The notes under the pieces are model-generated. The model ran no database searches. It worked only from the letters and a program-made list of their open reading frames with translations, and was not told the origin of the DNA. Shown in pieces: positions 1 through 32,909 of a stretch of DNA of 32,909 nt (the stretch's first letter is position 1; every line of letters starts with the position of its first letter). Location: contig QHYE01000028.1 in NCBI GenBank assembly GCA_003224055.1, positions 1 through 32,909 of the forward strand, read 5' to 3'. This stretch comes from Acidobacteriota bacterium. GTDB taxonomy: Bacteria > Acidobacteriota > Terriglobia > Acidiferrales > UBA7541. The position numbers and the translations under genes were made by a program.

Positions 1-1
1 A

Positions 2-148
2 GAGGTCTGGTTTGTCGGCCACGGCATCAAGGATATAGGAAGCAAGGAATCGTTCGTGGTTCTTCTACAAGACCCCTTCGGAAAGGATAATAGAAAGACA
101 CTTTTTGAATCCTTTGAAGGGCGCTGGGCGAGCTCACCCGACTTTTAG
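2..148 (+). CDS. C-terminal fragment of an unrecognised protein
   Basis: An open frame enters from the left window edge (frame 2) and ends at TAG 146-148, leaving 48 residues of C-terminus. The fragment reads EVWFVGHGIKDIGSKESF and then a charged tail ending RWASSPDF. I do not recognise a family. Support for a real gene comes from the uninterrupted frame and from an intrinsic terminator starting 28 bases after the stop (176-205). Confidence 0.45.
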   Translation, partial: EVWFVGHGIKDIGSKESFVVLLQDPFGKDNRKTLFESFEGRWASSPDF

Positions 149-175
149 CCTGATGGCCGCGCGTTAAGAAAGGGT

Positions 176-205
176 GGGGCTGGTTTTCGCTAGCCTCTTT
201 TCTTT
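176..205 (+). terminator. Intrinsic terminator after the first partial gene
   Basis: The arms 176-183 (GGGGCTGG) and 190-197 (CTAGCCTC) form an 8-bp stem with two G-U pairs and a 6-nt loop. The stem is followed by a T-rich run at 198-205. Its position just after the stop at 148 fits termination of the partial gene. Confidence 0.55.
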
Positions 206-210
206 ACTAC

Positions 211-323
211 GGAACCGGGGGACAGACGGGAAGTTTCCCTTTGTCTGAAATCTCGAATCATGATAAACTGAAGGACTCTTATCAAACAAGTATCAGAAAA
301 CGTCCCGTCTGTCCCCGAGTTCC
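211..323. repeat. MITE/REPIN-like inverted-repeat element
   Basis: The 21-bp ends at 211-231 and 303-323 are inverted copies matching at 19 of 21 positions, including a perfect 14-bp core (GGGGACAGACGGGA at 218-231 and its complement at 303-316). The partial match continues inward (GTTT against its complement). The roughly 70 bp between them is A+T-richer and has no ORF. The right end is followed by degenerate copies of GAGTTC at 318, 331, 343 and 353. A 14-bp identical piece of the right end (GTCCCCGAGTTCCC) recurs at 1753-1766. This architecture resembles non-autonomous elements mobilised by REP-associated (Y1) transposases; no transposase is present here. Confidence 0.5.
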
Positions 324-399
324 CGTCTCCGAGTTCCGTCCCGAGTTCCACCGAGTTCTACAGAGTCTGTTTACCTGATCGGACTGAGGTATCAGAAGC

Positions 400-1134
400 T
401 TACTGATCCGTGAGCGCCGGGGAATTGTCCACGGTCACCTTGTTCCGCGGGTCGGGGACATGAATCGTCGTCTCGATCACGTTGGGATACTTGTCTTTCC
501 CTTCCGCGAATGTACCCGCTGCGTTGATTTCGACGTGAACGATATAATCCCCTTCAGGAACTCCGGTGATGTCAATCCATTGGCCACTGAGCTGTTTGAA
601 ATACCAGTCTGCCCAGCCCGAAGTGATACCCTGAAACTTGCAGGTATAGCCGTTGCTCTTGTTGTCGTTGCTGTACTTGAGGAGATCTTCAAGGCAAAAC
701 GCCTGCTTATGCCCTAGTGCGACAACCTTGTGATTCAAGTTCAGGAGCTGATAGTTCGAAAATCCGGAGATGTGATAATGGTTGTGGCAGGGAGAGAAGA
801 CGAAGACTGAATAGTACGGATTGTTGGGATCGGTTGGACTTCCGACAACCAGATCGCCGTCGCCCCCATTGATCAACACCGTGTCAAAGCGCAGCAGTCG
901 GCGGTATCCAGTTCCGCCCACTGAGCCCTCTTGAATTTCGCAACTGGTTGCGTCGAACAGCCGATCCACAATTTCCATTTGGGAGACAAATCGCTTCGGA
1001 TCCACTGTCAGGTCGGGCTTGGCTCCGTTGTCGTAAATAGGAAAAAAGCGAGAAACGTCGGTGCGTTGCGCCCACGCCACGCCGACTACCAATAAAAGCA
1101 AAACCGCGGCGCTGTAAGCAATTTTCCTTTTCAT
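400..1134 (-). CDS. Secreted lysyl oxidase-family protein
   Basis: Encodes 244 aa. ATG at 1134 is chosen because AGGAG lies 8 nt upstream and a signal peptide follows (MKRKIAYSAAVLLLLVVG, cleavage probably after AWA at about residue 22). The family uses copper and a lysyl-tyrosyl-quinone cofactor to oxidise peptidyl-lysine or other primary amines to aldehydes. Visible hallmarks are the copper-site HxHxH (H117, H119, H121 in SPCHNHYH), then GHKQAFCLED around K143, then DWY with Y178, and then GQWIDITGVPEGDYIVHVEIN at about 184-204, matching the animal QWIDITDV-PGNY segment. K143 and Y178 are 35 residues apart, as in the animal cofactor pair. The protein is catalytic-domain only, without SRCR repeats. 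It stands alone with its own promoter (1219-1247). The substrate is unknown. Confidence 0.88.
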   Translation of the reverse strand: MKRKIAYSAAVLLLLVVGVAWAQRTDVSRFFPIYDNGAKPDLTVDPKRFVSQMEIVDRLFDATSCEIQEGSVGGTGYRRLLRFDTVLINGGDGDLVVGSPTDPNNPYYSVFVFSPCHNHYHISGFSNYQLLNLNHKVVALGHKQAFCLEDLLKYSNDNKSNGYTCKFQGITSGWADWYFKQLSGQWIDITGVPEGDYIVHVEINAAGTFAEGKDKYPNVIETTIHVPDPRNKVTVDNSPALTDQ

Positions 1135-1218
1135 CGCAGATTCTCCTTTGTCCGAGGTTCTACCGCTGGAGCCCGAAATCCTACTGCACATCGAAGGAGA
1201 CCGGTGAGACGTGCGGGG

Positions 1219-1247
1219 AGCATACTCAGAAGTCCCAGGTTCGTCAA
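1219..1247 (-). promoter_or_regulatory. Sigma70-type promoter of the lysyl oxidase gene
   Basis: Reading the minus strand, TTGACG (-35, 1247-1242) is separated by exactly 17 bp from TATGCT (-10, 1224-1219). Transcription would start near 1212, giving a leader of about 78 nt before ATG 1134. Confidence 0.6.
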
Positions 1248-1523
1248 TTAGTCCTATGGCGCCTACCGCCATCGAGGGCGGATGTGAATTGGGTGGCGCA
1301 ACTCTTTGGCGTTTGGTACTTCAAAGGGTGCGGTCATTCCGCATGTTTACCACTCTTTTCCCTAACGAGCCGCCGACGATAAGGCTGCGGCCTCCAGGGC
1401 TGGCGGCTTGGCGCCCTTGATGACGAGCCAGGGGCAAGCTAGAAACTAGAAATCAGAAACTAGAAATTGGAAAAGGGAGAAGAGAAAGACCCAACCGGGA
1501 ACAGAGAAAAAACCTTGGAGAAT
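1248..1523. other. Non-coding stretch upstream of the lysyl oxidase gene
   Basis: Together with the promoter region, 1135-1523 holds no convincing gene; the short ORFs here lack family signal or a ribosome site. It contains a tandem 14-mer, AGAAACTAGAAATC at 1441-1454 followed by AGAAACTAGAAATT at 1455-1468 (13 of 14 identical), and then purine-rich low-complexity sequence. Confidence 0.5.
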
Positions 1524-1733
1524 TTAGGCGAAGGCCAGGCGACCGCGCGGGGCGGGGATGGGGCGGCCGAGTTCTTTGGGGGTTTCAATCCATTCCTGAA
1601 TGATGATTTCTACGTTGGCGAGAGCTTCCTTGTAGGTTTTTCCATCGGCGCTGCAGCCGGGAAGTTCGGGGACTTCGGCGATAAACCCTTCGTCGGCCTG
1701 ACTCCAGTAGATGATGATCTCGTACCTAGGCAT
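1524..1733 (-). CDS. Orphan HicB-like (antitoxin-fold) protein
   Basis: Encodes 69 aa starting MPRYEIIIYWSQADEGFIAE and continuing VPELPGCSADGKTYKEALANVEIIIQEWIE. This is the single-domain HicB-like fold, in which the EGFIAEVPELPGC strand-turn and the helix after GKTYKEA are typical. In type II HicAB modules HicB neutralises the HicA mRNA interferase. No hicA is visible on either side: downstream is non-coding and upstream is the LamG-like gene, so this is either a solitary HicB-like protein or a remnant. There is no added DNA-binding domain. ATG 1733 was chosen over the upstream extension because the family fold begins there; GGGGGA precedes it. A fragment of the 211-323 repeat lies between this start and the neighbouring gene. 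Confidence 0.75.
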   Translation of the reverse strand: MPRYEIIIYWSQADEGFIAEVPELPGCSADGKTYKEALANVEIIIQEWIETPKELGRPIPAPRGRLAFA

Positions 1734-1752
1734 CGGCTTCCCCCGCCAAGCG

Positions 1753-1777
1753 GTCCCCGAGTTCCCCCGAGTTCCCA
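1753..1777. repeat. Fragment of the 211-323 element end
   Basis: GTCCCCGAGTTCCC (1753-1766) is identical to 311-324, and a second CCCGAGTTCCC follows immediately. It occupies the 56-bp gap between the HicB-like gene and the LamG-like gene. Confidence 0.45.
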
Positions 1778-1789
1778 ACACCTTGGCAG

Positions 1790-2479
1790 TCAGGGGGTAA
1801 CCTTCAGATCTGCAAAATGCGCAATGGTTCCCGGCCCGACCCAAAGGGCGATTGCACCGTTCACGGGTGATTGCTTAAGGTCGTTCACGATGAGCGCAGG
1901 TTGTTCCGCTCCGTTGACATAGAGGCGCGCGCGCGATCCAGCGACCTGGATTTTCATTTGCGTCCACTGGCCGGGGATCAAATCGGCATAGGATTCATAC
2001 TTTCCTGGAGTGTCCGACCGGAGTTTTTGCCACCCGAATCCGGGTATGGAGATGTACTGCACAGAATGGTTTCGTTGCAATTGGTCGTCGGCTCGCCCGT
2101 TCTTTGGGCGCAAGTAGAAGCACTCGAAATGGGACCTGTCCGCAGGGATGCGAAACGCAATACCGACAAAGCCCCGCGCCGTCGGTGGCGCGTCAGGTGC
2201 AGTGTCACCACTCAGGTTCACTTCAATGGTGCCATCCTGAAAGGAGCTTCCTGGAACGACGGCGAAACGGCCAGCATCATCCAGATCCTGTGGACCGGCA
2301 TCGCTAACACGCATGGCGCCGCGGCCTAGATGCGTGACTGGCTCCACTTTGACGTTGTGTAGTTCGAGCTTGTCCAGGGCGAGACTCGCCGGTTTTTGTC
2401 GCTCTTGACCCCCTGATTGTGCCCCTGAACTAATCAAGAGAACGGCTAACGTAAAAACACAGGTCGATTCGGATTTCAT
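1790..2479 (-). CDS. Secreted LamG/DUF1080-like (concanavalin A-fold) protein
   Basis: Encodes 229 aa. The N-terminal signal peptide (MKSESTCVFTLAVLLISSGA) indicates export. The rest reads like a jelly-roll laminin-G or 3-keto-disaccharide-hydrolase-like domain: GTIEVNLSG near residue 85, GFVGIAFRI near 103, HFECFYLRPKNGRADDQ near 117, a GQWTQMKIQVAGSRARLYVNG strand pair near 172-192, and a closing GTIAHFADLKV strand. Such domains bind or cleave carbohydrate in secreted or periplasmic proteins; I see no assignable catalytic residues. Start ATG 2479 follows GAGAGGGA at good spacing. It is divergent from the acyl-CoA dehydrogenase across 106 bp. Confidence in the fold is good, in activity low. 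Confidence 0.72.
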   Translation of the reverse strand: MKSESTCVFTLAVLLISSGAQSGGQERQKPASLALDKLELHNVKVEPVTHLGRGAMRVSDAGPQDLDDAGRFAVVPGSSFQDGTIEVNLSGDTAPDAPPTARGFVGIAFRIPADRSHFECFYLRPKNGRADDQLQRNHSVQYISIPGFGWQKLRSDTPGKYESYADLIPGQWTQMKIQVAGSRARLYVNGAEQPALIVNDLKQSPVNGAIALWVGPGTIAHFADLKVTP

Positions 2480-2552
2480 TGGTCCCTCTCTTCCATTGCG
2501 CTTTTGAACCTTGAACTCTTGGACCTCCCGCCCCGCCTTCTGCTTGCTGCCT

Positions 2553-2562
2553 GGCTATGCTA
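2553..2562 (+). promoter_or_regulatory. Possible -10 element for acyl-CoA dehydrogenase
   Basis: GCTATGCTAGC (TATGCT at 2556-2561) lies about 25 bp before the start at 2586. It resembles GCTATACTAGC before the CYTH gene (27889-27899). No good -35 is seen at 17 bp, so this is weak evidence. Confidence 0.3.
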
Positions 2563-2585
2563 GCATCGGGCTTACACTATTCCCG

Positions 2586-3737
2586 ATGGATTTTGCGCTT
2601 AACGACCACCAAAAACTGATTCGCGATACCGTCCGCCAATTCATGGAGGCGGAAGTGCGCGCGTCCGTCAAGGAGATGGAGAAGGAAGAAAAATTTCCGG
2701 CGGAGGCGATTAAGAAACTCGGCGAGATGGGCTGCTGCGGGATGCTCGTGCCGGAAGCGTGGGGCGGGCCGGGATTCGACACGGTTTCGTATGTGCTGAT
2801 GCTGGAGGAAGTAGCGCGCGTGTTCACGGCGCTGTCCACCGCGCTGGGAGTGACGAATTCGGCGGTGCAGGCGCCGCTGCTGCTGTTTGGCACCGAAGCG
2901 CAAAAGAAAAAATATTTGAGGCGCATGGCGACGGGAGAAACGCTTGGCGCATTTTGTTTGACGGAGCCTGCTGCTGGTTCCGACGCCGCGGGAATTCAGG
3001 CGCGCGCGGTGCGCGTTGGCGATTGCTACAAGCTCAACGGAACGAAGACCTGGGTGACGAACGGCAGCGTAGCCGGCGTGCTGCTGGTTTTTGCGAAGAC
3101 CGATCCCGCGGCGGGCGGGAAAGGCATCAGTGCGTTTCTGGTGGAGCCGGGATTCGCTGGTTTTCGGGCCGGGCGGCATGAGGACAAGATGGGGCAGCGG
3201 TCGTCGCCGTCGGTTGAAATTTTGCTGAATGATTGCGTGGTGCCGGTGGAGAATCGGCTGGGCGAAGAGGGGCAGGGGTTGAAGATTGCGCTGAGCGCGC
3301 TGGACGGCGGGCGCATCGGGATTGCGGCGCAGGCTGTCGGCTTGGCGCAAGGCGCGCTGGAAGAAACCGTTAAGTATGCGAAGCAGCGCGCGGCGTTTGG
3401 GAAGAAGATTGCGGAGTTTCAGGCGATTCAGTGGATGATTGCGGACATGCAGACGGAGATTGAGGCGGCGCGCGGGCTGACGCATTACGCCGCTTGGCTG
3501 AAGGATGCGCATCCCACGAAAGTGGGCGCAAGCGCTTCCAAGGCCAAGCTTTACGCCAGCGAGATGGTGAACCGGGTGGTGTATAAGGCGGTGCAGGTGC
3601 ATGGCAGCGCGGGGTATTCGCGGGAGACGGATGTGGAGCGCATGTACCGGGATGCGCGGGTGATTACGATCTATGAGGGGACGAGCGAAGTGCAGCGGAT
3701 GATCATTGCGCGCGAGCTGCTTGGTAAAGCTAGTTGA
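2586..3737 (+). CDS. Acyl-CoA dehydrogenase
   Basis: Encodes 383 aa, the usual length of short- to medium-chain acyl-CoA dehydrogenases, which are FAD enzymes introducing the alpha-beta double bond in acyl-CoA oxidation and pass electrons to ETF. Signature 1 is CLTEPAAGSDAAG at 124-136, signature 2 runs from QVHGSAGY (337) to YRD (356), and the catalytic base is E364 in IYEGTSEVQ. The N-terminal helical domain covers about 1-120, the beta domain 121-230 and the C-terminal helical domain the remainder. ATG 2586 is used because family similarity begins at MDFALNDHQKLIRD; the frame opens earlier at 2511 but that extension looks non-coding. No strong ribosome site is seen. The exact chain-length specificity cannot be read from the sequence. 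Confidence 0.93.
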   Translation: MDFALNDHQKLIRDTVRQFMEAEVRASVKEMEKEEKFPAEAIKKLGEMGCCGMLVPEAWGGPGFDTVSYVLMLEEVARVFTALSTALGVTNSAVQAPLLLFGTEAQKKKYLRRMATGETLGAFCLTEPAAGSDAAGIQARAVRVGDCYKLNGTKTWVTNGSVAGVLLVFAKTDPAAGGKGISAFLVEPGFAGFRAGRHEDKMGQRSSPSVEILLNDCVVPVENRLGEEGQGLKIALSALDGGRIGIAAQAVGLAQGALEETVKYAKQRAAFGKKIAEFQAIQWMIADMQTEIEAARGLTHYAAWLKDAHPTKVGASASKAKLYASEMVNRVVYKAVQVHGSAGYSRETDVERMYRDARVITIYEGTSEVQRMIIARELLGKAS

Positions 3738-3740
3738 GAT

Positions 3741-3808
3741 GCAGAGGCCGGGCTTTAGCCCGGCGCTGTCGCTTGTAGTGGCCGGTCTCAGACCGGTGTC
3801 TTTCTTTC
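3741..3808. repeat. Palindromic repeat pair, possible terminator
   Basis: Two palindromes follow the acyl-CoA dehydrogenase stop: CCGGGCTTTAGCCCGG (3748-3763) and CCGGTCTCAGACCGG (3782-3796) with a pyrimidine-rich tail, which could terminate transcription. The second lies in a 26-bp block (3773-3798) that recurs inverted at 8198-8224 with one indel, so it is a dispersed repeat. Confidence 0.65.
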
Positions 3809-3837
3809 GAATGAGGGATTGAGATTCTCCTCGCACA

Positions 3838-5172
3838 ATGCGCTCGGAGGTGAAGAGGTTGACGACAGGGGCTGAAGGAAAAAAGAGCCGAGTCTTGAGC
3901 GGGATGCGACCGACGGGGCGGCTGCACATTGGGCATTATTTCGGCGCGTTGCAGAATTGGGTGCGGCTGCAGAATGATCCTTCCTACGAGTGCTTCTACT
4001 TTATTGCGGATTGGCATGCGCTGACGAGCGACTATGCGGATTCGTCAGCGATTGCGGAGAACACGCTGCAGATTATGATTGATTATTTGGCGGCGGGGTT
4101 GGATCCGCAGAAGAGCGTGATTTTTCAGCAGTCGGTGATTCCGGAGCATGCGGAGTTGCATTTGTTGTTGTCCATGGTGACGCCGCTGGGGTGGTTGGAG
4201 CGGGTGCCGACGTACAAAGAGGCGCTGGAGAATGTGAAGGATAAGGATCTGCACAATTACGGGTTCCTCGGGTATCCGGTGCTGCAGACGGCGGACATTG
4301 TGATTTACAGTCCACCCGCCGAGGCGGGCAAGAAGGCCGCGCCACTTTACGTGCCGGTCGGCGAGGATCAGGTTTCGCACGTGGAGATTTCCCACGAAAT
4401 TGTACGGCGGTTCAACCTCTTTTATGGATTCGAACTGGACGAGACTCTGCGGAGCAAGAGTTCGGCGGGCCTTTGCGGAAACTTCTGCCTGGCCCTGGGA
4501 ATTCATGGACACACGCCCTCCATGCTTGATTTTCCGCTGGGCTCGGAGAAGTGGGCCGAGTTTGTCTCGCGCGTGAGAGCACGCATATTAGAAATAGGAA
4601 TTGATAACGCCATTGAACACCTGAAGGCTGGGGCAGTGGCGGACATGGTCAAATTTGCACCCGTGTTGCAGGAGCCCGAAGTAAAGCTGACGCTGACGCC
4701 GAGGATCCCCGGGACGGACGGGCGGAAGATGTCGAAGAGTTATGGGAATGCGATTACGCTGAGCGAGAGCGACGCGGACATTCGGGCGAAGACGAAGGTG
4801 ATGGTGACGGACCCGGCGCGGAAGCGGCGGACGGATCCGGGAAATCCGGACGTGTGTCCGGTGTATGACTGGCATAAACTGTTCTCGACGCGAGAAACGC
4901 TGAAATGGGCGGCGGAGGGTTGCCGGACCGCGGGGATTGGATGCATCGAGTGCAAGGCGAAGATGGCTGATCATTTGATTGAGTGGATTGCGCCGGTGCG
5001 AGAGCGACGAGTGGATTATGAGAAGCATCCCGGGCGGGCGCTGGAGATTTTGGATGAAGGGTCGAAGAAGGCGCGGAAGGTGGCAAAGGGAACGATGGAG
5101 CGGGTGAGGGAGTCGGTTTTTGGTTGGGAGAAAAAACGAGACGAAATTAGAAATAGTGAAGTAACGAGGTAA
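3838..5172 (+). CDS. trpS: Tryptophanyl-tRNA synthetase with a large insertion
   Basis: Class I synthetase charging tRNA-Trp. Motifs are HIGH at 30-33 (GRLHIGHYFGAL), the GEDQ loop at 175-178 and KMSKS at 297-301 (DGRKMSKSYGN). At 444 aa it is about 100 residues longer than typical bacterial TrpRS. The excess is mainly an in-frame block at about 198-276 (nt 4429-4665) between RRFNLFYG and EPEVKLTLTPRIPG, which are normally nearly adjacent. A smaller insert (SPPAEAGKKAAP, about 158-169) precedes the GEDQ strand and is encoded around a perfect CCCGCC-GA-GGCGGG palindrome (4315-4328). Both synthetase motifs are intact, so the enzyme is probably active. The start is uncertain: ATG 3838 has no ribosome site, whereas TTG 3859 has GGAGG 8 nt upstream. 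The C-terminal tail is low-complexity. Confidence 0.93.
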   Translation: MRSEVKRLTTGAEGKKSRVLSGMRPTGRLHIGHYFGALQNWVRLQNDPSYECFYFIADWHALTSDYADSSAIAENTLQIMIDYLAAGLDPQKSVIFQQSVIPEHAELHLLLSMVTPLGWLERVPTYKEALENVKDKDLHNYGFLGYPVLQTADIVIYSPPAEAGKKAAPLYVPVGEDQVSHVEISHEIVRRFNLFYGFELDETLRSKSSAGLCGNFCLALGIHGHTPSMLDFPLGSEKWAEFVSRVRARILEIGIDNAIEHLKAGAVADMVKFAPVLQEPEVKLTLTPRIPGTDGRKMSKSYGNAITLSESDADIRAKTKVMVTDPARKRRTDPGNPDVCPVYDWHKLFSTRETLKWAAEGCRTAGIGCIECKAKMADHLIEWIAPVRERRVDYEKHPGRALEILDEGSKKARKVAKGTMERVRESVFGWEKKRDEIRNSEVTR

Positions 5173-5184
5173 CGAAGGAAGAGA

Positions 5185-5964
5185 ATGGCGACGCCGTACA
5201 AAATCAATATACCGATGTATGAGGGGCCGCTGGACCTGCTGCTGGATTTGATCAAACAGCAGAAGATGAATATTCACGATATTCAGATTTCTAAAATTAC
5301 GGCGCAATATTTGGATTACTTGCACAAACTGGAAGAATTGGACGTGGATGTGTCTTCGGAATTTATTTATATGGCGGCGACGCTGATCTACATCAAATCG
5401 AAGATGCTGCTGCCGCCGGATCCGCTGGCCGGGCCGGAAGAGGCGGAAGATCCGCGGGCGGACCTGGTGCAGCGCTTGGTGGAACACGAGAAATTCAAGA
5501 ATGCGGCGCAGCTTTTGTATCAGAAGCAGCAGATTGAAGAGAATGTGTGGTCGAAGCCGGACAAGTCGCTCTACAACGACGAAGGGACCGAGGGCGATTT
5601 GGTGGTTTCGCTCGTGGATTTGGTGAGAGTGTTCCAGCAGGTGCTGGAGCGGCGGAAGGAAGTGTCGCGGATCGAGCTGCGGCACGAAGAGTTTACCGTG
5701 GCGCAGATGATCGCGCAGATCCGGGCGCAGATTCTGGCAAGCGCGGACAATGCGGTGAATTTAGTTCGGTTTTTTGAGGCTTGCCCTTCGCGGCACGCAA
5801 TGATTGTGGCGTTTTTGGCGGTTCTCGAGATGGTCAAGTTGCAGGCGGTGGCGCTGGCGCAGGAGAAACCGTTTGGGGAGATTCTGGTGCGGAAGCATAA
5901 GATGTTTGATTTGGCGTTTGATGAGGCGGGCGGGATCAAGCAGATTGATGAGGAGTACAGATAG
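5185..5964 (+). CDS. scpA: Segregation and condensation protein A
   Basis: Encodes 259 aa. ScpA is the kleisin bridging SMC heads and ScpB in the bacterial condensin complex, needed for chromosome organisation and segregation. The diagnostic N-terminus (YEGPLDLLLDLIKQQKMNIH, residues 12-31) is followed by DIQISKITAQYL and EFIYMAATLIYIKSKMLLPP, the SMC-neck-binding region. The C-terminal winged helix contains FLAVLEMVKLQAVALAQ. ATG 5185 is preceded by GGAAGAG. It starts 12 nt after trpS ends and is followed by scpB after a repeat-filled gap, the usual scpA-scpB order. Confidence 0.95.
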   Translation: MATPYKINIPMYEGPLDLLLDLIKQQKMNIHDIQISKITAQYLDYLHKLEELDVDVSSEFIYMAATLIYIKSKMLLPPDPLAGPEEAEDPRADLVQRLVEHEKFKNAAQLLYQKQQIEENVWSKPDKSLYNDEGTEGDLVVSLVDLVRVFQQVLERRKEVSRIELRHEEFTVAQMIAQIRAQILASADNAVNLVRFFEACPSRHAMIVAFLAVLEMVKLQAVALAQEKPFGEILVRKHKMFDLAFDEAGGIKQIDEEYR

Positions 5965-6110
5965 GAAGTGACTGGTGATTGGTGACTCGTGACTGGTGAA
6001 GAGAAGAGAGATTTCTCTCTGCGCAGGCCGACCCTTCGCAGGAGCGAAGGGGAAGAGAAATCGTCGGCCTGCTCCGTTCGAAATGACGGGGCGAGGTGGT
6101 TAAGTGGAGG
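5965..6110. repeat. Nested palindromic intergenic repeat between scpA and scpB
   Basis: GCAGGCCGAC (6023-6032) and GTCGGCCTGC (6063-6072) form a perfect 10-bp inverted repeat. It encloses a second perfect 8-bp hairpin, CCCTTCGC-AGGA-GCGAAGGG (6032-6051); the two share base 6032. It is flanked by short TGACTGGTGA-like reiterations (5967-5998) and by TCGAAATGACGGGG, which resembles the ends of other dispersed palindromes such as 8101-8108. Confidence 0.6.
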
Positions 6111-6146
6111 GAAGCCAGGGATAGATCGACTGAGCATGAGGCCAAG

Positions 6147-6896
6147 ATGACTAACGAAGAGAGAAGAGCGGCGTTGGAAGCGATTATTTATGCGGCGGAT
6201 GAGCCGGCGACGATCGAGCAACTGGCGAGGGCGCTGGGGGAAGAGAAATTGGCGGTGCAGGCTTCGCTGGATGAGCTGGTGGCGAGCTATGCGAGCGAAG
6301 AGCGCGGGATCGAGATTCGCAGGGTGGCGGGCGGGTACAAACTGTTCACCAAGCCGCAGCAACATGACGTGGTGCGGCGGTTCATCAAGAGCTTGCGGCC
6401 GCCGCTGCGGCTCTCCATGCCGGCGCTGGAGACGCTGGCGGTGATTGCGTACAAGCAGCCGGTGACTTCGCCGGAGATTTCGGAGATCCGCGGGGTGAAT
6501 ACGGCGGGGGTGATCAGCACGCTGCTGGACAAGCATTTGATTACCACGGCGGGACGGAAAGAAGTGATGGGGCGGCCGATTCTTTATAAGACGTCGAAGG
6601 AGTTTTTGCTGCGGTTTGGATTGAGCGATTTGGACGAGTTGCCAAGCTTGAAGGAGTTTGAGGCGCTGGCGCGGGAGGCGCTGGGGAGTGATGAGGGGTT
6701 TGCACCGGCGGAATCGGTGGAGATGGGGGATCATTCGCATGAAACTCCATCGGACGCCATCGCGCACGTCGGGGAAGAGCTAGCCGAGGCAGAAGCACAA
6801 CGCGAACACGAGGCTGCAGCGACATCCGAAGGCATGCCCTCCGGCCAACTGGATGAAGATCCGCCGGCGGTAAAGTCTACGGCGGCAGGCGAGTGA
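6147..6896 (+). CDS. scpB: Segregation and condensation protein B
   Basis: Encodes 249 aa. ScpB forms a dimer of tandem winged helices that clamps ScpA in SMC-ScpAB. The first winged helix covers about 1-80 (EAIIYAADEPATIEQLARAL, then GGYKLFTKP), the second about 85-165 (LSMPALETLAVIAYKQPVT, then GRPILYKTSKEFLLRFGL), which is the family core. The last 60 residues are an acidic, Ala/Glu-rich tail of low complexity. ATG 6147 (MTNEERRAALEA) is chosen with GAGG 6 nt upstream; the frame extends to 6096 but that part lies next to repeat sequence. Confidence 0.93.
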   Translation: MTNEERRAALEAIIYAADEPATIEQLARALGEEKLAVQASLDELVASYASEERGIEIRRVAGGYKLFTKPQQHDVVRRFIKSLRPPLRLSMPALETLAVIAYKQPVTSPEISEIRGVNTAGVISTLLDKHLITTAGRKEVMGRPILYKTSKEFLLRFGLSDLDELPSLKEFEALAREALGSDEGFAPAESVEMGDHSHETPSDAIAHVGEELAEAEAQREHEAAATSEGMPSGQLDEDPPAVKSTAAGE

Positions 6897-6917
6897 CTTA
6901 GGGTTCGAACTCATAGG

Positions 6918-7241
6918 GTGGTTGCACACTTGGGAAGCAAACATAAACAACTCACGGCCATGCTGGCCATGCTCGGACTGGCGATTGGATATGCACTCTT
7001 CGCTTACCTCGAACTTACAAGTTCCCATTTGGGTGAGCGGAGCGATCTCCTACTGCTGGTAGGGAACATCCTTTGTCCACCTGCCCTCTTGTCAATTTTC
7101 CTGTTCGACTTGAATGCGCATGCAGTTGAGGCTTTTATCGCCTGGTCGATCATTGCGCTCCTGAACGCGGGCTTCTACGCAGTGATTGGAAAACTGATTG
7201 GAAGATTTCTACTGCGGAAGCCACAACCCACTGCAAACTGA
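6918..7241 (+). CDS. Small three-helix membrane protein, unknown function
   Basis: Encodes 107 aa from GTG 6918. Three hydrophobic segments are visible at about 12-33, 42-63 and 69-99, the last followed by a basic end (GRFLLRKPQP). I do not recognise the family. It lies between scpB and the first pseudouridine synthase on the same strand, 21 nt after scpB, and may simply ride on that transcript. No good ribosome site is seen; ATG 6960 is an alternative that would shorten the first helix. Confidence 0.5.
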   Translation: MVAHLGSKHKQLTAMLAMLGLAIGYALFAYLELTSSHLGERSDLLLLVGNILCPPALLSIFLFDLNAHAVEAFIAWSIIALLNAGFYAVIGKLIGRFLLRKPQPTAN

Positions 7242-7276
7242 GCGGCGGCTCTACACAAAAGCGATTCGTGACAAAT

Positions 7277-8107
7277 ATGCGGGAACGATTGCAGAAGATT
7301 ATTGCGCGGGCTGGGATTGCTTCGCGGCGGCATGCGGAGCTGCTGATCCTCAGCGGACAGGTGAAGGTGAACGGGCGCGTGGTGCGGGAGCTGGGGACCA
7401 AGGCGGACGCGGCCAAAGACCGGATTGAGGCGGCAGGGCGAGTCGTCGAAGCGAAAGAGGGGCGGCGCGTATACATTTTGCTGAACAAGCCGCCGGAAGT
7501 GGTGTCGGCGATGGCGGACCCGGAGGGGCGGAAGACGCTGCGAAACTTTTTGCGAGGATTGCCGGAGCGGGTGTTTCCGGTGGGGAATCTCGAGTATGCG
7601 GCGTCGGGGCTGGTGTTCATGACGAATGACGGCGACCTGGCGGCGGAGATGCTGAAGAATTGGGCGCAACTGGAGCAGGTCTATCACGTCAAGGTGAAGG
7701 GAATGTTGACGCTGCCGGACCTGGAGCGGCTAGGAAAAGAGATTGGCGTACGGATGCAAACGGTGCGGCAGCCGGATGCATCGCGCGGCCGAGCGGCGAA
7801 TTTTTGGTATGAAGTGCGGATGCGGGATTCGAAAAAGGAGGAGATGCGGCGCGTGCTGGTTAAGGAGAAGCATCCGGTGGAGAAGCTGAAGCGCATCGGG
7901 CTGGGGACATTGACCGTGGAGGAAATACCGCGGGGGAGATACCGGTTGCTGGCGGAGAAGGAAGTGGATGCATTGAGAAAGGGAACCCTGGCCGGCACGA
8001 GCGAGAAGGAAGACAAGAGGCGAGAGGAAGGAAGAAACCGGAATTTAGCGCGGAAGACACAGAGAAGAATGAAGAGAAAAGCAGATTCCTCGCTGCGCTC
8101 GGAATGA
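7277..8107 (+). CDS. RsuA/RluB-family pseudouridine synthase homologue, probably inactive
   Basis: Encodes 276 aa. The N-terminal S4 RNA-binding domain spans about 1-60 (RLQKIIARAGIASRRHAELLI) and is followed by the synthase domain. The family isomerises uridine in rRNA using an Asp in GRLDxxTEGLL. Here that motif reads VGNLEYAASGL: the Asp position is E106 (codon GAG 7592-7594) and the preceding Arg is N104. The later GRNRQIRRM motif is also lost and reads DSKKEEMRRV. The neighbouring paralogue keeps all of these, with its D106 at the same residue number. The fold is retained over its full length with no frameshift, suggesting a maintained RNA-binding role rather than a pseudogene. The C-terminal basic tail and stop codon are encoded inside a dispersed palindrome (8084-8108). 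ATG 7277 matches the paralogue start; GTG 7268 is possible. Confidence 0.82.
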   Translation: MRERLQKIIARAGIASRRHAELLILSGQVKVNGRVVRELGTKADAAKDRIEAAGRVVEAKEGRRVYILLNKPPEVVSAMADPEGRKTLRNFLRGLPERVFPVGNLEYAASGLVFMTNDGDLAAEMLKNWAQLEQVYHVKVKGMLTLPDLERLGKEIGVRMQTVRQPDASRGRAANFWYEVRMRDSKKEEMRRVLVKEKHPVEKLKRIGLGTLTVEEIPRGRYRLLAEKEVDALRKGTLAGTSEKEDKRREEGRNRNLARKTQRRMKRKADSSLRSE

Positions 8108-8224
8108 CAATGTTGGGGTGGAGCGAAGTGGAAGTACCGGAGCAAGAGAGGCAAGGAGCACAGCCAGATTGGCTGTGCCACGCAGGAAAGAGAAAAGCAC
8201 CGGTCTGAAGACCGGCCACTACAA
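8084..8224. repeat. Cluster of dispersed palindromic repeats
   Basis: Three units lie together. GATTCCTCGC...GGAATGAC (8084-8108) contains the stop codon of the preceding gene. GCACAGCC-AGATT-GGCTGTGC (8158-8178) is a perfect 8-bp hairpin. The block 8198-8224 is the inverted copy of 3773-3798 (CACCGGTCTGAAGACCGG core). Such mosaics are common between genes in Acidobacteriota-like genomes. Confidence 0.65.
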
Positions 8225-8249
8225 CCGTACGCTGGAGAATCCGCGCAGA

Positions 8250-8975
8250 ATGGCTACCGAACGATTGCAGAAAATCATGGCGGCTTGCGGGATTGCGTCG
8301 CGTCGCAAGGCGGAGGAGCTGATTGCGGCGGGGCGGGTGACGCTTAACGGAGCCGTGGTGACGGAGCTGGGCACGAAGGCCGACGCGGAGCGGGACGAAA
8401 TCTGCGTGGATGGAAAGCCGCTGAAAGGACCCGAACGGCTTCTTTATTTTCTGCTGCACAAGCCGAAGGGGTACGTCACCACGGTCAGTGACCCGGAAGG
8501 ACGCTTGACGGTGATGGAGCTGATGAAGAAGTGTCCGGAGCGTGTGTATCCCGTGGGGCGGCTGGACTATGCCAGCGAAGGCTTGCTGTTGATGACCAAC
8601 GACGGGGCACTGGCGCAGAAGCTGATGAAGGCGGGCTCGCACGTGCCGAAGACGTATCTGGTGAAAATCAGCGGGAAGCCCGGTGAGAAGGATCTCAGCC
8701 GTTTGCGGACAGGAATTACGATTGAGCTGGAAGATGGGAAGCGGGTGAAGACTTCGCCAGCGAAAATTCGCCTTGTGGAAGATGGGGCGAATCCCTGGTA
8801 TGAGGTGATTCTGATTGAGGGGCGCAATCGGCAGATTCGGCGAATGTTCCAACGCGTAGGATTTAACGTGGAAAAGATCAGGCGGGTGCGGTTGGGGCCG
8901 TTGGTTTTGGATGTTCCACCGGGGAAATTTCGAGAGCTGACGAAGGGGGAAGTGGAGCAGTTGAAGAGTTTGTAG
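8250..8975 (+). CDS. rluB: rRNA pseudouridine synthase, RsuA/RluB family
   Basis: Encodes 241 aa. The N-terminal S4 domain (ERLQKIMAACGIASRRKAEE, about 4-60) is followed by the catalytic domain with intact PVGRLDYASEGLLLMTNDG; D106 is the nucleophile. GRNRQIRRMFQRVGF is intact in the C-terminal part. RluB modifies a uridine in the 23S peptidyl-transferase region and RsuA modifies 16S U516; the sequence fits RluB somewhat better, but the target is an inference. ATG 8250 begins family similarity (MATERLQK); the frame opens earlier through repeat DNA. It is the active partner of a tandem paralogous pair. Confidence 0.9.
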   Translation: MATERLQKIMAACGIASRRKAEELIAAGRVTLNGAVVTELGTKADAERDEICVDGKPLKGPERLLYFLLHKPKGYVTTVSDPEGRLTVMELMKKCPERVYPVGRLDYASEGLLLMTNDGALAQKLMKAGSHVPKTYLVKISGKPGEKDLSRLRTGITIELEDGKRVKTSPAKIRLVEDGANPWYEVILIEGRNRQIRRMFQRVGFNVEKIRRVRLGPLVLDVPPGKFRELTKGEVEQLKSL

Positions 8976-9047
8976 CAGTAAGAGAATGGCCACCGCGCGA
9001 GGGCAATGGACTGGCTGGAGAGCAAGGGGAGAAGTAGAATAGAAGAG

Positions 9048-10178
9048 ATGACACGGACGATTGAAGAGCTCATACCGGATTACCTGCGCGGATTACCTGT
9101 TTACGTTCCGGGAAAACCCATTGAAGAAGTGGAACGCGAGCTGAAGATTCAGGCGGTGAAGCTCGCCTCGAATGAGAATCCGCTGGGGCCGTCGCCGAAA
9201 GGAATTGAAGCAGCGAAAGCGGTTTTGGCGGACGCGAACCGGTATCCGGATGGCGGGGCGCACCGGCTACGGGAGACGCTGGCTGAGCGGATTGGAATCG
9301 CACCGGAAGAGATTTTTGTGGGGCTGGGGTCGAGCGAAATTATTGACCTGGCATCGCGAGTGTTGCTGCGAGCAGGGCTGCAGGGGCTGACTTCGGATGG
9401 AACGTACGCGCCGTTTTCGGTGGCGATTCGCGCGAGCGGGGCGGAACTGGTGCTGGTGCCGCAGCGCCACTATGCGTTTGATCTCAACGCCATGACGGAA
9501 GCGATCACGCCGAAGACCGGCCTGATTTACCTGGCGAATCCGAACAATCCAACGGGAAGCGCGTTCACGGCGAGAGAGTTTGGAGATTTTCTGGAGAAGG
9601 TGCCGGATGGCGTGCTGGTGGTGCTGGATGAAGCGTACATTCATTACGCGGTGAGCGTGGGATTGCGGGATTCGGTGGAAGCGTACCGGAAGCGCAAGAA
9701 TTTGCTGATCCTGCGGACGTTTTCGAAAGTGTATGGACTCGCGGGGCTGCGGATTGGGTATGCGATCGGGACGGCCGAGCTGCTTACGGCAATGAACAAA
9801 CTGCGAACGCCGTTCAATACTTCCGGCGTGGCGCAGGCGGCGGCGCTGGCGGCTTTGGATGACAAGGAGCACGTGGAGCGGTGCATCGCGGCGAATGCAA
9901 TCGAGCGGAAGCGGTTGAGCGAGGGCTTGACGAAGCTGGGATTGCGGCCGGTGGTGAGCGAGGCGAATTTTGTGTTTGTTCCGGTGGGGCCGGATGCGAA
10001 AGAGGTCAGCGACGAACTTTTGCACCTTGGAGTGATCGTGCGGCCGCTCGGATGGATGGGATTGCCGGAAGCGATCCGCATTTCCGTGGGCGTGACGGAA
10101 GAAAATGAAAAATGTCTGGCGGCGCTGGGGCAGGTGCTGGCGAAGCGCGCCGGTACGAGCGAACTCGCGGCGCGATGA
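9048..10178 (+). CDS. hisC: Histidinol-phosphate aminotransferase
   Basis: Encodes 376 aa, normal family length. A PLP-dependent class I/II aminotransferase converting imidazole-acetol phosphate to histidinol phosphate in histidine synthesis; relatives also act on aromatic keto acids. Visible motifs are KLASNENPLGPSP (38-50), ANPNNPTG (163-170), DEAYIHY with the pyridine-binding Asp (194-200), and the Schiff-base lysine K227 in TFSKVYGLAGLRIGY. ATG 9048 is chosen because the family starts near here; the in-frame ATG 9006 would add 14 residues. No other his genes are nearby, so aromatic transamination remains possible. The stop overlaps the next start by 4 bp (ATGA 10175-10178), indicating translational coupling. 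Confidence 0.9.
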   Translation: MTRTIEELIPDYLRGLPVYVPGKPIEEVERELKIQAVKLASNENPLGPSPKGIEAAKAVLADANRYPDGGAHRLRETLAERIGIAPEEIFVGLGSSEIIDLASRVLLRAGLQGLTSDGTYAPFSVAIRASGAELVLVPQRHYAFDLNAMTEAITPKTGLIYLANPNNPTGSAFTAREFGDFLEKVPDGVLVVLDEAYIHYAVSVGLRDSVEAYRKRKNLLILRTFSKVYGLAGLRIGYAIGTAELLTAMNKLRTPFNTSGVAQAAALAALDDKEHVERCIAANAIERKRLSEGLTKLGLRPVVSEANFVFVPVGPDAKEVSDELLHLGVIVRPLGWMGLPEAIRISVGVTEENEKCLAALGQVLAKRAGTSELAAR

Positions 10179-10618
10179 GAGTCCTGCTGCCGGATGGCGC
10201 CGTGGGCGGCGCCGATCCGATTCTTGAAATCCTTAGAAAATACAAAAGCATTGCCGTAGTTGGATTGTCTTCGAACCCGATGCGGCCGAGCTACGGCGTG
10301 ACGGAATACATGCAATCGGCGGGCTACCGGATTATTCCCGTGAATCCGAACGAGACAGAAGTGCTGGGAGAGAAAAGCTACGCGCGGCTGGAGGACGTGC
10401 CGGAGAAAATTGAGATCGTGGATATTTTCCGGCGGGCGGAAGAAGTGGCGGCGGTGGTGGAAAGCGCGATTCGCGTGGGCGCGAAAGCCGTCTGGATGCA
10501 ACTTGGCGTCGAGAATGAGGCTGCGGCGGAACGCGCACGAGCGGCAGGGCTGGCGGTGGTGGAAGATTCTTGCATTTTGATCGAGCACCGGAAAAGATTG
10601 CGGCAACTGAATTCCTGA
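10175..10618 (+). CDS. CoA-binding domain protein (YccU-like)
   Basis: Encodes 147 aa. A single Rossmann-type CoA-binding domain: SIAVVGLSSNPMRPSYGVTE (nucleotide loop, about residues 28-47), YRIIPVNPNETEVLGEKSY, VDIFRRAEEV, and VWMQLGVENEAAAERARAAG near the C-terminus, ending in a conserved VVEDSCILIEH. The family matches the CoA-binding half of succinyl-CoA synthetase alpha but stands alone; its physiological role is not established. The start overlaps the hisC stop (ATGA), so it is co-translated with hisC. Confidence 0.88.
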   Translation: MRVLLPDGAVGGADPILEILRKYKSIAVVGLSSNPMRPSYGVTEYMQSAGYRIIPVNPNETEVLGEKSYARLEDVPEKIEIVDIFRRAEEVAAVVESAIRVGAKAVWMQLGVENEAAAERARAAGLAVVEDSCILIEHRKRLRQLNS

Positions 10619-10661
10619 GTTTGTTACCATTTCACGCGACATTTTGTTTGAGGAGAAACCG

Positions 10662-12263
10662 ATGAGGGTTTTCGGACGGTTGCTGATGTGTTTCGTGTTG
10701 ATGGGCTGGGCTGCGGCGATGGCGGCGGGACCGGATTGGGAAGCGCTGGGGAAGCGGTGGTGGGCGCACGTGCAATTCTTGGCGGATGACAATCTGGAAG
10801 GGCGCGACACGGGAAGCGCGGGGTTTGAGAAGGCAGCGGCGTACGTCACGGAGCAGTTTCGAAAGCTCGGACTGAAGCCGGCAGGCGAGAAGGGGTACGC
10901 GCAAAGCGTCGAGTTTAATGTGATGCAGATTGATGAGAACGGGTCGTCGATCGAGTTGGTTCGCGATGGGAAAAGCACGCCGGTGAAACTGGGCGACGAG
11001 GCGTTCTTCGAGCTGGTGCATTCGGAATTGCCGGCGACGGCGGAGGCCGCTGCAGTGTTTGTCGGCTACGGGCTAACGGTGCCGGAGCTAAATTATGACG
11101 ATTTTGCGGGGCAGGAAGTGCGGGGAAAGATCGCGGTGTACGTGAAGGGCGGGCCGAAGACAATGTCGACGGAGATCAAGGCGCATTATCAGTCCGGCGA
11201 TGAGCGGCGGAAGGCGCTGCGGAAGGCTGGGGCGATTGGAGTGGCGGAAATTCCGAATCCGAAAGCGACGGAGGTGCCGTGGTCGCGAACGGCGGCGGCG
11301 CGGCTGCAGCCGGATATGGAATTGAGCGATAAGGCGGCTGGAAAGCAGAGTGACTTACAAGTGGCACTGGCGATCAATCCGGCGTACGCGGACGCGTTGT
11401 TTGCGGGCAGCGGGCATACGTTTCAGGAAGTTTTGGACGCGATGGATGCGGACAAGCCGTTGCCTCATTTTGCGGTGGAGGCAAAAGTGAAGACGCGGTT
11501 GAACATGAAAAAGTGGAAAGTGAAATCTGTGAATCTGGCAGGCGTGCTGGAAGGCAGCGATGCGGTGCTGCGGAAGGAGTACGTGGTGGTCAGCGCGCAT
11601 TTGGACCACCTGGGAATTGGGGCGCCGGTAAACGGCGACAAGATTTACAACGGCGCGATGGATGATGCGTCGGGAATCGCCTCGCTGGTGGAAATTGCAC
11701 GCGGGATTAAGGAATCGGGCGCGAAACCGAAGAGGTCGATTTTGTTCTTGGCGGTGACCGGCGAGGAAAAAGGATTGCTGGGGTCGCGATACTTTGCGGA
11801 GCACCCGACGGTGGAGCGGAAAAGTATCGTGGCGGATTTGAATATGGACATGTACTTGCCGCTCTTTCCACTGAAATATTTGGAAGTGCAGGGACTGAAT
11901 GAATCGACGCTGGGGGAGGATATTCGCGCGGTTTGCGCGGAGGCGGGAGTGCAGGTGCAGGCGGACAAGCAGCCGGATCACAACCGGTTTATTCGGAGCG
12001 ATCAGTATAGTTTCATTCGAAAGGGAGTGCCGGCGCTGGCGTTCAAGTTTGGGTGGGTGCCGGGGACGCTGGAAGAGAAAAAATTCAATGATTGGTACAA
12101 GGAGCGGTATCACGGGCCGGCGGATGATGTGAGTCAGCCGGTGGATTTGGTTGGGGCGGCGCAGTTCAATGCGATTCTTGGGAAGCTGGCGACGCGCGTG
12201 GCGGATGAAACGGAACGGCCGCGGTGGAAAGCGGAGAGTTTTTTCAAACGGTTCGCGCAATAG
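10662..12263 (+). CDS. Secreted M28-family zinc aminopeptidase
   Basis: Encodes 533 aa. A signal peptide is visible at 1-22 (MRVFGRLLMCFVLMGWAAAM). A protease-associated (PA) insert covers about 130-270 (AVFVGYGLTV; GKIAVYVKGG). The M28 catalytic domain begins near 305. Di-zinc ligands and catalytic residues are all present: H313 and D315 (SAHLDH), bridging D334 (GAMDDASG), the E368-E369 pair (TGEEKG), D396 (LNMDMY) and H484 (RYHGPADD). It probably removes N-terminal amino acids from peptides outside the cytoplasm. ATG 10662 has GAGGAGA 6 nt upstream. It converges with the beta-propeller gene, with only 8 bp between the stops. Confidence 0.92.
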   Translation: MRVFGRLLMCFVLMGWAAAMAAGPDWEALGKRWWAHVQFLADDNLEGRDTGSAGFEKAAAYVTEQFRKLGLKPAGEKGYAQSVEFNVMQIDENGSSIELVRDGKSTPVKLGDEAFFELVHSELPATAEAAAVFVGYGLTVPELNYDDFAGQEVRGKIAVYVKGGPKTMSTEIKAHYQSGDERRKALRKAGAIGVAEIPNPKATEVPWSRTAAARLQPDMELSDKAAGKQSDLQVALAINPAYADALFAGSGHTFQEVLDAMDADKPLPHFAVEAKVKTRLNMKKWKVKSVNLAGVLEGSDAVLRKEYVVVSAHLDHLGIGAPVNGDKIYNGAMDDASGIASLVEIARGIKESGAKPKRSILFLAVTGEEKGLLGSRYFAEHPTVERKSIVADLNMDMYLPLFPLKYLEVQGLNESTLGEDIRAVCAEAGVQVQADKQPDHNRFIRSDQYSFIRKGVPALAFKFGWVPGTLEEKKFNDWYKERYHGPADDVSQPVDLVGAAQFNAILGKLATRVADETERPRWKAESFFKRFAQ

Positions 12264-12271
12264 CGGAGAGG

Positions 12272-13423
12272 TCAGTGCGGAAGCGGAAAAACGAGGAGGC
12301 TGCGCTTGCCGGGGATGATGACGGCGAGGAAACGGCCGTCGGGAGAAATGGCGAAGTCGCGGAAGGTGAGGCTGTGAAGGATGGGGGCGGGGACGGGCTG
12401 AGAGATGGGGATGTCCTGGCCGGGAGAGTGGGCGCTGAGGGGCGGTAGGTCGATCCAAACGAGGTCGCCGGATTTCTTTTCGATGGCGCGCTTGAGGAGA
12501 ATGCGCGATTCGTCGGGTGACCAGCGGAAAACGCCGAGGCCGACGCGAAGGCGCGCTAGAAGGTTGGGCGAAGCGAGATCGCGGACTTCCAGAATTTCCT
12601 TATCAACAAAATAGGCCACTTTTTTGCCGCTGGGAGAGACGCTTAGCCCGCCTTCGTAGCTGTCGAGCGTGGCGAGCTCTTTGTCGTCTTCGGTGAACAG
12701 CTCGATTCGCTGGAGGCGGGACGGCCCGGTCATGGCGTGGTCCTGTTCCACGGCGATGGCGGAAGGCACGCCGGGAAGAGGGACGACATCGCGAAAAGTC
12801 CGATCCTGGTGAGGCGACTTGAAAGTGCCGGTATTGAGGCGTGTGGCTTTGAGGGAGAAAAGCAGGCGAGGCTTTACGGCTTCGGAGAGGAAGTTGATCG
12901 TGACGCTGTCGGGGAGGAAGAACGGGTCCGCAGCATCGGGAATGATGCTGTCGCCTTTCGCGATGCGAATTTCTTTGCCGCTGTCGTCGAGGAGAAGCGT
13001 CTGGAAGGAGTCTTCGGCTTTGCCGGAGTCGTCGACCACGGTGGTGGTGAGAAGTTCAGCGAGGATGATGCGGCCGTTGGCGGAGAAGCGGAAGGAATTT
13101 CCGATGTAGCTGAAGGGCTGGTTGCCGCGGGTGAATTTCTGGCCTTCGAGGAGGCGACGGTGCTTGCCGCCGGCGTCCTGCAGCCAGATGTCGTCGTGTT
13201 CGAGGTCGTAGAGCTTAGTTTTGAAATTGCGGTGGACAGAATAGACGATGCGGCCGTCGGGAGTGTAGGCGAAGGCGGTGATGTCTTCGTCGATGGTTTG
13301 GAGGGGCTTGTCGAGGTTTTGGGCGCGAGCGGCTGGCAGGGAACAACACCCCGCAACGAGGCAAATCAGCGAGCAGAGTTGGATGACCCAGTGAAAGCGG
13401 CTGCGGGAACAGGGGCAAATCAT
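12272..13423 (-). CDS. Secreted TolB/WD40-like beta-propeller protein
   Basis: Encodes 383 aa. A signal peptide of about 35 residues (basic start, then WVIQLCSLICLVAGCC, then AARA) is followed by repeated propeller-blade motifs such as ITAFAYTPDGRIVYSV, NSFRFSANGRIILAEL, GGLSVSPSGKKVAYFV, GVFRWSPDESRILLKR and RDFAISPDGRFLAVII, the xSPDGxxxA/L signature of TolB-type blades. It is predicted periplasmic or extracellular; the binding partner is unknown. Its ATG overlaps the stop of the double-VOC gene by 4 bp (13420-13423), so the two exported proteins are probably translationally coupled. Confidence 0.75.
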   Translation of the reverse strand: MICPCSRSRFHWVIQLCSLICLVAGCCSLPAARAQNLDKPLQTIDEDITAFAYTPDGRIVYSVHRNFKTKLYDLEHDDIWLQDAGGKHRRLLEGQKFTRGNQPFSYIGNSFRFSANGRIILAELLTTTVVDDSGKAEDSFQTLLLDDSGKEIRIAKGDSIIPDAADPFFLPDSVTINFLSEAVKPRLLFSLKATRLNTGTFKSPHQDRTFRDVVPLPGVPSAIAVEQDHAMTGPSRLQRIELFTEDDKELATLDSYEGGLSVSPSGKKVAYFVDKEILEVRDLASPNLLARLRVGLGVFRWSPDESRILLKRAIEKKSGDLVWIDLPPLSAHSPGQDIPISQPVPAPILHSLTFRDFAISPDGRFLAVIIPGKRSLLVFPLPH

Positions 13424-14325
13424 TGCTTGGATCCGGGATGGGGCCCGGTGTAGTCCGAACAGCAGGGTTTTTGAACAGGAGTGAATTCCATAAATTCGAC
13501 GCGGGTGTCATCCGGATCGTAGAGGTTGAGCTGCCATTTGCCGCCGCGGCCGATCTTGGGTTCTTCGCCGGGCTTCCAACCGTTCTTGATGAGTTGCTCC
13601 CTTGCGACTTTGATGTCTGGAACGCCCAGAGCGATGTGATTCATCACGCCGAGCGTATGGTGGTCCGCGTTGGCAGGAACATTGAGCATGTATTCGATCC
13701 AGTCGGTGCCGTCGGGGACTTGCATGTTGACCCAGCTGGTCTCGTCGTCTTTCCTTCCACCCTGCCAGTAGAGGTGGAAGCCGAGGATGTCTTTGTAGAA
13801 GCGATCCATGGCAGCGCGATCATGCACGACGAAGCCGGCATGGATGAGCTTGGAGCTGACTTGAGACCTAGACCAAACCCCGGAATGGGAATCTGGTTGT
13901 TGCACAAATGCGATGCAGTGCCGCTCCGCGTCGACGACTTCGAATTGCTGGCTTTCGTTATCCAGACTGTAAATTTCGCCGGTCTTAACCCCGTGGGCTT
14001 CCAAGTAACGCTTAAGGCCCGCGACACTCGAAGTCGCGAACACTATCGCGGTGACGAGATTCGATGGATCGGCGGAGCTTGGTTGATCGAATTCGATGCT
14101 TTGGAGCCCATTCACGTCAACGCAGGGCACGACGATAGCGTGGCAGCCGCTCTTGTTAGAGCTGAATCCGAGTTTCTTTTCGTAGAAACCGCGCGAGTTT
14201 TCGAGGTCCGACACGGTGATACGCACATACGCAATTCCAGTGATAGATGGTCGCACAGGCGGATCTTGCGCAGCAGCCCATGCGCAAAGAACCAAACTCC
14301 CGAGTGCCCCGAAGATACGTTTCAC
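13420..14325 (-). CDS. Secreted protein with two VOC (glyoxalase-fold) domains
   Basis: Encodes 301 aa. Start GTG 14325 is supported by GAGGTG 6 nt upstream and a signal peptide (MKRIFGALGSLVLCAWAAAQ). Domain 1, about 28-145, runs from GIAYVRITVSDLENSRGFYEK to VVDAERHCIAFVQ. Domain 2, about 160-285, runs from LIHAGFVVHDRAAMDRFYKD to DPDDTRVEFMEF. VOC proteins include glyoxalases, extradiol dioxygenases and drug-binding proteins; domain 2 keeps candidate metal ligands (H in HAGF, H in NHIALGV, E in VEFMEF). Export is unusual for this fold. It starts 9 bp after rarA ends on the same strand. The substrate is unknown. Confidence 0.8.
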   Translation of the reverse strand: MKRIFGALGSLVLCAWAAAQDPPVRPSITGIAYVRITVSDLENSRGFYEKKLGFSSNKSGCHAIVVPCVDVNGLQSIEFDQPSSADPSNLVTAIVFATSSVAGLKRYLEAHGVKTGEIYSLDNESQQFEVVDAERHCIAFVQQPDSHSGVWSRSQVSSKLIHAGFVVHDRAAMDRFYKDILGFHLYWQGGRKDDETSWVNMQVPDGTDWIEYMLNVPANADHHTLGVMNHIALGVPDIKVAREQLIKNGWKPGEEPKIGRGGKWQLNLYDPDDTRVEFMEFTPVQKPCCSDYTGPHPGSKQ

Positions 14326-14334
14326 GCATTCACC

Positions 14335-15708
14335 TCAAGTTGCCGATCGAGATTTTATCTTACGAATTTCGTCGAGACGAGCACGAAGGCGGCTCTCGAA
14401 GCCCTGGTCGGTGGGCTTGTAGTAGGAGCGGCCGGCGAGACTGTCGGGGAGGCAGGACATGTCAGTGACTTTATCATCGAAATTGTGGGCGTATTTGTAG
14501 CCTTGGCCGTAGCCGATGTTTTTCATGAGGCCGGTGACGGCGTTGCGAAGGTGGAGGGGAACGGGATCGGCTTCGGTTTTCTGGACGTCTTCGAGGACGG
14601 CGCCGTAGCCGGTGTAAAGAGCGTTTGATTTTGGGGCGAGCGAGAGATAGACGGCGGCTTGCGCGAGAGCGAGATGGCCTTCGGGTGCGCCGAGGAAATC
14701 GAACGCGTCTTTGGCGGCGAGAGTGACCGCGAGGGCGCCGGGTTCGGCCAGGCCGATGTCTTCGCTGGCCATGCGAACCATGCGGCGGGCGAGATAGAGC
14801 GGGTCTTCGCCGGAGTCGAGCATACGCGCGAGCCAGTATAAAGCCGCGTCGGCGTCGGAATTGCGAACAGATTTGTGCAGCGCGGAGATGAGATTGAAGT
14901 GCTCCTCGCCGGCTTTGTCGTAGCGAAGGAGTTTCCTTTGCAGGACGTCTTCGAGGAGTTCGGGAGTGATGACGCGCGGGCCTTTTTCATCAGGATGAGT
15001 GCTGCGCACGGCGAGCTCGAGCGTGTTGTAAGCGGTGCGGGCGTCGCCGTTGGCGAAGGAAGCGATCCGGAAGAGGATTTCATCGGACGCTTCGACGGAT
15101 TCGTTGTTAGGTGCGACCGCTGAGCGGTCGACGCCAAAACCGTGTTCTTTGTCGTTGAGGGCGCGGCGGAGGAGTTCGGCGATTTGCGGCGTGGTGAGCG
15201 GATCGAGGACGTAAACCTTGGTGCGCGAGAGAAGCGGCGAGATGACTTCGAACGAGGGATTCTCGGTGGTGGCGCCGATGAAGATGATGTGGCCGGCTTC
15301 GACGTGAGGGAGAAACGCATCCTGCTGGGCTTTGTTGAAACGATGAACTTCATCCACGAAGACGATGGTGCGGTGGCCGCTGCGGGATTTCTGTTCGGCG
15401 ACGGCCATGACTTCCTTGATTTCCTTGATGCCCGCGAGAACGGCGCTGAAGGAGACAAATTCAGAACTCGTCAGACGTGCGATGAGGCGCGCGAGCGTCG
15501 TTTTTCCGCAGCCCGGCGGTCCCCAGAAAAGCATGGAGCCGAGATTGTCGTTTTCGATTTGGACGCGCAGGGATTTGCCCGGGCCGAGAAGTTTTTCCTG
15601 GCCGATGAATTCATCGAGCGTGCGCGGCCGCATGCGCTCGGCGAGCGGCTGGTTGGCGGCGGGAACGTCGGGCTCAGTGGCCTTAGGAAGATGGGAGAAG
15701 AGGCTCAC
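14335..15708 (-). CDS. rarA: Replication-associated recombination ATPase RarA/MgsA
   Basis: Encodes 457 aa. An AAA+ clamp-loader-like ATPase acting at stalled replication forks. Walker A is GPPGCGKT (63-70), Walker B is VFVDE in IVFVDEVHRFNKAQQD (114-130), and sensor 1 is GATTENPSFE (145-154). The C-terminal part with ALYWLARMLDSGEDPLYLARR and the SEDIGLAEP segment is the MgsA tetramerisation region. GTG 15708 is the chosen start: it overlaps the preceding methyltransferase stop as GTGA (15705-15708) and gives the normal N-terminus (SLFSHLP). The frame stays open to 16221, but that is a shadow of the methyltransferase. Confidence 0.94.
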   Translation of the reverse strand: MSLFSHLPKATEPDVPAANQPLAERMRPRTLDEFIGQEKLLGPGKSLRVQIENDNLGSMLFWGPPGCGKTTLARLIARLTSSEFVSFSAVLAGIKEIKEVMAVAEQKSRSGHRTIVFVDEVHRFNKAQQDAFLPHVEAGHIIFIGATTENPSFEVISPLLSRTKVYVLDPLTTPQIAELLRRALNDKEHGFGVDRSAVAPNNESVEASDEILFRIASFANGDARTAYNTLELAVRSTHPDEKGPRVITPELLEDVLQRKLLRYDKAGEEHFNLISALHKSVRNSDADAALYWLARMLDSGEDPLYLARRMVRMASEDIGLAEPGALAVTLAAKDAFDFLGAPEGHLALAQAAVYLSLAPKSNALYTGYGAVLEDVQKTEADPVPLHLRNAVTGLMKNIGYGQGYKYAHNFDDKVTDMSCLPDSLAGRSYYKPTDQGFESRLRARLDEIRKIKSRSAT

Positions 15709-16622
15709 GGTTGTCTTGGAAACTGCGGCAAGGAATTTCGTTGGCGAGCAGCTTCGTAGAAAAGAACGGCGGCGGCCGCCGCGGCATTGAGCGATTCGAC
15801 TCCGCTGGCCATGGGAATGCGAATGCGCGCGTCGGCGCTGCGCTCGATTTCTTCGGGAAGGCCGGCACCTTCGTTGCCGACGAGCAATGCCACAGGTTCG
15901 CACCAATCGACTTCCCAGGGGGCGAGAAGCGGCTGCTCGCCGTCGCGAGGCTCGTGCGCGCTCGAAGCAAGCGTGCGAATTCCCGCCACCTTGAATTGAG
16001 TGAGCAGGATCGCAAGAGAGGCCCCGGCGAGAATGGGAAGATGAAGCGCAGCTCCCGCCGAGGCGCGAAGAGCTTTTGGCGAAAAGGGGTTGGCTGTGCC
16101 GCTGATGCCGGAAGCGGCGGTGGCCGCGCCGGTAGCGCCAAAGGCGGCGGCGGTGCGCAGGATGGTGCCGACGTTTCCGGGATCCTGGACTCCAGCAAGG
16201 GCGACAAGCAGAGGAGCGCACGCAGAAGCCGGGGCGCGAACGAGGTCGTCAAACGAAGTCTCGCGGGGATGGACGAGTGCCGCGACGCCCTGCGGGTGCT
16301 CGGTGTCGGCGAGACCTTCGAAAAGACGGTCCGTGGTGTAGAGCGTGGGAAAGGCCATCTCCGGCCGGTCAATGATAGGAGAGAGACGCTGGTGATGGCG
16401 TTTGCCGGATTCGCTGAAGAGCACGGCTTGGATGGGGCAACCAGAAAGCAGCGCTTCTTCGACGAGCCGGGCTCCTTCGACGCCGACGAATCCATTTTCC
16501 GTGGGGAAGCCGCCGCGGAGCGCCATGCGGAACTCTTTGAGCCAGCGATTGTCGCGGCTGCTGATGAGCGCGGGCTCACCAGCGGGGCGCGCGTTGCGAG
16601 CGGCTTTTCCAGGCGTGGCCAT
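15705..16622 (-). CDS. TrmH/SpoU-family RNA 2'-O-methyltransferase
   Basis: Encodes 305 aa. The N-terminal substrate-binding domain (about 18-110) contains the GFVGVEGARLVEEAL segment. The SPOUT catalytic domain carries motif 1 (QDPGNVGTILRTAAAFGA), motif 2 (ALLVGNEGAGLP) and motif 3 (IPMASGVESLNAAAAAAVLFYE), which together form the trefoil-knot SAM site. It is likely an RlmB-type 23S rRNA ribose methylase, though the target is not decidable here. ATG 16622 is chosen; a GTG codon at 16625 directly before it is the alternative. The stop overlaps the rarA start. Confidence 0.92.
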   Translation of the reverse strand: MATPGKAARNARPAGEPALISSRDNRWLKEFRMALRGGFPTENGFVGVEGARLVEEALLSGCPIQAVLFSESGKRHHQRLSPIIDRPEMAFPTLYTTDRLFEGLADTEHPQGVAALVHPRETSFDDLVRAPASACAPLLVALAGVQDPGNVGTILRTAAAFGATGAATAASGISGTANPFSPKALRASAGAALHLPILAGASLAILLTQFKVAGIRTLASSAHEPRDGEQPLLAPWEVDWCEPVALLVGNEGAGLPEEIERSADARIRIPMASGVESLNAAAAAAVLFYEAARQRNSLPQFPRQP

Positions 16623-16676
16623 CACGTGGAGAGTAGCAAACTTCGTGCTGCGGACGCCATTTCCCGAACGTCGTAC

Positions 16677-17048
16677 TTATTCCTGAAACGTCACGCAGAC
16701 GCCGTTGGGGTCTATCGCGCCGAACTCTTTCGTGCCCCAGGGCTTGGTTTGCAGTGGGCCGTTGGGATGCACTTTGCCTCCGCGTTGTTGGTATTCGGCA
16801 TACAGGGCTTCGATGCCTTTTACGGCGAGGCGCACCATGGTCTGGTCGCCGACCTTGCACGCCAGTTCTTTGTCGCTCATGCCGGCTATGTGCAAGTAGG
16901 CGTCGCCGCGGTTGATTCCTACGTAGGTCGGCGGCGTGGCGTCGCGAAAGGTTTCCTTGAAGCCGCAGACCTCTGTCCACCAATGGAGGGACTTCGTTGT
17001 GTCGGCGGCAGGAAGAACGGGGATCGCCCATTTTATGATCGGGTCCAT
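16677..17048 (-). CDS. VOC-family (glyoxalase/bleomycin-resistance fold) protein
   Basis: Encodes 123 aa, a single VOC domain without signal peptide: IIKWAIPVLPAADTTKSLHW at the N-terminus, GINRGDAYLHIAGMSD in the middle and FGAIDPNGVCVTFQE at the end, the last typical of bleomycin-resistance-type members. The function may be binding or detoxification of a small molecule. ATG 17048 starts the fold; no clear ribosome site is seen. It sits 54 bp upstream of the methyltransferase and 55 bp downstream of the LLM oxidoreductase, so possibly one transcript. Confidence 0.82.
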   Translation of the reverse strand: MDPIIKWAIPVLPAADTTKSLHWWTEVCGFKETFRDATPPTYVGINRGDAYLHIAGMSDKELACKVGDQTMVRLAVKGIEALYAEYQQRGGKVHPNGPLQTKPWGTKEFGAIDPNGVCVTFQE

Positions 17049-17103
17049 GTCCGAAGCATAATCGAATCCAGCTGAATCTCCTACAACAGGCAAGTCCGCA
17101 TCG

Positions 17104-18159
17104 TTAGGCCGTAACGCCGCCCGCTTTGGACGAAGCGGTTTTCTCGAGGTCCGAAGTGGATTCGCGAGCTGCGAGCCGCGAATGAACGCCGGCAAGGAGC
17201 TCGAAGGAGCGAAGCCGCGCAGCGTGGTCATAGATGTGAGCGGTGACGATAATCTCGTCGGCTTGGGTCACGTCGATGAATTTCAGCAATGCGCGCTCGA
17301 CGGTTTCCGGCGAACCTACTGTGGAAACCAGCAGGGTCATGGCGGCCGAAGCTTTTTCGGCGGGAGACCAGAACGCATCGATATCGTCAATCGGCGGAGG
17401 AACCTGCCCGGGCCTGCCGCGACGGAGATTCGTGAAGGACTGCTGGAGAGAGGTGAAATGGTGCTGCGCTTCCGCATCGGTTTCCGCGACGATGGCATTC
17501 AACCCCACCATGGCGTAGGGACGATCGAGTTGCCTGGAGGGCTTGAAGCGCGAGCGATAGAGATGGAGCGCTGCCATCATGTCCGCCGGCGCAAAATGCG
17601 ATGCGAAAGCAAAGGGCCGGCCAAGCATGGCTGCGAGTTGCGCGCTGAAGAGGCTCGAGCCCAACAGCCAGATGGGAACGCGCAGACCTGCCCCGGGAAC
17701 GGCGCGAATTTCCTGACCGGGTGCCGCCTCCTCGAAATAGGAAATGAGCTGCTGGACGTCCTGAGGGAAATTGTCAGCGGTGGAAACCATGTCGCGGCGC
17801 AGGGCACGCGCAGTGGGCATGTCCGTTCCGGGAGCGCGTCCGAGGCCAAGATCGATGCGGCCCGGGTAAAGCGAAGCGAGCGTGCCGAACTGTTCCGCGA
17901 TGACGAGCGGAGAATGATTGGGCAGCATGATGCCGCCGGAGCCGACGCGAATCGTCTTGGTGCCTCCGGCGATGTAACCAATCACAACCGCCGTAGCGGC
18001 ACTGGCGATGCCGGGCATGTTGTGGTGTTCGGCGAGCCAATACCGGTTGTAGCCCCAGGACTCGGCGTGCTGGGCGAGATCGAGGCTGTTGCGCAAAGCG
18101 TCAGAAGCCGTCGCGCCTTGCGGTATGGGGCAAAGGTCCAAAATAGAAAGTGGAATCAC
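17104..18159 (-). CDS. LLM-class flavin-dependent oxidoreductase
   Basis: Encodes 351 aa. A bacterial-luciferase-like TIM barrel using FMNH2. The start [20 protein letters not shown], then [20 protein letters not shown] (H49-H50 region), [20 protein letters not shown] and [14 protein letters not shown] are typical of the YhbW-like subgroup of putative alkanal-monooxygenase-like proteins. The start is GTG 18159, with no convincing ribosome site. The substrate is unknown. It is on the same strand as, and 52 bp from, the Ldh-type dehydrogenase. Confidence 0.9.
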
Positions 18160-18211
18160 AGATAGTTGGATGCTTTGGGCTTTTCGTGGGATACAGGCGT
18201 GGGAGAAGCAA

Positions 18212-19309
18212 TCAGTCGAACGGAATGCCTGTTTTTCGAGAGATGTCGCGCAGGTCTTCGATGATAGGCATGATGAGTGGGACCCCTTTTTCGCGGCGCA
18301 ATTTTTCGGCTTCGCGTTCGGGATCGCCGGGAATCAGCGGGCCGTTGGTGCCCGGGGCTGGTTTGGTGGCGCGGAAGACGCGAATGTAGTCATCGATTTG
18401 GCGCTTGAAGGAATCGGGGTCCATGAAGCCGTCGATGCGCATGGCGCCAAAGAAATGGCCGATGCCCTTGCCGACGCTGCGTTCTGGGATTTTCAGACGG
18501 AGGGCAAAGGGCGGAGCGAAGGGGCCCCAATTTGCGCCGCTGAGCACGGCACTGAGAACGTCTACCATCACAGCCAAGGCGTAACCTTTGTGGCCCCCGC
18601 GTTCGCGATCGGAGCCGAGTGGTAAGAGCGCGCCACCGTTCACGGTGTCGTCGGGATTCGTTGTGGCGCGGCCCTGGCTATCAATGCCCCAGCCGGATGG
18701 AATGGCTTGGCCTTTGCGGCGGGCCATTTCGATTTTTCCGAACGCGGCGGCGCAGGTAGCCATGTCAATCACAATGGGCGGCTCTTCCTTGCCGGGGAAG
18801 GCAATGGCGATGGGATTGGTGCCCAGCATGCGTTCCATGCCCCAGAGGGGCGTGACCAGGCTGGTGGAGTTGGTCATGGCCCAGCCGATCAAGTCGCGTT
18901 CCAACGCCTGCAGGACGTAGTAGCCGGCGATGCCGAAATGGTTGGTGTTGCAGACGCTGACCCAGCCGGAGCCGGCTTTGTCCGCCATGTCCATGGCGAT
19001 GCGATTCGCCTGTGGGCCGACAACCAGGCCGAGGCCGTTGTCGCCATCGATGGTGGCGGTACTCAGCGTCGATCGCACCGTGGTGATTCTGGGTTTCGGA
19101 TTGATGTGGCCTTCGCTGAGCATTCCAAAATAGCTATAGAGCCGGGCGACGCCATGCGAATCAATGCCGCGAAGATCGGCGGAAGCAAGTACATCGGCAG
19201 CCTGCGCGGCGTCTTCCGGGGGCACGCCAAAGTGGAGAAAGATGCGCGTACTGAATTCGCGCAATGCCTCGATGTGAAAAACCTTGTTTTCCATTTCGGC
19301 CACGTGCAT
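18212..19309 (-). CDS. Ldh2/malate-L-lactate dehydrogenase family oxidoreductase
   Basis: Encodes 365 aa. The NAD(P)H-dependent malate/ureidoglycolate/L-sulfolactate dehydrogenase family, distinct from classical Rossmann lactate dehydrogenases. Visible motifs are [16 protein letters not shown] with the catalytic-region His (about 46-61), [30 protein letters not shown], the [10 protein letters not shown] segment and [21 protein letters not shown]. The substrate cannot be told from sequence. ATG 19309 is chosen among clustered starts (GTG 19315, ATG 19309, ATG 19294). It is the first gene of the seven-gene minus-strand run. Confidence 0.9.
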
Positions 19310-19553
19310 CCTCACGGTTCCCGATTTCGATGCTGGCTGAGATTACCAAGTTCAGCTCTGGCTGCGCGCAAAACCATAGGCCAGCCGCCAACGCGCGTCA
19401 AGCCTGAGTGGGCGCGCCCGTTTCAAACCAACCGGCTGGCGGCAACAGGCTCTTATTGCGTGGGTTACGGTGGTATGGTAGCGTCGCCCAAATAAGGGCA
19501 GCGGTGGCGGAACGCTGCGAGGTGGCATCACGACTTCGCCGAAGGCCAAAAAG

Positions 19554-20219
19554 TTGCCGGCAGAACTGCTGCGTGTTAACGCGCAAACTCCCGAAGCGGA
19601 ATTACTGCGCTATGCGGCGGATTTTCTTGCGCGCGGGGCAGTGGTTGCGATTCCTACGGACACGATGTACGGATTGGCTGCGGATCCCTTCAATCTGTCT
19701 GCGGTGGATGAAATTTATCGCGTCAAGGGGCGCCCCGAGGCGCGGGCGCTGCCCATCCTCGTAAATTCCGTTGATCAGGCGATTCTTCTTTCGCGGGAAC
19801 GAATTTTTGAAGGCAGCGTGATGGAGCCCATGCCCCGGCATTTCCTGCGACTGGCGCAAAAATTCTGGCCGGGAGCGCTGACGCTGGTGGTGGAAGCGGC
19901 CAGTCGCGTACCGCTAAAAGTGACCGCGAACACCGGAAGAGTGGCGCTGCGCTGGCCGAAGAGCGCGATTGTGGAACAATTGATTGAAGAGTTTGACGGA
20001 CCGGTGACGGGAACGAGCGCGAATATTTCCGGGTTCCCTTCGTGCTCGAGCGCGGCGCAGGTGATGAAGCAGCTGGGAACCAGGCTGCCGTTGGTTCTGG
20101 ATGGTGGCGAGAGCGGGGCGACGCTGGCGTCCACGATTGTGGAGCTGAATGGCGATAGTTGGAGAATTGGCCGCGAGGGGGCCATTTCCGTTGCGGAAAT
20201 TGAGAGGGCATTGAAGTGA
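19554..20219 (+). CDS. tsaC: L-threonylcarbamoyladenylate synthase (Sua5/YciO/YrdC)
   Basis: Encodes 221 aa. It makes threonylcarbamoyl-AMP from threonine, bicarbonate and ATP for the t6A37 tRNA modification. Motifs are VVAIPTDTMYGLAADPF (about 32-48), the nucleotide-binding IYRVKGRPEARALPILV and GTSANISGFPSC. There is no C-terminal Sua5 extension, so it is TsaC-like in architecture. The start is TTG 19554: no ATG or GTG precedes the conserved region in frame, and AAGG lies 8 nt upstream. The stop is 12 bp from the convergent SBP gene. Confidence 0.9.
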   Translation: MPAELLRVNAQTPEAELLRYAADFLARGAVVAIPTDTMYGLAADPFNLSAVDEIYRVKGRPEARALPILVNSVDQAILLSRERIFEGSVMEPMPRHFLRLAQKFWPGALTLVVEAASRVPLKVTANTGRVALRWPKSAIVEQLIEEFDGPVTGTSANISGFPSCSSAAQVMKQLGTRLPLVLDGGESGATLASTIVELNGDSWRIGREGAISVAEIERALK

Positions 20220-20231
20220 GTTGGCTCGACG

Positions 20232-21806
20232 CTAGCTGCCGCCGGGACTAAGAACGCCGAGGAAATTGTAATCCGCGGTGGAAGAAAGAGGGAGCTCTCC
20301 CAGCGCGCGGCGGTGGACGGAGACCACGTCGTTAAACCACAGCGTTAGATAAGGAAGATCTTCGGCCAGGATTTTTTGAGCTTCGCTGCAGAGGGCTTTT
20401 CGTTTTTCCTGATTCATTTCCATTCGAATCTGATCGGTGAGCGCGTCGAGACGCGGATTGCGGTAGTGTCCGCGGTTGGCGCCGTCGGGCGGGAATCGCC
20501 GTGAGGAGAATGCGAATTCGAAGAAATCGGGATCGGTATTGGCGCCGACCCAGCGCTGGTAGGTGATCTGAAAATTTCCACGGGAAACGTCGGAGAAGAG
20601 CGTCGCGAGTTCCAGAGGGCGAAGTTCGAGTTCGATGCCGGCACGGCGCCATTGTTCCTGAAGTGCCGCGCCGATGAGGCGAGCCTGTTCATCCGTGGAG
20701 CATTTCAGCGTGAGGTGCAGGCGCACGCCATTTTGTTTGCGGGGAAAGCCGGCGGCGTCGAGAAGCTGTCCGGCGCGGGCGGGGTCGTAGGGATACTGCG
20801 CGACGTTCGCTTCGGCGGCCCAGTGGTCAGGCGGAAGCACGCCGGCGGCGAGCTTGGCCTGGCCGTGGAGGAGATAGCGAATCAGCGCGTCGCGATCGGT
20901 CGCGAAGGCGAGCGCCTGGCGGAATTCGCGATGCGCAAGCGCGGGGTCTTCGAGATTGAAACTGAGGTATGTGAGATTTGTGCCGGAGCGCTCCGTGATG
21001 GCGAGCGCGGGTTGGCGCGCGAGGACCGGGATGATGTCCGGCGAAAGGGAATTCATCTCCAGATCGGCGGAGCCTTTGCGGAGTTCGAGCGCGCGGACCA
21101 CCGCATCGGGAACCACGCGGAAGCGGACGCGGGCGAGCTGCGGCACGCCGCGGAAATATTCGGGATTGCGTTCGACAACAATTTCTTCGTCTTGCGATTG
21201 CTGAACGAAGCGAAAGGGGCCGGAGCCGACGGGGTGGCGCGAGAAATCCGCACCGGCATTCGCGGGAACAATGCCGATGGCGGAGGGGATGAGATTCCCC
21301 GTGAAGGAAGCGTAAGGCTGGCTGAGATGAAAAATGACCGTCGCGGCGTCAGGGGCTTCGATGGAAGCCACCATGCGGAGGGCGCCGAGCTTGGGCGATT
21401 TGTTGGCGGGGTTTCGGATGAATTCGAAGGTGGCTTTTACGTCCGCGGACGTGAGCGCGCGGCCATCGTGGAAACGGACATCGCGGCGGAGATGGAAGAC
21501 GTAAGTAACGGGGTTGGGCGTGTCCCAGGATTCGGCGAGGTCGCCGTGGAAATTCATTTGATTGTCGCGCTCGAGGAGGCCGCTGAAGAGCAGGCCGTCA
21601 ATGCGCTGGGATTGCGAATCGGTGGCGAAGCGCGGGTCGAGGTTGGTGGGGCTGGATTCGATGAGGAAGGTGAGGGAGGAGGGATCGGTGCGAGAGGAAG
21701 ATGTGCAGGAGATGAGGCAGAACGAAACAATTAAGTAAAGAAGTAAAGACGCAAAGAAAAGGCAAGCGCGAGCAATTGGAGTCGGTCGGCTAGCGCGGCG
21801 GGGCAT
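20232..21806 (-). CDS. SBP_5 peptide-binding lipoprotein (DppA/OppA/MppA type)
   Basis: Encodes 524 aa. A lipoprotein signal peptide ends at the lipobox LISC, giving Cys34 as the lipidated residue after a hydrophobic stretch (CLFFASLLLYLIVSFC). The mature part is a family 5 solute-binding protein: SPTNLDPRFATDSQSQRIDG, the YVFHLRRDVRFHDG signature, TSADVKATFEFI, and GSGPFRFVQ. It binds oligopeptides or related solutes for an ABC importer, but no permease or ATPase gene is present here. ATG 21806 overlaps the anmK 3' end by 17 bp. Because AnmK recycles cell-wall sugar and MppA-like members bind murein tripeptide, a cell-wall-peptide ligand is possible (inference). Confidence 0.87.
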   Translation of the reverse strand: MPRRASRPTPIARACLFFASLLLYLIVSFCLISCTSSSRTDPSSLTFLIESSPTNLDPRFATDSQSQRIDGLLFSGLLERDNQMNFHGDLAESWDTPNPVTYVFHLRRDVRFHDGRALTSADVKATFEFIRNPANKSPKLGALRMVASIEAPDAATVIFHLSQPYASFTGNLIPSAIGIVPANAGADFSRHPVGSGPFRFVQQSQDEEIVVERNPEYFRGVPQLARVRFRVVPDAVVRALELRKGSADLEMNSLSPDIIPVLARQPALAITERSGTNLTYLSFNLEDPALAHREFRQALAFATDRDALIRYLLHGQAKLAAGVLPPDHWAAEANVAQYPYDPARAGQLLDAAGFPRKQNGVRLHLTLKCSTDEQARLIGAALQEQWRRAGIELELRPLELATLFSDVSRGNFQITYQRWVGANTDPDFFEFAFSSRRFPPDGANRGHYRNPRLDALTDQIRMEMNQEKRKALCSEAQKILAEDLPYLTLWFNDVVSVHRRALGELPLSSTADYNFLGVLSPGGS

Positions 21807-22971
21807 AAGAGATTTTACCGAGAATGGCGGGGCCGCGCGCGCCGGTGGCGGAAGGGAGGTTCGCAGGGCGCTGGTGGAAGGACTCGTACGCGAGAAGGGC
21901 GAAGGCGAAGGCTTCCTTGGCGTCTTCGGGAAGGCCGAGGCGGGAAGAGGGCAGGACTTCAATGCCGGGAAGAGCGGCGGAGAGCTGCGCGAGAATAAGC
22001 GGATTGTAAGCGCCGCCGCCAGAGACGATAAGTTGGTGGATCCTTGTTTTGGGGAGAACAAAACGGTTGAGTGCGTCTACTACCGATAGCGCAGTGAAAA
22101 TCGTCGCAGCGCGGATGAGATCGTTCGGCTTGGCGCCATGACGGCGGCCGAGGGCGAGGACTCTTTTCAGGTAAGCGTGGCCGTAATATTCGCGGCCGGT
22201 GGACTTTGGCGGAGGCAGCTTCAAATAGGGGTCGCGGAGAAGTTCGTTGAGCAGCGCAGGGATGCTGCGGCCTCGCAAGGCGAGGTGCGCGTCATCGTCG
22301 AAGCGGCGGCGGCCGCGCGTGAAATGCGTGACGAGAGCGTCGATGAGCATGTTCGCAGGGCCGGTATCGAAGGCGAAAACTTGTTGAGGCTTGGCGGCGC
22401 GAGGAAGGACAGTGATGTTGGCGATGCCTCCGAGGTTGAGTGAGACGCGGCCGAATTTCTCGTGGCGATACAGAAGATAGTCCGCGTAAGGAACGAGCGG
22501 CGCGCCTTGGCCGCCGAGCGCGATGTCCGCGGGGCGAAAATCGCCGACGGTGGTAATCCCGGTTCGTGCGGCGATGACGGATGGCTCGCCGATCTGGAGC
22601 GTCGAGGCAGTTGGCGAACCGAAATACGGAATCGGACGGCCTTGATGAAAAATAGTCTGGCCATGGCTGCCGATAAGCGCGACGCGTGATGGCGGCACGC
22701 GGAATGTGCGGCAGGCAGAAAGCGCTGCGGCGGCAAAGAGTTCTCCCAGTCGAAAGTTGAGCTGGCTGAGTTCGCCAGCAGAGATCGATTGCTGCTCCGC
22801 AATGCGAAGAATTTCTCGTCGCAAGGCGGGAGGGAATTTCTTCGAAGTGTGGCCAAGCAGCTTGGTGTTCAAGTTCGGCGGCGCGCCGGAGATTCGCGCG
22901 AGGGCCACGTCCATCCCATCGGCCGAGGTGCCGGACATTATGCCGAGAACGAGCATGGGTTTCTTGCTCAT
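21790..22971 (-). CDS. anmK: Anhydro-N-acetylmuramic acid kinase
   Basis: Encodes 393 aa. It opens the 1,6-anhydro ring of anhydro-MurNAc and phosphorylates it to MurNAc-6-P in cell-wall recycling. The phosphate loop is GIMSGTSADGMD (10-21). Further motifs are IGSHGQTIFH, the catalytic-region GDFRPADIALGGQGAPLVP, LNLGGIANITVLP and FDTGPANMLIDAL. ATG 22971 overlaps the mutS stop by 4 bp (ATGA 22968-22971). Other recycling genes such as murQ or nagZ are not in view. Confidence 0.94.
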   Translation of the reverse strand: MSKKPMLVLGIMSGTSADGMDVALARISGAPPNLNTKLLGHTSKKFPPALRREILRIAEQQSISAGELSQLNFRLGELFAAAALSACRTFRVPPSRVALIGSHGQTIFHQGRPIPYFGSPTASTLQIGEPSVIAARTGITTVGDFRPADIALGGQGAPLVPYADYLLYRHEKFGRVSLNLGGIANITVLPRAAKPQQVFAFDTGPANMLIDALVTHFTRGRRRFDDDAHLALRGRSIPALLNELLRDPYLKLPPPKSTGREYYGHAYLKRVLALGRRHGAKPNDLIRAATIFTALSVVDALNRFVLPKTRIHQLIVSGGGAYNPLILAQLSAALPGIEVLPSSRLGLPEDAKEAFAFALLAYESFHQRPANLPSATGARGPAILGKISYAPPR

Positions 22972-25670
22972 GAGATTTGTTTCTTCAGCTCGGCGAGGAG
23001 ATTGAGGGCGTCGAGCGGTTTCAGTTGGTCGAGGTCGGCGTCGCGGAGTTTCTCGAGCACTTCGCGGTCGAGAGCGGTGAAGAGGATTTGCTGATTGCCG
23101 TTTTTGTGCGCGGGATCAGCTGCTCCCGGGGAAAGCGTTTCGCTGAGTTCGTGCTCGCTCTGCTCGTGTTTTTTCAAGACCTCGCGGGCGCGTTCGATCA
23201 CACTGCGCGGGAGTCCGGCAAGGCGAGCGACTTCGATGCCATAGCTTTTGTCGGCGCTGCCGGGTTCGACGCGCCGAAGAAAAATAATTTCGCTGGGCGT
23301 CTCTTTCACCGAAACGTGCACGTTTTTCACCGCCGGGAGAAGTTCCGCTAGCTCGGTCAATTCGTGATAGTGCGTGGCGAAGAGCGTGCGCGCGCGAGTG
23401 TGCTTTTGCAGGTGCTCGACGACGGCCCACGCGATGGAGAGGCCATCGAACGTGGCGGTACCGCGGCCGACTTCGTCGAGAAGGACCAAGCTCGCGGGCG
23501 TGGCGTGATTCAGAATGGCGGCGACTTCGCTCATCTCCACGAGAAAGGTCGAACGGCCGCGCGCGAGATTGTCGCTGGCACCGATGCGCGTGAAGATGCG
23601 ATCCGTGATGGGCAGCTTGGCTTGGCGCGCGGGAACGAACGAGCCCATCTGCGCCATGAGCACGATGAGCGCGGACTGGCGAAGGTAGGTAGACTTACCG
23701 CCCATGTTCGGGCCGGTGATCAGCAGAAGCTGCTGGCGGCCGGGTTCGAAATATAAGTCGTTCGGAACAAAGCGCTCGCCCTTTTGACGTAAAAGTTCTT
23801 CGATCACGGGATGACGGCCGCCGACGATGAGCAATTCGCCCGTGGAATTGAATTCTGCGCGCGTGTAGCAGCGGTCGGCGGCGAGTTTTGCGAACGCCGT
23901 GAGCACGTCGAGCTGCGCCACCGCGCTGGCGGTGCGGCGCAGGCGCGCGGCCTTCGCGGCCACTCCGGAGCGGATGTCCACGAAAAGCTGTCGTTCAATT
24001 TCCACGACGCGCTCATCGGCGGCGAGAATTTTGCGTTCGTACTCCTTGAGTTCCGTGGAAGTGAAACGCTCGGCATTGACGAGCGTTTGCTTTCGTTCGT
24101 AATCGGCGGGCGCGAGGTGCAGATTCGCTTTCGAAATCTCGATGTAATACCCGAAGATCTGATTGAACCGAATCTTCAGCGAATTGATCCCCGTCCGTTT
24201 TCGTTCGCGCTCTTCCATGGCGGCGATAATCTGTTTGCTGTGCTGGCTCAGGTTGCGGAGCTCGTCCAGCTCGCCGTGATAGCCGCTGCGGATCATCCCG
24301 GGTTCGGTGGCCAGGGCCGGCGGATCGTCGGCGATGGCACGCTCGAGCCGCTCGCGGACGTCGGTGAGTTCGTCGAGCTCCTGGTGGAGATGACGAAGAA
24401 GCTCGCTGCCGCCTGCGGGCTGCGGTGTGAGGAAATTCTTGAGCACGGGAAGCTGCGTGAGAGATTTGCGCAAGGCCACGAGCTCGCGTGGGGACGCGAG
24501 GCCAAGTGTAATGCGGCTGGTGAGGCGCTCCAGGTCGAGAATGCCTTTGAGCTCTTTGCGGATTTCGCCGCGCACGACGGTTTGTTGGACAAGGTGCGTG
24601 ACCGCATCGAGGCGCGCATCGATCGCTTCCCGATCAATCAGTGGACGAAGCATCCAGGAGCGCAGGAGACGCGCGCCCATGCCGGTGACCGTGGCGTCCA
24701 GCGCGGCGATCAGCGTGGTGGGGGCAGCCGCGCGAGCCGCTTCCTCGGTAAAGATGGGCGCAAGCAATTCGAGATTGCGGACGGACACGGGGTCAAGGAC
24801 CAGAGCGTCGTGCTGTTCGTAGTAACGGACGCGGTCGAGATGTCGGAGGGCTTCGGCGGTGGAGGACGCACCTTTGTTGGCGGTCTCGCTGCGGTCCGCA
24901 CTATAGGCGGCGTTTTCGCGGAGATAGTGCACGATGACGCCGGCTGCTGCGAGGGCTTGCAGATGATCGTCGAGGCCGAAGCCGGTAAGTTCGGCGACGC
25001 CGAATTGTTCGCGGAGGATGCGTTCGGCATAGTCGCGCTGAAAAATCCAATCTTCGAGGCGGGATTCCACGCCGCCGGCGCCTTCGAGGAGCGAGGTCTT
25101 CGCCGTTTCGAAGAGCTGCTGGGGCCGGGGAAGCAGCGTTTCCCGCGGATGAAGCAATTGCAGCTCGTCGCGGAGCGCTTCATCGGCGCGAGGGCCGGAG
25201 AATTCCGTGGCTTGAAATTCGCCGGTGGAGAGATCGACGTACGCGAGGCCAATGGGCGAGCCAGAGGCGTGCCGGGCGACGGAGGCGAGAAAATTGTTTT
25301 CACGGGCGTCGAGCACGGCGACATCGGTCGCCGTGCCGGGCGTGATCACGCGAACGACTTCGCGTCGGACGAGTTTTTTGCCCGGGCCGGGCTGCTCCAT
25401 CTGGTCGCAGATGGCGATTTTGAATCCGGCGCGAATCAGGCGCGCGATGTAGCCTTCGGCGGCGTGATACGGAACGCCGCACATGGGAATGGGCTGACCC
25501 TTTTCGCGATTGCGCGAAGTGAGCGTGATCTGCAGCTCGCGCGCGGCAATAATCGCGTCCTCGTAGAAAAGTTCGTAGAAATCGCCGAGGCGGAAAAGCA
25601 ACAGAGCGTGCGGGTACCGTGCCTTGATGGCGTGATACTGCTGCATCAGCGGTGTTGTCGGCTCGCTCAT
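22968..25670 (-). CDS. mutS: DNA mismatch repair protein MutS
   Basis: Encodes 900 aa, full family length. It recognises mismatches and recruits MutL. The N-terminal mismatch-reading Phe-X-Glu is F31-Y32-E33 in RLGDFYELFYEDA. The connector, lever and clamp domains occupy the middle. The ATPase has Walker A GPNMGGKST (653-661), Walker B LVLLDE (728-733) and the following GRGTATFDG. A C-terminal tail with LKPLDALNLLAELK is present. It starts 16 bp downstream of the S9 peptidase stop and overlaps anmK, so S9 peptidase, mutS, anmK and the SBP gene look co-transcribed. Confidence 0.96.
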   Translation of the reverse strand: MSEPTTPLMQQYHAIKARYPHALLLFRLGDFYELFYEDAIIAARELQITLTSRNREKGQPIPMCGVPYHAAEGYIARLIRAGFKIAICDQMEQPGPGKKLVRREVVRVITPGTATDVAVLDARENNFLASVARHASGSPIGLAYVDLSTGEFQATEFSGPRADEALRDELQLLHPRETLLPRPQQLFETAKTSLLEGAGGVESRLEDWIFQRDYAERILREQFGVAELTGFGLDDHLQALAAAGVIVHYLRENAAYSADRSETANKGASSTAEALRHLDRVRYYEQHDALVLDPVSVRNLELLAPIFTEEAARAAAPTTLIAALDATVTGMGARLLRSWMLRPLIDREAIDARLDAVTHLVQQTVVRGEIRKELKGILDLERLTSRITLGLASPRELVALRKSLTQLPVLKNFLTPQPAGGSELLRHLHQELDELTDVRERLERAIADDPPALATEPGMIRSGYHGELDELRNLSQHSKQIIAAMEERERKRTGINSLKIRFNQIFGYYIEISKANLHLAPADYERKQTLVNAERFTSTELKEYERKILAADERVVEIERQLFVDIRSGVAAKAARLRRTASAVAQLDVLTAFAKLAADRCYTRAEFNSTGELLIVGGRHPVIEELLRQKGERFVPNDLYFEPGRQQLLLITGPNMGGKSTYLRQSALIVLMAQMGSFVPARQAKLPITDRIFTRIGASDNLARGRSTFLVEMSEVAAILNHATPASLVLLDEVGRGTATFDGLSIAWAVVEHLQKHTRARTLFATHYHELTELAELLPAVKNVHVSVKETPSEIIFLRRVEPGSADKSYGIEVARLAGLPRSVIERAREVLKKHEQSEHELSETLSPGAADPAHKNGNQQILFTALDREVLEKLRDADLDQLKPLDALNLLAELKKQIS

Positions 25671-25686
25671 GCCTCGTCGGCCATTC

Positions 25687-27828
25687 TCATTCGCGGATTC
25701 CGAGCTGCGTCAGCAGAAAGGCGTAGTCGAACGCGATCTCCCGGAGGTAGTCGTAGCGTCCGGATGCGCCGCCGTGTCCCGCGCCCATGTTGGTTTTCAG
25801 AAGCAGAAGATTCGCATCGGTTTTCAGCGTGCGCAGCTTTGCGACATATTTTGCGGGCTCCCAGTACATCACCTGGCTGTCGTTCAGCCCGGTTTTCACG
25901 AGCATTGTCGGGTACGCTTTCCGCTGCAGGTTGGTGTAGGGGCAATACGACTTCATTTCCAAGTAGTCATCTGCGATTTGCGGATTGCCCCATTCTTCGT
26001 ATTCGCCCACGGTCAGCGGCAGCGAAGCGTCTAGCATGGTATTGAGAACATCCACGAAGGGGACGTGGCTGATGACGATGCGGAAGAGATAGGGGCGCAT
26101 GTTGGTCACGGCGCCCATGAGCAGTCCACCGGCGCTGCCGCCTTCGATCACGAGTTTCCGTTGCGAAGTGAATCGCTGGGCGATGAGATGCTCCGCGGAA
26201 GCGACAAAATCGGTGAAGGTGTTGCGCTTTTTCTTCATGCGGCCGGCATCGTGCCAGGGTTTCCCAAGTTCACCGCCGCCGCGAATGTGGGCGACCGCAA
26301 AGATCACGCCGCGGTCCAAGAGGCTCAGACGATTCGAACTGAAATGGACCGGCATAGAGAGGCCGTAACTGCCGTAGCCATAAAGGAGGAGCGGGGCGGA
26401 GCCGTCGCGCGGCGTGTCGCGCCGATAGACGACCGACAGAGGCACGCGCGTGCCGTCAGAAGCGGTAGCGTGCAGCCGCTCGCTGCCATATTGCGCAGGA
26501 TCGTAGCCTCCCAGGACCGGCTGCTGCTTCCGAAGGATACGCTCGCGCGTGCGAACGTCGTAGTCGAAGATGGAGCGAGGCGTCACAAAGGATTCGTATT
26601 GAAAACGGAGGTGCGTGGCGTTGAATTCCGGATTTTCACCGATGGACGCATTGTAGGCGGGCTCCGCGAAAACGATGCGGTGCGAGGCTTCGAGAAGTTC
26701 AGGAGCGACGGAAGTCAGATCCACGATCCGAAGAAAAGGAAGACCGCCTTCGCGTTCGAAAAGAACAAGATGCGTTTTGAAAACCTCGGCTGCTGCGAGC
26801 ATGACTTGCCGCCGATTAGGGATGATTTCTTGCCAGGATTCACGTCGAAAGGCGGAAACGGGGACAGACATCAGGCGAAACGTTCGGCCACCAGAATTCG
26901 TGCGGATATAAAATACCTCGCCCGCCGCATCGCCTGCAGGGCCCGGATGATGTCCGACATAATATTCATGGTTGTCTTCGCGCGGAGCGATGATTTGAAA
27001 ATCGCTATGCGGCTGGTCCGAATGGAGAAAGCGGACTTCACTGGTCGTGTGGCTCGCGATGGTGAGCAAAATAAAATCTTTGCTGCGAGAGCGTTCGACT
27101 TCCAGGCGAAACCGCTCATCGCCTTCTTCGTAGAGCAAGGAATCCGGTTCCTTGGAGCCGATCGCATGGCGGTACACCCGGTGCGAGCGCTTGGTGGTTT
27201 CATCCTCGACGGTGTAGAAGAGTGAGCGGTTGTCAGCCGCCCACGCCGCGCTCGTGACGCGCTCGATTTTCTCGGGCAACAGCGCGCCGTTGATCAGATC
27301 CTTCACATACAGCATGTACTGCCGGTATCCGGTCGTGTCGATCGAGTAGGCCAGGAGGCGATCGTCATCACTGACATCCAACGAGCCGAGCGCCAAAAAA
27401 GAGTGGCCCACCGCAAGCTGATTCAGATCCAGCAGGAGCTCTTCCGGGGAACCCTCCGCCTCGCGCCGGCGGAAATGGAGCGGATATTGCTTGCCCTCGT
27501 GCGTGCGGGTGAAATAGAGATAGCCGCGCAGGCGGTAGGGAACCGTGAAGTCGGTCTGCTGAATCCGGCCAAGCATTTCCTGATAGAGCTTTTCTTGAAG
27601 CTGCTCGGTAGGCCGCAGGATCGCGTCCGTGTAAGCGTTTTCGGCTTCCAGGTAGGCGATGACATCGGGATTTTCTTTTTGGCGGAGCCAAGCGTAGTGG
27701 TCGACGCGGCGATCGCCATGCAAAGCGTGCTCCACGGGTTCGCGCCGCGCTACCGGCGGCTGGGGGACGGTGTCTGTTGTCGCGTCGTGCGACGAGGTTG
27801 CCGTCTCTGTTTTGGCGTCAGGATTCAT
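25687..27828 (-). CDS. S9A serine peptidase, oligopeptidase B-like
   Basis: Encodes 713 aa. A prolyl-oligopeptidase-family enzyme with an N-terminal seven-bladed propeller (about 75-430) and a C-terminal alpha/beta hydrolase domain. The catalytic triad is visible: S565 (GGSAGG), D650 (GLNDSQVMYWEPAK) and H685 (GAGHGGASGRYDYLRE). The last two contexts and the DVLNTMLDASLPLTVGEYEEWGNP stretch fit oligopeptidase B (cleavage after Arg/Lys) better than prolyl oligopeptidase. The first 30 residues are Thr/Ala-rich without a signal peptide, so it is probably cytoplasmic. It is divergent from the CYTH gene. Confidence 0.92.
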   Translation of the reverse strand: MNPDAKTETATSSHDATTDTVPQPPVARREPVEHALHGDRRVDHYAWLRQKENPDVIAYLEAENAYTDAILRPTEQLQEKLYQEMLGRIQQTDFTVPYRLRGYLYFTRTHEGKQYPLHFRRREAEGSPEELLLDLNQLAVGHSFLALGSLDVSDDDRLLAYSIDTTGYRQYMLYVKDLINGALLPEKIERVTSAAWAADNRSLFYTVEDETTKRSHRVYRHAIGSKEPDSLLYEEGDERFRLEVERSRSKDFILLTIASHTTSEVRFLHSDQPHSDFQIIAPREDNHEYYVGHHPGPAGDAAGEVFYIRTNSGGRTFRLMSVPVSAFRRESWQEIIPNRRQVMLAAAEVFKTHLVLFEREGGLPFLRIVDLTSVAPELLEASHRIVFAEPAYNASIGENPEFNATHLRFQYESFVTPRSIFDYDVRTRERILRKQQPVLGGYDPAQYGSERLHATASDGTRVPLSVVYRRDTPRDGSAPLLLYGYGSYGLSMPVHFSSNRLSLLDRGVIFAVAHIRGGGELGKPWHDAGRMKKKRNTFTDFVASAEHLIAQRFTSQRKLVIEGGSAGGLLMGAVTNMRPYLFRIVISHVPFVDVLNTMLDASLPLTVGEYEEWGNPQIADDYLEMKSYCPYTNLQRKAYPTMLVKTGLNDSQVMYWEPAKYVAKLRTLKTDANLLLLKTNMGAGHGGASGRYDYLREIAFDYAFLLTQLGIRE

Positions 27829-27886
27829 TTGTTTCTTTAGTTCGGGCGCCGGAGATTCGCGTGCCCGGGTATTCCTTTGCGTGCGT

Positions 27887-27901
27887 CCGCTATACTAGCG
27901 G
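27887..27901. promoter_or_regulatory. Palindrome overlapping a -10-like element
   Basis: CCGCTA-TAC-TAGCGG is a perfect 6-bp inverted repeat that contains TATACT (27891-27896), lying in the 121-bp divergent gap about 50 bp before the CYTH start. It could be a -10 with an overlapping operator. No clear -35 is seen. Confidence 0.35.
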
Positions 27902-27949
27902 AAGTCGACGGCCGGAGAAAGCTGCGGCCTCGAGAACGGAAGCGACCAG

Positions 27950-28618
27950 ATGGCGCAAGAGACAGAAATCAAGCTGAAGATTGTCGACGTGCGGGCGTTC
28001 CACCGCGCCCTGAAGCGCATCGGCGCGCGCCCCGCAGGGAGGGGATCGGAGCGAGTCCACGAGGAAAACGTAATTTTCGATACGCCGGACGGCGGACTGG
28101 CCAAGCACGGGCAGTTGCTCCGCATTCGAACGGAGTCGCCGGAGACGCGAGGAAAGGCCAAAGCGAAGGATTCGAAACAACGGGTGGTTCTGACGTTTAA
28201 ACAGCCGATCGTTGGGGCGGGTGCCGAAGCGGCCCGCCATCTGCGGCGCGGGCAATACAAAGTCCGGGATGAAACGGAACTCGAAGTGAGCGACGCCGGC
28301 AATCTTGCGCGAATCTTTGAAGGCCTGGGAATGAGCGGCTGGTTCCGTTATGAAAAATATCGGTCCACCTTTCATCTGCCAAATTCAAAAACGTGGGCCC
28401 GGGGACTGCTGATCGAGCTCGATGAAACGCCCATCGGGGCGTTCGTGGAGCTGGAAGGGCCTGCCGAAGCGATCGATCGCACCGCGACGGAGCTTGGCTT
28501 TTCAAAAAATGACTACGTCTTGAAGAATTATCTCGTGCTGTACATGGAAGAATGCCGCCGAAAGGGTGAACAGCCCACCCACATGCTTTTTCCGGCGCAG
28601 AAAAGTCATTTAAAGTAG
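27950..28618 (+). CDS. CYTH-domain protein (class IV adenylate cyclase / triphosphatase type)
   Basis: Encodes 222 aa. It begins with the diagnostic ExExK signature (E4, E6, K8 in ETEIKLKI). Further tunnel residues follow in LLRIRTE (about 57-63), VVLTFKQP, RDETELEV, YEKYRSTF and the C-terminal LLIELDETPIGAFVELEG. CYTH enzymes hydrolyse or cyclise triphosphorylated substrates (ATP to cAMP, thiamine triphosphate, inorganic triphosphate) in a metal-dependent beta tunnel; which activity applies cannot be decided. There is no CHAD domain. ATG 27950 has GGAAG 8 nt upstream. Confidence 0.88.
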   Translation: MAQETEIKLKIVDVRAFHRALKRIGARPAGRGSERVHEENVIFDTPDGGLAKHGQLLRIRTESPETRGKAKAKDSKQRVVLTFKQPIVGAGAEAARHLRRGQYKVRDETELEVSDAGNLARIFEGLGMSGWFRYEKYRSTFHLPNSKTWARGLLIELDETPIGAFVELEGPAEAIDRTATELGFSKNDYVLKNYLVLYMEECRRKGEQPTHMLFPAQKSHLK

Positions 28619-28648
28619 CCTTCCAGTCGAAAAAATCGCTCTTTGTTG

Positions 28649-28677
28649 TTGACATTCTGTTGCCTGCAGTTTATCAA
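28649..28677 (+). promoter_or_regulatory. Strong sigma70-type promoter of the leader RNA
   Basis: TTGACA (28649-28654), a 17-bp spacer and TATCAA (28672-28677): a full-consensus -35 with optimal spacing. The predicted start is near 28684. It is the best promoter seen in the window and lies 347 bp before the MgtE-like ORF. Confidence 0.65.
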
Positions 28678-28683
28678 TTCACG

Positions 28684-28953
28684 TGAGGCCCCAAGAATTG
28701 GTGGGGTCGAAGACCACGGAGTGAATTCTCTCTCGATGAGTGCGAGGAGCGAAGTCGAACCTGGCCCCAGTGGGAAGGGGCTGGAGTGGAACCCAAAGCG
28801 CGTAGACAGTTTGGGTGTCCAGTGGATCTCGCGCGAGTTGCAGGCTATGGCTCGGGCGGCCGGGTGGGGAGGGTTCACTAGCGGCTAACGGTAAGTCCAT
28901 ATTTGTGAGGCACTTGCCCGCGGCCAACGTTCATCGGTGCGCGGGCTTTTTTT
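28684..28953 (+). ncRNA. Candidate structured leader RNA or independent sRNA
   Basis: About 270 nt between a consensus promoter and an intrinsic terminator, with no convincing ORF. Visible helices are GGCCCC (28687-28692) with GGGGTC (28702-28707), one G-U pair; CTGGCCCC (28761-28768) with GGGGCTGG (28777-28784), two G-U pairs; the perfect ACCCAAA (28791-28797) with TTTGGGT (28810-28816), extendable by CTGGA (28781-28785) with TCCAG (28818-28822); and CTCGCGCGAG (28828-28837). The second helix and the CTGGA extension share bases, so they are mutually exclusive. CGGGC (28853-28857) could pair with the terminator's 5' arm. No promoter is visible between the terminator and the MgtE-like gene, favouring a cis-acting attenuator. 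It matches no RNA class I can name; GTGAGGC at 28684 resembles an M-box stretch only superficially. Confidence 0.5.
28916..28953 (+). terminator. Intrinsic terminator upstream of the MgtE-like gene
   Basis: GCCCGCG (28916-28922) pairs perfectly with CGCGGGC (28940-28946) and is followed directly by seven T residues (28947-28953). It ends 70 nt before ATG 29024, the arrangement of a riboswitch-type attenuator or of an sRNA end. Confidence 0.75.
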
Positions 28954-29023
28954 GTTGCCCGGCGGTCGCGAATGCGCCGAATCCAGTTGAGGGAAGGCCA
29001 GTTCGCCGGAGAAGGGGAAGTCT

Positions 29024-30265
29024 ATGGAACTCTATGCCACGGAATTGATGGGATCAAAGGCTTACGATTCGGAGGGCAATTTCGTCGGGCGGGTCCGCGA
29101 GTTCTTTATTGAACCGGCGGAGGCGCCGAATCGCGTGTCGCATTACCTGCTCTCGCGCGGGAATTATCAGCCGCTGGTCGCCAAGCATAACCAAGTCGCA
29201 TCGATATCCGCAGGAAAATTGAAACTGAACGTGGGGGAGCGGGCATTAGAGCTGTACCGGCCGAACGAGTCCTGGCTGGCGGTGCAGAAGGATCTGATGG
29301 ACCAGCAGATCATTGATACCGGTGGGCGGAAGGTCGTGCGCGTGAACGATGTGGACCTGGCAGAACTGCGGGCCAATGGGAACGTGGAGTTGCGGCTGAC
29401 GCAAGTGGATGTGGGACTGCCGGGGGCGGTGCGGCGGCTCCTCCAGGGCGTCGTGCCATCGGCTGTGATCCGCAGGCTGCAGAGCCGGCTGCCGCAGAAG
29501 TCCATCCGATGGGAATTTGTGAACCTGATCGAACCGGACCCGCTGCGTCGGGTGAAGCTGCGCATCTCGCATGAGAAGCTTGAGGATCTGCACCCGGCCG
29601 ACGTGGCGGAGATGATGGAGGATCTCTCCGCTGCCGAGCGGCAGGGAATCATCGCCTCGCTGGACGAAGAGACGGCCGCGGCGGTCCTTGCGGAACTGGA
29701 CGAGCGGCTGACGACCCAAATCGTGGAAAAAATGGATCCGGGAAAAGCCGCGGACATCCTGGAGGAAATGGCGCCGGACGCCGCGGCGGATGTTCTGGCC
29801 GACTTGCCGAAGAAAACCTCCGAAGAAGTCCTGGATGAGATGCCGGGGCGGGAAGCGGACGAGGTGCGCGAACTGCTGGCATTCGACCCTGCCACGGCAG
29901 GCGGAATGATGAACCCGGATTTCGTGTTTGTGGGCGAGACTTCAGCGCGCGACGAAGTGCTGGAGTGGATGCGCGATCAGGAACTGAACCTGGACCAGCT
30001 TGACACCATTGTTTTGCTGGATGACAACGCACAATATTCCGGCACGGTGTCCGTGGCGCGACTGCTGCTGGCAGCGCCAGACCAACGGATGGCCGAACTA
30101 AAGATGGAACCGCTGCTCAGCCTGCCGGGAAACGCGGATGACAAGGAAGTGTTCGAACTCTTCGACAAGTACAATTTGCGAATGCTGACGGTAATCGACG
30201 CAGAAAACCGGCCCATTGGCGCCATCACGGTGGACGATGTGGTGTCGCGGCTAGTGAAGGACTAG
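29024..30265 (+). CDS. Soluble PRC-barrel / MgtE_N / CBS protein (Mg2+ sensor-like)
   Basis: Encodes 413 aa with no transmembrane segment. Domains: two PRC-barrel-like regions (about 1-75, YDSEGNFVGRVREFFIE; and 90-165, IIDTGGRKVVRVNDVDLAEL), an MgtE N superhelix (about 188-290; LHPADVAEMMEDL, AAAVLAELDERL, AADILEEMAPDAAADVLADL), the linker FDPATAGGMMNPDFVFV (288-304) and a CBS pair (about 296-410, ending RPIGAITVDDVVSRLVKD). In true MgtE channels these cytosolic domains bind Mg2+ and shut the pore, but here the pore domain is missing altogether and the gene stops cleanly. The start has a good ribosome site (GGAGAAGGGG). The Nramp-like transporter begins 21 bp downstream, suggesting that this protein gates or senses for it (inference). 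Confidence 0.9.
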   Translation: MELYATELMGSKAYDSEGNFVGRVREFFIEPAEAPNRVSHYLLSRGNYQPLVAKHNQVASISAGKLKLNVGERALELYRPNESWLAVQKDLMDQQIIDTGGRKVVRVNDVDLAELRANGNVELRLTQVDVGLPGAVRRLLQGVVPSAVIRRLQSRLPQKSIRWEFVNLIEPDPLRRVKLRISHEKLEDLHPADVAEMMEDLSAAERQGIIASLDEETAAAVLAELDERLTTQIVEKMDPGKAADILEEMAPDAAADVLADLPKKTSEEVLDEMPGREADEVRELLAFDPATAGGMMNPDFVFVGETSARDEVLEWMRDQELNLDQLDTIVLLDDNAQYSGTVSVARLLLAAPDQRMAELKMEPLLSLPGNADDKEVFELFDKYNLRMLTVIDAENRPIGAITVDDVVSRLVKD

Positions 30266-30286
30266 GAAAGGCTTTTGATCTGAACG

Positions 30287-31609
30287 ATGAATTGGGGCGC
30301 CATTTCCGCGAGATTTGACCGCGTGCGCGCGGGCGATACGGGCTTGCAAAAGAAGATCCGTGGCCTGCGCCGGCGGCTCACGCTGCTGCTCGCGGTGGTC
30401 GGCCCCGGGCTGATCACGTCCAATGTGGACAACGACGCCGGCGGAATATCTGTTTACACGCAAGCGGGAGCGAAATACGGGTATGCGCTGCTGTGGTCGC
30501 TCATACCGATGACGATTGCGCTGTATGTCACGGAAGAGATGTGCGCGCGGATGGGAGTGGTCACCGGGAAAGGGCTTTCGGACCTGATTCGCGAGGAGTT
30601 TGGATTTCGGTCGACGTTTTTTGTGATGATCGCGGGTTTCTTCGTGGACCTGGCCAACGTGGTGGCGGAGTTTGCCGGGGTCGCAGCGGCCATGCAGATT
30701 TTCGGCATCAACAAATATGTTTCCGTGCCCATAGCGGCGATGCTCGTTTGGATTTTGGTGATCCGAGGAACGTACCGGCAGGTGGAGGTCATTTTTCTTT
30801 TTGCCTGTGTCCTGTATCTGTCTTATGTATTTTCCGCGTTTCTGGCGAAGCCAGATTGGCTAATCGCCGCCAAGCACACGGTATTTCCGAATCTTCAATT
30901 CAATTCGGGATACTTGATCATGCTGACCGGCCTCGTCGGAACCACGATTGCTCCGTGGCAGTTTTTTTATCTGCAAGCGGGGTTTGTCGAGAAAAAAGTC
31001 GGTCCCCGCCAATATCCGCAAGCGCGCGCCGATGTCCTCTTTGGCAGCGTGACTTGCATGATGATCGTTTTCTTTATAATCGTCTGCACCGCAGCGACGC
31101 TGTACACCACCGGGCATCGCGACATTACCGACGCCGGGCAGGCAGCGCAGGCGCTCATACCCCTTGCGGGGAAGGGCGCCGGCGTCCTGTTCGCGTTCGG
31201 CTTGCTCAATGCTTCGCTCTTCGCGGCTTCCATTCTGCCGCTGTCCACGGCGCACGTGATTTGCGAGGGTCTCGGTTTTGAGGCGGGGCTGGACCGCAAA
31301 TTCAAGGAAGCTCCGATTTTCTACTGGCTCTACACCGTTCTTATTGTCGTGGGGGCGGGAGTGGTCCTGCTGCCCAATGCGCCGCTGTGGAAGATTTTGA
31401 TCTTTTCCCAGGTGGGTAACGGAGTGTGGCTGCCCGTGGTGGTCATTTTCATATTGTTGCTCGTCAACCGGCGCGACTTGATGGGAGAGTACGTCAACAC
31501 CACAACGTTTAACGTCGTTGCCTGGGTCACGGCCATCGCCATGATCGCGCTGACGCTGGTGCTAACCTACACAGCCATTTTCCAACAGGCTACGCCCCCA
31601 GCACCCTGA
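30287..31609 (+). CDS. Nramp-related transporter, probable Mg2+ (NRMT-type)
   Basis: Encodes 440 aa, about 11 hydrophobic helices with the LeuT/Nramp fold. In Mn/Fe Nramps, TM1 carries DPGN and TM6 carries MPH, where the Met thioether selects transition metals. Here TM1 aligns without gaps (followed by the conserved QAGAKYGY) as D50-A-G-G53, and TM6 reads A222-P-W224 (TIAPWQFFYLQ), so Asn, Met and His are replaced. Loss of the Met is the hallmark of Nramp-related Mg2+ transporters (NRMT), first described in Clostridium, where some are under M-box control. It is co-directional with the MgtE-like protein (21-bp gap). No strong ribosome site precedes ATG 30287, so coupling to the upstream gene is likely. 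Mg2+ as the substrate is an inference. Confidence 0.88.
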   Translation: MNWGAISARFDRVRAGDTGLQKKIRGLRRRLTLLLAVVGPGLITSNVDNDAGGISVYTQAGAKYGYALLWSLIPMTIALYVTEEMCARMGVVTGKGLSDLIREEFGFRSTFFVMIAGFFVDLANVVAEFAGVAAAMQIFGINKYVSVPIAAMLVWILVIRGTYRQVEVIFLFACVLYLSYVFSAFLAKPDWLIAAKHTVFPNLQFNSGYLIMLTGLVGTTIAPWQFFYLQAGFVEKKVGPRQYPQARADVLFGSVTCMMIVFFIIVCTAATLYTTGHRDITDAGQAAQALIPLAGKGAGVLFAFGLLNASLFAASILPLSTAHVICEGLGFEAGLDRKFKEAPIFYWLYTVLIVVGAGVVLLPNAPLWKILIFSQVGNGVWLPVVVIFILLLVNRRDLMGEYVNTTTFNVVAWVTAIAMIALTLVLTYTAIFQQATPPAP

Positions 31610-31658
31610 TGCTAAACACGGCACCGCAGCGTTGCGCAGGGGCAGAAGCGTATGTTAA

Positions 31659-31673
31659 CTTTACGGCGTAAAG
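31659..31673. promoter_or_regulatory. Small palindrome upstream of uppS
   Basis: CTTTAC-GGC-GTAAAG is a perfect 6-bp inverted repeat in the 94-bp gap before uppS. A TATGTT hexamer lies just upstream (31651-31656) but has no -35 at proper spacing. It is a possible operator or RNA hairpin; low certainty. Confidence 0.3.
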
Positions 31674-31703
31674 AAGAATTGGATTCAAAGACGAATACAC
31701 GCC

Positions 31704-32549
31704 GTGACGCTGACGAAATCACATAAAACCCTGCACCTCGCCACGCCGACTGAGCTTGGGCCGGTGACCGCGGAAGAATCGCGCCTGCTCGAAAAACTTG
31801 ATTTGGCGCGGCTGCCGAGGCACGTGGCCGTGATCATGGACGGGAACGGGCGCTGGGCGCAGAAACGCCACCTGCCGAGGATTGCCGGGCATCGTGCGGG
31901 AACGCGGTCGGCTCGCACCACCATCGAGACGTGCGCGCGCTTGAAAATTGAGGCGCTGACCCTCTATGCCTTCTCGGTGGAGAATTGGCGGCGGCCCAAG
32001 GCAGAGATCGATTTCCTGATGCAGCTCTTGCGCGAATACCTCCGCAAGGAGATGCCGCTCCTCCAGAAAAACAATATCCGGATGCGTTTTCTCGGCCGCA
32101 TCGAGGAGCTTCCCGCAGGCGTGCAGAACGATGTGCGGGACGCCATGGAAAAAACGGCGGGGAACAAAGGCATGGTGCTGTGTGTGGCGCTGAATTACGG
32201 GGGACGCGCGGAAATTGTGGATGCCATGAACGCGATTCTCGCGGAACGGAATGGGCACGGAGCACCGGACAAAGTGACCGAAGCGCAGCTTTCGAGGCAT
32301 TTGTATACGGACGGGCTGCCCGATCCCGATTTGCTTATTCGGACGAGCGGAGAAATGCGCGTCAGTAATTTTTTGCTCTGGCAGATAGCCTATGCGGAGA
32401 TTTTCGTGACCGAAACGCTCTGGCCGGATTTCAACCGGGCGCAATTGCTGGAGGCTTTGCTCGAGTTTCAAAAGCGCGAGCGCCGGTATGGCGGCATCCG
32501 CGAAGGCGAACCTTCCGACGAAAAGCCTGTGCGCGCGGCGGGTCATTGA
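31704..32549 (+). CDS. uppS: Isoprenyl transferase (undecaprenyl diphosphate synthase)
   Basis: Encodes 281 aa from GTG 31704. A cis-prenyltransferase that condenses IPP units onto FPP to form the C55 lipid carrier for peptidoglycan. Motifs are HVAVIMDGNGRWA (40-52) with catalytic Asp46, GHRAGTRSARTTIETCARL, LTLYAFSVENWRRP, LNYGGRAEIVDA and the C-terminal RTSGEMRVSNFLLWQIAYAE with the dimer-interface WPDF. The N-terminus is about 25 residues longer than in most homologues, so a start further downstream is possible; no clear ribosome site was seen. Confidence 0.94.
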   Translation: MTLTKSHKTLHLATPTELGPVTAEESRLLEKLDLARLPRHVAVIMDGNGRWAQKRHLPRIAGHRAGTRSARTTIETCARLKIEALTLYAFSVENWRRPKAEIDFLMQLLREYLRKEMPLLQKNNIRMRFLGRIEELPAGVQNDVRDAMEKTAGNKGMVLCVALNYGGRAEIVDAMNAILAERNGHGAPDKVTEAQLSRHLYTDGLPDPDLLIRTSGEMRVSNFLLWQIAYAEIFVTETLWPDFNRAQLLEALLEFQKRERRYGGIREGEPSDEKPVRAAGH

Positions 32550-32712
32550 TCCGCCTTTCTCGCCAAGCAGAGAAGCATCCAAACGTTACGTCGCTGAAAC
32601 ATGTCAGGCGCGCGGTCTGTCTGGTTAACCATAACACCCCCCTCCCTATTTTTTGTAAGTGTTGATTCTAAAGGGCTTAACACTTCCATAAGTCATTTGT
32701 TTTCAACACTTA
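32550..32712. other. Non-coding gap with a 10-bp inverted repeat
   Basis: No gene is seen. TAAGTGTTGA (32656-32665) and TCAACACTTA (32703-32712) are perfect inverted copies 37 bp apart, with a partial third copy TTAACACTT (32678-32686). The stretch is A+T-rich relative to its surroundings and ends exactly where the putative insertion sequence begins. Confidence 0.45.
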
Positions 32713-32909
32713 GGCTCTGTTGACATCCTCGATGCAGTTCTCGTTACGAGGGATCGACAAGGAGAGGCTTACGGTGTTTTCTGCTAGGGCAGGAGGGACG
32801 ATGGCCGAGGTCGGACTCCTGCCCTTGGCTCGCGTGGCGCTGCAAGTAGCCACGCAGGTTTTGCCGCCCTATCGCTCGCGCTTCAGCAAACAGCAGTTCA
32901 CCCAGCCGC
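32713..32909 (+). mobile_element. Left end of an IS4/IS5-like insertion sequence (truncated by window)
   Basis: GGCTCTGTTGACAT (32713-32726) resembles IS5-group terminal repeats, which often begin GGCTxTGTTGA. An 88-bp leader separates it from a transposase start at 32801. The right end is outside the window, so the terminal repeat and target duplication cannot be confirmed. Confidence 0.5.
32801..32909 (+). CDS. Transposase, N-terminal fragment (IS4/IS5-like DDE)
   Basis: ATG 32801 follows AGGAGGG at 3-nt spacing. The 36 visible residues include LARVALQVATQVLPPYRSRF and then SKQQFTQP, a leading segment typical of DDE transposases whose next element is usually a Q-L-L helix. The frame is open to the window end and no catalytic residue is in view. 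Confidence 0.6.
   Translation, partial: MAEVGLLPLARVALQVATQVLPPYRSRFSKQQFTQP

Follow-up and report, generated by a model that had tools for sequence, protein, structure and literature searches.

An MgtE-like cytosolic protein paired with an NRMT-type Nramp-fold transporter in Acidobacteriota, and the leader region of their operon

Nramp-fold transporters of the NRMT (NrmT) group have previously been described next to an MgtE-like fragment. According to the main text of Shin et al. (2014; PMC4072509), such pairs include one from Acidobacterium, and a cytoplasmic feedback by the partner was proposed, with chaperone activity named as an alternative. The role of the partner was left open. The same text reports that transporters from C. 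acetobutylicum carried Mg2+ without the partner. The Acidobacterium capsulatum transporter fully rescued a Mn2+-uptake mutant, whereas rescue of a Mg2+ mutant required Mg2+ in the low millimolar range; its phenotype was Mn2+-like rather than Mg2+-like, it behaved as a Mn2+ importer, and the partner added no further rescue. This rescue test is the only experiment on an effect of the partner that we found in the literature. The closest structurally characterised relative is EleNRMT of Eggerthella lenta (PDB 7qia; Ramanadane et al. 2022, PMC8806188), which transports both Mg2+ and Mn2+. The accessible text of that article gives the NRMT metal-site motif as DxxG in TM1 and TxxA/T in TM6; no partner protein is mentioned there, unlike at the locus described here.

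An NRMT-type transporter and its upstream neighbour

The window, a stretch of 32,909 nucleotides from the genome of a soil-dwelling member of the Acidobacteriota, holds such a gene pair at 29024-31609 on the + strand, to which all coordinates below refer. The ORF list and Pfam place a soluble protein of 413 aa (ATG start, 29024..30265), here called the sensor, 21 bp upstream of a same-strand ORF of 440 aa (ATG start, 30287..31609) that encodes an Nramp-fold transporter (Pfam Nramp, 317 bits). The gene pair was already described by Shin et al. (PMC4072509) and is not new. Neither is the idea of feedback by a detached partner, as the NrmT system of 2014 comprises the same gene pair and the same cytoplasmic-feedback proposal. 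The text of that paper, without figures and supplements, does not contain the terms 'PRC', 'uORF', 'leader peptide', 'co-occur' or 'CBS'.

Motif alignment places DAGG at the TM1 metal site (residues 50-53, 30434..30445) and TTIAPW at that of TM6 (residues 219-224, 30941..30958). The transporter thus carries the NRMT motif (D50-A-G-G53, T219-T-I-A222) and, with DAGG and APW, departs from the canonical Nramp/MntH signature (DPGN in TM1, MPH in TM6), which a second Nramp of the same genome displays. Its best solved match is EleNRMT, at 336 bits versus 125 for the best MntH. In a tree that omits L072 (broken frame) and the duplicates L102 and L110, the transporter groups with EleNRMT within 49 rows (support 94/81), EleNRMT adjoining a sensor-linked clade of 48 rows (97/88; clade I) and two canonical DPGN rows lying far off, with some long branches so that not every join is sure. 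On these sequence grounds it is a member of the NRMT group and a putative divalent-metal importer. The tree, the motif and the EleNRMT match agree with the original prediction of an NRMT-like protein outside the canonical Mn/Fe Nramps, and the ORFs, Pfam and motif alignment bear out its account of an Nramp-fold neighbour 21 bp downstream whose TM1 carries DAGG and whose TM6 carries APW.

Which ion the transporter serves is a separate question. The system might be there mainly for Mn2+, with the transporter importing Mn2+ and the sensor answering Mn2+ or keeping Mg2+ out. The rescue pattern of the A. capsulatum relative fits this, as does the transport of both ions by EleNRMT. The same genome also encodes a full-length MgtE for Mg2+, so that Mg2+ uptake is otherwise not missing. 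Against this stands the canonical DPGN/MPH Nramp of the same genome. In addition, the Silvibacterium (L031) and Acidobacterium (L045) loci have DPNG rather than DAGG in TM1, and A. capsulatum may thus not stand for the window. Together with the regulatory regions described below, this leads us to regard a system mainly for Mn2+ as unlikely.

Architecture of the sensor

We read the N-terminal 172 residues of the sensor as two PRC-like modules, of which Pfam names only the first. Module 1 (residues 1-81, 29024..29266) is beta-rich in the predicted model and matches PF05239 over residues 2-33 with 22.2 bits, above the cut-off of 21.2. Module 2 (residues 82-172, 29267..29539) has no Pfam match. 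It contains the most conserved ten-residue block of the sensor (GRKVVRVNDV, residues 101-110), while its mean conservation is lower than that of the MgtE_N part (0.52 versus 0.59 over 54 sensors, kept from 75 sequences). A module 2 profile finds small proteins, one of which (L118) scores 21.4 bits to PRC and another (L111) 14.5 bits. In two genomes, two small separate PRC-like proteins adjoin another, divergent Nramp-fold protein.

The remainder of the chain resembles the cytosolic domain of MgtE. It comprises an MgtE_N domain (residues 189-289, 29588..29890; Pfam 95 bits, MgtE fold with Z 22) and a CBS pair (residues 291-413, 29894..30262; Pfam CBS at 361-411), both also recovered by structure comparison. 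The sensor model superposes on PDB 2yvy with Z 22.0 and an rmsd of 2.5 over 238 residues. These structure comparisons were filled by CBS and MgtE rows; that they list no PRC fold is not counter-evidence to the PRC-like modules. The MgtE membrane domain (PF01769) has no match in the sensor and does match the genome's own MgtE. The soluble MgtE_N and CBS protein with a PRC N-terminus that had been predicted is thus confirmed.

Compared with the MgtE cytosolic domain of 2yvy, the sensor shares the N superhelix, the CBS pair and the Mg4 and Mg6 residues. It differs in having two PRC-like modules in front and in lacking the membrane domain, the plug helix and the ATP pocket. With the roles of the MgtE Mg2+ sites taken from the text of PMC5882242, the Mg4 residues D91 and D247 are each kept in 18/20 sensors and D95 of Mg6 in 19/20. 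The Mg5, ATP and plug-helix features are missing from the sensors, and the Mg7 Glu is Ala in the window. At the position of F227, which stacks in the ATP site of MgtE, all 20 sensors have L or I (L385 in the window), and the chain stops directly after the CBS pair, leaving no plug helix. Judged from these alignments, the sensor retains some of the Mg2+ sites of MgtE without its ATP pocket and plug helix, which is new here. The earlier view that an MgtE plug has been redeployed in trans is too strong, because the plug helix is absent and the ATP pocket is lost.

How the sensor might act can be sketched from these features. The two PRC-like modules would hold it to the Nramp-fold transporter, while the MgtE_N/CBS part would use the acidic sites between domains that it shares with MgtE to sense free Mg2+ (possibly Mn2+), and would slow uptake once the ion is abundant. 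The PRC-like module offers a specific region in which to search for a contact between sensor and transporter. In the window and in 14 relatives, the sensor and transporter ORFs share a reading frame and are separated by only a short stretch. For a co-fold, the stops were ignored in the window and 12 of these relatives, which gave a single chain (861 aa for the window) that was predicted together with 28 unpaired rows. The fused-chain model has a pTM of 0.60 and pLDDT below 50 in the linker and the transporter N-terminus, scores that come without PAE or coordinates and give no sign of docking. A natural fusion of the two proteins, as also sought following the original prediction, was not found among the linked pairs of 76 own-phylum genomes, as judged by a same-frame, same-open-frame test.

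Constant partnership across genomes

The sensor lies at most ~760 bp upstream of the transporter on the same strand in 41/46 fetched transporter loci; adjacency at this frequency is not due to chance. At the genome level, the full sensor, the clade I/II NRMT and the PRC-like module are all present in one set of 76 of the 247 own-phylum genomes and all absent from the other 171. The transporter set rests on a cut-off of 318 bits chosen after viewing the match list (eight rows below it, at 314 bits and less and fetched before the choice, belong to other clades or motifs), and the sensor set was delimited by full-length coverage. The coinciding genome sets of full sensor and clade I/II NRMT are new here, as is the finding that the second PRC-like module marks the same genomes. 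In the phylum of Clostridium akagii, the transporter is found in 22/249 genomes (445 bits or more) and the sensor is whole in 21 and split in one; 21/22 coincide, the mismatches being one contig end and one split sensor. One genome (G417) has a transporter with the NRMT motif and no sensor was found in it. Because the co-occurrence with NRMT is near-perfect, the MgtE-like partner is not optional in nature.

The loci and genome sets strongly support the conservation of the pair that the original prediction called for. Of the three outcomes named beforehand as speaking against it (a transporter inside the canonical Mn/Fe Nramps, a pair that is not conserved, a partner without effect on transport), the NRMT placement and the conserved partnership dispose of two. 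Its inference of a two-part Mg2+ system is upheld to that extent; on the partner effect, the A. capsulatum experiment, with no further rescue and a Mn2+-like phenotype, speaks against it.

Constant co-occurrence might also be expected if the soluble protein were a metal chaperone, buffer or scaffold needed alongside the transporter, and not its regulator. The chaperone activity considered in the text of Shin et al. is of this kind. The two genes are apart in 19 of the 76 genomes (18 on different contigs, some perhaps due to contig breaks, and one at 199 kb), which fits any shared pathway, and two Bacillota genomes (G414, G262) hold sensors without an adjoining NRMT in addition to linked pairs. 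Yet presence tracks one transporter subfamily rather than a general need for Mg2+, neither gene being present in 171/247 genomes, and the two small free PRC-like proteins beside a divergent Nramp-fold protein also point away from such a role, which we consider quite improbable.

The leader region of the operon

Upstream of the operon, the lineage of the window has a promoter, a leader ORF and a terminator-like hairpin, an arrangement that is new here. Alignment of 13 upstream regions shows a promoter-like TTGACA-N17-TATCAA (28649..28677); all 13 share TTGAC and, in the second box, TTAT, the spacer being longer by one in L012 and L014. The leader ORF (uORF; 28736..28888) encodes 50 aa with the N-terminus MSARSEVEPGPS and the C-terminus GWGGFTSG, and is supported by alignment, locus counts and a background control. 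It is followed by an intrinsic-terminator-like hairpin (-16.8 kcal/mol) with a T7 run (28916..28953), placed 47-58 nt downstream of the uORF stop in 22/22 loci, a near-constant distance. A stricter consensus scan listed neither promoter nor hairpin. The leader ORF is 41-50 codons long and starts with EPxP in 18/22 loci of the lineage, against a low background in the control. The open frame in 22/22 partly reflects the selection of loci for having an ORF of this type. Counts omit L024 (234 nt upstream) and the alignment omits L005, L008 and L026. Purifying selection is modest (pN 0.29 versus pS 0.36): the N-terminus keeps acidic residues and a proline, the middle drifts, and the C-terminus keeps GWGGF.

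This architecture, a short ORF with an early acidic/proline motif upstream of a predicted termination site, is of the MgtL type. As described in the text of PMC11282234, PMC11552253 and PMC8092293, the enterobacterial leaders MgtL, CorL and MgtQ are likewise short ORFs with early acidic residues before a Mg2+-transporter gene; MgtL, which carries EPDP (PMC11282234), shares the early prolines as well. In these accounts MgtL and CorL use Rho and MgtQ translation control, whereas here the ORF is longer (41-50 aa) and precedes an intrinsic-terminator-like hairpin. The likeness to these leaders is probably convergent. By analogy with MgtL, efficient translation of the acidic/proline ORF at high Mg2+ would permit terminator formation, whereas at low Mg2+ ribosomes would drop off and transcription would proceed into the operon. 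A candidate anti-terminator, in which the ELEPG codons pair with the 3' arm of the terminator and the U run in the alignment, ranks first in 13/22 loci and twelfth in the window in a best-duplex scan, and is proposed tentatively.

Alternatively, the leader ORF may have nothing to do with Mg2+ and act as an attenuator that senses proline or other amino acids, or encode a genuine small protein. Conservation of GWGGF at the C-terminus hints at a second function, and Salmonella mgtP, which lies in a leader of like kind, is reported to answer charged tRNA-Pro. However, the N-terminal acidic residues are conserved besides the proline while the middle drifts, and all 20 fetched copies precede the sensor-transporter operon. 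We see a role unrelated to Mg2+ as a genuine possibility, if not the one we would expect. An aptamer or riboswitch in the leader was considered and is not supported, as a consensus fold computed from 13 leaders yields a covariation term of just 0.01, and only 5/51 of its pairs show changes on both sides. Rfam gave no leader match up to E 10 apart from a chance OmrA-B row.

From the homology, the constant co-occurrence, the pattern of kept and missing sites and the leader architecture observed here, we lean, with modest confidence, towards an operon of an NRMT-type divalent-metal importer and a dedicated cytosolic regulator, equipped in this lineage with a leader-peptide attenuator. A more far-reaching version, which we hold to be doubtful, would have two independent Mg2+ feedback loops on one importer: a tandem PRC-like adaptor would dock the MgtE-derived sensor onto a transporter fold unrelated to it, and on the mRNA an EPxP leader, independent of MgtL in origin, would let transcription pass an intrinsic terminator at low Mg2+, at the site where Bacillota use an M-box. 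The docking module would be swappable, appearing also as two free PRC proteins on another Nramp branch. Should the leader ORF sense Mg2+, leader peptides that destabilise the ribosome would represent a convergent means of measuring Mg2+ far outside enterobacteria, and the acidobacterial NRMT would be argued to serve Mg2+ rather than Mn2+ supply.

The likeness of the leader ORF to leaders of Mg2+ transporters argues against a system mainly for Mn2+, as does the Mg2+-type M-box (RF00380) that controls the same gene pair in 4/6 Bacillota loci searched. The window has the leader ORF in that place, with no M-box match up to E 5 in 25000-32909. Similar ORFs were not seen upstream of the genome's own MgtE or canonical Nramp. 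Among other own-phylum genomes, no leader of this kind stood out clearly in 40 upstream regions (30 preceding the sensor and 10 preceding the transporter; one of just 306 nt) screened with a loose D/E-P-P filter that also picks up many unrelated ORFs. One genome (G246) presents a possible case, a TTG-started ORF (EAPAP) 48 nt after a TTGACA.

A detached sensor beside an NRMT-type transporter

The sensor ORF (29024-30265, + strand; PRC, MgtE_N and CBS domains by Pfam) ends 21 bp ahead of the transporter ORF (30287-31609, + strand; Nramp family). Pfam finds no membrane domain in the sensor, a soluble protein whose top solved-structure matches are the cytosolic domains of MgtE. With these domains and this spacing, the claimed pairing of a detached sensor and an Nramp-related transporter is real. 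The window's genome, from the phylum Acidobacteriota, also encodes a full-length MgtE and a second, canonical Nramp with DPGN/MPH motifs.

The top solved-structure match of the transporter is Eggerthella lenta NRMT (EleNRMT, PDB 7qia; 336 bits; best MntH 125), and its nearest named relatives are MAGs at ~90% identity, several titled 'Acidobacteria bacterium isolate gp2'. Its D50-A-G-G53 and T219-T-I-A222 fit the motif DxxG-TxxA/T described for NRMTs (PMC8806188). In a 73-row tree, some joins of which are unsure because of long branches, it falls within a 48-row clade (support 97/88) in which every row's genome carries a sensor. EleNRMT adjoins this clade (94/81), clade II forms a separate group of six sensor-linked rows, and the two canonical Nramp rows are distant. 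L081 is unlabelled in the tree; its genome has a sensor and a clade I transporter. Motif and tree thus agree with the original prediction that the transporter is NRMT-like.

Joint occurrence of sensor and transporter

A same-strand sensor lies within ~760 bp upstream of the transporter in 41 of 46 fetched loci, a count that includes contig-end cuts (L027, L029, L035) and broken frames (L022, L026). Four loci (L040, L041, L045, L047) have no sensor within this distance, and all four genomes encode a full-length one, which in L041 ends 5.6 kb upstream of the transporter. In L049 the transporter is truncated by its own contig end. In L022 and L026, both from MAGs, the sensor frame is interrupted, through sequencing error or decay, and the transporter is whole.

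The surveyed neighbourhoods and genomes bear out a conserved pair. Within Acidobacteriota, full-length sensors (at least 229 bits) and transporters (at least 318 bits) each occur in 76 of 247 genomes, and the two sets of 76 are identical. In Bacillota (here the phylum of Clostridium akagii, 249 genomes), a full sensor and a transporter of at least 445 bits are each found in 22 genomes, 21 of them the same. Both mismatches are explained: the G490 sensor sits at the very end of a contig, and in G383 it is represented by two neighbouring ORFs ahead of the transporter. The hypergeometric chance of such overlap is negligible, which is not a fair probability since the genomes are related. More telling is that presence varies within several acidobacteriotal families (e.g. 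f5, f23, f28, f41, f45), where both genes switch together.

Among acidobacteriotal clade I pairs, the sensor comes directly before the transporter (≤400 bp) in 27; the two genes are up to 8 kb apart in a further 18, 199 kb apart in one and on different contigs in 17. Some of the latter may be assembly breaks (G241 looks like one); in others, such as G211, the genes lie deep within long contigs. All 12 adjacent clade II pairs (loci L089-L094 among them) have the reverse order, transporter first, and one further pair is on different contigs. The G417 transporter carries the DAGG/TTIAPW motif, but the survey found no sensor in its genome; association with the sensor is thus a property of clades I and II, and the motif alone does not carry it.

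Shin et al. 2014 (PMC4072509) described these paired genes, the split version found in C. acetobutylicum, control by an M-box and a proposed feedback or chaperoning role for the partner. The central idea of a sensor acting in trans on an Nramp-fold transporter is plausible and already published. According to the same report, the A. capsulatum pair fully rescued an Mn2+ mutant and rescued an Mg2+ mutant solely at low millimolar Mg2+; the partner added nothing to rescue. This is the sole experiment found in the literature, and it does not support the feedback model. Nor does it exclude it, since a brake would go unseen when rescue is assayed at low Mg2+. New here are the near-perfect co-occurrence, a PRC-like marker module and the list of MgtE sites kept and lost, along with a candidate leader peptide, upstream of the coordinates of the original prediction, that may sense Mg2+.

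Sensor anatomy and the MgtE gate

We aligned 20 sensors with T. thermophilus MgtE, whose site roles are described in PMC5882242 and PMC5529423. The Mg4 residues D91 and D247 (sensor D252 and D405) are each kept in 18/20 and the Mg6 residue D95 (sensor D256) in 19/20; the Mg7 position E59 is acidic in 17/20 and Ala in the window. The Mg5 position D226 is N in 17/20, D250 is D in just two, the ATP-site position F227 is L or I in all 20, and the window sensor stops short of the plug helix. The Mg2+-reading interface may thus survive in part, and the parts acting on the MgtE pore are gone. Any gating of the NRMT by the sensor would have to go through another contact. A redeployed plug is too strong a reading, since the plug helix and the ATP pocket are lost.

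Across 54 sensors (<85% identity, out of 75), the best conserved ten-residue block is GRKVVRVNDV (residues 101-110; 0.83), followed by 191-200 in MgtE_N (0.77) and 91-100 (0.73). Module means are 0.59 for MgtE_N, 0.52 for module 2 (residues 82-172), 0.51 for the CBS pair and 0.37 for PRC module 1. Module 2 has no Pfam match and looks PRC-like from its pattern and predicted strands. Searched alone, it recovers the same 76 of 247 Acidobacteriota genomes and 23 of 249 Bacillota genomes, namely the 22 with a transporter plus G490.

One weak extra match falls in G181, where two small PRC-like ORFs follow a divergent gene of the Nramp fold whose product has no TM1 aspartate (L111, 983-2880). This layout recurs in G039 (L118, 853-2718). 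Neither MgtE_N nor CBS adjoins these small ORFs. The module-2 profile matches the first small protein at 25 and 21 bits, respectively; against Pfam PRC (cut-off 21.2) the two proteins score 14.5 and 15.5 bits in L111 and 21.4 and 17.3 in L118. These loci are a possible second PRC-Nramp system; they hint at PRC-like pairs as partners of Nramp-fold proteins, with the MgtE part an addition. Our literature search returned no paper joining PRC-barrels with Nramp or with magnesium transport.

Elsewhere, the C. akagii genome (G247) encodes a 197-aa PRC half-sensor alone, without the MgtE_N/CBS half (L106, 1101-1694). In G262 (contig C4; L104, 1523-4909), a full sensor without an adjoining NRMT lies 186 bp ahead of a 648-aa AA_permease_2 protein (PF13520), which we take to be reminiscent of KimA-type potassium importers.

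A candidate leader peptide

Upstream of the sensor, 13 close loci share a promoter-like stretch (TTGACA-N17-TATCAA), a ~50-codon ORF (28736-28888, + strand, in the window) and a hairpin with T run. In 22 loci picked for having such an ORF (the window, L005-L023, L025, L026), the hairpin and T run always follow the stop codon, the T run beginning 47-58 nt on (mostly 57), and 18 carry EPxP within the first 15 residues. L011 has KPGP, L025 EAPETPGP, and L012 and L021 neither pattern; the peptide reads MSYSLDQEPLPRRR in L018 and L022, MSYSLDQEPLPSRR in L019 and MTESEELEPFPSSKR in L020. The C-terminal GWGGFxGG (28850-28888) is kept as well as the N-terminus.

In a background scan of ATG-ORFs of 35-60 aa (21 loci, 534 kb over both strands), 25 of 1112 had EPxP in the first 15 residues. 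A hairpin and T run follow 22 of the 25, of which 21 are copies of the leader ORF (from 18 loci, three of them represented by two ATGs each) and one is antisense to it. Leader DNA is present in 25 of 61 relatives, each of which belongs to the window's genus. We fetched 20 copies, the window's own and several of the 22 loci included, and every one precedes a sensor; EPxP is present in 18.

Within the span of the ORF in the 22 loci, the two remaining forward frames are open in 1/22 and 2/22. The reverse-strand frames are often open too (20/22, 13/22, 7/22) and selection is modest (pN 0.293, pS 0.359; C-terminal dozen 0.169 and 0.291), so we regard the ORF as only likely to be coding. At the EPDP of MgtL, ribosomes are described as dropping off at low Mg2+, which turns mgtA on (PMC11282234; PMC11552253). 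By this likeness, drawn here, the ORF is a candidate Mg2+-sensing leader peptide.

An M-box lies upstream in four of six Bacillota loci (L032, L036, L042, L050; in L036 ~1.2 kb ahead of the sensor). None was found in L038 or L046, in the window, or in the other six loci searched. Separately, L002 has a 26-codon ORF (982-1062) with an acidic start (MDYDLGYNDLEE) ~350 nt ahead of the genome's own MgtE gene. Upstream of the G246 sensor, a TTG-started ORF with EAPAP, 48 nt 3' of a TTGACA (L150), is a possible further leader of the same type.
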